A stretch of DNA of 48,858 nt, taken from NCBI GenBank assembly GCA_005223145.1, contig NJBL01000008.1, positions 1 to 48,858 of the forward strand. The letters are read 5' to 3'. The notes under the pieces are model-generated. The model had not been told where the DNA came from. It did not search any database and worked only from the letters and a program-made list of their open reading frames with translations. Below are positions 1-48,858 of this stretch, in pieces. The stretch is from a bacterium (candidate division B38) B3_B38. Its GTDB lineage: Bacteria > Acidobacteriota > B3-B38 > Guanabaribacteriales > B3-B38. Positions within the stretch are counted from its first letter, which is position 1. The number at the start of each line of letters is the position of its first letter. Both the position numbers and the translations under genes were made by a program.

Positions 1-834
1 CCGCTGGTGGTGAATGTGGGGGTGAGGTATGACCGTTATGGCTACTGGGAGGGCGAGGGATTTCTGAGCCCCCAGGTGGAGGTCAGTTACCAGCCGGTAT
101 CCAGGACGAGGATTGCCGGCTCAGTTGCCTATCGGGCACGGGGCATCGGCAGTGGAGCTCTGGAGGTGAGGGAGAGCCTGTTAATGGGGAGGATGCTGGC
201 GGTGGAGCGAGCCCTCTGCTACCGGGTGGGTGTGGAGTATGGTGAGGGGGGCAGCTATCAGATGGGAATTGTCGCCTATTGGGATGAGATTGAGGACCAT
301 CTGTTGAACCTCTATCTTCCCTCCGACCTTCGGGGGAGGGTGCTGGTATGGAATGTGGGGGATGCCCTGCTGAGGGGATTTGAGGTGGGGTTGAGCAAGC
401 GTTTGAGCCATTTTTTGCAGGGGAGTCTGGCTTACAGCTATGGGGAGGCGCTTCCCCATTCCCGGGGGGAGTTCCTTCTGCCCACGGTGGGGTTTCAGGG
501 GGAGGTGCTGAGCTATGGTCAAGCCCACGACCTCACCACCACCCTTCAGGCGTTGATAGAGCCCATCGGGACCCGGCTGATGGCTACCTACCGTATGCAA
601 CTGGGCTATATGGATGGGGGCAGTGAGCTAAGAAGGCTGGGGAGCCTCTCCTCGTTTGACCTGCAGGTGCGACAAAGGTTCTCCCTGCCCGGGGAGGGGG
701 TTGCCCGGGGGGAGTTCTATCTGCTGCTGAAGAACCTCCTTGATGACCGGACGGTTAGCTTCTTCAACCTCAGGGAGCTTAACCCCCTCGGCTTCCCACG
801 GAAGATATCCACCGGGCTATTTTTCATCTTTTAG
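1..834 (+). CDS. TonB-dependent receptor / outer-membrane beta-barrel protein, C-terminal part (5' truncated by window)
   Basis: Frame open from base 1; alternating beta-strand pattern (VGVRYDRYGYW, FDLQVRQRFSL, FYLLLKNLLDDRTVSFF) ending in a terminal aromatic (GLFFIF), typical of OMP barrels. Confidence 0.75.
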   Translation, partial: PLVVNVGVRYDRYGYWEGEGFLSPQVEVSYQPVSRTRIAGSVAYRARGIGSGALEVRESLLMGRMLAVERALCYRVGVEYGEGGSYQMGIVAYWDEIEDHLLNLYLPSDLRGRVLVWNVGDALLRGFEVGLSKRLSHFLQGSLAYSYGEALPHSRGEFLLPTVGFQGEVLSYGQAHDLTTTLQALIEPIGTRLMATYRMQLGYMDGGSELRRLGSLSSFDLQVRQRFSLPGEGVARGEFYLLLKNLLDDRTVSFFNLRELNPLGFPRKISTGLFFIF

Positions 835-862
835 GGTTATGAGTTAGGAAGAGAACGAAGAT

Positions 863-3853
863 ATGCAACTGAGAAGGGATTATAAAAAGACCCTGCTGAT
901 AGCGGTTAGCCTCCTTATAATGTTGATGGGAGGTATGAGCCTATTTTATCGGGCTCAATACCAAGAACCCTACGATGGGGTCAACTGGGAGGTAGCGAAG
1001 AACGGCTTTATCCTCCTTAAGCCCGAAGAGGGGAGCCCTGGTGCAGAGGCGGGAATTAAACCTGGGGACACTCTGTTGAGGATTGATGGGCGGAGGTCCT
1101 TTCCAAACCGGTTAATAAGAGAGGTACACTGGATGGTCTCCAGCCCCGGGCAGGTGAGCACCATTCTTACAAGAGATGGGAAAGTAATTGATAGCTTGAG
1201 CGAGGAGCTTGACCCCGTCACTGAGCTTAACAAAGCCCTTTATAACCTCGGTGTAGGAGGAGAAATACGTTACACCATCCTGCGTGAAGGGAAGATGCTG
1301 GAGAGAGCCCTTCGTGTTCAGGGTGTGCCTTTGCCTAATAACGATACTTACTATTATCTCTGTTTTGTCGGCTTCTGTTTTTTCTTGGTAGGCCTCTCAG
1401 TCCTTTATAAAAAGGCGCTGGTTCCTGCCTCTCATCATTTCTATTGGCTTTGTATCTCCTTCTTTGTCCTATTCACATTCTCCCCTACGGTCATTAACTC
1501 CCCCTTGAAGAGAGCTATCTTCTGGGGGGATGAGATTGCCCGGGTGATGCTGCCGGCTATTTTTCTCCATTTCTTCCTTGCATTTCCTCAGCGAAAGAGG
1601 TTTGTAGAGAAAAGAAGGATAAGCTGGCTTTTATATCTTCCGGGGGCTGTTTTCATTCTGTTAAATGCCCTTTTCTTGAACTATCTAAGGATTTTCCCCT
1701 CAGCCGGGGGTGAGTTTATCAGGAATTACAATCAGGAGTTTGCCCTTTTAAGCAAGATAGAGCTGGCATATATGGGGCTTTTTATGGGGGTGGGGATTCT
1801 TGCTCTGCTCCATAGCTACCGCTATGAAAGGAGCTTTGTCGCCCGACAGCAGATAAGGTGGGTATTGTGGGGCACCGGGTTAGGGATTCTCCCCATGGTG
1901 GCAGTATATATCCCCTTTTATCTGGTGGGTGCTGCCAATCCCTTGCTGACCCTTTTTGCAATCATTCCCCTCCTTCTGATACCCATATCCCTTGCTTACG
2001 CCATAGCCAAATATAGGCTGATGGATGTGGAGGTCATCATCAAGCGAGCTATGGTGGCAGGACTGGCTATCTCGGCTATTCTGGGAATCTATCTGCTGAT
2101 AATCCGTCTGGCGAACCTGCTCATACCTGCCGAGCTAAGCCCGGAGCTTCTCTCCGCAGTGATGCTGCTGGCCACCTTGCTGGTGGCGGTTATCTTCTCA
2201 CCGCTGCGGAAAAAGATACAGGGCTACTTAGATAAATTGATGTATAGGAGCCGATACGATATAAGGAACACCATTCAAGAATTCAACCGGGAGCTGAGCT
2301 CTATTATCAGACTGCCGACTCTGACGGAGAGGGTAATCAAGCAGGTTTCCGCCATGCTCCAGGTGGAAGATATAGGTATATTCCTATGGGATGAGAGGAA
2401 GAAGATATTTAAACTGTCCAGGTCCCTGCGAGGAATCGGGGGAAGGCAGCCTCTCTATATGAGTGATGTGCTTTCAGCTTTTCTTCTCTCAGCACTAAAA
2501 GATAAGGACTACCTCGTTCTATCTGATATTAAAGCGGTGGAAGAAGAGTTCATCCACGACCAAGAGCTACTGAGCAGCTTGAAGGTCTCTTATCTGATCC
2601 CCTTTATAAGCAAAGGGGAGATAAAAGGATTGCTGAGCCTGGGAAGAAAGAAGGAAAGGGTTTGGCTGAGCAGCGAAGACCTGGAATTAGCCGCCGCTTT
2701 ATCAGGCTCGGCAGCCATGGCCATCGAGAATGCGTTACTATATCAGTCGGTGGAGAAAAAAGCAGCAGAGCTGGAAGCTTTGAAGGAGTTTAACGATAAT
2801 CTGCTGGAGAGTCTTAATGCAGGCATCCTGGCAATCGACTTACGCCAGCGGATAATAAGCTGGAACAGAAAGCTGGAGGAACTCTGTCAGATAAAAAGGC
2901 CCAGAGCAATGGGTAAAAAACTCGAGCAGGTGCTTCCAGCAGATTTTCTCCGCTCTGTAAACAGCCTTATGAGTCCCGAAGAGTGGAGTTCTCCCCAGTT
3001 ATTCAATCTTTACAAGCTGATTCTGGTAAATAAAAAAGGGAGGAAATCCGTTGTCAACCTATCTATCTCCCCGCTGTTTACCAATGAGCATCGCTTTTAC
3101 GGTAAGATAGTCATCTTCGATGATATCACCGATCGGGTAAAGTTGGAAGACCAGCTTCTGCAGGCTGAGAAGCTCGCCTCCCTCGGTTTCCTGGCGGCGG
3201 GTATAGCCCATGAGGTCAACACCCCCCTGACCGGTATCTCAAGCTACACTCAGATGCTTATGAAGGAGATCGACGACAAGGACCCCAAATCTGAAATACT
3301 ACACAAAATGGAGCAACAGACCTTCCGTGCTTCTCAAATTGTCAACAATCTTCTTAACTTCGCCCGCCAGAGTAAAGGGCAATTCACTGAGCTTGATGTC
3401 AATCAGGTGATAGGCGATACCCTTTCCCTCTTCGATTATCAGCTCCGAAATAGCGGGGTAAAGCTGAAACTTAACCTGGCAAATTCCCCACCCCCCATCC
3501 GCGGGGACAAAGGAAAGCTGCAGCAGCTATTCCTGAACCTCCTTAAAAACGCCACCGACTCCATGTCCCAGGGAGGAGAGCTGGGTATCACTTCTAAGGC
3601 AGAAAACGACTCCGTAGTTGTATCCATAAGGGATACAGGAGCGGGGATAGCTAAGAAACACCTTCCTAAGATTTACGACCCCTTCTTCACCACCAAAAAG
3701 GGAAGACGGGGAACAGGGCTGGGGCTTTCGGTCAGCTATGGGATCATACAGGAGCATTCGGGTTCCATATCAGTAAAGAGCTCCCTGGGTAAGGGGACTG
3801 ATTTCATCATTAAACTTCCTGCCTTAAAAGTCCACTATGAAGAAAAAAGGTAG
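863..3853 (+). CDS. Multi-domain sensor histidine kinase (extracytoplasmic PDZ, multi-TM, GAF, PAS, HisKA, HATPase)
   Basis: PDZ-like GSPGAEAGIKPGDTLLRIDG; H-box GIAHEVNTPLTGISSYTQML; N/G boxes LLNLLKNATDSM, DTGAGI, GTGLGLSVSYGII. Confidence 0.9.
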   Translation: MQLRRDYKKTLLIAVSLLIMLMGGMSLFYRAQYQEPYDGVNWEVAKNGFILLKPEEGSPGAEAGIKPGDTLLRIDGRRSFPNRLIREVHWMVSSPGQVSTILTRDGKVIDSLSEELDPVTELNKALYNLGVGGEIRYTILREGKMLERALRVQGVPLPNNDTYYYLCFVGFCFFLVGLSVLYKKALVPASHHFYWLCISFFVLFTFSPTVINSPLKRAIFWGDEIARVMLPAIFLHFFLAFPQRKRFVEKRRISWLLYLPGAVFILLNALFLNYLRIFPSAGGEFIRNYNQEFALLSKIELAYMGLFMGVGILALLHSYRYERSFVARQQIRWVLWGTGLGILPMVAVYIPFYLVGAANPLLTLFAIIPLLLIPISLAYAIAKYRLMDVEVIIKRAMVAGLAISAILGIYLLIIRLANLLIPAELSPELLSAVMLLATLLVAVIFSPLRKKIQGYLDKLMYRSRYDIRNTIQEFNRELSSIIRLPTLTERVIKQVSAMLQVEDIGIFLWDERKKIFKLSRSLRGIGGRQPLYMSDVLSAFLLSALKDKDYLVLSDIKAVEEEFIHDQELLSSLKVSYLIPFISKGEIKGLLSLGRKKERVWLSSEDLELAAALSGSAAMAIENALLYQSVEKKAAELEALKEFNDNLLESLNAGILAIDLRQRIISWNRKLEELCQIKRPRAMGKKLEQVLPADFLRSVNSLMSPEEWSSPQLFNLYKLILVNKKGRKSVVNLSISPLFTNEHRFYGKIVIFDDITDRVKLEDQLLQAEKLASLGFLAAGIAHEVNTPLTGISSYTQMLMKEIDDKDPKSEILHKMEQQTFRASQIVNNLLNFARQSKGQFTELDVNQVIGDTLSLFDYQLRNSGVKLKLNLANSPPPIRGDKGKLQQLFLNLLKNATDSMSQGGELGITSKAENDSVVVSIRDTGAGIAKKHLPKIYDPFFTTKKGRRGTGLGLSVSYGIIQEHSGSISVKSSLGKGTDFIIKLPALKVHYEEKR

Positions 3854-5213
3854 AATGCTGGTCATTGACGACGAGCCCTCTATGCAGGAGGTCCTCAAGA
3901 AACTCCTGAATGACGATGGATATGAGGTGGCGGTAGCCTCCAGTGGTAAGGAGGGCTTGCACAAGCTGGAGCAGAGTGGGTATGACCTGGTCATCTGTGA
4001 TGTGATGATGCCGGATATGAATGGGCTTCAGACCTTAGAAGAGATAAAGAGGTTAGCCCCTGAGCAAATGGTCATTATGATAACCGCCTACGGCTCGGTG
4101 GAAGATGCAGTTAGCTCCATCAAGAGCGGGGCTTTCGATTACATCACCCGCCCCTATAAGAATGAAGCTGTGCTCAATGCTGTCCAGCGAGCAGTTCGGC
4201 AGAGAAGTCTTATTGAAGAGAATATTAACCTCCGCAACATTCTGAAGAAATACCGCTTTGAAAATATGGTGGGCAAGAACAAGAAGATGCAGGATATGTT
4301 CAAACTTACCCTTCAAGTTGCTCCCAGCAAGAGCACTGTGCTGATTGAAGGGGAGAGTGGCACCGGAAAGGAGCTAGTTGCTACTGCCATCCATCAGAAT
4401 AGCCCCCGGGCAAGTAAATCCTTTGTAGTGGTAAATTGCGGCACAGTGCCTGCCGACCTGCTGGAGAGCAATCTCTTCGGGCATGTCAAAGGGGCATTCA
4501 CCGGGGCAATATCCTCCAAAAAGGGGCTCTTCGAGATAGCCGACGGAGGGAGCATCTTCTTTGATGAGATCGGCAATATCAATCTGGAGACCCAGGCGAA
4601 GCTCCTCCGGGTTATCCAAGAGAAGAAATTTATGCGGTTGGGAGGAGTAGATAACATCCAGGTAGATGTCCGCATTATCGCCGCCACCAATAAAAAGCTG
4701 AAGGAGATAATGGAAAGGGGCGAGTTCCGTGAAGACCTCTTCTACCGCTTAAATGTTATTAACATACCCCTACCACCTCTCCGGGAGCGCAAAGACGACA
4801 TACCTTTGCTGGTCAGCCACTTTCTTCAGAAGTATTGCGAGGAGAACAAAAAGAAGCTGTGCAATATCACCCCGGAGGCTATGGCTTATCTGGAGAGCTA
4901 TCATTGGCCAGGAAATGTGCGAGAGCTGCAGAACATTATCGAACGGGCAGTGGTTCTGGCTACTACAGATATAATCGGAAAGGAGCTCCTCCCCGACTAC
5001 ATCATCAATCCCGCCGTCTCCTTGAACTTCCCGGTGCAATTCCCCTCCAACTCCCTCTCCTTCAAAGAGATGGTACACGAATTTGAAAGGAAGCTAATCC
5101 TAAATTCGCTGAAAATGGCTAATGGGGTGCAGAAGAAAGCAGCCGAGCTCCTTAAGATCAACCCGACCACTTTCAGCGAGATGCTCAAACGACTTAATAT
5201 TGCCAATAAATAG
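3837..5213 (+). CDS. NtrC-family sigma-54-dependent response regulator
   Basis: Receiver domain (VIDDEPSMQ, VICDVMMPDMNG), AAA+ GESGTGKE, GAFTGA sigma-54 motif, C-terminal HTH; overlaps the kinase stop by 17 nt. Confidence 0.95.
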   Translation: MKKKGRMLVIDDEPSMQEVLKKLLNDDGYEVAVASSGKEGLHKLEQSGYDLVICDVMMPDMNGLQTLEEIKRLAPEQMVIMITAYGSVEDAVSSIKSGAFDYITRPYKNEAVLNAVQRAVRQRSLIEENINLRNILKKYRFENMVGKNKKMQDMFKLTLQVAPSKSTVLIEGESGTGKELVATAIHQNSPRASKSFVVVNCGTVPADLLESNLFGHVKGAFTGAISSKKGLFEIADGGSIFFDEIGNINLETQAKLLRVIQEKKFMRLGGVDNIQVDVRIIAATNKKLKEIMERGEFREDLFYRLNVINIPLPPLRERKDDIPLLVSHFLQKYCEENKKKLCNITPEAMAYLESYHWPGNVRELQNIIERAVVLATTDIIGKELLPDYIINPAVSLNFPVQFPSNSLSFKEMVHEFERKLILNSLKMANGVQKKAAELLKINPTTFSEMLKRLNIANK

Positions 5214-5358
5214 CCCCTGAATAAACCCTTCTTAATGGAAGCATAGAATTAGAACTCTCTCCATCCAAAGTTGAGCAATTATAGGAAGATTTATTCTGCT
5301 TTGTGCGATAATATAAGGGGGATTGTGCGGGCCGGAGCGAATCCAACCGGCGAGGCGA

Positions 5359-5886
5359 TTACTTTCTTCTATCGGCAGGAACTTGCCTCTGGCCTCCCTT
5401 GGCAGGCTGTCTCCTCCCTTTCTGCCTGGGAGCAAGCTTGTAGCTGAACTTCCACTGGTTATATTGGTTCTTTCCCTGGTAAATGAAGATAGAATTATCC
5501 TTGCTTTTGCTGTACACTCCGATTATAGAGTTAGTAGCCAGAGGTTGGGAGGATTCAGCTCCTGGCAGTCGACGACGGGCTTCCGGCAGCCCTCCCCTGA
5601 AATTGATAAGTCCCCACTTCCCATCCTTGGTCATGGGATCGGTGTATAATTTTCTGATGCACTTGGTCTTAAGGAGTTCCTCTAATTGTATCGGAAGGCG
5701 CCCAAACTTCCGATAGAAGCGGTCGATAGCTTCGATATATTGATTCCCTCGAAACAGGAGCTCCTTCTCCTTTTCCCGCTTCATGACATGGCGCCATACA
5801 GGGACCGCCGCTGCCATAAGGATAGACATCACCCCGATGGCCACGATAACAGCCACCAGAGTGTAACCCTTCTCTGAACTCCTCAT
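5359..5886 (-). CDS. Type IV pilin / type II secretion pseudopilin-like protein
   Basis: Prepilin N-methylation motif KGYTLVAVIVAIGVMSILMAAAVPVW; start placed at MRSSEKGYTL rather than the longer ORF start. Confidence 0.8.
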   Translation of the reverse strand: MRSSEKGYTLVAVIVAIGVMSILMAAAVPVWRHVMKREKEKELLFRGNQYIEAIDRFYRKFGRLPIQLEELLKTKCIRKLYTDPMTKDGKWGLINFRGGLPEARRRLPGAESSQPLATNSIIGVYSKSKDNSIFIYQGKNQYNQWKFSYKLAPRQKGRRQPAKGGQRQVPADRRK

Positions 5887-6080
5887 AATCTCCTCTATTC
5901 CTCTTAATTTAAATGTATTATGTTTTTTACTCCAAGTCAAGAGGAAAGCTCTTAGCTCTGGATGTAAATGTAGAATCAAGATGCAAAGAGGAGGTTGCTT
6001 TTTTCTTCTGCTCCAGGATTTTTTTCTTTGTTTCAGCTTTTTTTTCTGTTACAATTTTCTAAAACTAAAGAGGGTATCCA

Positions 6081-7172
6081 ATGACCAAGAAGATAAAAGT
6101 TGGTGTGGTCTTCGGAGGACAGAGTGCCGAGCACGAGGTATCCCTGGTCTCTGCAGCTTCTATAATGAGAGCTATGGACCCTTCCAAATACATCATCCTC
6201 CCCTTCGGGATAACCACCCAGGGGGAGTGGGTGTCTGAGCCGAAGCCTATAATGAGGCTGCGGGAGGGGAAAGTGAGATTCACCACTCGACAACCCTCTG
6301 ATTCTCTTCTCGGGGTAGATATTGTCTTTCCCGTGCTCCACGGACCCTTTGGGGAGGATGGGACCATTCAGGGGCTGTTCGAAATGCTCAATCTTCCCTA
6401 TGTGGGAGCAGGGGTACTGGCATCAAGCCTGGCGATGGACAAGGTGGCAGCCAAAAACGTCTTTGCCCAGCACAGTCTCCCTCTGGTAAACTATCTGTTG
6501 ATAACCAGAGCAGAGTGGACGCAGAGGGCTGACCGGATAATGGAGGATATAAAGGAGAAAATCGGTTGCCCCTGCTTTGTGAAGCCCGCCAATATGGGCT
6601 CCAGTGTTGGAATCTCTAAGGTCAAAAACAGGGAAGAGCAAACAAAGGCTATCAACTTAGCCTTCCGATTTGACCGCCGGGTGATTATAGAGCAAGCGGT
6701 AAGGAATGCCCGAGAGATAGAGGTCGCTATACTGGGAAACGATGAGCTAATAGTCTCTGTGCCCGGAGAGATCATTCCCGGGGCGGAGTTTTACAATTAC
6801 TACGACAAATATGTGAACGGTAAAGCCGACGGTCTCATCCCCGCCCCATTGACCCGGGAGAAGGTAGAGGAGTTTCAGCAGATAGCCCAAGCAGCCTACC
6901 GGGCTATCGACTGTGCTGGGATGGCGAGGGTAGACTTCTTGATGGAAAGGGAAAGCCAGAATGTCTACCTGAGCGAAATCAACACCATCCCCGGTTTCAC
7001 CGCCATCAGTATGTTTCCCAAGCTGATGGAAGCCTGTGGGGTCAGCTATTCCAGGCAGATTGACCGTCTGATTGAACTGGGTCTGGAGCGCCATCGGGAG
7101 AAGAAGAGCCTCCGGTCAATGCTCGACCTCAAAAGCGACTGGTACAAAAAGGATACCGCAGATGAGGGGTAG
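6081..7172 (+). CDS. ddl: D-alanine--D-alanine ligase
   Basis: VVFGGQSAEHEVSLVSA, PVLHGPFGEDGTIQGLFE, YLSEINTIPGFT motifs. Confidence 0.95.
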   Translation: MTKKIKVGVVFGGQSAEHEVSLVSAASIMRAMDPSKYIILPFGITTQGEWVSEPKPIMRLREGKVRFTTRQPSDSLLGVDIVFPVLHGPFGEDGTIQGLFEMLNLPYVGAGVLASSLAMDKVAAKNVFAQHSLPLVNYLLITRAEWTQRADRIMEDIKEKIGCPCFVKPANMGSSVGISKVKNREEQTKAINLAFRFDRRVIIEQAVRNAREIEVAILGNDELIVSVPGEIIPGAEFYNYYDKYVNGKADGLIPAPLTREKVEEFQQIAQAAYRAIDCAGMARVDFLMERESQNVYLSEINTIPGFTAISMFPKLMEACGVSYSRQIDRLIELGLERHREKKSLRSMLDLKSDWYKKDTADEG

Positions 7173-7175
7173 TGG

Positions 7176-7703
7176 ATGAAGAACATCTTTCTGACCGGCA
7201 GACCAGGCTGCGGCAAGACCACGGTAATTAAAAAGACCATCGCCCTGCTGGGAAAGGTCAAGCTAAAGGGCTTCTACACCATCGAGATGCGCTCCAGAGG
7301 AACCAGGGTCGGCTTCCAAATAACCACTCTTGATGGAAAACACGGGATATTAGCTCACGAGAACCTCCATAGCGACAAAAAAGTGGGAAAATACGGTGTA
7401 TGCCTGAAAGATATTGACGCTGTAATAGTGCCTTCCATCCGTCCAGACCGGCATACCCATCTTATCATTATTGACGAGATAGGCAAGATGGAGTGCTATT
7501 CCGAGGAGTTCAAAAAAGCAGCCGTTCAAGCGGTGGAATATGACACGGTAGTCCTGGGAACCATTGCCATTGGAGGCTCCCCCTTTATTGAAAGTTTCCG
7601 GCGCCGCCCTGACATAAAGCTTATCGAAATCACCAGAGACAACCGTGACCCTCTCCCCCAGGAGATAGCCAAAATCATATTAAAGGAGCTGAGAAAGGAA
7701 TAG
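7176..7703 (+). CDS. Nucleoside-triphosphatase (THEP1 family)
   Basis: Walker A TGRPGCGKTTVIKK, Walker B LIIIDEIGKMECYS, GFYTIEMRSRGTRVGF. Confidence 0.85.
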   Translation: MKNIFLTGRPGCGKTTVIKKTIALLGKVKLKGFYTIEMRSRGTRVGFQITTLDGKHGILAHENLHSDKKVGKYGVCLKDIDAVIVPSIRPDRHTHLIIIDEIGKMECYSEEFKKAAVQAVEYDTVVLGTIAIGGSPFIESFRRRPDIKLIEITRDNRDPLPQEIAKIILKELRKE

Positions 7704-8071
7704 AGCTATCTCCAGCAGAGGACTCTCCCCATACCCCCCCCGTAAAGACATCTCATTCTCTTGACATAAAGAATTTTTGTATTATGGGGCACAACGGGGA
7801 AGAGAAAAAGTCCAAGCTAAAAATTCCCTCTGGCGAAAATATCACCACATCTTCCTTCTTATGTGGCTTTTGTTCACCTTCAAAGAAATCATTATATAAA
7901 CCTCCAATAATCAACCCTGCTCAGCGAATGCGAGGAGCATGTCAGGGGTCCTCACCCAATTTGGCTTGACCGATGACGCTAAATTATGGTATAAAAATAA
8001 AGAACTTCAGGGAAAGGGTTAATTTTTTAAAAGGGCTCAAAGCTCAAAGATAACTTCTCCACTCCATATTC

Positions 8072-8539
8072 ATGATGTTTTCTCAAAGGATTGAAGGGCG
8101 AGGGACAAAGGGCAAATTCTATCTGGCTATCATATTGATTTTGCTTTTCCCGCTATCTCCTTTAGCTCTATCCCACGATGTTGACATCGCTCAGCAGCAC
8201 AGCCAGGCAAAATCCAAAAAAAAGGAAGAGTTGAGAAAATTAAACCTGCCCATAGAGGTGTATCTACCACACTCTTTCTCCGAAGCGAACTTTGACCACC
8301 AAGAGGGGGAGCTCGATCTCTCCCTCGATTTCCTTTACGACTACAGCGAATTCTTCGAATACAACCGCTACCTCATCTACTACCGGATGACCCCGCGAGT
8401 CACCCTGAAAAGCTTAAATATTCTCTTCGGCGGTCCGGCGAGACCATTCGCCGGTGCTCCCATATGGGATGGACTGTTTCTCCCCGTCCATTCTTTAAAT
8501 CGTGACCCAGTATTGCGAACTTTTTGGTGGGACTGGTAA
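8072..8539 (+). CDS. Hypothetical secreted protein, possibly truncated
   Basis: N-terminal hydrophobic signal-like segment (FYLAIILILLFPLSPLALS) then Tyr/Phe-rich region; no family recognised. Confidence 0.45.
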   Translation: MMFSQRIEGRGTKGKFYLAIILILLFPLSPLALSHDVDIAQQHSQAKSKKKEELRKLNLPIEVYLPHSFSEANFDHQEGELDLSLDFLYDYSEFFEYNRYLIYYRMTPRVTLKSLNILFGGPARPFAGAPIWDGLFLPVHSLNRDPVLRTFWWDW

Positions 8540-8749
8540 CTACCAAAATCTAATTAAAGCGACACCGCTCATAATAATAAATGCCAGAAAAGAGCCACTT
8601 CAGGGAGCTTTTGCCTGGAAGGTTAGTTCTATGTCTGACAAGATGAGAGGACTAAACTTATTCATATTTCTGCCATGGCTATTCATAGGTCCGTAAGGTA
8701 ATGTCTATTTTTCCTAAAAAGGAATAAAATTCCACAAGGAGGGAAAACT

Positions 8750-10483
8750 ATGAGCAAAAGGGCTACGGGATGCTTAATAGCTCTGGGAATATTTCTTGCG
8801 CTCCTGGTTGCTCTTTTTCTGGCAACCCTGTTAACCTTGAGGGCTCCATCCATAAAGGCAAACACCGTGCTGGAGCTCCCTATTGAGGGGACTCTGATAG
8901 AGTGCCCCCCCACCTCCATGCTGGAGAGGTTCTTCATGGCGAAGGTGACTGTAGTATGGGAGGTCCTTCAGGTTCTCCAGACAGCAGCCAAAGATAATGA
9001 AATTTCAGGGGTAATTTTGAAAATTAGCCCCCTCAACAGCGGACTGGCTAAGATACAGGAGCTGAGAAAGGGAGTAATCGATTTTAAACGCTCGGGGAAG
9101 TTTGTCCTCTCCTTTTTAGAAACAGCGGGAAACAAGGAGTATTATCTGGCATCTGCCGCCGATGAGGTTTGTCTGGTGCCCGTGGGGGACTTAAATCTCA
9201 CCGGGCTAGTCACTGAGGTCACCTTCTACCGCGGCTTTTTCGACAAGTGGGGCATGATACCCAACTTCGAACATATTGGTGAATACAAAAGCGCCTCCGA
9301 TATTCTGACCCGCAAGGAGATGTCCCCTGCTCATCGGGAGGCGACCGACTCCCTTCTGGACAGCCTTTACCAATCTCTTTTAAAGGACTTAGCCCAGCGG
9401 AATAAACTCTCCAACCCACAAAATGCTCAGGAACTCATCGATAAGGGTCCCTTCACTGCCCAAGAAGCCCTTGAAGAGGGTCTGGTAGATCAGCTTCTTT
9501 ACGAAGACCAGTTTTACGAGCTTGTCCGCCAGAAGAACAAAGGACAACTGCCCTTAGTCACTGCTAAGGATTACCAGCGCTCTGCCGTGAGACCTCCGGC
9601 GTGGGGGCGGCGTCCCAAGATAGCCCTGATCTATGCCACCGGAACTATTGCCACCGGAGATAGCTTCTATGCACCCCTGGTAGGCAGGGTTATGGGGTCG
9701 AAAACCATCTGCCAGGCTATAAGATCAGCTCGAAAGAACAACTCCATCAAAGGGATTGTTTTCCGCATAGATAGCCCTGGGGGGTCGGCTCTGGCTTCGG
9801 ACATCATCTGGCGGGAAGTGGAGCTTACTCGAGGAAAAAAGCCCTTCGTGGTCACTATGTCGGATACCGCAGCTTCAGGAGGATACTACATCGCTATGGG
9901 AGCCGACAAGATTGTAGCTCAGCCAACAACCGTCACTGGTTCCATCGGAGTTATATCGGGCAAGTTCGACCTGCGGGGTCTATATGATAGGCTGGGAATC
10001 AACAAAGAGGTCATTACACGCGGAAAGAATGCCGACCTGTTCTCCGATTATCGGAGCTTCTCGCCGGAGGAGAAGGAGATTCTGCTGAAGATGATAGGGA
10101 ACATCTATAAAAACTTCGTGCACAAGGCCGCCCTGGGAAGAGAGATGACCGACGAGGAGATCGACTCTATTGGAAGAGGCAGGGTATGGACCGGAGAGCA
10201 GGCTAAGGGGAATGGCTTGGTGGACGAGCTTGGGGGAATAACCGAAGCAGTCTCCCTGATAAAAGAGATGGCTAACATACCAGCAGAGGAGGAGGTGGAA
10301 GTGGTCATTTATCCCAGGGTGCGACCGTTGATATGGAGTCGTTGGCTAGAAATAGTCAAAACAGAAGGAATTAACCTTCCTGAAGAACTTCTGTCTGCAA
10401 CACTCGGGCTAACATCAAAAGCCAGAGAACTCCTTCGGGAAAGGGTCTTTACCCTGCTCCCCTACTCTATCCGCTTCAGGTAA
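8750..10483 (+). CDS. sppA: Signal peptide peptidase SppA (long form)
   Basis: RIDSPGGSALASDIIWRE, SDTAASGGYYIAMGADKIVAQP, TGSIGV motifs; N-terminal TM. Confidence 0.93.
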   Translation: MSKRATGCLIALGIFLALLVALFLATLLTLRAPSIKANTVLELPIEGTLIECPPTSMLERFFMAKVTVVWEVLQVLQTAAKDNEISGVILKISPLNSGLAKIQELRKGVIDFKRSGKFVLSFLETAGNKEYYLASAADEVCLVPVGDLNLTGLVTEVTFYRGFFDKWGMIPNFEHIGEYKSASDILTRKEMSPAHREATDSLLDSLYQSLLKDLAQRNKLSNPQNAQELIDKGPFTAQEALEEGLVDQLLYEDQFYELVRQKNKGQLPLVTAKDYQRSAVRPPAWGRRPKIALIYATGTIATGDSFYAPLVGRVMGSKTICQAIRSARKNNSIKGIVFRIDSPGGSALASDIIWREVELTRGKKPFVVTMSDTAASGGYYIAMGADKIVAQPTTVTGSIGVISGKFDLRGLYDRLGINKEVITRGKNADLFSDYRSFSPEEKEILLKMIGNIYKNFVHKAALGREMTDEEIDSIGRGRVWTGEQAKGNGLVDELGGITEAVSLIKEMANIPAEEEVEVVIYPRVRPLIWSRWLEIVKTEGINLPEELLSATLGLTSKARELLRERVFTLLPYSIRFR

Positions 10484-10685
10484 GGCAAGGAAGGCGACAA
10501 CAAGTACCCACTGCTCACACCACTATGGCATGCCGATTATCTGCAGGTGGTATCAAAAAGGGGCGGTTTATGGCTCTTATCTTCAAAACCGAAGTCCCTT
10601 TCCTCTAGGCGGATGTTTAGATGAGGATAATATTGGCACTTCAAAGCCTAAAAGGTGGCTCTAACGACCATCTCCAGGGGCATCC

Positions 10686-11132
10686 TCACTCTAACTTGCT
10701 GAGAACTACCCGCTGTGCCATAGAGCCCTCGACCCTTCCCTTGAATCTTCCCATGACCTCGCGCATCACCTTCCCCATCTCCTTCTTCTCCTTCACTTCC
10801 AGCTCGGCAATTATATCAGCAACTATCTTCTCCAACTCCTTCTCGCTTAAAGGAGGAGGGAGGTATTTTTTCAGAACGATAACCTCATCCTCTTCCTTCT
10901 CCACCAGGTCTTGCCGTCCACCTTTATCAAACTGCTCGATGGAATCTTTTCTTCTTTTTATCCCCCGCTGTATGAGGATCCAAATCTCCTCCTCGGTTAA
11001 TTCCCGCCGCAGTCTAAGCTCTTCGTTATGGACCTCTGACAGGAGCAACCTCAGAGTAGAAAGGGTGGTCTTATCCTTCTCCTTTAACGCCTTTTGCATG
11101 TTCTTTTTTATTTTTTCCAGCATCTCCCTCAA
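10686..11132 (-). CDS. yqeY: GatB/YqeY domain protein
   Basis: Full-length YqeY-type sequence: LSTLRLLLSEVHNEE, EEDEVIVLKKYLPPPLSE, MGRFKGRVEGSMAQRVV. Confidence 0.9.
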   Translation of the reverse strand: MREMLEKIKKNMQKALKEKDKTTLSTLRLLLSEVHNEELRLRRELTEEEIWILIQRGIKRRKDSIEQFDKGGRQDLVEKEEDEVIVLKKYLPPPLSEKELEKIVADIIAELEVKEKKEMGKVMREVMGRFKGRVEGSMAQRVVLSKLE

Positions 11133-11169
11133 CTTCCCAAATATAAGCTTTAGAAAATTTGTCGCTGGT

Positions 11170-11198
11170 ATATTATGTTATAACAAGGGGGTTGTCAA
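11170..11198 (-). promoter_or_regulatory. Candidate sigma-70 promoter for yqeY
   Basis: Minus strand TTGACA - 17 nt - TAATAT, just upstream of yqeY. Confidence 0.6.
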
Positions 11199-11302
11199 GA
11201 GATAAAGTGCTAAAATAAAAGGGGTGAGAACCCCGTGGGAAAGGAATTTTAGCTTTACAACTAAAAGCTCTCATGATAAAATATTTCAAACGGTGAGATC
11301 TT

Positions 11303-12043
11303 ATGTCTGGACATTCTAAATGGAGTACTATTAAAAGAAAGAAGGGCAAAGAAGATGCCCGCCGGTCGAAAATCTTCGGCAAGCTGATAAGAGAGATATC
11401 TATCGCTGCCCGCCTGGGTGGAGGTGACCCCAACGGGAATCCTCGCTTACGGAACGTCATCTTAGCCGCCAAGGCAGCTAATATGCCGGCTGATAACATC
11501 AAGCGAGCCATCCAGAAAGGAACCGCCGAGCTGCCAGGCACTTCTTACGAAGAGGTAACTTACGAAGGGTATGGTCCGGGAGGTGTGGCTATGATGATAC
11601 AGGTATTAACCGACAACAAGAACCGAACCCTCCCGGAGATAAGGCATCTATTTGCTAAAAACGCAGGGAATCTAGGCGAAAGCGGCTGTGTCTCCTGGAT
11701 GTTTGACAAAAGAGGTTACATCGTGGTCGAAAAGGATAAGGTTGACGAAGATAGGCTTATGGAGTTAATCCTGGAAGCCGGAGCCGAGGATATGGGCGAG
11801 GATGGGAGCAACTACGAGATTTTCACCTCTCTGGATAGCTTTGAGACAGTGCATAACTCTGTGAAAAACCATAACATTGAGATAGCTGCTCAAGAAATCG
11901 CCATGGTGCCCAAGAGCACAGTCAAGGTAACCGGGAAGAAGGCTCAGCAGGTGCTGAGAATGATGGAAGAATTAGAAGACCACGACGATGTCCAGAGTGT
12001 ATGGGCGAACTTTGACATCGATGAATCGGAGATCGAAGGGTAA
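11303..12043 (+). CDS. yebC: YebC/PmpR family regulator
   Basis: MSGHSKWSTIKRKKGKEDARRSKIFGKLIREI signature. Confidence 0.96.
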   Translation: MSGHSKWSTIKRKKGKEDARRSKIFGKLIREISIAARLGGGDPNGNPRLRNVILAAKAANMPADNIKRAIQKGTAELPGTSYEEVTYEGYGPGGVAMMIQVLTDNKNRTLPEIRHLFAKNAGNLGESGCVSWMFDKRGYIVVEKDKVDEDRLMELILEAGAEDMGEDGSNYEIFTSLDSFETVHNSVKNHNIEIAAQEIAMVPKSTVKVTGKKAQQVLRMMEELEDHDDVQSVWANFDIDESEIEG

Positions 12044-12138
12044 GAGAACAGCCATAAATTACTTAAGCTATCCTTTTGCAAGAAGATAGCGAAGCTAACC
12101 CTGTCAAGACTTAAAATCTATTGTATGTGAGACCCTGA

Positions 12139-12612
12139 GTGCGAATTTTAGGCGTTGACCCCGGCTCCCGGGCTACCGGCTATGGGCTCATTGAAAAAGA
12201 AGGCGAGAGGCTTCTCTTCATAGCCTGCGGAGTTATCCAACCCCCTCAAAATTCCCCTTTCCCCATTATATTGAAAGAACTCTACCAAAAGTTGCAACAG
12301 CTAATCCAGCTTCACCAACCAGAGGTAATAGTTCTGGAAGACCTCTTCTACTCGCGGAATGTCCGCATTGCCCTGAACCTGGGGCATATAAGGGGGGTAT
12401 TGATGGTGGCGGCGATAAACTCCGGTCTGCCAGTGGCTGAATATACTCCTCTGGAGGTGAAGAAGGCAGTGGTGGGTTACGGGAGAGCCGATAAATATCA
12501 GGTGCAACAGATGGTCAAGCATCTACTGGGACTATCGACCCTCCCGCAACCCTACGACGCTTCCGACGCCCTGGCAGTAGCCATCTGCCACGCTCATTGC
12601 CTGTGGAAATGA
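12139..12612 (+). CDS. ruvC: Holliday junction endodeoxyribonuclease RuvC
   Basis: ILGVDPGSRATGYGLIE, VVGYGRADKYQVQQMV, DASDALAVAICH; GTG start. Confidence 0.95.
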   Translation: MRILGVDPGSRATGYGLIEKEGERLLFIACGVIQPPQNSPFPIILKELYQKLQQLIQLHQPEVIVLEDLFYSRNVRIALNLGHIRGVLMVAAINSGLPVAEYTPLEVKKAVVGYGRADKYQVQQMVKHLLGLSTLPQPYDASDALAVAICHAHCLWK

Positions 12613-12673
12613 AAGATGGTAACATCCAGAGAATATAAGAGATAAATCCCTCGGAGGAGGAAAGGAAGAGGCG

Positions 12674-13288
12674 ATGATTGCCCTGCTCACCGGTAAGCTC
12701 CGGCGCAAGGAACCCAATGAGGTAATTATTGAGGTCAACGGGGTGGGCTATAGGGTGGTCATACCCCTATCCACCTATTACCGCCTCAAATCGGATGAGG
12801 AACCGGTAACCTTAATAATTTATACCTATGTGAGAGAAGATACCATCGCTCTATACGGCTTCTTAACCGACCAAGAGAGATTGATATTTGAAAAGCTCAT
12901 CTCCATTTCCGGCTTAGGTCCTAAATCAGCCATAATTATACTCTCTGGTCTCCCCACCGAGGAACTTATATCAGCAGTGAGAAAGGAGGACCCTTCCCCA
13001 TTAAGCTCCATCCCCGGCATCGGACCAAAAACCGCCAACAGAGTGATTCTGGAGCTGAGGGATAAGCTCAAGGGGGTGGTCTCCCTTCTTGAAGAAAAGG
13101 CTATGGCGCCCTACCCGACAGCACCCCTCACCCCTATGAAGAGGGACCTCCTCTCCGCCTTGATGAATCTCGGTTATAAAAAATATGAAGCGGAAAGAGC
13201 CATTAAGGAAACACTCATCTCTTTGGGGGAGGAATCATCTTTTGAGAATGCTATCAGAGAAGCCTTGAAGATCTTAGCCAAGCATTAG
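12674..13288 (+). CDS. ruvA: Holliday junction DNA helicase subunit RuvA
   Basis: MIALLTGKLRRK, SISGLGPKSAIIILSG, SIPGIGPKTANRVILELRDKL. Confidence 0.95.
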   Translation: MIALLTGKLRRKEPNEVIIEVNGVGYRVVIPLSTYYRLKSDEEPVTLIIYTYVREDTIALYGFLTDQERLIFEKLISISGLGPKSAIIILSGLPTEELISAVRKEDPSPLSSIPGIGPKTANRVILELRDKLKGVVSLLEEKAMAPYPTAPLTPMKRDLLSALMNLGYKKYEAERAIKETLISLGEESSFENAIREALKILAKH

Positions 13289-13321
13289 ATTCTCAACTTG
13301 TAAGCAGAGGACTAAAAAATG

Positions 13322-13330
13322 TGTTATAAT
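13322..13330 (+). promoter_or_regulatory. Candidate extended -10 promoter upstream of ruvB
   Basis: TGTTATAAT between ruvA stop and ruvB start; no well-spaced -35. Confidence 0.4.
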
Positions 13331-13390
13331 ACCTCCAAATGATGACGATGAGCTCTTACAAAAATTAGCCAGAGTTGAAAATCTACAAAA

Positions 13391-14413
13391 ATGAGCAAAA
13401 GGATAACCTCCGGCGAACCGATAGACGATGATCTAAGATACGATGCCTCCCTTCGCCCCAAAAGGATGGTGGAGTTCATCGGTCAGAAGAAAGTCAAAGA
13501 AAACCTATCCTTATTCATCGAGGCGACTAAAAGGAGGAACGAACCCTTAGACCATGTCCTGCTTTTCGGACCACCGGGACTGGGAAAAACCACCCTGGCG
13601 CACATCATCGCCAATGAACTGGGAGTCAGAATCAAAGCCACCTCGGGACCAGTTATCGAAAAGGCTGGCGACCTGGCAGCCCTGGTGACCAACCTGGGGG
13701 AACACGAGGCACTATTCCTTGACGAAATCCATCGCTTAAGCCCCGCCATTGAGGAAATTCTCTATCCGGCTATGGAGGAATACAAGCTGGACCTGGTCAT
13801 CGGACAGGGACCGAGCGCCCGAACAGTCAAGTTAGACCTCCCCAGGTTCACCCTCATAGGTGCTACCACCCGGGCAGGGCTGTTGACCCCACCTCTAAGA
13901 GGTCGCTTCGGCATAGTGCATCGCTTAGACTTCTACACCGAAGAGGAGTTGAAGGTCATTGTAGAGCGCTCCGCAGGCATTCTCAACATCACCATTACCC
14001 CCGAAGGGGCGCTAGAGATAGCCCGTCGCTCCCGTGGTACCCCCCGCATAGGCAATCGCCTCCTCCGGCGGGTGAGAGATTATGCTCAGGTAAAAGCCGA
14101 TGGAAAAATAACTAATAAGGTCGCTTTAGCCTCCCTGGAGATGTTAGAGGTTGACCATTTCGGATTTGATGAAATCGACCGCAAGCTTCTGCTGACCATC
14201 ATCGACAAGTTCGACGGCGGTCCGGTGGGGCTGAACACGCTCTCGGCAGCTATCGGAGAGGAGAAGGATACCATTGAGTGTATCTATGAGCCCTTTCTGT
14301 TACAGATAGGATTCCTTGATCGCACTTCCCGAGGAAGGAAGGCGACTCTATTAGCTTACAAGCATTTTGGTAGAACAAAAGGGAATAAACCCGGGCAGAA
14401 AAAGCTCTGGTGA
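13391..14413 (+). CDS. ruvB: Holliday junction branch migration ATPase RuvB
   Basis: [56 protein letters not shown]. Confidence 0.97.
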
Positions 14414-14436
14414 AATAATCTATAGATCAGTTAGTC

Positions 14437-14465
14437 AAAGGGGAGCAAAAGGGGTTCCCCTTTTT
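14437..14465 (+). terminator. Candidate intrinsic terminator after ruvB
   Basis: AAAGGGGA ... TCCCCTTT stem running into TTTTT, immediately before queH. Confidence 0.55.
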
Positions 14466-14475
14466 AATATGTCAG

Positions 14476-15000
14476 ATGAATATAGTAGTCCATATATGTT
14501 GTGCTCCCTGCTTTCTCTATTTGGAAGAGGAACTTCGTAAAGGGGGGCACAGGGTAATCGGCTTCTGGTACAACCCTAATATCCATCCCTTGCTTGAATA
14601 TCGATGTCGCCTGGAAAGCCTCAAAAAATACTGCTTGGAGAGTCAGGTAGAGTTGCTTATAAATGATAGCTACGAGCTGGAGAAATTCCTCCAAGGCGCC
14701 CTCAATGAACCCGAACTTAGATGCCGCTTCTGCTACCGCCTCCGGCTGGAAGCTGCCGCCCGGGAGGCAGCCTCAGAGAAATTTGACGCCTTTACCACCA
14801 CCCTCCTGGTCAGTAAATATCAAAGGCACGAGCTTATTAAAACCATCGCCCAGCAAGCCGCCCGAAAATATGGGGTTAACTTCTATTATGATGATTTCCG
14901 CCGTGGGCATTACCAGGGACATAATAGAGCTCGGGAGCTGGGCATCTATAGACAGAAATACTGCGGATGTATCTTCAGTGAAAGGGACAGATATTCCTAA
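14476..15000 (+). CDS. queH: Epoxyqueuosine reductase QueH
   Basis: HICCAPC N-terminus, CRFCYRLRL, YCGCIFSE cysteine motifs of QueH/DUF208. Confidence 0.92.
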   Translation: MNIVVHICCAPCFLYLEEELRKGGHRVIGFWYNPNIHPLLEYRCRLESLKKYCLESQVELLINDSYELEKFLQGALNEPELRCRFCYRLRLEAAAREAASEKFDAFTTTLLVSKYQRHELIKTIAQQAARKYGVNFYYDDFRRGHYQGHNRARELGIYRQKYCGCIFSERDRYS

Positions 15001-15021
15001 TGAAATCCCTTCCTTTAGAGG

Positions 15022-16059
15022 TTGCCGATGAAGGTCTCCGAATTCGATTTTCATCTCCCACCAGAACTCATTGCCCAATACCCTTCACCGAGAAGAGGGG
15101 ACTCCCGATTGATGGTTGTTGACCGTCAATCGGGCAAGGTCACCCACGCCCATTTCTCCCTCTTTCCCCAACTTCTGCATGCGGGTGACCTTTTGGTTCT
15201 TAACAACACGATGGTATTCCCCGCCCGACTGCTGGGTCACAAAGAGGGGAAGAATGGAAAGGTTGAGGTTTTATTGGCTAAGCGGCTGACCCAGAACTGC
15301 TGGGAGGCGCTGGTCCGCCCGGGTAGGAAGCTCCGTCCAGTGGACCGGGTCATTTTCGGGGACGGGGAGCTCCAGGCTACCATCAAGGAAAGAGGAGAAA
15401 GGGGAAAAAGGCTCCTCCAGTTCCATTACCGGGGAGATTTCTTCCAGTTGCTGGAAAAGCTCGCCAACCCTCCCCTTCCCCCATATATTAAGCGAGCTGC
15501 TTCAGCGGAAGACCGCCTAAGGTATCAAACCATCTTTGCCGAGGAGCGAGGAGCCATCGCAGCCCCCACAGCCGGTCTCCATTTCACCCCCGAGACCCTT
15601 TCCTCCTTGAAGAATCAGGGGGTGGAGCAGGTCGCCATCACCCTCCATATAGGGGTAGGCACCTTTCAACCCATTGAGGCGAAAGAGGTTGAGGAGCACA
15701 AAATGGAGGAGGAGTATTACAGGATAACACCCCAAGCAGCCACCAAACTAAACGGTGCCCTTGAGGAAGGGCGTAGGATAATTGCAGTGGGAACTACCAC
15801 TACTCGAGCATTAGAGAGTGCTTCTTCTGCTACGAAGAGAATCCCTTCTGGTGAAGGATGGACCAACCTCTTCATTTACCCCGGATACCAGTTCGAGCTG
15901 GTAAAGGCTCTGTTGACAAACTTTCACCTTCCCAGATCCTCTCCGCTGATGCTGGTATGCGCCTTTGCCGGGCGGGATTTGATAATGGAAGCCTACCAAC
16001 AAGCAATAGTAGCTGGCTATCACTATTATAGCTATGGTGATTGTATGCTTATCTTGTAA
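15022..16059 (+). CDS. queA: S-adenosylmethionine:tRNA ribosyltransferase-isomerase
   Basis: FDFHLPPELIAQYPSPRRGDSRLMVVDR, AAPTAGLHFTPETL, TNFHLPRSSPLMLVCAFAG. Confidence 0.96.
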   Translation: MPMKVSEFDFHLPPELIAQYPSPRRGDSRLMVVDRQSGKVTHAHFSLFPQLLHAGDLLVLNNTMVFPARLLGHKEGKNGKVEVLLAKRLTQNCWEALVRPGRKLRPVDRVIFGDGELQATIKERGERGKRLLQFHYRGDFFQLLEKLANPPLPPYIKRAASAEDRLRYQTIFAEERGAIAAPTAGLHFTPETLSSLKNQGVEQVAITLHIGVGTFQPIEAKEVEEHKMEEEYYRITPQAATKLNGALEEGRRIIAVGTTTTRALESASSATKRIPSGEGWTNLFIYPGYQFELVKALLTNFHLPRSSPLMLVCAFAGRDLIMEAYQQAIVAGYHYYSYGDCMLIL

Positions 16060-16183
16060 ATGAATTCCCTCAGGTCGACTATCTATCAAACCAAAGACTT
16101 TACCTTGATAACTTAAATGGGAAAAATTGATGATAGGCCCCGCCACCATTGGTGGGGGGAAGAAAATCTGTCAGTTGATTTTA

Positions 16184-17191
16184 TCAGTGCTCCCTGGGTA
16201 CTTCTATTGATTCCGGTTCATACTTGCCAAAGATCATCTTTCCTGCGGTAGTCTGAAGGACGCTGGTCACCACCACTTTGATTGTCTTACCAATAGCCTT
16301 TCTGGCATTGTCTACCACCACCATTGTACCATCATCTAAATATGCCACCCCTTGCGAAGGCTCTTTCCCCTCCTTTATGATGAAGACCCGCATCATCTCC
16401 CCGGGCAAGACCACCGGCTTTAGCGCATTAGCCAACTCGTTTATGTTCATAACCTCAATCCCTCTCAACTGGGCTATCTTATTGAGGTTGAAATCGTTGG
16501 TGACAATCTTACCTCCCAGGTGTTTGGTCACCTCTATCAACTTCAGGTCAACCTCTTTAATATTGGGGAAGTCAAGCTCCGAAATCTGAACATTGATGTG
16601 GGCTTGCTTCTTTATCCTCTGCAAGATGTCCAGTCCCCGCCGCCCCCGGTTCCTCTTAAGGCTATCGGAGGAGTCGGCTACCCGCTGTAGCTCCCGCAAA
16701 ATAAACTGGGGGACAATCAAGCTACCATCAATAAAGCCAGTCTCGCAGACATCGGCTATCCTCCCATCTATGATTACGCTGGTATCCAGAACCTTGTATC
16801 TCTCTATCACCCCTCGCTCTTTGAACGCTGCCTTTATATTCCTCAGGTCGAGCCACTCCCCTTTTTGGGCTCCTACCACCAGCCCCAAGTAACCCAATCC
16901 TCCCAGAAGCAACAACCTAACGAAATAATCCCCCACAAAAGAAAACTCCATCCCTCCGAGAATTGCGATTACCAAACTGGCCAAAGCAATTCCCACTAAG
17001 AAACCAATAAGGGATCCTATCAGAACTTTTACCGGCAATTTCCGGACCTTAATATCAAGAGCTATAACGATGAGGGAGAGAATGAATCCAAACCCCATCC
17101 CCACCAAGTTTGCTAACCCCAAGGGCGCAAGGAAATAGCCAATGGTTGAACAGAGAACAACGAAGACAACCCTGATAATCAAGATTCCCAC
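16184..17191 (-). CDS. PIN/TRAM domain membrane protein (YacL-like)
   Basis: N-terminal TM helices, PIN domain VLDTSVIIDGRIADVCETGFIDGSLIVPQFIL, C-terminal TRAM-like segment. Confidence 0.9.
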   Translation of the reverse strand: MGILIIRVVFVVLCSTIGYFLAPLGLANLVGMGFGFILSLIVIALDIKVRKLPVKVLIGSLIGFLVGIALASLVIAILGGMEFSFVGDYFVRLLLLGGLGYLGLVVGAQKGEWLDLRNIKAAFKERGVIERYKVLDTSVIIDGRIADVCETGFIDGSLIVPQFILRELQRVADSSDSLKRNRGRRGLDILQRIKKQAHINVQISELDFPNIKEVDLKLIEVTKHLGGKIVTNDFNLNKIAQLRGIEVMNINELANALKPVVLPGEMMRVFIIKEGKEPSQGVAYLDDGTMVVVDNARKAIGKTIKVVVTSVLQTTAGKMIFGKYEPESIEVPREH

Positions 17192-17368
17192 TCTTTTTCA
17201 CCTCCTAACAAAAAAGATGCCTGTTCAAAATTTATTAATATATTGGCTAAAAAGATTCTTTTATTAACCTCATTTAGTACATCCATCTTTCTCCTACTTT
17301 CTGGACATTAGAAAGAGTTTACTGCATATACTCTTCATCCGGGGATTTCTTCCTTTTTTATAGTGTAT

Positions 17369-18016
17369 TTATTGAGCTTCCTTCTCTTTTTTAATTGGTT
17401 CGGCAAAGAACATCTTAAAAATTGTAAAAAGCAAATTCTCTTCTCGAATCAGCTTAAAGCCAGCTTTGTGAATATTATCTGAAGTTTTTCTATTAATGTG
17501 AACACCACTGAGTGCTGAAGTCAACGGGTCGAGAGTATTGAATGTCCACGCCATCAGTGCATTCTCTGGAAGCACGTGCTCAATAAGCAGCGCCTGACCT
17601 TCCGGCTTGAGTACTCGTTGTATTTCTTGCAGTCCTTTAATTGGGTCAGGCACAGAGCAAAATACAAAGGTTGCTACTACTGTATCAAAAATGCTATCAC
17701 CAAAAGCGAGCTGCTGAGCGTCCATCAGGGCCAGAGGAATCCCTTTGGATTTAGCAAGAGGCTTCGCTTTAAACATCATCTCTTCACTTAGATCCACGCC
17801 GGTAGCCCAGTATTCCTGTCGGTAATATCGTAAATTTTTTCCCGTGCCAACGCCTACTTCCAAAACTCGAGGGCCTCTGACTTTCCTGAATAATCGCCTG
17901 CGCCAACGCGCATACCAGAAAAGCTCCAATGGCAATTCCATCAGATTATAGAACTTGGCGTTGCGGTCATACTTTTTCCGCGTTATAAGAGTAGCTTTCT
18001 CTATTTCCATGTTCAT
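17369..18016 (-). CDS. Class I SAM-dependent methyltransferase
   Basis: VLEVGVGTGKNLRYY, ATGVDLSEEMM, FDTVVATFVFCSVPDPIKGLQEIQRVLKPEG. Confidence 0.88.
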   Translation of the reverse strand: MNMEIEKATLITRKKYDRNAKFYNLMELPLELFWYARWRRRLFRKVRGPRVLEVGVGTGKNLRYYRQEYWATGVDLSEEMMFKAKPLAKSKGIPLALMDAQQLAFGDSIFDTVVATFVFCSVPDPIKGLQEIQRVLKPEGQALLIEHVLPENALMAWTFNTLDPLTSALSGVHINRKTSDNIHKAGFKLIREENLLFTIFKMFFAEPIKKEKEAQ

Positions 18017-18072
18017 TGAATAACTCTTAGTATTCCTTCTGCCGTATGTTTTTATCTCCTTGATTAAAACTG

Positions 18073-18528
18073 CTAAATACGATCTATGATTTTCTTTAAT
18101 TTGCCCTGAACTTTCTCAGCAATTTTGAGCAACCTTGGGTTCTCAATCGCTTTCATTGATGCTACCGGGTCCACAGCAGACACTTCCACTTCAGATGGGG
18201 AAACCTCTTGAACAATCACATTACATGGCAGCATGGTGCCAATTTTGTTCTCAACCTGTAATGCTTCATAGGCAAAAGAGGGATTGCACGCACCTAAGAT
18301 TTTGTATTTTGGAAAATCTACATTCAGCTTTTTCTTGAGAGTCTCCTTGACATCGATCTCTGTTATGACACCAAACCCCTCTTTCTTCAGCTCATCTTTT
18401 ACCCTTTCAATTGCTTCATCGTAGGACATATTTAATGTTTTGGTAAAATGGTAGCTAAACAATAGTACCTCCTGCTCATTAGTCAACTTAACAAAACTTT
18501 TTTGATTAAAGGAGGTCCAACACAACAC
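18073..18528 (-). CDS. DUF302 domain protein (start uncertain; 18429 also possible)
   Basis: MSYDEAIERVKDELKKEGFGVITEIDVKETLKKKL...YKILGACNPSFAYEAL...LPCNVIVQE pattern of DUF302. Confidence 0.85.
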   Translation of the reverse strand: MLCWTSFNQKSFVKLTNEQEVLLFSYHFTKTLNMSYDEAIERVKDELKKEGFGVITEIDVKETLKKKLNVDFPKYKILGACNPSFAYEALQVENKIGTMLPCNVIVQEVSPSEVEVSAVDPVASMKAIENPRLLKIAEKVQGKLKKIIDRI

Positions 18529-18547
18529 CTTGGATTGGACCCCCTTT
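18508..18547 (-). terminator. Stem-loop just downstream of the Met-rich gene; terminator or attenuator
   Basis: AAAGG(A)GGTCCAA ... TTGGACC(C)CCTTT inverted repeat; no strong T tract. Confidence 0.4.
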
Positions 18548-18555
18548 AAGACTCA

Positions 18556-19017
18556 TTACTCCTTGGTCTTCTCCTTCTTCATCTCTTCCATTCTTTTGCT
18601 CATCTCCTGCATGTTGTTCATAGCGCTCTGCATGTGCTCGGTCATCGTCTTCATATGCTCCTGGAACTGCTCCATATGCTTTTTCATAACTTTATCTTTC
18701 ATCATCTCCTCATTCATCATCATCGAATCCATGTTCTCCATCATGCCCTTCATATGCTGAGACATATAATGCATTCTCATCATCATATTTCTCATATTCA
18801 TCATCCCCATGCATTCAGGATGCATCTTCTGTCCCATCATCATATCCATGTTCTTCATCATTTCACCGCACCGGCTCATCATTTTGTCCATGGATTGCAT
18901 CATCTCTTTCTGGTGCATCTTAGCTTTTTCCTGCCCGGAAAAGCCGATTGCTCCCCAAGTAAAGACTAAAAGAATGATAGAAGAAGAAATGCCCAAGGTC
19001 TTAAGATGCTTTCTCAC
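18556..19017 (-). CDS. Extremely Met-rich exported protein, function unknown
   Basis: Signal-like N-terminus (LGISSSIILLVFTWGAIGFS) followed by MM/HM/MMM repeats; about 42 Met in 153 aa by hand count. Confidence 0.75.
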   Translation of the reverse strand: MRKHLKTLGISSSIILLVFTWGAIGFSGQEKAKMHQKEMMQSMDKMMSRCGEMMKNMDMMMGQKMHPECMGMMNMRNMMMRMHYMSQHMKGMMENMDSMMMNEEMMKDKVMKKHMEQFQEHMKTMTEHMQSAMNNMQEMSKRMEEMKKEKTKE

Positions 19018-19244
19018 GATTGTCGCCTCCTTTTTTATTGGGTTGTGCTATTTATAGCCTCTTCTATCTTTCAATATATATAATGCCAAATAAGTTGTTT
19101 TCTTACATTCATTCTTAATTATCAGGCAGTTCGGAGCAATATCCGAGATCTCACACCTTGCCCTAAGGTACAGTGAGTCGCAGATCTCAGGAAATATCTT
19201 CTGATTTTAATCGGTCTTTCCTTTTTTGAATTGATTTTTAATTT

Positions 19245-19475
19245 TCAAGAGAGTAAATCTCTCTTTTTCTGCTCAAATTCTTCTTTGTCGATCTCTCCTT
19301 TAGCATACCTTTTTTTCAATATTTCTAAAGGACTTTCACTCTGCCTGGTCTCACCTGGTCTGCTTTGCTGAATTAACCATTTAATGAAAAAGACCAAACC
19401 AACAATAACCAGAACCCAAAATATCCACATAAACCACCCGAACATCCAGTGATCTCCCCACATCATCTTTATCAC
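19245..19475 (-). CDS. SHOCT domain membrane protein
   Basis: Trp/Met-rich TM helix, then C-terminal [27 protein letters not shown] (SHOCT). Confidence 0.85.
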
Positions 19476-19508
19476 CTCTTTTTATGTGCCTAAGATCTTT
19501 TATCTCCT

Positions 19509-20876
19509 TTAAAACAGTGCCTCTATCGCTTCCTTGAGCGACCTTACCCCTATGAGCTCGATTTTCGGCCTCAGCTCCGATAAAGCCAGATTACTCTTGG
19601 GCAGAATACACCTTTTGAAGCCCATAGCCGCCGCCTCTTTGATGCGTGAGGACGCCTGGCTTATCCCCCTCACCTCTCCGGTTAAACCCACCTCTCCGAA
19701 GATGGCTGTGTGGGAGTCAACTGCCACATTCTTAAAGCTCGAGGCAATGGCAATGGCCACTCCCAGGTCAGTTGCTGGCTCGAGGACCGACACCCCACCG
19801 GCCAGGTTTACAAAGATGTCGTTCCCCATGAGCTTAAACCCCATCCGCTTATCCAGCACGGCAATAAGAAGGAAGACCTTATTGTAATCGAGTCCTATGG
19901 TTACCCGCCGTGGATTCCCATAGCTGGAGGAGCTGACCAGCGCCTGCACCTCTACCAGCAGCGGACGAGAGCCCTCCATACAGCTTATCACTACCGAGCC
20001 AGGGACATTTATGGAGCGCTCAGCTAATAGCACCTGCGAGGGATTGGGCACCGGCTGCAGCCCCCGGGTACCCATCTCAAATATTCCCAGCTCGTTAGCT
20101 GGTCCGAAGCGGTTTTTAACCGCCCGGAGAATACGATGGGCTTGATGTCGTTCTCCCTCAAAATAGAGAACTGTATCTACTATATGCTCCATGGTGCGGG
20201 GACCAGCGATATAGCCCTCCTTGGTGACATGACCGATAATAAAAATCGGAATCTTTCGACTCTTTCCAAAAAAGAGCAGCTGCAAAGCCCCCTCACGCAC
20301 CTGGCTGATGCTCCCCGGAGCTGACTGAAATCGGAGGGAGAAGATGGTCTGGATGGAATCTACTATTATGGTTGTGGGGCGCAGCCTATCCACCTGCTCG
20401 AATACTCTCTCCAGGCAGGTCTCTGCCAGAAAATAAAGCTTGTCAGGGCGAAGCTTAAGCCTTTCACCCCGCAGCCTGATCTGGCTTTCTGACTCCTCGC
20501 CAGAAATATAGAGGATAACCTCTCCCTGGAGGGAGAGCTTCTCGGCTATCTGAAGAAGGAGGGTCGATTTTCCGATGCCTGGCTCTCCCCCTATCAGCAC
20601 CAGGGAGCCGGGGACAATCCCTCCACCCAACACCCGGTCAAATTCATCTATTCCTGTCTTGAGCCTGCGAAGCTCCTTTTCGTCAATCTCCTGATAAAGG
20701 CGAGGGACTGCCTCCTCCTCCAGGAAAGGTGCCCACTGCTCGCCGATGAGGGCTCCTTTCTGTCTCTCCTCCACCAGGCTGTTCCAACTGCTACATTCGG
20801 GGCAGCGCCCCAACCACTTGGGACTCTGATAACCGCAGCTCTGGCAGATAAAAATAGTTCGTTCCTTTTTATCCAT
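19509..20876 (-). CDS. radA: DNA repair protein RadA
   Basis: Zn finger FICQSCGYQSPKWLGRCPECSSWNS, GGEPGIGKSTLLLQ, KNRFGPANELGIFEM, C-terminal Lon-like domain. Confidence 0.97.
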   Translation of the reverse strand: MDKKERTIFICQSCGYQSPKWLGRCPECSSWNSLVEERQKGALIGEQWAPFLEEEAVPRLYQEIDEKELRRLKTGIDEFDRVLGGGIVPGSLVLIGGEPGIGKSTLLLQIAEKLSLQGEVILYISGEESESQIRLRGERLKLRPDKLYFLAETCLERVFEQVDRLRPTTIIVDSIQTIFSLRFQSAPGSISQVREGALQLLFFGKSRKIPIFIIGHVTKEGYIAGPRTMEHIVDTVLYFEGERHQAHRILRAVKNRFGPANELGIFEMGTRGLQPVPNPSQVLLAERSINVPGSVVISCMEGSRPLLVEVQALVSSSSYGNPRRVTIGLDYNKVFLLIAVLDKRMGFKLMGNDIFVNLAGGVSVLEPATDLGVAIAIASSFKNVAVDSHTAIFGEVGLTGEVRGISQASSRIKEAAAMGFKRCILPKSNLALSELRPKIELIGVRSLKEAIEALF

Positions 20877-20884
20877 AGATTTTC

Positions 20885-22303
20885 TCAGAATCTGTAGCCT
20901 ATGCCAAATAACAATTGCCGTCTATCCTTGCTTAAGAAGTCGTCATAACCTCCACTAAAAAAGAGTCCTCCATAAGGGAAAAAGTTGACCCTAAAACGGC
21001 AATGGGGGTTATTCTCTCGACCGAAGTTGAAGGCATCGATGGAGAAGCTCATTTGCTCCTTAGCAATGAAGAAATCAAGCCCGGCTCCAAATTCCGACTC
21101 AATCAGACCTCCCCTCAGGAGCAATTGGCTAAACCTCTGCCCGACCTGGGCAGACATCAGGAATCCCTTCTCCTGGGTTGTTGTCCTGACCTGGGAAGTA
21201 AGAATAGCGCCGGTGGGGTCAATGGTCTCCATCTCTCTGGTGGTAGTCACCCTTCTGCCCACCTGGTCGTCAATCAACTCCAGAAGGAAGAGCCGGTTAC
21301 CCCGCGTACGAAAGCCAAGCCCGAAGTAGGTCTTGAAGTTAGAGCTATCGAAATAATAATCGGTCTTAAACCCCAATATGAGGTCCAGAGAACCGAATCC
21401 CCGAACTATCTTCCGCGTTTCGCTTGCTGTCTCACTGACACTGTGGATGGTGCTTTTTACTTTATCCCTGACTTCATCATCATAGATAAGCTCCCCTATG
21501 GTCCCCTCCCCTTTTTTTATCTTGGAGAGGATTTCGTTGAGGGTCTTGAGGCTCTCGTCGAGCTTCTCGCCCACCCTTTTTATATTGGTTATTCCTTCTT
21601 GAAGGTCTGCCCTGTTTTCCTCAATCACAGCATCAATGTTCTGGCTGAAGTTCCTGATGTTCTCAACAATATGAGGAACCTGAGTCCTGAGGTCATCCGT
21701 AAGGAGAACCATCTTGTCAAAGGCAAGGTTAATCTTCTCCTTGTTGGTGTCAGATAGCTCCACCAGGGTACTGGAGAGCTTGTCCCAGGTGGCAAAAAAC
21801 TGCCTTACCCCTTTTTGACTCTCTTCGGAGCCGATAACCTCCCGCACATAATGGACCATATTGTCTATCTCTGCCCCGATGGAGTGCATCACTCCCACCA
21901 TCTGGTCGAGGCTGGTCGGGGCGAGCCCCTCTACTCGCCCTCCATTAAGAACCCGCGGATTGGCAGGGGTGCCTGAAGAAACCTCTATGTATTTCTCCCC
22001 CAGAAGACCGATGGTGCTTACCGCTGCTTTTGCATCAGCGTAAATTTTGACCGCTGGGTCTATTATCAGGGTCACCTCTGCTGTTCCTTTATCGGTAAGC
22101 CTTATATCAGAGACTCTCCCTACCTTATAGCCAGCCAGCCGAACATCGGCATCGGCCTCCAACCCGGCAATGGAGGAGAATTCCACCTTCACCAGGTAAC
22201 CCTTCTCCCTTACCCAGGGGAGGTTTTCGCTTTTGAGCAATAAATATCCGAGAAGGGAGAGACCGATTATAACAAAGATGCCAACCTTTAGTTCAGTTCT
22301 CAT
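20885..22303 (-). CDS. mlaD: MCE-domain lipid transport protein MlaD with C-terminal beta-barrel-like extension
   Basis: MCE domain (VRLAGYKVGRVSDIRLTDKGTAEVTLIID, STIGLLGEKYIEVSSG), long helical middle, about 175 aa amphipathic beta-strand C-terminus ending LLFGIGYRF. Confidence 0.88.
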   Translation of the reverse strand: MRTELKVGIFVIIGLSLLGYLLLKSENLPWVREKGYLVKVEFSSIAGLEADADVRLAGYKVGRVSDIRLTDKGTAEVTLIIDPAVKIYADAKAAVSTIGLLGEKYIEVSSGTPANPRVLNGGRVEGLAPTSLDQMVGVMHSIGAEIDNMVHYVREVIGSEESQKGVRQFFATWDKLSSTLVELSDTNKEKINLAFDKMVLLTDDLRTQVPHIVENIRNFSQNIDAVIEENRADLQEGITNIKRVGEKLDESLKTLNEILSKIKKGEGTIGELIYDDEVRDKVKSTIHSVSETASETRKIVRGFGSLDLILGFKTDYYFDSSNFKTYFGLGFRTRGNRLFLLELIDDQVGRRVTTTREMETIDPTGAILTSQVRTTTQEKGFLMSAQVGQRFSQLLLRGGLIESEFGAGLDFFIAKEQMSFSIDAFNFGRENNPHCRFRVNFFPYGGLFFSGGYDDFLSKDRRQLLFGIGYRF

Positions 22304-22320
22304 GGGCCCTCCTTTGTATT

Positions 22321-23070
22321 CTATTCGAGGGTTGGTATTGGTCCCTCGGCTTCGCCATGGATAAATTGTTGCACCACTGGGTTGGAGGAGCTTTTTATCT
22401 CCTCAGGTGAGCCAGTCTCGATAATCTTCCCCTTATAGAGCATGGCAATACGGTCAGCGATCTTGAAGGCGCTCACCATATCGTGGGTGATAGCCACCGA
22501 GGTCACCCTGAGCTTCTCTTTCAGGTCAACGATGAGGTTGTTGATAGCATCAGCCATTATGGGATCAAGCCCGGTGGAGGGTTCATCATAGAGGATGATC
22601 TCCGGCTGCAAAGCGATAGCCCTGGCTAACCCTACTCGCTTTTTCATCCCTCCACTTAGCTCCGCTGGGCTCAGGTGCTCACCACCCTCCAACCCCACCA
22701 TTCTCAAGCACTCCTTCACCCTTTCCTCTATCTCCTTCCGCTTCATTTTGGTGTTCTGCATAAGGGCGAAACCTACGTTCTCGCTAACCGCCAGAGAATC
22801 AAACAGAGCAGCATACTGGAACAGCATGCCGAACTTTTTTCGGAGCTGATTGAGCTCTTTCTCCTTCAATTCATTGACCTTAATCCCGTCAACCCACACC
22901 TCACCGGCATCGGGCTTCAGCAGTCCGATAATGTGCTTGATGAGCACGGTCTTTCCAGAGCCACTGCGACCCATAACCACCATAGATTCCCCCTTCTTCA
23001 CCTCTAAATTGACCCCATCGAGCACATGATGATTACCAAAAGATTTATGGACATCTATCAGCTCAATCAT
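22321..23070 (-). CDS. mlaF: ABC transporter ATP-binding protein (MlaF-like)
   Basis: GRSGSGKTVLIKHIIGLLKPDAGEV, LSGGMKKRVGLARAIALQPEIILYDEPSTGLDP; start set at MIELIDVHKSF. Confidence 0.93.
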   Translation of the reverse strand: MIELIDVHKSFGNHHVLDGVNLEVKKGESMVVMGRSGSGKTVLIKHIIGLLKPDAGEVWVDGIKVNELKEKELNQLRKKFGMLFQYAALFDSLAVSENVGFALMQNTKMKRKEIEERVKECLRMVGLEGGEHLSPAELSGGMKKRVGLARAIALQPEIILYDEPSTGLDPIMADAINNLIVDLKEKLRVTSVAITHDMVSAFKIADRIAMLYKGKIIETGSPEEIKSSSNPVVQQFIHGEAEGPIPTLE

Positions 23071-23087
23071 CCCTGCTCCTTCTATAT

Positions 23088-23855
23088 TTAAATACCCCAA
23101 AGAACTTTGGTAAGGAAGAAATCGAGAATCAGTATACTCATACAGGCAACCACAACCGCCTTAGTTGTGGCTCTGCCCACTCCCTTAGCTCCCCCTTCGG
23201 TATTGAAACCGTAGTAGCAACCCACCAGGGTTATCCCCAAACCAAAGAAGGCGGCCTTGATCAACCCATTGGTTACATCCCCCAGCTCTAAAATATCAAA
23301 GCTGCTTTTGACATAAATGGTGGGATTTGTTCCCAGCAGATTCACACTTACCAAATACCCACCGAACATGCCGATGCTGTCAGCAAATATGGTTAAAACC
23401 GGGAGTATGATGATTCCTGAAATAATGCGGGGGACCACCAGGTATTTGACCGGGTTGGTGGCCAAGGTCTCCAGGGCATCGATCTGCTCGGTGACTTTCA
23501 TAGTGCCTATCTCAGCCGCCATAGCCGAGCCTGCCCTGCCTGCCACCATCAGGGCAGTCAACACCGGGGCTAACTCCCGACAGATGGAGAGGGAGACCAC
23601 CGGCCCAATGAGGGTTTCGGCTCCGAAGCGCTGAAACCCCTGATAGCTCTGCAAGGCAAAGACCATTCCCGTGAACCCTCCCGTTATCAGCACCACCGGC
23701 AGAGAGCGGATACCGAACTCCTCCATCTGATTGGCAATCAGCCTGAGCTGTAAGGGGGGGCGAAATATCCAAAAAACACTTTTCAGTAAAAGGATAAATA
23801 TGTTCCCCATCTCGGAGCAAAATCTCACCACCCCTTTTTCAATTAATTTGAGCAT
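23088..23855 (-). CDS. mlaE: MlaE family ABC transporter permease
   Basis: GFTGMVFALQSYQGFQRFGAET, AELGTMKV-like IGTMKVTEQIDALETLATNPVKYLVVPR motif. Confidence 0.93.
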   Translation of the reverse strand: MLKLIEKGVVRFCSEMGNIFILLLKSVFWIFRPPLQLRLIANQMEEFGIRSLPVVLITGGFTGMVFALQSYQGFQRFGAETLIGPVVSLSICRELAPVLTALMVAGRAGSAMAAEIGTMKVTEQIDALETLATNPVKYLVVPRIISGIIILPVLTIFADSIGMFGGYLVSVNLLGTNPTIYVKSSFDILELGDVTNGLIKAAFFGLGITLVGCYYGFNTEGGAKGVGRATTKAVVVACMSILILDFFLTKVLWGI

Positions 23856-23891
23856 AATCCTTCAGCTATAAACCCAATAAAAAGAAGCCAC

Positions 23892-25235
23892 CTACTCCTC
23901 CTCCTGGGTGGAAAGGTCGAAGAAGGTGGTAAGCTCTTTCCTGAATACAAGCCTCACCATCCCGGTGGGTCCATTCCGCTGCTTGCCGATTATCAGCTCC
24001 GCTCGCCCCTCGTTCTCCTTAAGAGGTTCGTATTCCTCCTCGCGGTAGATAAAGCAGACCAGGTCGGCATCCTGCTCTATAGAGCCCGACTCGCGCAGGT
24101 CGGAGAGCTGGGGACGGTGGTTTTTTCTTATGTCCGGAGCTCGGCTGAGCTGAGAGAGAGCAATCAGTGGGACCCTCAACTCCTTAGCCAGTCCTTTCAG
24201 CGCCCGGGAGATGCTCGATATCTCCTGCACGCGGTTTTGATACTGCCCCGTAGGGTGCATCAGCTGGAGGTAATCTACGATGAGGAGGGTCAAACCGTGC
24301 TCCAGCATAAGCTTACGAGCCTTGGCTCGCATCTCCACTACCGATATGGCGGGTGTATCATCAATAAAGATGTTTGCCCGAGAAAGGACTTCCAGAGCCT
24401 GACCCAGTCTCCTCCACTCCTTCTCCCCGAGGTAGCCTGTCTTAAGCTTATGGGCGTCGACCCGGGCTTCGGAACAGAGCATCCTGAGGAGAAGCTGCTC
24501 TCGGGACATCTCCATGCTGAAAATCCCCACCGTATTCTCTTCTCTCTTACCCACATATTGGGCTATATTGAGGCTCAGGCTGGTCTTCCCCATAGCGGGG
24601 CGGGAGGCTATAACCACAAGATCTGAGGTCTGAAGACCAGAGGTGAGCTCGTTAAACCGAGAGAAGGGTGTGGGAACCCCGGTTATCAGCTCCCTCCTCT
24701 CTTGGAGATGGTCGAGGGTTTTGAAGCTCGCTTTGGCTATATCTTTTATAGGAACAAAGCCAGAGGTTATCCTTCCTTCGGCAATCTCAAAGACGGAGCG
24801 CTCAGCAAGGTCGATAACGGAATCGATTTCTTCATCCTGGGCATAACACTTGCTAATCACCTGATTGGAAGCGGAAATTAAGCGCCGGAGGACCGATTTC
24901 TCTTTCACAATGCGGGCATAGTGCTCTATATTGGTGGAACGAGGGACACCATCGATGAGGGAAGCTAAGTAGGCAGGTCCTCCCACCCTCTCTAGTTCGC
25001 CGCTGTCAGCGAGAGATTCCTTGAGAGTCACCAGGTCTATTGCCCTGGATTTATCCCATAGGTCAACCATCTTAAGGAAGACCCTTCGGTGGCTCTCCCG
25101 GTAGAAGTCGTCGCCGGTCAACAGCTCTATGGCCTCGTTAAGGGTTCTGTTGTCCAGCAGAATGGCACCCAGCACAGAGCGCTCCGCTTCGAGGCTATGG
25201 GGGAGCACCTTCTCTAAAGTAAGGTCATCTGCCAT
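23892..25235 (-). CDS. dnaB: Replicative DNA helicase DnaB
   Basis: LPHSLEAERSVLGAILLD, VIASRPAMGKTSLSLNIA, LLIVDYLQLM, SQLSRAPDIR. Confidence 0.97.
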   Translation of the reverse strand: MADDLTLEKVLPHSLEAERSVLGAILLDNRTLNEAIELLTGDDFYRESHRRVFLKMVDLWDKSRAIDLVTLKESLADSGELERVGGPAYLASLIDGVPRSTNIEHYARIVKEKSVLRRLISASNQVISKCYAQDEEIDSVIDLAERSVFEIAEGRITSGFVPIKDIAKASFKTLDHLQERRELITGVPTPFSRFNELTSGLQTSDLVVIASRPAMGKTSLSLNIAQYVGKREENTVGIFSMEMSREQLLLRMLCSEARVDAHKLKTGYLGEKEWRRLGQALEVLSRANIFIDDTPAISVVEMRAKARKLMLEHGLTLLIVDYLQLMHPTGQYQNRVQEISSISRALKGLAKELRVPLIALSQLSRAPDIRKNHRPQLSDLRESGSIEQDADLVCFIYREEEYEPLKENEGRAELIIGKQRNGPTGMVRLVFRKELTTFFDLSTQEEE

Positions 25236-25330
25236 CGTTCGCCTCCCCTTATTTGATATTTAAAGAACTCTGTTATCAATATTAAATTTCTTTTATTATA
25301 TATTAAAACCTGCCTAAAGTAAACTAAAAA

Positions 25331-25774
25331 TTACTCCTTTACCACCCACACCTTCACCTCTCCCATAACTTCGGCATAGAGCTTTATCTTCACCGAGTAG
25401 ACCCCCAACCGTTTGATAGACTGTTCCATAATTATTCTTTTGCGGTCAATTTCTAAACCTTCCTGTTTTAAAGCTTCGACTATTTCCCCAGGGGTAACCG
25501 AGCCGAAAAGAATGTCCTGCTCGCCTGCTTTTTTCCTGATGGTCAAGGAGATTTTCTGGAGCCTGGCTACCATCTCTTCAGCATCTTCCTTCTTCTGTAA
25601 GCAGTGGGTCTCCTCAATCTTCTGCTCCCTTTCCAACAGTTTCATGTTCTTCAGGGTAGCAGACAGGGCTAACCCTTTGGGCAAAAGATAGTTTCTGGCA
25701 TATCCATCGGCTACATCGACCACATCTCCCCGCTGTCCCAATTGGGAGACGCTCTCCTTTAAGATTACTTTCAC
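25331..25774 (-). CDS. rplI: 50S ribosomal protein L9
   Basis: VKVILKESVSQLGQRGDVVDVADGYARNYLLPKGLA; GTG start preferred to the longer ORF start. Confidence 0.95.
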   Translation of the reverse strand: MKVILKESVSQLGQRGDVVDVADGYARNYLLPKGLALSATLKNMKLLEREQKIEETHCLQKKEDAEEMVARLQKISLTIRKKAGEQDILFGSVTPGEIVEALKQEGLEIDRKRIIMEQSIKRLGVYSVKIKLYAEVMGEVKVWVVKE

Positions 25775-25947
25775 ATCAATACCTCCATTAAAAAAGATAC
25801 CTTTTCCCCTTATAAATCTTTGACTATATAAAAGAACCATACGGTGTCTTACCTATTCTTGAGGTAGAACCTTCATCAAATGATTTAAGGGACGGGAAAT
25901 CTGCACTTTTCAAGAGGATAGGCAACCGCAGAGTTTGCTCTCTTCCC

Positions 25948-26217
25948 TTATCGATAGTCGGTAGTATAAGGTAGAAGAGCTATATTTCGTGCTCTTTTAA
26001 TAGCAACCGTTAGCTTCCGTTGGTGTCGAGCACAGGTGCCTGAAATTCGCCGAGGGAAGATTTTTCCCCTTTCAGGTATATACTCTTGTAAAAGTCTCAC
26101 ATCTTTGTAATCAATCTCGTCAATCTTATTGGCGCAGAACTTACATACTTTCCGCCGTCTATAGGTAAACCGGCGATAAAACTGGTCTGTTTTCCTCTTC
26201 CTCCTTCCAAAGCGCAT
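25948..26217 (-). CDS. rpsR: 30S ribosomal protein S18
   Basis: [62 protein letters not shown]. Confidence 0.95.
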
Positions 26218-26277
26218 CCCACCGCTCCTTTCCTGAAAATTAGGGTTTCTCATTATCCCGTAGGGGGGCTTCCTGTT

Positions 26278-26655
26278 CTACCACTGGCGGTGCATTCCAC
26301 CAGCAAATCTGGTTCTCCCTGCCTCAGAGTAGTCGCGCCGCAGTCTCTTTACATCAACCTCCTTTGGTGGACCTTTGAGCTTTACTGTAAGGTATATGAG
26401 CACTAACTCCATTATCTTAAGCCTCTTCTCCAGCTTCTCCACAATCCCCCGTTTCGCCTGGTAGACGAAATAGAGGTAAACCCCTTCATTAAACCTTTTT
26501 ATGGGATATCCTAATTTAATCTTACCCCAGTTTTCCTTTTTTTGCAACTCCCCATCTTCTCTGGTTATCGTTTGCTCGACATCTTGGACAAAGCTCTCTA
26601 TCTCTTCTGGGGTTGCCTGCGGGTTTACTGCTATTATAGTCTCATAAAGCTGCAT
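26278..26655 (-). CDS. rpsF: 30S ribosomal protein S6
   Basis: MQLYETIIAVNPQATPEEIESFVQDVEQ, WGKIKLGYPIKRFNEGVYLYF. Confidence 0.93.
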   Translation of the reverse strand: MQLYETIIAVNPQATPEEIESFVQDVEQTITREDGELQKKENWGKIKLGYPIKRFNEGVYLYFVYQAKRGIVEKLEKRLKIMELVLIYLTVKLKGPPKEVDVKRLRRDYSEAGRTRFAGGMHRQW

Positions 26656-26719
26656 AATTTAAACTCCTCACCTTTAGTAAGCATAAGTCCAGAGGGTTAC
26701 CGGAGTCATCCATAATAGA

Positions 26720-28609
26720 TTACAAGAACCCCTTTTTCAATAAGGTGGCAACGATGACCGATGTGACCGCCATAACTATTACTACGCTATTTATCAACGG
26801 GCTTACCCCTTCTCTCAGAGTCTCCCCTATCAGGTCGCCAACCTTATAGACTGAACAATCACCGGAGCTCCCCCCCTTTCTTTTCCCTCTCTCCATAAAG
26901 ATTCTGGCACCCTGCCAGGCGCCCCCTCCGTTGGTCATAAATATGGAAAGGACAATCCCTGAAAGGACGACCCCTCCCAACAGTCCTCCTAACGCTTCTC
27001 TTCCCATCAGAAATCCCACCATGGGTGGGGTGCCAAGGGCTATAATCCCGGGCAAAGCCATTTCTTTCAGAGAAGCATTGGCGGAGAACTTGGCCACCAG
27101 GGTGAGCCACTTATCTTCCCTTATTCCCTTTTGCTTATCTTTCCCTGGGGATAACTTCTTGCTCATTTCCCTGGAAGCCCTCCTCAGAGAAGATATCACT
27201 AAAGAGGCTATAAAAAAGGGTATCAGCCCCCCCAGGAGGAGACTAGCAATGATTCGGGGGCTTGCTATATCGATTATATCTATCCCTTCCACAGAGTAGT
27301 AGGCAGTAAAAAGAGCGATAGAAGCTACCGCTGAAAAACCGAGGACAAGCCCCTTACTGGAAGAAGCCCTCTCCTCCTCTACCAGGCTCTCCTGACAGCT
27401 AAGAGCCAGAAATATCCCCATAACGGACGACAGGGCCATTGTGGCTACCCCCATTCCAAAAAGCCCCAGAAGCCGGTGAACCAAATAAACGGCCAAGCAG
27501 AGTGTCACAATAGGGACAGCGGTGCTCTGCATTCCTGAAGCAAAACCGCTGATGATATTAGTAGCTATTCCGGTAGAAGCAGAGCGGGCAACCGCCCTGG
27601 CAGGATTAGACCGAACATAATATTCACTGGTGCCCAAAATTGCCATCCCTGTTATTAGACCTAAAAGGCTGACTTCCCATATTTCCGTCCCCTGTGGGAG
27701 ATGGAGAGAGAAAAGATATATCGCCAAGACCAGCAAAGCGAAGGATAATATGGAGGGAATTCCAAAATTTGATAAGAATCCTCTTCTGATTCTCGCAAAT
27801 AAATAGCCTATTACAGAAGCCCCAAAGCCAGCTATTATCAACAGCAATAGGAGCTCCTCCCAGGAAGAACCTCCTGTGGAGGAGTGCATCCCCGTAATAG
27901 TCAAAGCCGCTGCCGAAGCCCCATAGCAGGCAAACAGACCAACGGATACTCCCGCAAAGTTCCCTAACCTATTTTTAACCAATCTGGCAGCAGAAGCCAA
28001 CTCAGGGGAACTTGAGGGAGGGGAGCTTTCCCCCTCCGAGGCTATGGCCCTGATAGCTCCCAGGGCAAACACCTCCCCACTCATATACATTGCCAGGGAT
28101 ACCAGGCTTATGCCGAGGGCAAATCCGCTGATATCTCTCCCTGACAGAAGGTTGAGCCTTAAAGATTTCAATAGAACCCCCATAGCCAACATCCCCAGGC
28201 TGGCGACCAAAAGACCTGTTAATCCAGCCGCCTGATAGGCTATTGTCTCCCGCTTTCTTGCCCACTTCTTTTGCTGCGGTAATCTTTCATCAGTCCTGGC
28301 TGCAATTCTCAAGGTGAAATGCCCGATGATTAGAGAGGCAACTCCCCCCAATAAAAAGGTGCTCCCCATTGCCCAGCTGAGCTGCCAGCCGAGCAGGAAA
28401 AACAAGGCAACCATAACCATACAGAGAGCGGCAAATTGGCGGCGTATGAAACCTTTTATAATATGGTCGGCAACCCGCAAAGTCCCACTGGGAATCCCCC
28501 CCGCTTGAGGTCTCTTCATAAGCCAGAAGAAATGGAGTATAACGACCAGGAGGAAGCTGACTCCCCCCACTAAAAGGACGATCTCCTCTAATCCCATCAT
28601 CTTAATCAC
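26720..28609 (-). CDS. Membrane-bound pyrophosphatase-like protein with degenerate catalytic motifs
   Basis: Fold signatures retained: GLITGMAILGTSEYYVRSN, STGIATNIISGFASGMQSTAVP, SLKEMALPGIIALGTPPMVGFLMGREALGGLLGGVVLSGIVLSIFMTNGGGAW; catalytic DxxxD motifs missing. Confidence 0.85.
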   Translation of the reverse strand: MIKMMGLEEIVLLVGGVSFLLVVILHFFWLMKRPQAGGIPSGTLRVADHIIKGFIRRQFAALCMVMVALFFLLGWQLSWAMGSTFLLGGVASLIIGHFTLRIAARTDERLPQQKKWARKRETIAYQAAGLTGLLVASLGMLAMGVLLKSLRLNLLSGRDISGFALGISLVSLAMYMSGEVFALGAIRAIASEGESSPPSSSPELASAARLVKNRLGNFAGVSVGLFACYGASAAALTITGMHSSTGGSSWEELLLLLIIAGFGASVIGYLFARIRRGFLSNFGIPSILSFALLVLAIYLFSLHLPQGTEIWEVSLLGLITGMAILGTSEYYVRSNPARAVARSASTGIATNIISGFASGMQSTAVPIVTLCLAVYLVHRLLGLFGMGVATMALSSVMGIFLALSCQESLVEEERASSSKGLVLGFSAVASIALFTAYYSVEGIDIIDIASPRIIASLLLGGLIPFFIASLVISSLRRASREMSKKLSPGKDKQKGIREDKWLTLVAKFSANASLKEMALPGIIALGTPPMVGFLMGREALGGLLGGVVLSGIVLSIFMTNGGGAWQGARIFMERGKRKGGSSGDCSVYKVGDLIGETLREGVSPLINSVVIVMAVTSVIVATLLKKGFL

Positions 28610-28637
28610 ATACCCTCTCTCACCAGGATAGTGTCCT

Positions 28638-29201
28638 TTATTGGTTAAAAATATTCATAGCCTGGAGCAAATTTCCTCTCAGAATGCGTATCAGCGCCTT
28701 CTCTGCCAGATCCAAGGCTCTTTCCACCAGGGGCTTCTCTTCCTCGGTGAACTCAGCCAGAACATAGCTGGTCAGGTCTTCGGGTTTAAAGTCTCCCCTT
28801 TTAAGACCTAATCTTATACGGACGAAGCCCTCTTTCTGGAGATGGTCAATAATCGACTGCACTCCCTTGTGCCCACTACTGCCACCTTCCATACGAAGAC
28901 GAATTTTCCCCAATTCTATATCAATATCATCGTAAAGGACTATCAAATCCCCTTCCGAACAACCGTATTTCCCTAAGACCTCCTTGACTGCTATGCCGCT
29001 GCGATTCATATAGGTTGTAGGTTTGAAGAGAACAACTCTCTCCCCTTCTATCTCCCCCTCATAATAAACATAAAGGCTCTCTTCCTTTTCTCTGATAGAG
29101 CTTATACCTGCGACGATATAATCAACAGCAAGGAAACCAAAGTTATGGCGGGTGAGCTGATATTGAGGTTCTGGGTTTCCCAATCCAACTACAATCTTCA
29201 A
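28638..29201 (-). CDS. pth: Peptidyl-tRNA hydrolase
   Basis: LKIVVGLGNPEPQYQLTRHNFGFLAVD, KPTTYMNRSG, DDIDIELGKIRLRMEGGSSGHKG; TTG start preferred, since the longer ORF runs into rplY. Confidence 0.93.
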   Translation of the reverse strand: MKIVVGLGNPEPQYQLTRHNFGFLAVDYIVAGISSIREKEESLYVYYEGEIEGERVVLFKPTTYMNRSGIAVKEVLGKYGCSEGDLIVLYDDIDIELGKIRLRMEGGSSGHKGVQSIIDHLQKEGFVRIRLGLKRGDFKPEDLTSYVLAEFTEEEKPLVERALDLAEKALIRILRGNLLQAMNIFNQ

Positions 29202-29244
29202 ATCTTCGGATTTCTTTGGACTATATAACGAAGAGAGTAAAGTG

Positions 29245-29916
29245 CTACTCCTTTTTTTCCTTCGTTTCTTCCTCGGGTTTCTCCTTTTCGACGAGTTCGG
29301 CTCCCTCGGGGACTTCCTCTTCCTCCTCAGCAACTGCCACCTCTTCTACTTCAGGAGCGGCTACGGACACAATTACCTGCTCGGGAGGGCTTAATATTTT
29401 GACCTTCTCATCCACCTTCAAGTCCGCAACTCTAACGAGGTCGCCAATATTCAGCTGTGCGATATTGACCGTTATGTTCTCGGGGAGATTTTGGGGAAAG
29501 CACTCCACTTCCACTTCTCGCTGGGTGAACTCTATAATTCCGCCATCGATTTCCACCCCCTTTGCCTCTCCCTCTAAGACTATGGCTACCGCCACTCTCA
29601 GCCTGGTCTCCATAGATATTCTTAACAGGTCAACATGGAGGAGTTCGCTGGTTACCGGATCTAATTGGAAGTCTTTTATCATCACCTGGTTAATAGTTTC
29701 GGCTCCGGATATCTTAAGCTGAAAGATGGTGTTTTCCCCTGTCTCCAGACTAAGTACCCTCTCTATATCCAAGGGGTTGATTACCAGAGGGATTGACTCT
29801 TTCTTAGACCCATAGACTACACCCGGTATAAAGCCCTTTTGGCGAAGGCGCCGGGCTTCCCCTTTGCCAAAACCCCCTCGAACTTCTGCTTTTAAAACCT
29901 GCCTCTCCACTGGCAA
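29245..29916 (-). CDS. rplY: 50S ribosomal protein L25/Ctc with acidic C-terminal tail
   Basis: GKGEARRLRQKGFIPGVVYG, HVDLLRI, Glu/Lys-rich tail. Confidence 0.93.
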   Translation of the reverse strand: MPVERQVLKAEVRGGFGKGEARRLRQKGFIPGVVYGSKKESIPLVINPLDIERVLSLETGENTIFQLKISGAETINQVMIKDFQLDPVTSELLHVDLLRISMETRLRVAVAIVLEGEAKGVEIDGGIIEFTQREVEVECFPQNLPENITVNIAQLNIGDLVRVADLKVDEKVKILSPPEQVIVSVAAPEVEEVAVAEEEEEVPEGAELVEKEKPEEETKEKKE

Positions 29917-29939
29917 CCTCCTAAGCCTCTTAACAGAGC

Positions 29940-30881
29940 TTAAAGAAACAGAGAGCTCACCGAGGCGTTATCATGAATCCTTTTAATCGCCTCCCCGAAA
30001 AGGGGAGCTATAGAGAGATGAATTAACTTTGGGCTCTTTTTCGTCCCTTCGGAGAAGGGAATAGAATTGGTCATCACCACCTTCTCCAGAACCGACTCCT
30101 CAATACGCTGTATGGCAGAGCCAGATAACACCGGATGGCTGGCGCAGGCCAATACCCTTGCGGCTCCCGCTTCCTTTAAAGCTCGGGCGGTCTGGCTCAG
30201 AGTGCCAGCGGTATCGACCATATCGTCCACTATAAAAGCGGTCTTTCCTACCACATCACCAATAACGTGGAGCACTTCAGCCACATTAGGTTTCTCCCGT
30301 CTTTTGTCTATGATGGCAATGGGAACCTGCAGCCTCTTGGCATAAGCCCTCGTTCGCTCCACACCCCCGGCATCAGGAGAGACCAGAACTAAATCAGAGA
30401 GATTAGATTTGGCAATATAATCGACAATAACCGGGGCAGCAAATAGGTGGTCAACAGGGATATTGAAAAAGCCCTGAATCTGGGGAGCATGAAGATCCAT
30501 GGTCAGCAGTCTATCGGCATTGGCGGCGGAAAGGAGGTCGGCTACCAGCTTGGCAGTAATGGGCACCCTCGGTTTGTCTTTGCGGTCTTGTCGGGCGTAG
30601 CCATAGTAGGGCATGACAGCAGTTATCCTCTTGGCTGAGGCACGCTTGAAGGCATCGATCATTATCAATAACTCCATCAGATTGTCGTTGACCGGGCTAC
30701 AGATAGATTGAATGATAAAGACATCCCTCCCCCGCACATTCTCCTGAACTTGACAGTAGATTTCCCCATCGCTAAATCTTGAGATGACAATGTCTCCCAG
30801 CTCGATGTTCAGGTACTGGCATATCTCCACCGCCAGCTCCCGATTGGAACTACCCGAGAAAACCTTAAGCTCCTCTTCCAA
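29940..30881 (-). CDS. prs: Ribose-phosphate pyrophosphokinase
   Basis: [49 protein letters not shown]. Confidence 0.97.
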
Positions 30882-30940
30882 GGCTCTTTCCTCTCTATTT
30901 AATTTTTGTCCCCCGCAAAAAGGTGGTTCTTACTCTTATA

Positions 30941-31015
30941 TGGCTGGGGCGGGAGGATTCGAACCTCCGAATGCGGGTTCCAAAGACCCGTGTCTTGCCA
31001 CTTGACTACGCCCCA
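30941..31015 (-). tRNA. tRNA-Gln (anticodon TTG), CCA encoded
   Basis: Minus strand TGGGGCGTAGTCAAGTGGCAAGACACGGGTCTTTGGAACCCGCATTCGGAGGTTCGAATCCTCCCGCCCCAGCCA folds as a cloverleaf; anticodon loop CTTTGGA. Confidence 0.95.
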
Positions 31016-31072
31016 GCTTTGGGTTAACTCCTCTCCTTTTTATATATATTATAATTCAAAATTCTTCTAATT

Positions 31073-31375
31073 TCAAAGGTCATTTCCAAGGTTCGGAGAC
31101 AACCCCTCCTCCTTTTCCTGACCACTGACCACACTGTGATACTTCTCTAAGACCTTCGCCTCTATGGATCTCCTTGTCTCATTGTTCAAAGGATGAGCTA
31201 TATCTCTAAAGGTGCCATTCTTCAACTTCTTGCTTGGCATAGAGATGAAGAGCCCATTGGCACCATTGATAATTTTTATATCGCTGACAATGAAGCAATC
31301 GTCAAAGATGATGGAGACAAAAGCCTTCAACTTCTCCTCATTAACAGGAAACACCCTAACTTCTGTGATTTCCAT
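31073..31375 (-). CDS. spoVG: SpoVG family septation/RNA-binding regulator
   Basis: MEITEVRVFPVNEEKLKAFVSIIFDDCFIVSDIKIINGANGLFISMPSKK. Confidence 0.95.
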   Translation of the reverse strand: MEITEVRVFPVNEEKLKAFVSIIFDDCFIVSDIKIINGANGLFISMPSKKLKNGTFRDIAHPLNNETRRSIEAKVLEKYHSVVSGQEKEEGLSPNLGNDL

Positions 31376-31476
31376 TGGACTTAATTACCCCCTCTATGGT
31401 TTGACAATCTTTAAGCTTTGGGTTAAGTAACAGCCAGCCACTATCTGGTAAGGTTTTCCCCTCCCTATAAACCTCC

Positions 31477-32367
31477 TTATTCTATTAGCTGATGGTTGAC
31501 GAATAGAACCCCTTTGCGGTAGTCCTTAATTGTTAAGGTGCGAGTTAATATTACCCTGTATCCCATGGCCATAAGGCTTTTCTGCGCCCTTTGAGCATCC
31601 TTATGCATTTTGAAGAGACCATAAATTGTGGGTCCACTTCCTGACATCAAGCTGCCCTTCGCACCCAGTTCTTTCAGCACTTCTTTCACACTTCTCAGGG
31701 CTGGATAATCGGGAAAAACTACTTCTTCCAAATCGTTAACCATAAGATGCTCGATATCACTCTCCATCAGACAAAAGCCTCTCATACTACTATTATTTTT
31801 CTTCTTTGTCAACACCAAATTCGTTCTCTGATAGACTTCCGAAGTAGAAAGAGAGAAAGGAGATACCACTAAAACTATCCACCAGCGCGGGAGGTCAGCC
31901 AAGGAGTAAAGCTCATCTCCTCGTCCCATACCGAGACAGCTCCCCCCCATAAGAAAGTAGGGGACATCAGCACCTAATTCACGGGCAATAGGGTAAAGGT
32001 CAACCCTGCTCAGGGGGAGAGCCCATAAATGGGTCAGACCCATTAGGGTCACTGCGGCATTGCTGCTCCCCCCGCCCAAGCCAGCTCCCAGAGGGATTTT
32101 TTTGTCAATCTTTACCCTCACCCCCCGATTTATGTTGAAGGACTCCTGTAGCCTAAGGCAGGCGCGATAGACAAGATTGCGGCTGTCGGTAGGAAGCTCC
32201 AGGCAGTTGGTCACTATATCAATTCCCCGGGGTTGTTCCTCTAATTGCATAATATCATATAAGTTAATCGCCTGGTAGATGGTATGAACTTCATGGTAGC
32301 CATCCGTTCGTAGCCCTTTTACCTCCAGAGCTAAATTTATCTTTGCAAAAGAGCGGAGGCTAATCAT
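31477..32367 (-). CDS. ispE: 4-diphosphocytidyl-2-C-methyl-D-erythritol kinase
   Basis: FAKINLALEVKGLRTDGYHEVHTIYQAI, IPLGAGLGGGSSNAA, GSLMSGSGPTIYGLF. Confidence 0.95.
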   Translation of the reverse strand: MISLRSFAKINLALEVKGLRTDGYHEVHTIYQAINLYDIMQLEEQPRGIDIVTNCLELPTDSRNLVYRACLRLQESFNINRGVRVKIDKKIPLGAGLGGGSSNAAVTLMGLTHLWALPLSRVDLYPIARELGADVPYFLMGGSCLGMGRGDELYSLADLPRWWIVLVVSPFSLSTSEVYQRTNLVLTKKKNNSSMRGFCLMESDIEHLMVNDLEEVVFPDYPALRSVKEVLKELGAKGSLMSGSGPTIYGLFKMHKDAQRAQKSLMAMGYRVILTRTLTIKDYRKGVLFVNHQLIE

Positions 32368-32390
32368 AGGGTAGCTCCTTCAGATATTTT

Positions 32391-33269
32391 TCAACGTCCG
32401 AAGATGATGGGACCCTTCCCTTCAATCTCCTCCAGCAATATTCTCCTTGCTCCCACCGGGGGGACGAAACGGAATGCCGAGCTCTCTATAGTAGGGAGGT
32501 TGCAATCTATCCTGCTGGCGTTTAAGGTCAACTTAACCCTCTCTTTCACCAGAAACACGGTTACCTTGCCCGGCACTTCCCTCCTACCCAACCGAAGGAA
32601 ATTGGAATACTCCACATTAAAGATGCTTTTCTCGGTGGATAAGTCGCGCATACTCCCTTTAAGAAGACGCTCCTTGATGGGGTCTATCCAGTAGGCTGCC
32701 TCCAAAGCGGCATTCTGGCTTCTTGCTATCACCCTGATGAGCAGTGACTTCGGATGCCATTCCACCCTTGTCACCTGATAGTTGGAAAAGGAGAGGAACT
32801 GTCCCATCCATACGAGAAGTAGCTCCTCACCATTGAGCCCGATTCCCAAAATCTTCTTGAAATTCTCTCTGGTAGGGCTCTCGTAGAGATACTCACCCAT
32901 CTCCGGGTAGTAAAGATAGAAGGTGGAGCCATCGGAGACCAAAAGGGTGGTAGCCATCCCCATAGGGTTAAGAATCTCCAGACGGAAAAGGCTGGGTTTC
33001 TTCAGCATCAGGGTATTCTTCGCCTGATAGCTCTTCCCCCTATGTTCCGCCTTTATGGTAAAGAACCCGCCCAGGCTCTCTATTGCAGACCAGTTATCCT
33101 CAATTATTCCCGGATAGAAACCCGCCCTGGAAGCTACTTTTTCAACTACTTCAGGAGGGACGCTAATCGGGCGGACACCATGGCAAGCGGGCAATAGCAG
33201 ACCCACCATCGCCAGGATAACTACCAAAAAGGGGACAGCGAACCTGCTTTGCCAGAGGTGAGCGAACAC
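32391..33269 (-). CDS. Outer-membrane lipoprotein, LolA/LolB-like fold (start uncertain)
   Basis: Lipobox-like VGLLLPAC, then LEILNPMGMATTLLVSDGSTFYLYYPEMGEYLY typical of LolB/DUF4292 proteins; GTG start avoids overlap with the TPR gene. Confidence 0.7.
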   Translation of the reverse strand: MFAHLWQSRFAVPFLVVILAMVGLLLPACHGVRPISVPPEVVEKVASRAGFYPGIIEDNWSAIESLGGFFTIKAEHRGKSYQAKNTLMLKKPSLFRLEILNPMGMATTLLVSDGSTFYLYYPEMGEYLYESPTRENFKKILGIGLNGEELLLVWMGQFLSFSNYQVTRVEWHPKSLLIRVIARSQNAALEAAYWIDPIKERLLKGSMRDLSTEKSIFNVEYSNFLRLGRREVPGKVTVFLVKERVKLTLNASRIDCNLPTIESSAFRFVPPVGARRILLEEIEGKGPIIFGR

Positions 33270-33312
33270 CAGAGGGTTATAAAGACAAAAGGAAGGAGTC
33301 CCCCGGCGACTC

Positions 33313-35346
33313 TCAGTTTTCCAGCTTGGTCTTGAGCTTCTCAATTTTTTCCCGCACTTTATTGCCATCTTCTATGCCCAAGGAGATTGCTTTCTCCCAC
33401 TCCTGGAGAGTTTCTTTGAAGCGTCCCAACTTGTAATAGAGGTCACCCAGATGGTCGTGAATCTCCGGGGAATTGCCCTCTTTTTCAACTGCCAGGGTGA
33501 GATATTTCTCAGCCAATTCCATATTGTTCAGCTTGAAATAAGCCCACCCGAGGCTATCCAGGTAGGAGCCATTGTTCACATCGAGCTCGAGAGCCCTCTT
33601 AATGAACCCGATAGACTCCTGGAGTCTGATCCCCATCTCAGCTAACATATAGCCCAGATAGTTGAGGGCTAAGTGGTTGTCGGGGTTGTTGGCTATTACC
33701 TTTCTAAAGGTCTCTTCGGCAAGCTCAAACCTCTTGGTCCTCTCGTAAACACTTCCCATATTGAAAAGGAGGGTGTCGTTTTCAGGAAAGATACTCAAAG
33801 CCTTATTGAGAACCTCCTCAGCCTGCTCATATCTCTTAGCCCTTGTATAAATCTCAGAAAGGGCAATATTAAGGAGGGGATTGTTCTCCCCCTCCTGTAT
33901 CTTATCCGTGATGAGCTTTGTGCCCTCCTCTATTTTGCCTTTCTCACCCAGAATCTCCGCCTTCAGGATAAGAAAAGTATTTGAAGAAGGGGAAATCAGC
34001 ATCTGTTGGTCGCAGATTTCCAGCGCCTTGTTGCTCTCTTTGTTGCGGTGATAGGAGAGGACTAAGTAGGGTAAAATTGAACGGTCAATCCTGGGGTTTA
34101 GCTTCAATGCTTGCTGAAAAGACTGGATAGCACGAGGAAAATCCTGACTCTGGTAATACACAATACCTATTTTTGCCCTTAGGCTCGCCTCCTCATTATC
34201 CCCCAGTTTAATCTCTCCCTTATCTCTCATAGAGAGCAGATGAAGGTATACTGCCAGAGCTTGGGGGTAATCCTTCAAATCGATGTAAAGCTGGGCAATG
34301 TGAAATCGACCATCCACATCGTCAGGATATTTTTCCAGCATCTGGAGGTAAAGCTTCTCCGCCTCCTCATATCTTCCGAGCTTATGATAGGCGAAAGGCA
34401 AGTAGGTAAGAGCAAAGCGGTTATCAGGCTCATAGGAAAGTACTGTGGAGAACTCCTCAGACGCTTTTTCATAATCCTCCCCTTCCAGATACTCCAGGGC
34501 TAAGCTGTTGCGCAAACCGACATCACCAGGAAGAGCTTCCAGCCCCTTCTGATAGGTCAATATGGCATTGGGGGTATCTTTGAGCAACCGATAAACGCTT
34601 GCTAAAGTGGTAATCGCCCGCAGATAGCCGGGTCTTATTTCCAGAGCTTGTTTGAGATTTTCTATGGCAGAGGGGTAATCTTTCTGCTCCAGGTAGTTCT
34701 TGGCTAAATAGAACCTCGCCTCCTCCGATTGGGAATTGCCTTGAAGATATTCATAAAGGGCTTTAATAGACTCCTGATAGTTCTTCTGAGTCAGGTAAAG
34801 CTTCCCCAGGGTCAGGTATATCTCATTGTTTGACTTGTCAAGCTTTAATGCCGCTTCAAACTCTTCTACCGCCTTCTCTGCATACTGGCTTTTATCTTCG
34901 GAATAGAGGAACAGGCTGTAATATACATTCCCTAAAAGTCGGTGAGGGGAAGAGCTCTGAGGGTCAAGCTCAATCGCCTGCTGACAATGGCTTATGGCTT
35001 TCTGGATATATCCCCTCTGGTAATACAAAAGAGCAAGCGACTCATAGAGATAAGATGATTGAGGGTCCTGCTTCAAAGCCTCCTGGTATTGGGTAATTGC
35101 CTCCTCGTATCTACTTCTCAACTGGAAAAGGTAAGCGAGACTGAAACGATAATAAGCCTCTGCCCTTGCTGAAGAATCCTCCTCACTACTCCCCTTGGGA
35201 GCGGAAATCACCTCTCCCGCTGCTAATACTGCGGAGACTATGAGGAAAAAAATGAGAAAAAAGCAAAGGATAGGATTCAAGGGATATGCCTTTTTCCCAC
35301 CCCAGATTCCTTTATAGCAAAGCATTATCATATCATCTATATTCAA
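33313..35346 (-). CDS. Large TPR repeat protein
   Basis: Many tandem TPR units (e.g. AISHCQQAIELDPQSSSPHRLLGNVYYSL; DNHLALNYLGYMLAEMG). Confidence 0.9.
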   Translation of the reverse strand: MNIDDMIMLCYKGIWGGKKAYPLNPILCFFLIFFLIVSAVLAAGEVISAPKGSSEEDSSARAEAYYRFSLAYLFQLRSRYEEAITQYQEALKQDPQSSYLYESLALLYYQRGYIQKAISHCQQAIELDPQSSSPHRLLGNVYYSLFLYSEDKSQYAEKAVEEFEAALKLDKSNNEIYLTLGKLYLTQKNYQESIKALYEYLQGNSQSEEARFYLAKNYLEQKDYPSAIENLKQALEIRPGYLRAITTLASVYRLLKDTPNAILTYQKGLEALPGDVGLRNSLALEYLEGEDYEKASEEFSTVLSYEPDNRFALTYLPFAYHKLGRYEEAEKLYLQMLEKYPDDVDGRFHIAQLYIDLKDYPQALAVYLHLLSMRDKGEIKLGDNEEASLRAKIGIVYYQSQDFPRAIQSFQQALKLNPRIDRSILPYLVLSYHRNKESNKALEICDQQMLISPSSNTFLILKAEILGEKGKIEEGTKLITDKIQEGENNPLLNIALSEIYTRAKRYEQAEEVLNKALSIFPENDTLLFNMGSVYERTKRFELAEETFRKVIANNPDNHLALNYLGYMLAEMGIRLQESIGFIKRALELDVNNGSYLDSLGWAYFKLNNMELAEKYLTLAVEKEGNSPEIHDHLGDLYYKLGRFKETLQEWEKAISLGIEDGNKVREKIEKLKTKLEN

Positions 35347-35468
35347 TAAAATTATTTCACATTATCTGCTTCAAGTCAACCAATTTTTTGAATTAAAGAA
35401 AAGCTCTATCTTTTTAGAAAATTGACTAAGATGATAAGCTAAAATCCAGTAGAGGTAAAAAATATCTC

Positions 35469-35496
35469 TTGACTTTTTCCCGTTATATTTTATAAT
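35469..35496 (+). promoter_or_regulatory. Candidate sigma-70 promoter for fur
   Basis: TTGACT - 16 nt - TATAAT. Confidence 0.6.
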
Positions 35497-35575
35497 TATG
35501 GGATAATTGAGATTAAGTCGCAATAAAAATGGAAAATTACCTTCTCATCTCCTAACCATAAGAGAGGGATTTCCA

Positions 35576-35998
35576 ATGCGTAATTCATCTGCTCCCAAGC
35601 GATGGAGACTAACGGCTGAAAGGAGGATTATGCTGAGGGAAATACACACCATCCCTTCCCATTTCACTGCTAAAGAACTCCTTTCCCGGATGAAAAGGAA
35701 GAGGAAGAAGGTCTCTCGGGCTACCATCTACCGCGCCCTGGAACTATTCCTACAAGAGGGATTGATTGAGAAGGTTGAGCTGGGCGGGGGAAATTCCCGA
35801 TACGAGTGTATCTCCCACCGTCCTCATCATGACCACCTGATTTGTGTCAATTGTGGGAAGATAATTGAGGTCCAGAGCCCGGTGCTGGAAGAGAATAAGA
35901 CAAAAGTATGCCAGTCTTATCACTTCCTCCCCATAAGCCACACCCTTCAGATCCTCGGCTATTGCCAGAGTTGTCGTCAAAAGCCGAAAATACCCTGA
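35576..35998 (+). CDS. fur: Fur family transcriptional regulator
   Basis: RWRLTAERRIMLREI, SRATIYRALELFLQEGLIEKV, HRPHHDHLICVNCGKIIE; start at MRNSSAPKRW preferred. Confidence 0.9.
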   Translation: MRNSSAPKRWRLTAERRIMLREIHTIPSHFTAKELLSRMKRKRKKVSRATIYRALELFLQEGLIEKVELGGGNSRYECISHRPHHDHLICVNCGKIIEVQSPVLEENKTKVCQSYHFLPISHTLQILGYCQSCRQKPKIP

Positions 35999-36020
35999 TA
36001 TACATCAGGAGGAAGAAAGA

Positions 36021-38012
36021 ATGCCCTTTCACCACCGAAGAAGAAGGAGATTTAAAAGGGGAAGGTTCCCAACCTCTCTACCCCGTTTTGTCCTTGTCGG
36101 AAACCCCAATGTAGGAAAGAGCGTCATCTTCAACCTCTTAACTCGCAGATACGCCAGCGTTTCCAACTACCCGGGCACCACGGTGGAGCTTATGACAGGG
36201 AGCACCACCCTCAATCACCAACCCGCCCTAATTGTAGACACCCCCGGAGTCAACAGCCTCATACCTATGTCTGAAGAAGAGATGGTTACCCGCAACATCC
36301 TTATGTTCGAAGACCCTCGGGGGATAATTCTGGTAATCGACAGCAAAAACCTCAGCAGGGGGCTGTTGATAGCTCTCCAACTGGCAGAGATGGGGCTCCC
36401 TTTCCTCATCGACCTCAATATGGAAGACGAGGCTAAAAGCCTGGGTATGAAAGTAGATGTTAACATGCTATCAGAGCTTATGGGGGTCAAAGTGGTTCCC
36501 ACCGTCAGCACTCAAAGGAAAGGGATAAAAGACCTGATCGACCTCATCCCTCAATCCTCCCAAGCTGCCTATCCTATATCCTACCGCCCGGATATTGAAG
36601 AAGGGATAGCAAAGCTTACCCCCCTCATAAAATCATCTCCCATAAACAAACGGGCGATAGCCCTCATGCTTTTAGCGGGAGATAGAAGCCTCATTCCCTG
36701 GCTCTCATCCACCCGAAGGAGGGAAACCATTGAGCAGATCGACCAGATAAGGTCACGCATTGAAGCTAAGTTCCACCAACCCCTCAGCTCCCTCATCAAC
36801 CAGCAACTTCTTCAGATAGCTGACGAAATCATCCAAAAGGTCCAGAAGGAGAGAGGGAGGGAAAAAAGGAACTGGCAGGAGGTTGTAGGACGGCTATCCC
36901 TTCATCCCCTATGGGGCATCCCCATCCTTCTGCTTGTCCTCTTTCTGGTTTACCAGTTTGTGGGAAAGTTCGGGGCAGGCACCACAGCTACTTTTATGGA
37001 GAATGTAGTCTTCGGCAAATATATCAATCCCTGGGTAACCGAGGGGGTTAAGTCTATCCTTCCCGTAAAATTCTTGCAGGAGCTTATAGTGGGGCAATAC
37101 GGGTTGATGACCATGGCGCTGACTTACTCCTTTGCCATTATCTTGCCCATCGTCGCCTATTTCTTTCTGGCTTTCGCTTTGCTGGAAGACTCCGGCTATC
37201 TCCCCCGGTTGGCAGCTATGCTTAACTCTCCTTTCAAAATCATAGGGTTAACCGGAAAGGCGGTGTTACCGCTGATGTTAGGTCTGGGGTGCTGCACCAT
37301 GGCTACCTTATCAGCACGGATTCTCGATTCCAGGAAAGAGAGAATCCTGGTCACCCTGCTGCTTGCTCTGAGCATCCCCTGCTCGGCTCAGATGGCGGTT
37401 ATTCTGGCGCTGTTGGCGGGTATCTCGCTCAAAGCAACATTGTGGTGGGGAGGGACCATCCTCGCTGTGCTCATAGGGACGAGTTTCGCCTCTTCCCGCC
37501 TCCTCCCCGGGGCTTCCTCCGACTTCATAATGGAGCTTCCCCCCATACGCCGTCCTCAGCTATCCAATATCCTGCTGAAGACCAGCTCCCGCATCATGTG
37601 GTATCTAAGAGAGGCTGTCCCCCTTTTCATCCTGGGAACCCTTGTCCTCTTCGTATTGGACAAATTCGATGTGCTGAGCTATCTGGAGAAGCTCGCCTCT
37701 CCCGTCATTACCCAATTCCTCGACCTTCCCTCCCGGGCAACCCAGGCTTTCATCGTCGGATTCCTCCGCCGTGACTATGGAGTAGCAGGTCTCTATCTGC
37801 TGGCAAAGCAGGGGCAGTTATCCGGCACCCAGATTGTGGTTGGTGTAACTACTCTCACCCTCTTCGTCCCCTGCATCGCCAATCTTTTTGTGATGCTCAA
37901 GGAAAGGGGATGGAAGGTAACCTCTCTTATGCTCGCCTTCATCATACCGGTATCGCTACTAATAGGTGGGCTGTTAAACTTTATATTGCGAACCTTTGGG
38001 GTGCAATTTTAA
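36021..38012 (+). CDS. feoB: Ferrous iron transport protein B
   Basis: VGNPNVGKSVIFNLLTRRYASVSNYPGTTVE, DTPGVNSL, GLGCCTMATLSARIL, core/gate Nucleoside_recog TM motifs. Confidence 0.95.
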   Translation: MPFHHRRRRRFKRGRFPTSLPRFVLVGNPNVGKSVIFNLLTRRYASVSNYPGTTVELMTGSTTLNHQPALIVDTPGVNSLIPMSEEEMVTRNILMFEDPRGIILVIDSKNLSRGLLIALQLAEMGLPFLIDLNMEDEAKSLGMKVDVNMLSELMGVKVVPTVSTQRKGIKDLIDLIPQSSQAAYPISYRPDIEEGIAKLTPLIKSSPINKRAIALMLLAGDRSLIPWLSSTRRRETIEQIDQIRSRIEAKFHQPLSSLINQQLLQIADEIIQKVQKERGREKRNWQEVVGRLSLHPLWGIPILLLVLFLVYQFVGKFGAGTTATFMENVVFGKYINPWVTEGVKSILPVKFLQELIVGQYGLMTMALTYSFAIILPIVAYFFLAFALLEDSGYLPRLAAMLNSPFKIIGLTGKAVLPLMLGLGCCTMATLSARILDSRKERILVTLLLALSIPCSAQMAVILALLAGISLKATLWWGGTILAVLIGTSFASSRLLPGASSDFIMELPPIRRPQLSNILLKTSSRIMWYLREAVPLFILGTLVLFVLDKFDVLSYLEKLASPVITQFLDLPSRATQAFIVGFLRRDYGVAGLYLLAKQGQLSGTQIVVGVTTLTLFVPCIANLFVMLKERGWKVTSLMLAFIIPVSLLIGGLLNFILRTFGVQF

Positions 38013-38064
38013 TCTTTAAGAGGGAATGCCAGAAAATAAAAATATACTGGGGAAAGCCTAAAAG

Positions 38065-38715
38065 ATGGAAGACAGGAAAACCGAAGAAATCTTCGAAGCA
38101 TTGTGGACCTTACGGGAGAACGGTACACCTCACACCCTGAAAAACCTCTCTCGCATCGCTCACCTCGAAGACCCCTCTAAGGTGATAGCAAAGCTGGTGG
38201 AGAAAGGTACCCTTGCTGAAAAAGGGGGAAAGGTCTATTTCACAGCCGAATCCGAGAAGAAAGCTGCCGAGATCATCCGCCGCCACCGCCTGGCGGAGGT
38301 ACTGCTGCACGAGGTCTTAGCCATCGAGAGCCCTCAAATGGAATCCAACGCCTGCGAGTTTGAGCATGTACTCAGCCCTCAGGTGACCGATAGCGTGTGC
38401 ACCTTTCTGGGGCACCCTCCCTACTGCCCGCACGGGAAGCCTATCCCCCGCGGGAGCTGCTGCGATAAATTCCAGGTTAAGCTAAAGCCCCTGGTCACCC
38501 GCCTCAGCGACTTCCAGCCCGGAGAAGAGGGAAGAATCCGCTATATTACCGCCAGAGTACACCCCCGAATGGGTCGCCTCAGTTCCCTGGGGGTGGTTCC
38601 GGGGAGTGTGGTCAAGCTGCGGCAGAAAAGACCCTCATTTATCATCGAGATCGGTCACACCATCATCGCCATCGACCAGGATATCGCCAGGAACATATTT
38701 ATTCAGAAGACCTGA
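38065..38715 (+). CDS. DtxR/MntR-family metal-dependent regulator with C-terminal FeoA-like domain
   Basis: AEIIRRHRLAEVLLHEVLAI, ACEFEHVLS, FLGHPPYCPHGKPIP, SH3-like C-terminus. Confidence 0.88.
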   Translation: MEDRKTEEIFEALWTLRENGTPHTLKNLSRIAHLEDPSKVIAKLVEKGTLAEKGGKVYFTAESEKKAAEIIRRHRLAEVLLHEVLAIESPQMESNACEFEHVLSPQVTDSVCTFLGHPPYCPHGKPIPRGSCCDKFQVKLKPLVTRLSDFQPGEEGRIRYITARVHPRMGRLSSLGVVPGSVVKLRQKRPSFIIEIGHTIIAIDQDIARNIFIQKT

Positions 38716-38917
38716 CTGGACGAGCATCATCTTTCACCTCCGCTCAGCAAGACCAACTCTCCCTTCCACACTCCGAACTGCATTCATAGAAAGGCGTTAT
38801 TCTTCACCCAGCTCTAAAAGGGAAAAGAATTGATTTTACCCTGTTGATATAGTAAAATTTAGAGAAATGTTGTGTAATTTTTTTCCCTTTTAATGCCGCC
38901 AGCGAAGGGACATTTTA

Positions 38918-40264
38918 ATGTCTATTCCCATGCAGATTTTCCAGAAAGAGAAATTAGAAGAGCTGGAGGAAGAGAGGTTAGCTCCCTATGCCCTGAAGAG
39001 CCGTCTCTCCCAGAGGCTACTGCCAGCCACCAAAGAGGGGAGGAAGTTCGACTACCGCACCGAATTCCAGCACGACCGCGACCGCATCATCCACTCCCTC
39101 GCCTTCCGCAGGCTGAAGCACAAAACCCAGGTCTACCTCCCCTATGACAACGACCACCACCGCACCCGCCTCACCCACACCATAGAGGTCAGCCAGATAA
39201 GCCGCACCATAGCCCGTGCCCTCCTGCTCAACGAAGACCTCACCGAAGCCATCGCCCTGGGGCACGACCTGGGGCATACCCCCTTTGGGCAAGCAGGTGA
39301 GGAGCTGCTTGATAAAATCATGAGAGGAGGGGAAACCCTCGGCATCCTTGACAGAGACCTTCTGCGCAAGGGGGGAGGCTTCCGGCACAACTACCAGAGC
39401 ATTAGAGTGGTCGACCATCTGGAGCAGCGCTACCCGCATAACGGCATCAACCTCACTAATGACACCCGCGAGGGAATACTGAAGCACATTCCCCTTGAGC
39501 GCCGCATAAGCTACCCCGGGTTCAACAAAAAGGGACTCCATATGGAGCTTGCTCCCCATTTCGAGGCGCAGGTGGTCGCCTTAGCCGACGAGCTCGCCCA
39601 GCAAACCCACGACCTTGAAGATGGAATGCGCGCCAGAGAGATAGCCCTGGAAAAGGTGGAGGAGCTGGCAATTGCCCGTCGGGTTATCAAAAGGATAGCC
39701 CAATCTTACTCCTCCACCACCAATCGCTATCTGAAACAGAATATGCTCATCCGGGGGATAATCCATCTCTGCGTCACCGATGTCATCCGCCAATCCGCCC
39801 GCAACCTCAGCACCTGGGCAGAGAGGCATAAGATAAACTCCACTGAGGATTTCTACGCCAAAAGGGAGCTCATCAGACCGCATACCATCGGCTTCTCCCC
39901 CCAGGGGAAGCGGCTCTTTCAGGAGCTAAAATACTTCGTCCACAAGTTCATCATCAACAGCTTCGCCATAAACCGGGCAGAGGGGAGAGCACGGCATTTC
40001 CTCAGCGGGCTCTTCCGTGCTTATTACCAGAATCCCCGACAGCTCGACAGCTATCAGCTCCTGCGGTTCAAGGAGATGGAGGGAGTGCGCTATCTGCGCG
40101 ATGTCCCCACCGAAGAGCTCGACAAGGAGATTAAAAACCGCTACCAGCGCAACCTCCGCTTCATCCGCCTCATCTGCGACCACATCGCCGGGATGTCCGA
40201 CTGGTATGCCCTGCGGGAATACGAAAGACTCTATCTCCCGTCAACCGAATTTACGGGATTTTAA
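38918..40264 (+). CDS. dgt: dGTP triphosphohydrolase-like HD-domain protein
   Basis: DRDRIIHSLAFRRLKHKTQVYLPYDNDHHRTRLTHTIEVSQISRTIAR, ALGHDLGHTPFGQAGE. Confidence 0.93.
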   Translation: MSIPMQIFQKEKLEELEEERLAPYALKSRLSQRLLPATKEGRKFDYRTEFQHDRDRIIHSLAFRRLKHKTQVYLPYDNDHHRTRLTHTIEVSQISRTIARALLLNEDLTEAIALGHDLGHTPFGQAGEELLDKIMRGGETLGILDRDLLRKGGGFRHNYQSIRVVDHLEQRYPHNGINLTNDTREGILKHIPLERRISYPGFNKKGLHMELAPHFEAQVVALADELAQQTHDLEDGMRAREIALEKVEELAIARRVIKRIAQSYSSTTNRYLKQNMLIRGIIHLCVTDVIRQSARNLSTWAERHKINSTEDFYAKRELIRPHTIGFSPQGKRLFQELKYFVHKFIINSFAINRAEGRARHFLSGLFRAYYQNPRQLDSYQLLRFKEMEGVRYLRDVPTEELDKEIKNRYQRNLRFIRLICDHIAGMSDWYALREYERLYLPSTEFTGF

Positions 40265-40266
40265 CT

Positions 40267-40509
40267 ATGACCACAATAAAAGCTACCGAAAACGAGTTTA
40301 AAACCCAGCTCATCTCCTGGCTCAACGAATTCATCTCCCACGGAAACTACTTCACTGCGGTTTAAAAGGAAGTGAATGCTTATCAAAGATATCTGGAAGA
40401 TTTAAAGGGGAAAATATTTGAAGTCTTTTACAGAAGAACCTTTGACCACAGGCAGGCAGATGTACTGACTCGGACTATTTTTGAAGAGCATAGTATTCCT
40501 GATATATAA
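40267..40509 (+). pseudogene. Small ORF pair in one frame split by TAA; remnant of a larger gene, possibly restriction-modification
   Basis: MTTIKATENEFKTQLISWLNEFISHGNYFTAV*KEVNAYQRYLEDLKGKIFEVFYRRTFDHRQADVLTRTIFEEHSIPDI*, same frame across stop at 40363-40365. Confidence 0.4.
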
Positions 40510-40524
40510 TGTAAAGGGGGAGGT

Positions 40525-40965
40525 ATGATAAAAGTAGCGCTGGGAAGCGACCACGCCGGATTCGAGCTGAAGGAAGCGGCAAAGGAGGTGCTGGAAGAGA
40601 TGGGAGTCGAATATGACGACCTGGGGGTGCACTCATACAAAAGGGTGGACTATGTCCCCTACGGTAAGCAGGTAGCGCAGGGCGTAGCCGATGGAAAATA
40701 CGACCGGGGGATACTCTTCTGCGGCTCGGGCATCGGGATGTCCATAGTCGCCAACAAGATAGCCGGCATCCGCGCTGCGCTGTGCCATGAGCCTTACACC
40801 GCCCGGCTCAGCCGCGAGCACAACGATGCCAATGTGCTGGTCTTAGCTGGCAGAACCACCGGTCCTGGAATCGCTGCTGAGATTATCAGGGTTTGGCTTA
40901 CCACCCCCTTTGCCGGCGGGAGACATCAAAAGCGTCTTAATCAGATAAAGGAACTGGAGAAATAG
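40525..40965 (+). CDS. rpiB: Ribose 5-phosphate isomerase B
   Basis: [62 protein letters not shown]. Confidence 0.96.
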
Positions 40966-41006
40966 TAATCATCATCTTTATATCAAAAATTAAGGAGAAG
41001 AGAACG

Positions 41007-42308
41007 ATGAAAATGTTAGAAGAGGTCGACCCGGAAGTCGCTCAGGCTATATGGGACGAAACCGACAGGCAGGCTTACACTCTGGAGTTAATCGCTTCGG
41101 AGAACTTCGTCAGCGAGTCGGTGCTGGAGGCGATGGGGTCGGTCTTCACCAATAAATATGCCGAGGGGTATCCCGGACGCCGCTATTACGGCGGATGCCA
41201 ATTCTGCGATGTGGTGGAGAGCCTGGCTATTGAGCGGGCAAAAAAGCTCTTCGGTGCCGAGCACGCCAATGTCCAGCCTCACTCGGGCACACAGGCGAAT
41301 ATGGAGGTCTACTTTTCTATGATGGAGCCCGGGGATACCATGCTGGGGATGAACCTCTCCCACGGCGGACATCTCTCCCACGGGCATCCGGTTAATTTCT
41401 CCGGTAAGCTGTTCAATGTTATCCATTACGGTGTGGACTCCAAGACAGAGACCATTGACTACCAGCAGATGGAAGACCTGGCTAAAGAGCACAAGCCCAA
41501 ACTGATTGTCCTCGGAGCCAGCGCCTATCCGCGTGATATCGACTACCAGAAGGTCAGGGAGATTGCCGACAGAGTGGGTGCTATGGTAGTGGCGGACATC
41601 GCCCATATTGCCGGCATGGTGGCTGTGGGGCTGCTTAACGATCCGGTTCCTCACTGCGAGTTCGTCACCAGCACCACCCACAAGACCCTGCGGGGTCCCC
41701 GTGGAGGGATCATCCTCTGCCAGGAGAGGCTTGCCAAGGATATTGACCGAACAGTCTTCCCCGGCTATCAAGGGGGACCCCTGGTGCACATCATCGCCGC
41801 CAAGGCGGTCTGCTTCAAGGAGGCTCTCAGCCCGGAGTTCAAGCAATATCAAGTGCAAATCATCAAAAATGCCAAAGCCATGGCTGACCGGCTCCAGAAG
41901 AACGGATTCCGCCTCGTCTCCGGAGGTACCGACACCCACCTGATGCTGGTAGATGTCTTCAGCCGAGGGATTACGGGGAAGGATGCCGAGGCTGCTCTGG
42001 GGAAAGCGGGAATCACAGTGAACCGCAACACCATCCCCTTTGATACCAACAAACCCTTTATCGCCTCGGGGATAAGAATCGGCACTCCGGCGCTGACCAC
42101 CCGAGGGATGAAGGAGCCGCAGATGGAGCTCATTGCCGACCTCATTTCCCGAGTACTCCAGAATATTGAAAACGATGATATTAAAGAAGATGTGAAGAGA
42201 GAAGTACACCGCCTCTGCGAGGAGTTTCCCCTCTATGCGCTCCGACTGCAGGGGTGTCAGGGGCTGAAGAGGTGCTTCACTATCTCCAACCCCAGACACC
42301 ACAGCTGA
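41007..42308 (+). CDS. glyA: Serine hydroxymethyltransferase
   Basis: [57 protein letters not shown]. Confidence 0.97.
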
Positions 42309-42319
42309 AGGAGAGGAAG

Positions 42320-42829
42320 TTGGCAAAACCGAAGAAGCCGGACAACAGACCCTCGTGGGACGATTACTTTATGGAGATAACCGAGCTGGTATCTCGCCGC
42401 TCAACCTGTCTCAGGCGTCAGGTGGGAGCAGTGATTGTGAAGGGAAAGCGCATACTGACCACCGGCTACAACGGTGCTCCCTCGGGTTTGAAGCACTGCA
42501 GCGAGGTCGGCTGTCTGAGGGAGAAGCTCAATATCCCCTCCGGTGAGAGGCAGGAGCTGTGCCGGGCTTCCCATGCCGAGCAGAACGCCATCATCCAGGC
42601 AGCCCAGCATGGGGTGAGGATAAATGAGGCAACCATTTACTCAACCCACTTTCCCTGTGTGACCTGTGCCAAGATGATAATTAACGCCGGCATAAAAAAG
42701 ATAATCTACCAGCAAGGCTATCCCGACCAGCTCTCCAAGGAACTATTGCAAGAGGCGAGGATTGAGCTGATAAAAATGACCCCGGCAAAGCTTACTCTTG
42801 CAGCGGATGAGCCAAAGGAAAGTGGATAG
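42320..42829 (+). CDS. dCMP deaminase (ComEB-like)
   Basis: [63 protein letters not shown] start with upstream GGAGAGG. Confidence 0.92.
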
Positions 42830-42891
42830 GTCAAATAAAAATAAGGGCTTAAAATTCTGAGCCATTTAACATCTTGAGATAGTTGGCAGCA

Positions 42892-43728
42892 ATGGGAAAA
42901 GGGAAGCTATTTTTAGTCAGCACCCCCATTGGGAATCTGGAAGACATCACTTTCAGGGCACTCAAAATCCTGCAGGAAGTATCCCTCATTGCAGCGGAAG
43001 ATACCCGGCGAGCGAGAAAGCTCCTCAGCCGATATAATATCTCCAATCGGATTACCAGCTATCATCAGCACAACGAGCTGCCCAAAGGGAAAAAGATTCT
43101 CACCGAGCTGATGCAGGGGGCTGATGTAGCTCTGGTATCCGATGCCGGAACCCCCGGCATATCCGACCCCGGCTACCGCCTGGTCAAGAGCGCCGTGGAG
43201 GAAGGGGTTGAGGTGGTTCCCATACCGGGTCCTAACGCCGCTATAACCGCTCTTTCCATCTCCGGACTTCCTACCGACAGCTTTTTTTACGGGGGATTTC
43301 TCCCTCCGAAGAAGGGGGAGAGACGAAGAAAGCTCCAGCTGTATCAGGACATTAATTCAACCCTTATATTCCACGAGTCACCCCACCGCTTGATAGCGAC
43401 CCTGGAAGACCTCTACGAAGTGCTGGGAGACAGGCGATTGGCAATTGCCCGGGAATTGACCAAAATCCACGAGGAGGTATGGAGGGGGCGGTTAAAGGAT
43501 TTAATGGACAACATAGATAAACTGACCCTCCGAGGCGAGTTCACCCTGGTGATAGAAGGGAGAGCAAAGCGTCACCAGGTCGCACCGCTTGAGACTGCTA
43601 CTATCAAGGATGACTATGAAAGGCTCCGGGAGGAATCTGGCTTAAGCCAGAAAGAGGCGATGAAGCAGATAGCCAGGGAACGAGGAATAAGCAAAAGCGA
43701 GGTCTATAAGGCTATTGTCAAAGGATAA
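42892..43728 (+). CDS. rsmI: 16S rRNA (cytidine(1402)-2'-O)-methyltransferase
   Basis: LFLVSTPIGNLEDITFRAL, AAEDTRRARKLLSRY, VSDAGTPGISDPGYRLV. Confidence 0.95.
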   Translation: MGKGKLFLVSTPIGNLEDITFRALKILQEVSLIAAEDTRRARKLLSRYNISNRITSYHQHNELPKGKKILTELMQGADVALVSDAGTPGISDPGYRLVKSAVEEGVEVVPIPGPNAAITALSISGLPTDSFFYGGFLPPKKGERRRKLQLYQDINSTLIFHESPHRLIATLEDLYEVLGDRRLAIARELTKIHEEVWRGRLKDLMDNIDKLTLRGEFTLVIEGRAKRHQVAPLETATIKDDYERLREESGLSQKEAMKQIARERGISKSEVYKAIVKG

Positions 43729-43767
43729 TCTTATTTCGCCGGAAATAATAAAGGCTAACGATTCGCA

Positions 43768-44127
43768 GTGAGAAAAGGGAAAAAGAGAGTGTATGAGAAT
43801 CTATGGATTGTTATTGGCCTCATCCTTGTAATCGGCTTTTTCCTCCGCCATTGGATTAAAATAAGCCGCACAACTAAAAAACGCTCCATAAAGGAGCTGA
43901 GGACCAATGAGTTCAATTATTATATAAAATTTGCCTCCAACTACGAAAAAGGGAGGAAAGAGGAGGAGAGGGGGAACATAAGGGGTTCGCTGCTCTTCTA
44001 CCAGCGGGCGCTCAATTCCCTCAAAGATAGCGGCAAGACAAGAGACGAACTGGTAAGGCTCAGCATCCAGGAGCTGGAAAAGAAGATAGAAAAGCTCCAA
44101 CGGGCTGAAGAATCCTCTTCTTTGTGA
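43768..44127 (+). CDS. Hypothetical single-TM protein with helical tail
   Basis: N-terminal TM (LWIVIGLILVIGFFLRHWI) then TPR-like GNIRGSLLFYQRALNSL; GTG start. Confidence 0.6.
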   Translation: MRKGKKRVYENLWIVIGLILVIGFFLRHWIKISRTTKKRSIKELRTNEFNYYIKFASNYEKGRKEEERGNIRGSLLFYQRALNSLKDSGKTRDELVRLSIQELEKKIEKLQRAEESSSL

Positions 44128-44185
44128 ATAGGAAACAGAGGAAACAATAGGAAATGCGAAAAAAACTGCTTACACCTTTATTGCC

Positions 44186-44213
44186 TTGACAAATTGTATA
44201 GAGAGAGGATAAT
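44186..44213 (+). promoter_or_regulatory. Candidate sigma-70 promoter
   Basis: TTGACA - 16 nt - GATAAT upstream of the 44277 ORF. Confidence 0.55.
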
Positions 44214-44276
44214 ATTTTAATAAAAGGAGCTTCTGGTCAGGAAGTATATATTTGCAGTAGAAGAAGGGAGAGTCTT

Positions 44277-44648
44277 ATGGTCAAATGGAGGGATGAGAAG
44301 GGTGAGGGGGCACTGAAGTTCATTATAGTCCTTATTATTATAGGGCTTGCCTTCTACCTACTGGCTAAGTTCTTCCCCACCTTCTGGAAGCCGTATGAAT
44401 TTAAATCAACCCTCAAGCAAGAAGCCATGAGCGCTTCCAGCCGACCTGGTTACGATAAGGAACTTCAACAGCGGTTGTTAGCCAAAGCACAGGAGCTGGG
44501 GCTAAAAATTGACTCCTCCAATCTTTCCGTAGAAATAAAGAACCAGAGGGTTAAAATTGTGGCCGATTATTATATGGAAGTACAAACTCCCTTTCACACC
44601 TTCCAGCGGCACTTCGTCCAGGAGGTGGAAAACCCTATTTACCAATAG
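44277..44648 (+). CDS. Hypothetical membrane-anchored protein (DUF4845-like)
   Basis: N-terminal TM (FIIVLIIIGLAFYLLAKFF), small soluble domain with VEIKNQRVKIVADYYMEV. Confidence 0.6.
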   Translation: MVKWRDEKGEGALKFIIVLIIIGLAFYLLAKFFPTFWKPYEFKSTLKQEAMSASSRPGYDKELQQRLLAKAQELGLKIDSSNLSVEIKNQRVKIVADYYMEVQTPFHTFQRHFVQEVENPIYQ

Positions 44649-44729
44649 CTCCTCCTCTGCCTCATTAGGAGAATCCCCCTAACAACTTCAGGAAAAAGGA
44701 ATTGCTTATTTTGACACATCCCCTTACTC

Positions 44730-45353
44730 TTACATCTTCTGCCTGACAGATTCAAGCACCTGGCTCCTTAGAGCCATCCCTTCCTCGGAAAGCGATTTAA
44801 TTTTAGCCTCCATCTTCTCGACGAAAGCGCTATCTTTCAACGAAGGGAGGTTTATCCTCACATTCATGATGGCTCCCTCCAATCCCGCCCAGCAGGCAAG
44901 ACAACCCACCCCCAGGTCACTTATGGCATTGGGATTTCCCTCCTCAACCACCTCCTGGCAGCTTTGCAGCAGCGAGAGGCAGAGCTCAGCGGTCTGATAG
45001 GGGACCTCGGTGGCTTCTTTAAAGGCTTGTTGAAGAGCGTCCTTCCGCCGCTGTATCTCCTGCTCTATTGTTTTGGGCATGCGAAAGGCTTGCATCACCC
45101 CATTGAAGGCTTCGGTGTCGCGGTCGCACAGTCTGCTGAGCTGAAAGCTCATATCCTCAGCTCTCTCCTTAACCCTCCGGAACTTACCCTCCACCTCCTT
45201 GAACTTCTCCCTCCCCAGAGTGAGATTACAGAACTTGATAATGAGCGAGGCTCCTGTCGCCCCCATAAGGGCGGCAATGCTGCCACCGCCTGGGGTGGGA
45301 GAGTCGGAACCAGCCTTCTCCCATAGCTCTTTTACGGTTAAATCGGCTAACAT
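44730..45353 (-). CDS. fchA: Formiminotransferase-cyclodeaminase family protein / methenyltetrahydrofolate cyclohydrolase
   Basis: SDSPTPGGGSIAALMGATGASL, DRDTEAFNGVMQAFRMPK, EGAIMNVRINL. Confidence 0.9.
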   Translation of the reverse strand: MLADLTVKELWEKAGSDSPTPGGGSIAALMGATGASLIIKFCNLTLGREKFKEVEGKFRRVKERAEDMSFQLSRLCDRDTEAFNGVMQAFRMPKTIEQEIQRRKDALQQAFKEATEVPYQTAELCLSLLQSCQEVVEEGNPNAISDLGVGCLACWAGLEGAIMNVRINLPSLKDSAFVEKMEAKIKSLSEEGMALRSQVLESVRQKM

Positions 45354-45413
45354 AAAACACTCCTTTAAGTTATATTTTAATACCTCTTTAGAGATACGAC
45401 GGCGAGAAAAAAC

Positions 45414-46703
45414 TTATGGAAACCTACCCTGGTTTATAATTCTACCCTCTTTCACCACAATCTTCCCGTCCTTAACCACTGTGTGGACATGATTGATGCC
45501 CCAGTGGTAGATAAGGTGTAGATAGTTAGGTATGGAGCAAATAATAAAGTCGGCTTTCTTGCCCATCTCTATACTGCCCAGCGATTTATGCAGCTCCACG
45601 GCATAGGCGCTGTTAATGGTAGCCGCATTGATTGCCTCCTCCGGGAATAAGCCCATCTCCAAACAGGCCAAGGTGATGGTGAGGGGCATTGATTCGTTCA
45701 TCGCCGTTCCGGGATTGAAATCGGTGGCTAAGGCGACCGGAACACCGGCTTCTATCATTCTCCTTGCTGGGGGGTATCTATTCAGTCGCAGGAAGAAATT
45801 GGAGCCAGGCAGCAGCACCGCCGCCACTCCCTTCTCCGCCAACATCTCAATCCCTCTGTCGGAGATGTAGTCCAGATGGTCGGCAGATATCGCTCCCAGC
45901 TCAGCAGCTAATTCGGCACCCCCCGAGGATGTGAGCTGGTCAGCGTGGAGCTTGAGCTTAAATCCGAGCCGAGCTCCCGATTCCAGTATGGCCCTGCTCT
46001 GCTCCAGGGAGAAAGCCCCCTCCTCGCAAAATACATCACAGAACTCCGCCAGCCCATCCTCCCTTACCCTGGGGAGAAACTCGGAGATTAGTAAATCAAC
46101 ATACTCCTCCTTCCGTGAGAGATATTCGGGCGGAAAGGTATGAGCACCCAGAAAGGTATTAACAACATCAATGGGATGGCTTTGATGAAGCTCCCTGCTA
46201 ATGTGGAGAAGCTTCAGCTCATCATCAACAGTCTGCCCATAGCCACTTTTCGCCTCGCAGGTGGTAGTCCCCAGGCGAAGCATGTAGTCCAATCTCCTTC
46301 GGGCATCTCGGAGCAGCACCTGATAGCTGGCAGCTCTGGTGGCTCTCACCGTAGACAGAATTCCTCCCCCCGAGCGGGCAATCTCCTGATAGCTCACCCC
46401 CCGCAGCCTCTGGACAAACTCCACCTCGCGGCTCCCCCCGAATACGAGATGGGTATGGGAGTCCACCAGACCGGGCAAAACCACCGCTTCCGAGGCATCT
46501 ATCACCTTGCAGCCCTTTTCGAGTGTGACCTTCTCTTTGAAACCTTTCTCCTCCCCCACATAGCTTATCTTACCCCTGTATGAGGCAACCCATCCCTGGG
46601 TTATCAGCCCTAAGTCCATCATCTCACCTCTGAGCTTGGGAGCTTTGCCGCGGCAGGTTATCACCTGGCGGGCATTTTCTATAACCAGGTCGGCTTTGAT
46701 CAC
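45414..46703 (-). CDS. hutI: Imidazolonepropionase
   Basis: LPGLVDSHTHLVFGGSREVEFVQRLRGVSYQEIARSGGGILSTVRATR, KLHADQLTSSGGAELAAELGAISADHL. Confidence 0.96.
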   Translation of the reverse strand: MIKADLVIENARQVITCRGKAPKLRGEMMDLGLITQGWVASYRGKISYVGEEKGFKEKVTLEKGCKVIDASEAVVLPGLVDSHTHLVFGGSREVEFVQRLRGVSYQEIARSGGGILSTVRATRAASYQVLLRDARRRLDYMLRLGTTTCEAKSGYGQTVDDELKLLHISRELHQSHPIDVVNTFLGAHTFPPEYLSRKEEYVDLLISEFLPRVREDGLAEFCDVFCEEGAFSLEQSRAILESGARLGFKLKLHADQLTSSGGAELAAELGAISADHLDYISDRGIEMLAEKGVAAVLLPGSNFFLRLNRYPPARRMIEAGVPVALATDFNPGTAMNESMPLTITLACLEMGLFPEEAINAATINSAYAVELHKSLGSIEMGKKADFIICSIPNYLHLIYHWGINHVHTVVKDGKIVVKEGRIINQGRFP

Positions 46704-46737
46704 TCTTTCCTACCCCTTTTTCTGTTTTCCCCTCTCA

Positions 46738-47031
46738 CTAAATCCAGGGGGATAATTTCTCCAGTAAGGTTTTCTCGTCTATCCCTTTAATTTCCAACAC
46801 CTTCCTCTTTTGTTTTTGTCCCATCTGCAGGCAAATAGATGAGCGTTCGATACCCAGCTGCTTCACAAGAAATGTGATGAGCTCCCGATTGGCAGCTCCG
46901 CCGACAGGTGGGGCAGTGAGCTTTATCTTCAGTCGCCCCTCAATCACTCCGACTATCTCATTCTTGCCCGAGCGAGGGACTACAAGTACAGGTAGGCTGA
47001 TACCTGCCCTTGTCTTGATGAGCTTCAGCAT
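46738..47031 (-). CDS. YggU/DUF167 family protein
   Basis: VVPRSGKNEIVGVIEGRLKIKLTAPPVGGAANRELITFL. Confidence 0.92.
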   Translation of the reverse strand: MLKLIKTRAGISLPVLVVPRSGKNEIVGVIEGRLKIKLTAPPVGGAANRELITFLVKQLGIERSSICLQMGQKQKRKVLEIKGIDEKTLLEKLSPWI

Positions 47032-47061
47032 ATGATTAATTTTCTGATTAATCTATGGCTA

Positions 47062-47361
47062 TTACACAAGACTACGAGCCAATCTCAACAGGCTGTTCAC
47101 CAGGAGGGGGCGGAGGATAAAAAGAGCCAGGAGCACTATCAATGGGGATAGGTCCATCCCACCGTAGATAACCGGCAGTCGCCTCCTTATGGGTCGCAAT
47201 ATGGGCTCTGTCAGGCGATAGATCCACCTTACCAGAGGATGATAGTAATAAGGGGTTATCCAGGAGATAACAGCACGGGCGATGATAATCCAGATATAGA
47301 GAATTATCACCAGATTCAGAAGAAAGGCTATCGTTTCAATGAAACCAGCCAGAAGAGACAT
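47062..47361 (-). CDS. YggT family membrane protein
   Basis: ARAVISWITPYYYHPLVRWIYRLTEPILRPIRRRLP. Confidence 0.92.
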   Translation of the reverse strand: MSLLAGFIETIAFLLNLVIILYIWIIIARAVISWITPYYYHPLVRWIYRLTEPILRPIRRRLPVIYGGMDLSPLIVLLALFILRPLLVNSLLRLARSLV

Positions 47362-47364
47362 ATC

Positions 47365-48069
47365 TTATTCCTCCCGAGGTCCAAAAATAGCTGTTCCCAC
47401 CCTGACCATCGTCGCCCCCTCCTCGATGGCGACCTCAAAATCGTGGCTCATACCCATGGAGAGCTCTTTCAATTCTGACGAGACTACCCCTCTGCGGTTA
47501 AGCCGGGCAAGAAGCTGGCGCAGACGTTGGAAATAGGGACGCCCATCTTCCGGATTGGAGAAAAAGGGAGGCATGATCATGAGACCCTTCAGGGTGAGGT
47601 TTTCCATCTCCCCTACCCTCTTCACCAGCTCCTCCAGCTCCGCTTCGGGGATGCCAAATTTAGTCTCCTCTTCCGCCAGGTCTACCTGAATGAGTACCTC
47701 CATCCGTTTGGATAAAGCGGCGAGGTGTCGGTTGAGCTTCTCGGCAATGGACAGTCGGTCGATAGAATGAATCATATCGAAAAGCTCGGCTGCCCGCTTG
47801 GCTTTGTTCGACTGAAGGTGTCCCACCATATGCCAGGAAACCCCGGCTTCTATGTGAGGTATTTTTTGATGGGCTTCCTGAACCTTGTTCTCACCCAGAA
47901 TAGTTATACCGGAGGCTATGGCTGCCCTGATATGCTCCAGCCCGAAGGATTTGGATACGGCAACCAGCTTTATCTCATCAGGGTCTCTGCCTGCTCTAAG
48001 AGCTGCCCGGGCTATGCGCTCCTTTACCCGATGGATATTTCCTTTGATTTCCTCAGCTAATCTCTCCAT
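47365..48069 (-). CDS. YggS family PLP homeostasis protein
   Basis: LVAVSKSFGLEHIRAAI, ILGENKVQEAHQK, WHMVGHLQSNKAKRA, LSMGMSHDFEVAIEEGATMVRVGTAIFG. Confidence 0.95.
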   Translation of the reverse strand: MERLAEEIKGNIHRVKERIARAALRAGRDPDEIKLVAVSKSFGLEHIRAAIASGITILGENKVQEAHQKIPHIEAGVSWHMVGHLQSNKAKRAAELFDMIHSIDRLSIAEKLNRHLAALSKRMEVLIQVDLAEEETKFGIPEAELEELVKRVGEMENLTLKGLMIMPPFFSNPEDGRPYFQRLRQLLARLNRRGVVSSELKELSMGMSHDFEVAIEEGATMVRVGTAIFGPREE

Positions 48070-48228
48070 ACTGCCTAATTATATGTAAAAAGGGTAGTTT
48101 CCCTTATTGAGTAAAAAGGTAAAATCTCCCTTCTGCAATAGAAACAAATAAATTGTAAAATAAAATCATCTCTTCGTCAATTCATTTTACTAAAAATGAG
48201 GCATTGTATAGAATTGGAAGTGGGAGGG

Positions 48229-48259
48229 TGCCCCCTTGGCTCTCGGAGCCAAGGGGGCA
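48229..48259 (+). terminator. Strong intrinsic terminator hairpin, apparently plus-strand
   Basis: TGCCCCCTTGGCT CTCGG AGCCAAGGGGGCA followed by TATTTTT on +; no T tract on -. Confidence 0.65.
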
Positions 48260-48264
48260 TATTT

Positions 48265-48567
48265 TTAGGATGGATTATACCGTGAAGTGTTGCAATCGCA
48301 GGATGCACGGCTACCATCACGGCAGCCCTTTTCAGAAGAGCTTTTGGTAGGAGAGGCTTTCACATCCTTATTAAGATTCTCATTCTTCTTTCGGCCATAA
48401 TCGGTCACATACCACCCCGACCCTTTAAACTGCAAGGCTGGAGCATGAAGAACCTTTTCGACTTCCCCATCGCATTTCGGGCAATGTCGCAGTGGTTTGT
48501 CCGAGAATTTTTGTATCACCTCGAATCGCTTACCACACTGAAGGCACTGATACTCATACAACGGCAT
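48265..48567 (-). CDS. FmdB-type zinc-ribbon protein
   Basis: MPLYEYQCLQCGKRFEVIQKFSDKPLRHCPKCDGEVEKVLHAPALQFKGSGWYVTDY. Confidence 0.93.
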   Translation of the reverse strand: MPLYEYQCLQCGKRFEVIQKFSDKPLRHCPKCDGEVEKVLHAPALQFKGSGWYVTDYGRKKNENLNKDVKASPTKSSSEKGCRDGSRASCDCNTSRYNPS

Positions 48568-48603
48568 TCTAAACACCTACCTTTTTGTCATGGAAAGATT
48601 TAT

Positions 48604-48631
48604 ATAATACCACATTAATGTCTATTGTCAA
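48604..48631 (-). promoter_or_regulatory. Candidate sigma-70 promoter for the FmdB-like gene
   Basis: Minus strand TTGACA - 16 nt - TATTAT. Confidence 0.65.
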
Positions 48632-48701
48632 GAGGGAAAATTATAAATGGTGGGGTATAAGAGAAGGAAAATTGTGTAAAGAATTTTCTTTAAATTAATC
48701 A

Positions 48702-48857
48702 TCAACATACTGTATCCAGGCGAGTGGCGCAAGGGTTTTCTTTCGCCTCTTTCAGAGCATCTGACATATCTAAATATCTATATCCCCTCAGCCATTCCTC
48801 ATGTTGCTCCAGCAGCAGGGCTCCTATAAGGCGACGGCACGATTCTCCGTTGGTGAA
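48702..48857 (-). mobile_element. IS256 (mutator)-family transposase, C-terminal end, truncated by window edge
   Basis: Not in ORF track; minus frame reads FTNGESCRRLIGALLLEQHEEWLRGYRYLDMSDALKEAKENPCATRLDTVC*, resembling IS256-type C-termini (F.N..SCLRL..AL..E..EEW..G..YL). Confidence 0.7.
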
Positions 48858-48858
48858 G

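Follow-up and report, generated by a model that had tools for sequence, protein, structure and literature searches.

How does a bacterium with an Mla-type inner-membrane transporter, and with neither MlaA nor MlaC in its genome as far as searches reach, connect that transporter to its outer membrane? The question is raised by the mla locus of B3_B38, which lies in a 48,858-nucleotide stretch of DNA (the window). The genes mlaE (permease, 23088..23855), mlaF (ABC ATPase, 22321..23100) and mlaD (20885..22303) are all on the minus strand and read in one direction with short gaps, mlaD being the last. On the same strand, dnaB (23892..25235) lies upstream of mlaE, and radA (19509..20876) lies downstream after an 8-base gap; both were named from sequence and both are conserved neighbours. 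MlaE matches PF02405 (E 3.2e-85) and scores above the cut-off of TIGR00056. The annotated start of mlaF is a TTG; translation may in fact begin at an ATG located 10 codons further into the gene, at ~23070. The mlaD reading frame starts with ATG, has no internal stop and encodes 472 residues that, by Pfam and AF2, form a protein of the long type: transmembrane helix, MCE domain, helical stalk and C-terminal β-barrel. No additional reading frame of the size of MlaB, a STAS protein, fits between mlaE and radA.

A preliminary description of this DNA gave the same coordinates for mlaD to the base, omitting only the minus strand, and grouped mlaD with mlaE and mlaF, which do lie directly upstream. 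The peptides it quoted, including the terminal LLFGIGYRF, are all present in the translation. Two other genes of the window deserve mention. Between radA and a PIN/TRAM gene, and adjoining a DUF302 protein, positions 18556-19017 encode a small, exported-looking protein that is very rich in methionine (with many M, K and H) and possibly binds metal. Positions 26720-28609 encode a membrane pyrophosphatase of 629 residues; PF03030 matches it in two stretches, and its shape suggests a diverged member of that family.

The rest of the genome was searched for the parts that complete the Mla route elsewhere. The assembly (2.25 Mb in 102 contigs, 93% complete) contains a single match to PF02470, MlaD itself. 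MlaC (PF05494) and MlaA (PF04333) have no match in this 93% complete genome, and the same searches were positive in E. coli and Caulobacter. The preliminary description had reported mlaA and mlaC to be missing nearby and had named separate homologues elsewhere in the genome as evidence against its proposal; no such match was found in the assembly. LptD is present, BamA, Skp, LpxD and LpxA occur in one cluster, and a LolD-like ATPase scores below its model cut-off, so it is likely from these sequence matches that B3_B38 bears an LPS-containing outer membrane. At window positions 32391-33368 lies a lipoprotein-like gene with weak similarity to DUF4292, LolB and LolA, below the NCBIfam cut-offs, which may have a role in lipoprotein handling. 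TamB (PF04357) has no match in the genome, possibly through either an assembly gap at 93% completeness or divergence of the protein, and none lies beside the second Omp85 protein. That protein (L141:8635-11541), the one additional Omp85 match that the genome gave, has 969 residues, combines a TolB-like propeller region with an Omp85 C-terminal barrel and, judged by its gene neighbours, is not TamA-like.

MlaD begins with a single transmembrane helix at residues 3-24 (22232..22297, minus strand), supported by an AF2 helix, by a hydrophobic segment and by alignment with the N-termini of solved MlaD proteins, and predicted to be the inner-membrane anchor. One MCE domain follows at residues 35-111 (21971..22201, minus strand; PF02470, E 2.1e-19), with modelled strands at residues 36-126; Foldseek aligns it with E. 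coli MlaD at a TMt that reaches 0.86. Next comes the long helical region that had been proposed after the MCE domain, modelled at residues 132-300 (21404..21910, minus strand) and predicted to form the wall of a periplasm-crossing tunnel. The AF2 model of this stalk has pLDDT below 50. Its hydrophobicity repeats strongly at 100 degrees, with a value of 0.42 compared with 0.23 ± 0.03 in shuffled sequences (0 of 300 shuffles reach it), a pattern to be expected of a helical tube lined with hydrophobic residues. At 173 residues, the stalk would extend up to ~26 nm if straight, enough to span the periplasm, at the low confidence of the model.

A PDB sequence search with the MlaD profile returned MCE and coiled-coil matches and none to the barrel. 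The whole-protein Foldseek search scored the MCE part alone, its best matches being chains of the mycobacterial Mce1 transporter, and the barrel was therefore folded and searched separately. In the full-length AF2 model, residues 307-472 (20888..21385, minus strand) form ten strands, at residues 307-317, 322-332, 337-361, 367-391, 394-401, 404-413, 418-425, 434-444, 447-454 and 463-471, with pLDDT mostly 77-92 and a few lower stretches. The C-terminal 177 residues folded alone gave the same ten strands (mean pLDDT 88.5, pTM 0.75). The alignments behind the AF2 models, from which homologues gathered by genome search were left out, were shallow, at 17 rows (full length) and 15 rows. Strands 3 and 4 form an elongated hairpin (residues 337-391; 21131..21295, minus strand). 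The last strand, QLLFGIGYRF with its terminal F (residues 463-472; 20888..20917, minus strand), resembles an outer-membrane protein β-signal in both sequence and model.

Nearly all PDB matches to the barrel alone were outer-membrane barrels (porins, OmpA, invasin/intimin, FapF and designed barrels); TMB10_163, one of the designed barrels, scored highest (TM 0.55 by query and 0.66 by target). Hydrophobicity alternates along the strands at 1.02 compared with 0.50 ± 0.12 after shuffling (0 of 5000), a measure that is not fully independent since the strands themselves come from the model. A ten-stranded barrel has its two ends on one side. Of the five turns that would face the periplasm, the C-terminal end being counted as one, four are short, and the extended hairpin of strands 3 and 4 would point outward. 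In our reading, this layout matches what is expected of an outer-membrane protein entered from a periplasmic stalk. The C-terminus of MlaD is thus predicted to be a ten-stranded barrel of the outer-membrane type. The preliminary description had joined MlaD to such a barrel and had taken a soluble, non-barrel C-terminus as grounds for abandoning the idea; structure prediction gave a membrane-type barrel instead, starting near residue 307 and not at 297.

MlaD with a C-terminal barrel has been described before and is widespread. Grasekamp et al. (2023; PMC10665443) reported it in Veillonella parvula; on fractionation, the TM-MCE part of that protein was recovered with the inner membrane and its barrel with the outer. 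Among MlaD sequences of many diderm phyla, the same study inferred such a barrel in 103 and proposed that it is ancestral. The suggestion that an unrelated host would extend the Veillonella design had therefore been overtaken. MlaEFD of B3_B38 shares with V. parvula one transmembrane helix, one MCE domain, ~150-170 helical residues and a ten-stranded barrel, all in an mlaEFD operon accompanied by a likely LPS-type outer membrane and by no detected MlaA or MlaC, and three Negativicute barrels (L082, L101, L090) align with that of B3_B38. The differences are small. B3_B38 is probably one of the Acidobacteriota and V. parvula is one of the Bacillota; MlaD has 472 residues in the former and 419 in the latter; the long hairpin of strands 3 and 4 is largely absent from Negativicute barrels; the operon lies between dnaB and radA in B3_B38 and upstream of tolC and tamB in V. 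parvula; and TamB is undetected in B3_B38.

Other MCE systems are more distant. The E. coli MlaFEDB-MlaC-MlaA system shares MlaE, MlaF and the transmembrane and MCE domains of MlaD. However, E. coli MlaD stops at 183 residues, lacking both stalk and barrel, and operates with MlaA and MlaC, neither of which has a match in B3_B38; in these respects the B3_B38 locus differs from the six-part type. PqiB and LetB (YebT) of E. coli and Mce1A-F of mycobacteria are periplasm-spanning MCE hexamers, an arrangement that B3_B38 may share, and a helical tube is a feature of PqiB and Mce1. These proteins have several MCE rings or six different chains, and no ten-stranded outer-membrane barrel on each chain. 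Every feature of the long trans-envelope type for which we looked is found or predicted in B3_B38. The locus is a further example of that type, and not a new machine.

We consider it likely that MlaEFD with its long MlaD is a hexameric, trans-envelope phospholipid bridge, probably retrograde, that functions without MlaA and MlaC. MlaE and MlaF would form the inner-membrane ABC transporter. By homology with solved MCE proteins, six MlaD chains would be anchored around MlaE by their transmembrane helices, their MCE domains making a ring above MlaE and their stalks a helical tube across the periplasm, and every chain is predicted to carry an outer-membrane barrel of ten strands at its end. Phospholipids would cross the hydrophobic tube between the membranes, driven by ATP, if tunnel and substrate are as in the homologues. 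The direction is probably from outer to inner membrane, as judged from V. parvula and E. coli, and such a retrograde flow would keep the LPS-bearing outer membrane asymmetric. With only ten strands, and with a filled interior, a barrel is probably too tight to let a lipid through. We infer that the barrels serve as anchors, holding the end of the tube against the inner leaflet of the outer membrane, and not as lipid conduits.

The preliminary description had called this a single-protein bridge, which was too strong, as MlaE and MlaF are needed along with a hexamer expected by homology with solved MCE proteins. The trans-envelope bridge itself is plausible given the operon, the domain order, the predicted barrel, the lack of any match to MlaA or MlaC, the LPS-export and outer-membrane machinery, full-length homologues of like layout within and beyond the phylum, and the fractionation and mutant phenotypes in V. 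parvula. Counted against it are the low-confidence stalk, the undetected TamB, the shallow alignments, and three relatives that encode MlaC in addition to a barrel.

The same architecture could also serve another direction or substrate, either as an anterograde phospholipid exporter to the outer membrane or, like the mycobacterial Mce systems, as an importer of environmental hydrophobic compounds. Anatomy does not set the direction, the whole-model fold matches are best to Mce1 chains, and without a detected TamB, anterograde transport lacks an assigned carrier in this genome. In V. parvula, TamB works in opposition to Mla. Against this reading, V. parvula mutants of the same architecture behave as retrograde. 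The B3_B38 operon is also short, its MlaE and MlaF belong to the general type, and it has no catabolic genes next to it. We regard a different direction or substrate as unlikely.

Less probable still, with only a slight chance of being correct, is that the β-domain is soluble or degenerate and is not inserted in the outer membrane, leaving MlaD as a periplasmic stalk with some other outer-membrane partner. The membrane barrel rests on prediction, and the barrels of many other long MlaD proteins are said to be incomplete (PMC10665443). To contrast, the B3_B38 barrel has ten complete, high-confidence strands with alternating hydrophobicity, it matches outer-membrane barrel folds, its last strand ends in F, and it is conserved across phyla. 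Finally, an assembly artefact or fusion error that attached a barrel from another gene might be suspected in a draft genome of 102 contigs, and is excluded by relatives in which the full-length, uninterrupted reading frame and the gene order recur: three congeneric genomes (84% identity) and a further genome from the same order (43%).

Relatives of B3_B38 also carry the long MlaD. Full-length homologues among 60 relatives have 84% identity within the genus, 43% within the order and 25-35% in other families, and a barrel-bearing MlaD occurs in 44 of 149 sampled genomes of the phylum. MlaA was found in none of 60 genomes of the phylum and MlaC in three. A homologue of MlaC (~206 residues) and a barrel MlaD occur together in three genomes of one family (G004, G019 and G032), and the two are therefore not strictly exclusive. 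In the MlaE tree, sequences of the phylum are intermixed with named Thermoanaerobaculia and Aminicenantes records, and other named Acidobacteriota copies are placed elsewhere; the probable assignment of B3_B38 to the Acidobacteriota is based on this tree. Other MCE proteins of the phylum (L030, L031) have different C-termini; that of L031 appears OmpA-like by eye and may be another route to the outer membrane or cell wall.

The barrels can also be aligned between phyla. A barrel profile of the phylum matched that of Myxococcota, Desulfobacterales and Bdellovibrionota (hhalign 99.9%, E 5.7e-34), that of Negativicutes and kin (97.6%, E 4.4e-12, 136 columns) and that of Elusimicrobiota (96.1%, E 2.8e-9), these E-values being pairwise, from small profiles, in a fold class whose members are alike in general. 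A motif of approximately GG-x-x-ES-x-x-G-x-G-x-D recurs in barrels across phyla. This sequence evidence supports a single origin of the MlaD barrels, and is less than proof. Tree distances for the N-terminal part and the barrel are correlated (Mantel r 0.42; 0 of 2000 permutations), as expected if the MCE part and the barrel travelled together.

Gene position provides a separate line of evidence. The order rpsR-rplI-dnaB-mlaE-mlaF-mlaD-radA-PIN/TRAM (window 16184-26253) is kept in most relatives within the phylum that have flanking sequence. Beyond it, 80 named loci were picked by MlaE similarity alone, a choice biased towards MlaE near the query; of the 66 with enough flank, 32 have a co-directional dnaB upstream, and radA lies downstream in 29 of 69. 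Both genes flank the operon in Poribacteria, Elusimicrobiota and alphaproteobacteria, often with rpsR-rplI ahead of them and a PIN/TRAM ATPase gene behind; four Omnitrophota have just radA, and Nitrospinota and one spirochaete just dnaB (the slot was seen at L038, L046, L051, L057, L061, L100, L114-L116 and L129-L131). Neither flanks the surveyed loci of Negativicutes, Myxococcota and Bdellovibrionota. At many alphaproteobacterial loci, mlaE and mlaF occupy the slot and MlaD is undetected beside them.

Taken together, alignable barrels, divergence that tracks the MCE part and a recurrent slot favour old vertical inheritance. It is possible, though not quite probable, that a single ancient fusion of MlaD to a barrel survives as an early-bacterial relic in the dnaB/radA slot, and that alphaproteobacteria dropped MlaD from it as MlaABC arose. 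In a limited literature search, no paper combined the terms of the dnaB-mlaEF(D)-radA slot, a weak sign that the slot is new. In our view, the conserved slot is the only fresh element here; the remainder is of a type already known.

If the relic proposal is true, the slot would be a sequence-independent marker of orthology for the ancestral Mla system. It offers independent evidence on the age of that system, as gene position needs no alignment of fast-evolving MCE proteins. The locus, in a lineage that probably belongs to the Acidobacteriota, supports the proposal that in many diderm bacteria phospholipids travel back from the outer membrane along a protein bridge, in place of the E. coli shuttle.

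Follow-up and report, generated by a model that had tools for sequence, protein, structure and literature searches.

The 48,858-nucleotide stretch of DNA analysed here (contig NJBL01000008.1 of the bacterium B3_B38, hereafter the window) carries a homologue of membrane pyrophosphatases (mPPases) that has lost 13 of the 14 residues of the PPi/Mg2+ site and lies intact inside an operon of translation genes. The account that we favour, with moderate confidence, is that an operon-borne mPPase died in place as an enzyme and was kept; more tentatively, it may now act as a non-catalytic dimeric scaffold or partner.

The gene is at positions 26720..28609 on the minus strand, and its frame comprises 629 uninterrupted codons from a GTG start, although by comparison with its orthologue the true start is likely to be the ATG at 28600 or 28597. 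The initial annotation had aligned the protein with mPPases by eye along its whole length, and profile searches bear this out: the match to PF03030 (E = 1.7e-76, 258.7 bits) consists of stretches along the entire protein, and solved mPPases are matched at 5e-47. The score lies above the Pfam gathering cut-off of 29.7 bits even though a pyrophosphatase role is implausible, so automated annotation can mislabel the protein. It fails the equivalog cut-off of the best NCBIfam mPPase model (292 bits against 546).

The placement of an intact frame in a translation operon also held. The gene order, all on the minus strand, is prs-rplY-pth-[X]-rpsF-rpsR-rplI-dnaB, where X is the mPPase homologue. Directly upstream is pth (peptidyl-tRNA hydrolase, 28638..29333), assigned by synteny with the corresponding loci of two related genomes, G001 and G003 (L033 and L034); its true start is probably internal, because the listed frame exceeds its relatives in length. 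Directly downstream is rpsF (ribosomal protein S6, 26278..26655). The remaining genes were named by sequence and conserved order: rplY (bL25/CTC, 29245..29916) and prs (PRPP synthase, 29940..30881) on one side, and rpsR (25948-26253), rplI (25331-25840) and dnaB (23892-25235), together spanning 23892..26253, on the other. Elsewhere in the window, a gene at 18556-19017 on the minus strand encodes a small, secreted-looking and extremely Met/His-rich protein (MMQSMDKMMSRCGEMMKNMDMMMG...), possibly metal-binding, and the His-rich frame opposite it is simply its reverse complement. A Fur-family-like regulator followed by a FeoB-like ferrous iron transporter, both named by sequence only, occupies 35507-38012 on the plus strand.

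We mapped catalytic residues by profile alignment to the numbering of the Vigna radiata mPPase, a map that is confident outside the eroded loops 5-6 and 11-12. In the degenerate loop 5-6 and the start of TM6 (residues 178-217, 27959..28078, minus strand), the GGG..TKAADVGADL block is beyond recognition (K250L, D253I, D257A), as had been claimed, and the canonical block DNVGDNVGDVAG has become RLVKNRLGNFAG (D279R, D283N, D287N, D294G). Loop 11-12 is collapsed, again as first described (residues 403-420, 27350..27403, minus strand): the DAYGPIADN...GNTT segment is deleted, D507 and N534 fall in gaps, and K541 is kept. WDNAKK has become WQGARI (residues 565-570, 26900..26917, minus strand; D691Q, K694R, K695I). 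The former GDTVGDPxKDT motif is now GDLIGETLREGVSPLI (residues 591-606, 26792..26839, minus strand), where GDTIGDPLKD is reduced to GDLIGETLRE (D727E, K730R, D731E). All of the motifs quoted in the initial annotation thus agree with the alignment; its statement that every acidic ligand is lost goes slightly too far, because D723 survives as D592, the only site residue of the 14 that is kept, and D727 and D731 are now glutamates.

The ion gate, as defined in PMC10897367, is neutral. D294 (D6.50) is replaced by glycine, position 297 and the E301 position (E6.53/57) are alanine, S298 (S6.54) is cysteine and K742 (K16.50) is isoleucine, with N738 (N16.46) kept. At the 139 positions that do not vary among canonical mPPases, 28 of 47 G/P residues are retained, but only 3 of 19 D/E and 2 of 12 K/R, a loss of charged residues far above chance expectation. 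Judged from these residues, the protein does not plausibly bind Mg-PPi or operate the known gate.

Among the proteins compared, this state is confined to one lineage. Among about 170 distinct mPPase frames, with site residues scored only where they fell inside the fetched stretch of sequence, the only degenerate ones are three proteins of this order (0 or 1 of 14 residues each). Every other frame keeps all of its readable site residues, apart from one ambiguous X, and there are no intermediates. Two sets of candidates were rejected: an apparently dead frame in L026, which overlaps a canonical mPPase, proved to be the truncated beginning of a long mPPase, and the long homologues of 800-1000 aa have their catalytic motifs.

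We compared the window's genome (G000) with two genomes of the same genus (G001 and G002) and one from another family of the same order (G003, 100% complete). Dead orthologues are known from only three assemblies, all of which we take to be MAGs. In G001 (JAOUOQ01, labelled Candidatus Aminicenantes in GenBank) the orthologue is 82% identical and shows the same losses, with 1 of 14 site residues. The G003 orthologue is 30% identical, 564 aa long and matches PF03030 at 4.4e-37; it has 0 of 14 site residues, even D723 being lost, with the early positions counted as gaps and not as defined substitutions because its N-terminal half aligns poorly. The operon order is identical in the window, G001 and G003; the G002 bin does not contain rpsF, hence the slot is not visible there. 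A single-sequence scan of the genome contigs gave no matches, and in an alignment-based scan the sole extra pseudoenzyme sequence was again that of G001, the remaining matches being mPPases with intact motifs. The losses are common to two families whose proteins share 30% identity, which makes the dead state an old one.

Between the window and G001 the dead gene has dN = 0.100 and dS = 0.33, giving omega = 0.31 (bootstrap 95% CI 0.23-0.40); its operon neighbours range from 0.08 to 0.24, and the canonical mPPase compared between G001 and G002 stands at 0.14. By region, omega is 0.25 for the interface helices plus TM14, 0.27 for the inner ring without TM15, 0.43 for the former catalytic loops and 0.46 for loop 13-14; all of these are two-sequence NG86 estimates and the regional values rest on few changes. 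Constraint on the gene is concentrated in the membrane part. The shared losses, the shared operon slot and the value of omega uphold the initial reading of the gene as a pseudoenzyme rather than a decaying gene.

An AlphaFold2 model built from a 34-row alignment has a pLDDT of 80.3 and a pTM of 0.86, partly carried by the canonical rows, since the two pseudoenzyme sequences alone give a pLDDT of 35.5. Its PDB matches at E <= 0.001 are exclusively mPPases, with TM-scores of 0.77-0.87 by query length. In mPPases the dimer interface is formed by helices 10, 13 and 15 (PMC10897367). Identity of the dead protein to canonical mPPases is 47% in TM10 and 57% in TM15, compared with 57% and 77% among the canonical proteins themselves, whereas in the catalytic loops it is 22-27% compared with 80-91%. 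The two divergent pseudoenzymes are identical to each other at 20 of 36 positions in TM10 and 12 of 25 in TM15, but at only 4 of 25 in TM16, and TM11, TM12 and TM16 are near background between the two families. From these alignments, the best-kept parts are the packing skeleton and helices 10, 14 and 15, with helix 13 kept moderately.

The slot of the dead gene is filled by a canonical mPPase in many other genomes. The rpsF locus was fetched from 28 genomes of the phylum outside this order: in 10 of them rpsF has a canonical mPPase as its immediate neighbour, and in about half of the 28 pth adjoins rpsF with no mPPase between them. The pth-hppA-rpsF arrangement is also found in records labelled Tectomicrobia, Ignavibacteria, Bacteroidetes, Neomarinimicrobiota and others; loci at which it recurs across phyla are L079, L087, L092, L094, L110, L116, L136 and L152. 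Our search of the mostly open-access literature found no mention of this linkage. We also considered whether DUF2232 (YybS) had been replaced at this locus; none of eight genomes of the phylum has a DUF2232, which leaves the idea without support. In a phylogenetic tree (LG+G4, 412 variable columns, catalytic invariants removed) the pseudoenzyme pair falls inside a 22-row set, with 12 operon-linked and 8 unlinked rows, with SH-aLRT support of 100, the only support measure used; the order's unlinked intact mPPases form their own group, apart from that set. The pseudoenzyme branch is long and its placement is open to long-branch bias; a C20 mixture tree gave a saturated pseudoenzyme branch and was replaced by LG+G4. 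The dead gene thus probably descends in place from a canonical mPPase of the operon, an origin that the initial annotation had not foreseen.

Canonical mPPases are present in G001 (C26), G002 (C96) and G003 (C52), unlinked to pth and rpsF, so that dead and canonical copies coexist in G001 and G003. The initial annotation had raised the matter of an intact hppA in the same genome as the dead gene, and we found none in the window's genome, which is 93% complete. In G001 and G002 the canonical hppA sits after genes for an M24 peptidase and an SNF-family transporter; in the window's genome (C63, L205 1-3085) the same M24-SNF pair is followed by tRNA-Leu and an unrelated gene at the contig end, with no hppA. 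A canonical hppA is therefore absent from the genus-conserved site and could lie in the unassembled 7%. Searches of the order's four genomes (G000-G003) detected no pyrophosphatase of the PF00719 or DHHA2 (PF02833) family. The window's genome is thus left with no recognized pyrophosphatase, which raises the question of how PPi is disposed of in this lineage. Probably the operon hppA died in place after, or while, the second, unlinked copy took over.

Our proposal for the history of the gene is as follows. The ancestor would have been a canonical mPPase encoded in an ancient operon, pth-hppA-rpsF. Its descendants in this order would have shed the ion gate along with catalysis and the binding of PPi, while remaining intact membrane proteins of the mPPase fold under purifying selection, the order's working mPPase activity being carried by the second, unlinked hppA. 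The dead protein may still dimerise through helices 10, 13 and 15. Its function is the least certain part of the account: tentatively, we suggest a non-catalytic dimeric membrane scaffold or partner that is co-expressed with translation genes, and not a pump, PPi sensor or channel. Because the interface helices are conserved, we rank this function first, a re-lined transporter second and a heterodimeric regulator third; the step from a conserved interface to a scaffold function is one that we infer from sequence. The inner-ring helices are as constrained within the genus as the interface set, which would also fit a new core pathway.

Such a pathway is the essence of the second-ranked reading, a PPi-independent transporter or channel in which the passage through the inner ring is kept and re-lined for another substrate. 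The fold of 15-17 helices is a plausible conduit, and of the regional classes, inner-ring helices 5, 6, 11, 12 and 16 show the highest conservation in the genus (88% identity). However, the gate residues are now G, A, C and I. The six inner-ring helices together carry 16.6 charged residues on average in canonical mPPases, but 10 in the window's protein and 5 in that of G003, where TM5 and TM6 are unalignable. Few polar inner-ring positions are common to the two pseudoenzymes, and apart from helix 15 the inner-ring helices are poorly conserved between the two families, so we regard this reading as rather unlikely. Somewhat less likely still is a role in regulation or assembly, with the dead protein pairing with a canonical mPPase as a heterodimer. 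The interface helices are the best kept, both copies coexist in G001 and G003, and canonical mPPases work as dimers that show half-of-the-sites behaviour (PMC10897367, PMC9408878), all of which would suit such a partner; it is weakened by the window's genome, 93% complete, with no canonical mPPase found and the genus-conserved site empty.

Two further readings are very improbable. A relaxed pseudogene decaying before frameshifts appear would account for an omega 2-4 times that of most operon neighbours and for the relaxed catalytic loops, but it is strongly disfavoured by a confidence interval far below 1, a frame that is intact in three genomes and the age of the dead state. The idea that the protein has kept pyrophosphatase activity through shifted or alternative ligands draws on the need for a PPi sink in genomes with no PF00719 or DHHA2 enzyme and, in the window's case, no canonical mPPase, and on D592, E596 and E600 remaining near one former site, but no replacement acidic cluster is seen, the former catalytic loops are relaxed, and the G003 orthologue is without even these residual acids.

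Of the roles first suggested for the pseudoenzyme, a scaffold is possible and so, at lower probability, is a transporter of another substrate. A PPi sensor is disfavoured because the Lys and Asp ligands of PPi and Mg are gone and constraint is among the weakest in the former catalytic loops. A cation pump or channel using the old route is disfavoured by the changes of the gate (D to G, E to A, S to C, K to I). More generally, we consider it fairly probable that the dead protein represents a new functional class in the mPPase fold, PPi-independent and arisen in situ in the pth-rpsF operon; it would have become a scaffold, a partner of the translation machinery at the membrane or a solute pathway once PPi hydrolysis was, or could be, left to a second hppA.

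mPPases are treated as a uniform enzyme family. The initial annotation knew of no mPPase pseudoenzyme family, and our search of the mostly open-access literature likewise found no description of an mPPase pseudoenzyme or inactive homologue. No other ion pump is known to be homologous to mPPases (PMC9408878). A conserved member with neither the chemistry nor the gate separates what the fold needs for folding and dimer formation from what it needs for catalysis, and is a natural experiment on the debated inter-subunit roles.

The long divergent mPPases of the phylum (frames of about 800-1000 aa) are PF03030 relatives found by the same query as the dead protein, but they keep the catalytic aspartates (GGIFTKIADIGSDL, IKEDDARNPGVIAD, GDTVGDPFKD) and hence are not pseudoenzymes. 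Proteins of this kind, which are common in the phylum, have an N-terminal extension in L158-L161 and L163, and one of them lies directly after an ordinary mPPase in L158. The order's second mPPase (C26, C96 and C52 above) belongs to the same fold family and shares genomes with the dead protein, but it has intact catalytic residues, is unlinked to the operon, falls elsewhere in the tree and is about 30% identical to it. With canonical mPPases (PF03030; for example the V. radiata H+-PPase 4A01, the T. maritima Na+-PPase 4AV3 and the P. aerophilum enzyme 8B37) the dead protein shares whole-length homology, the predicted fold of 15-17 helices, helices 10, 14 and 15 and the G/P packing positions. 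Many relatives also occupy the same place in the operon. The dead protein differs from canonical mPPases in having 1 of 14 PPi/Mg site residues, eroded loops 5-6 and 11-12, a neutral gate and a length of 629 aa, compared with about 660-750 aa in most relatives.
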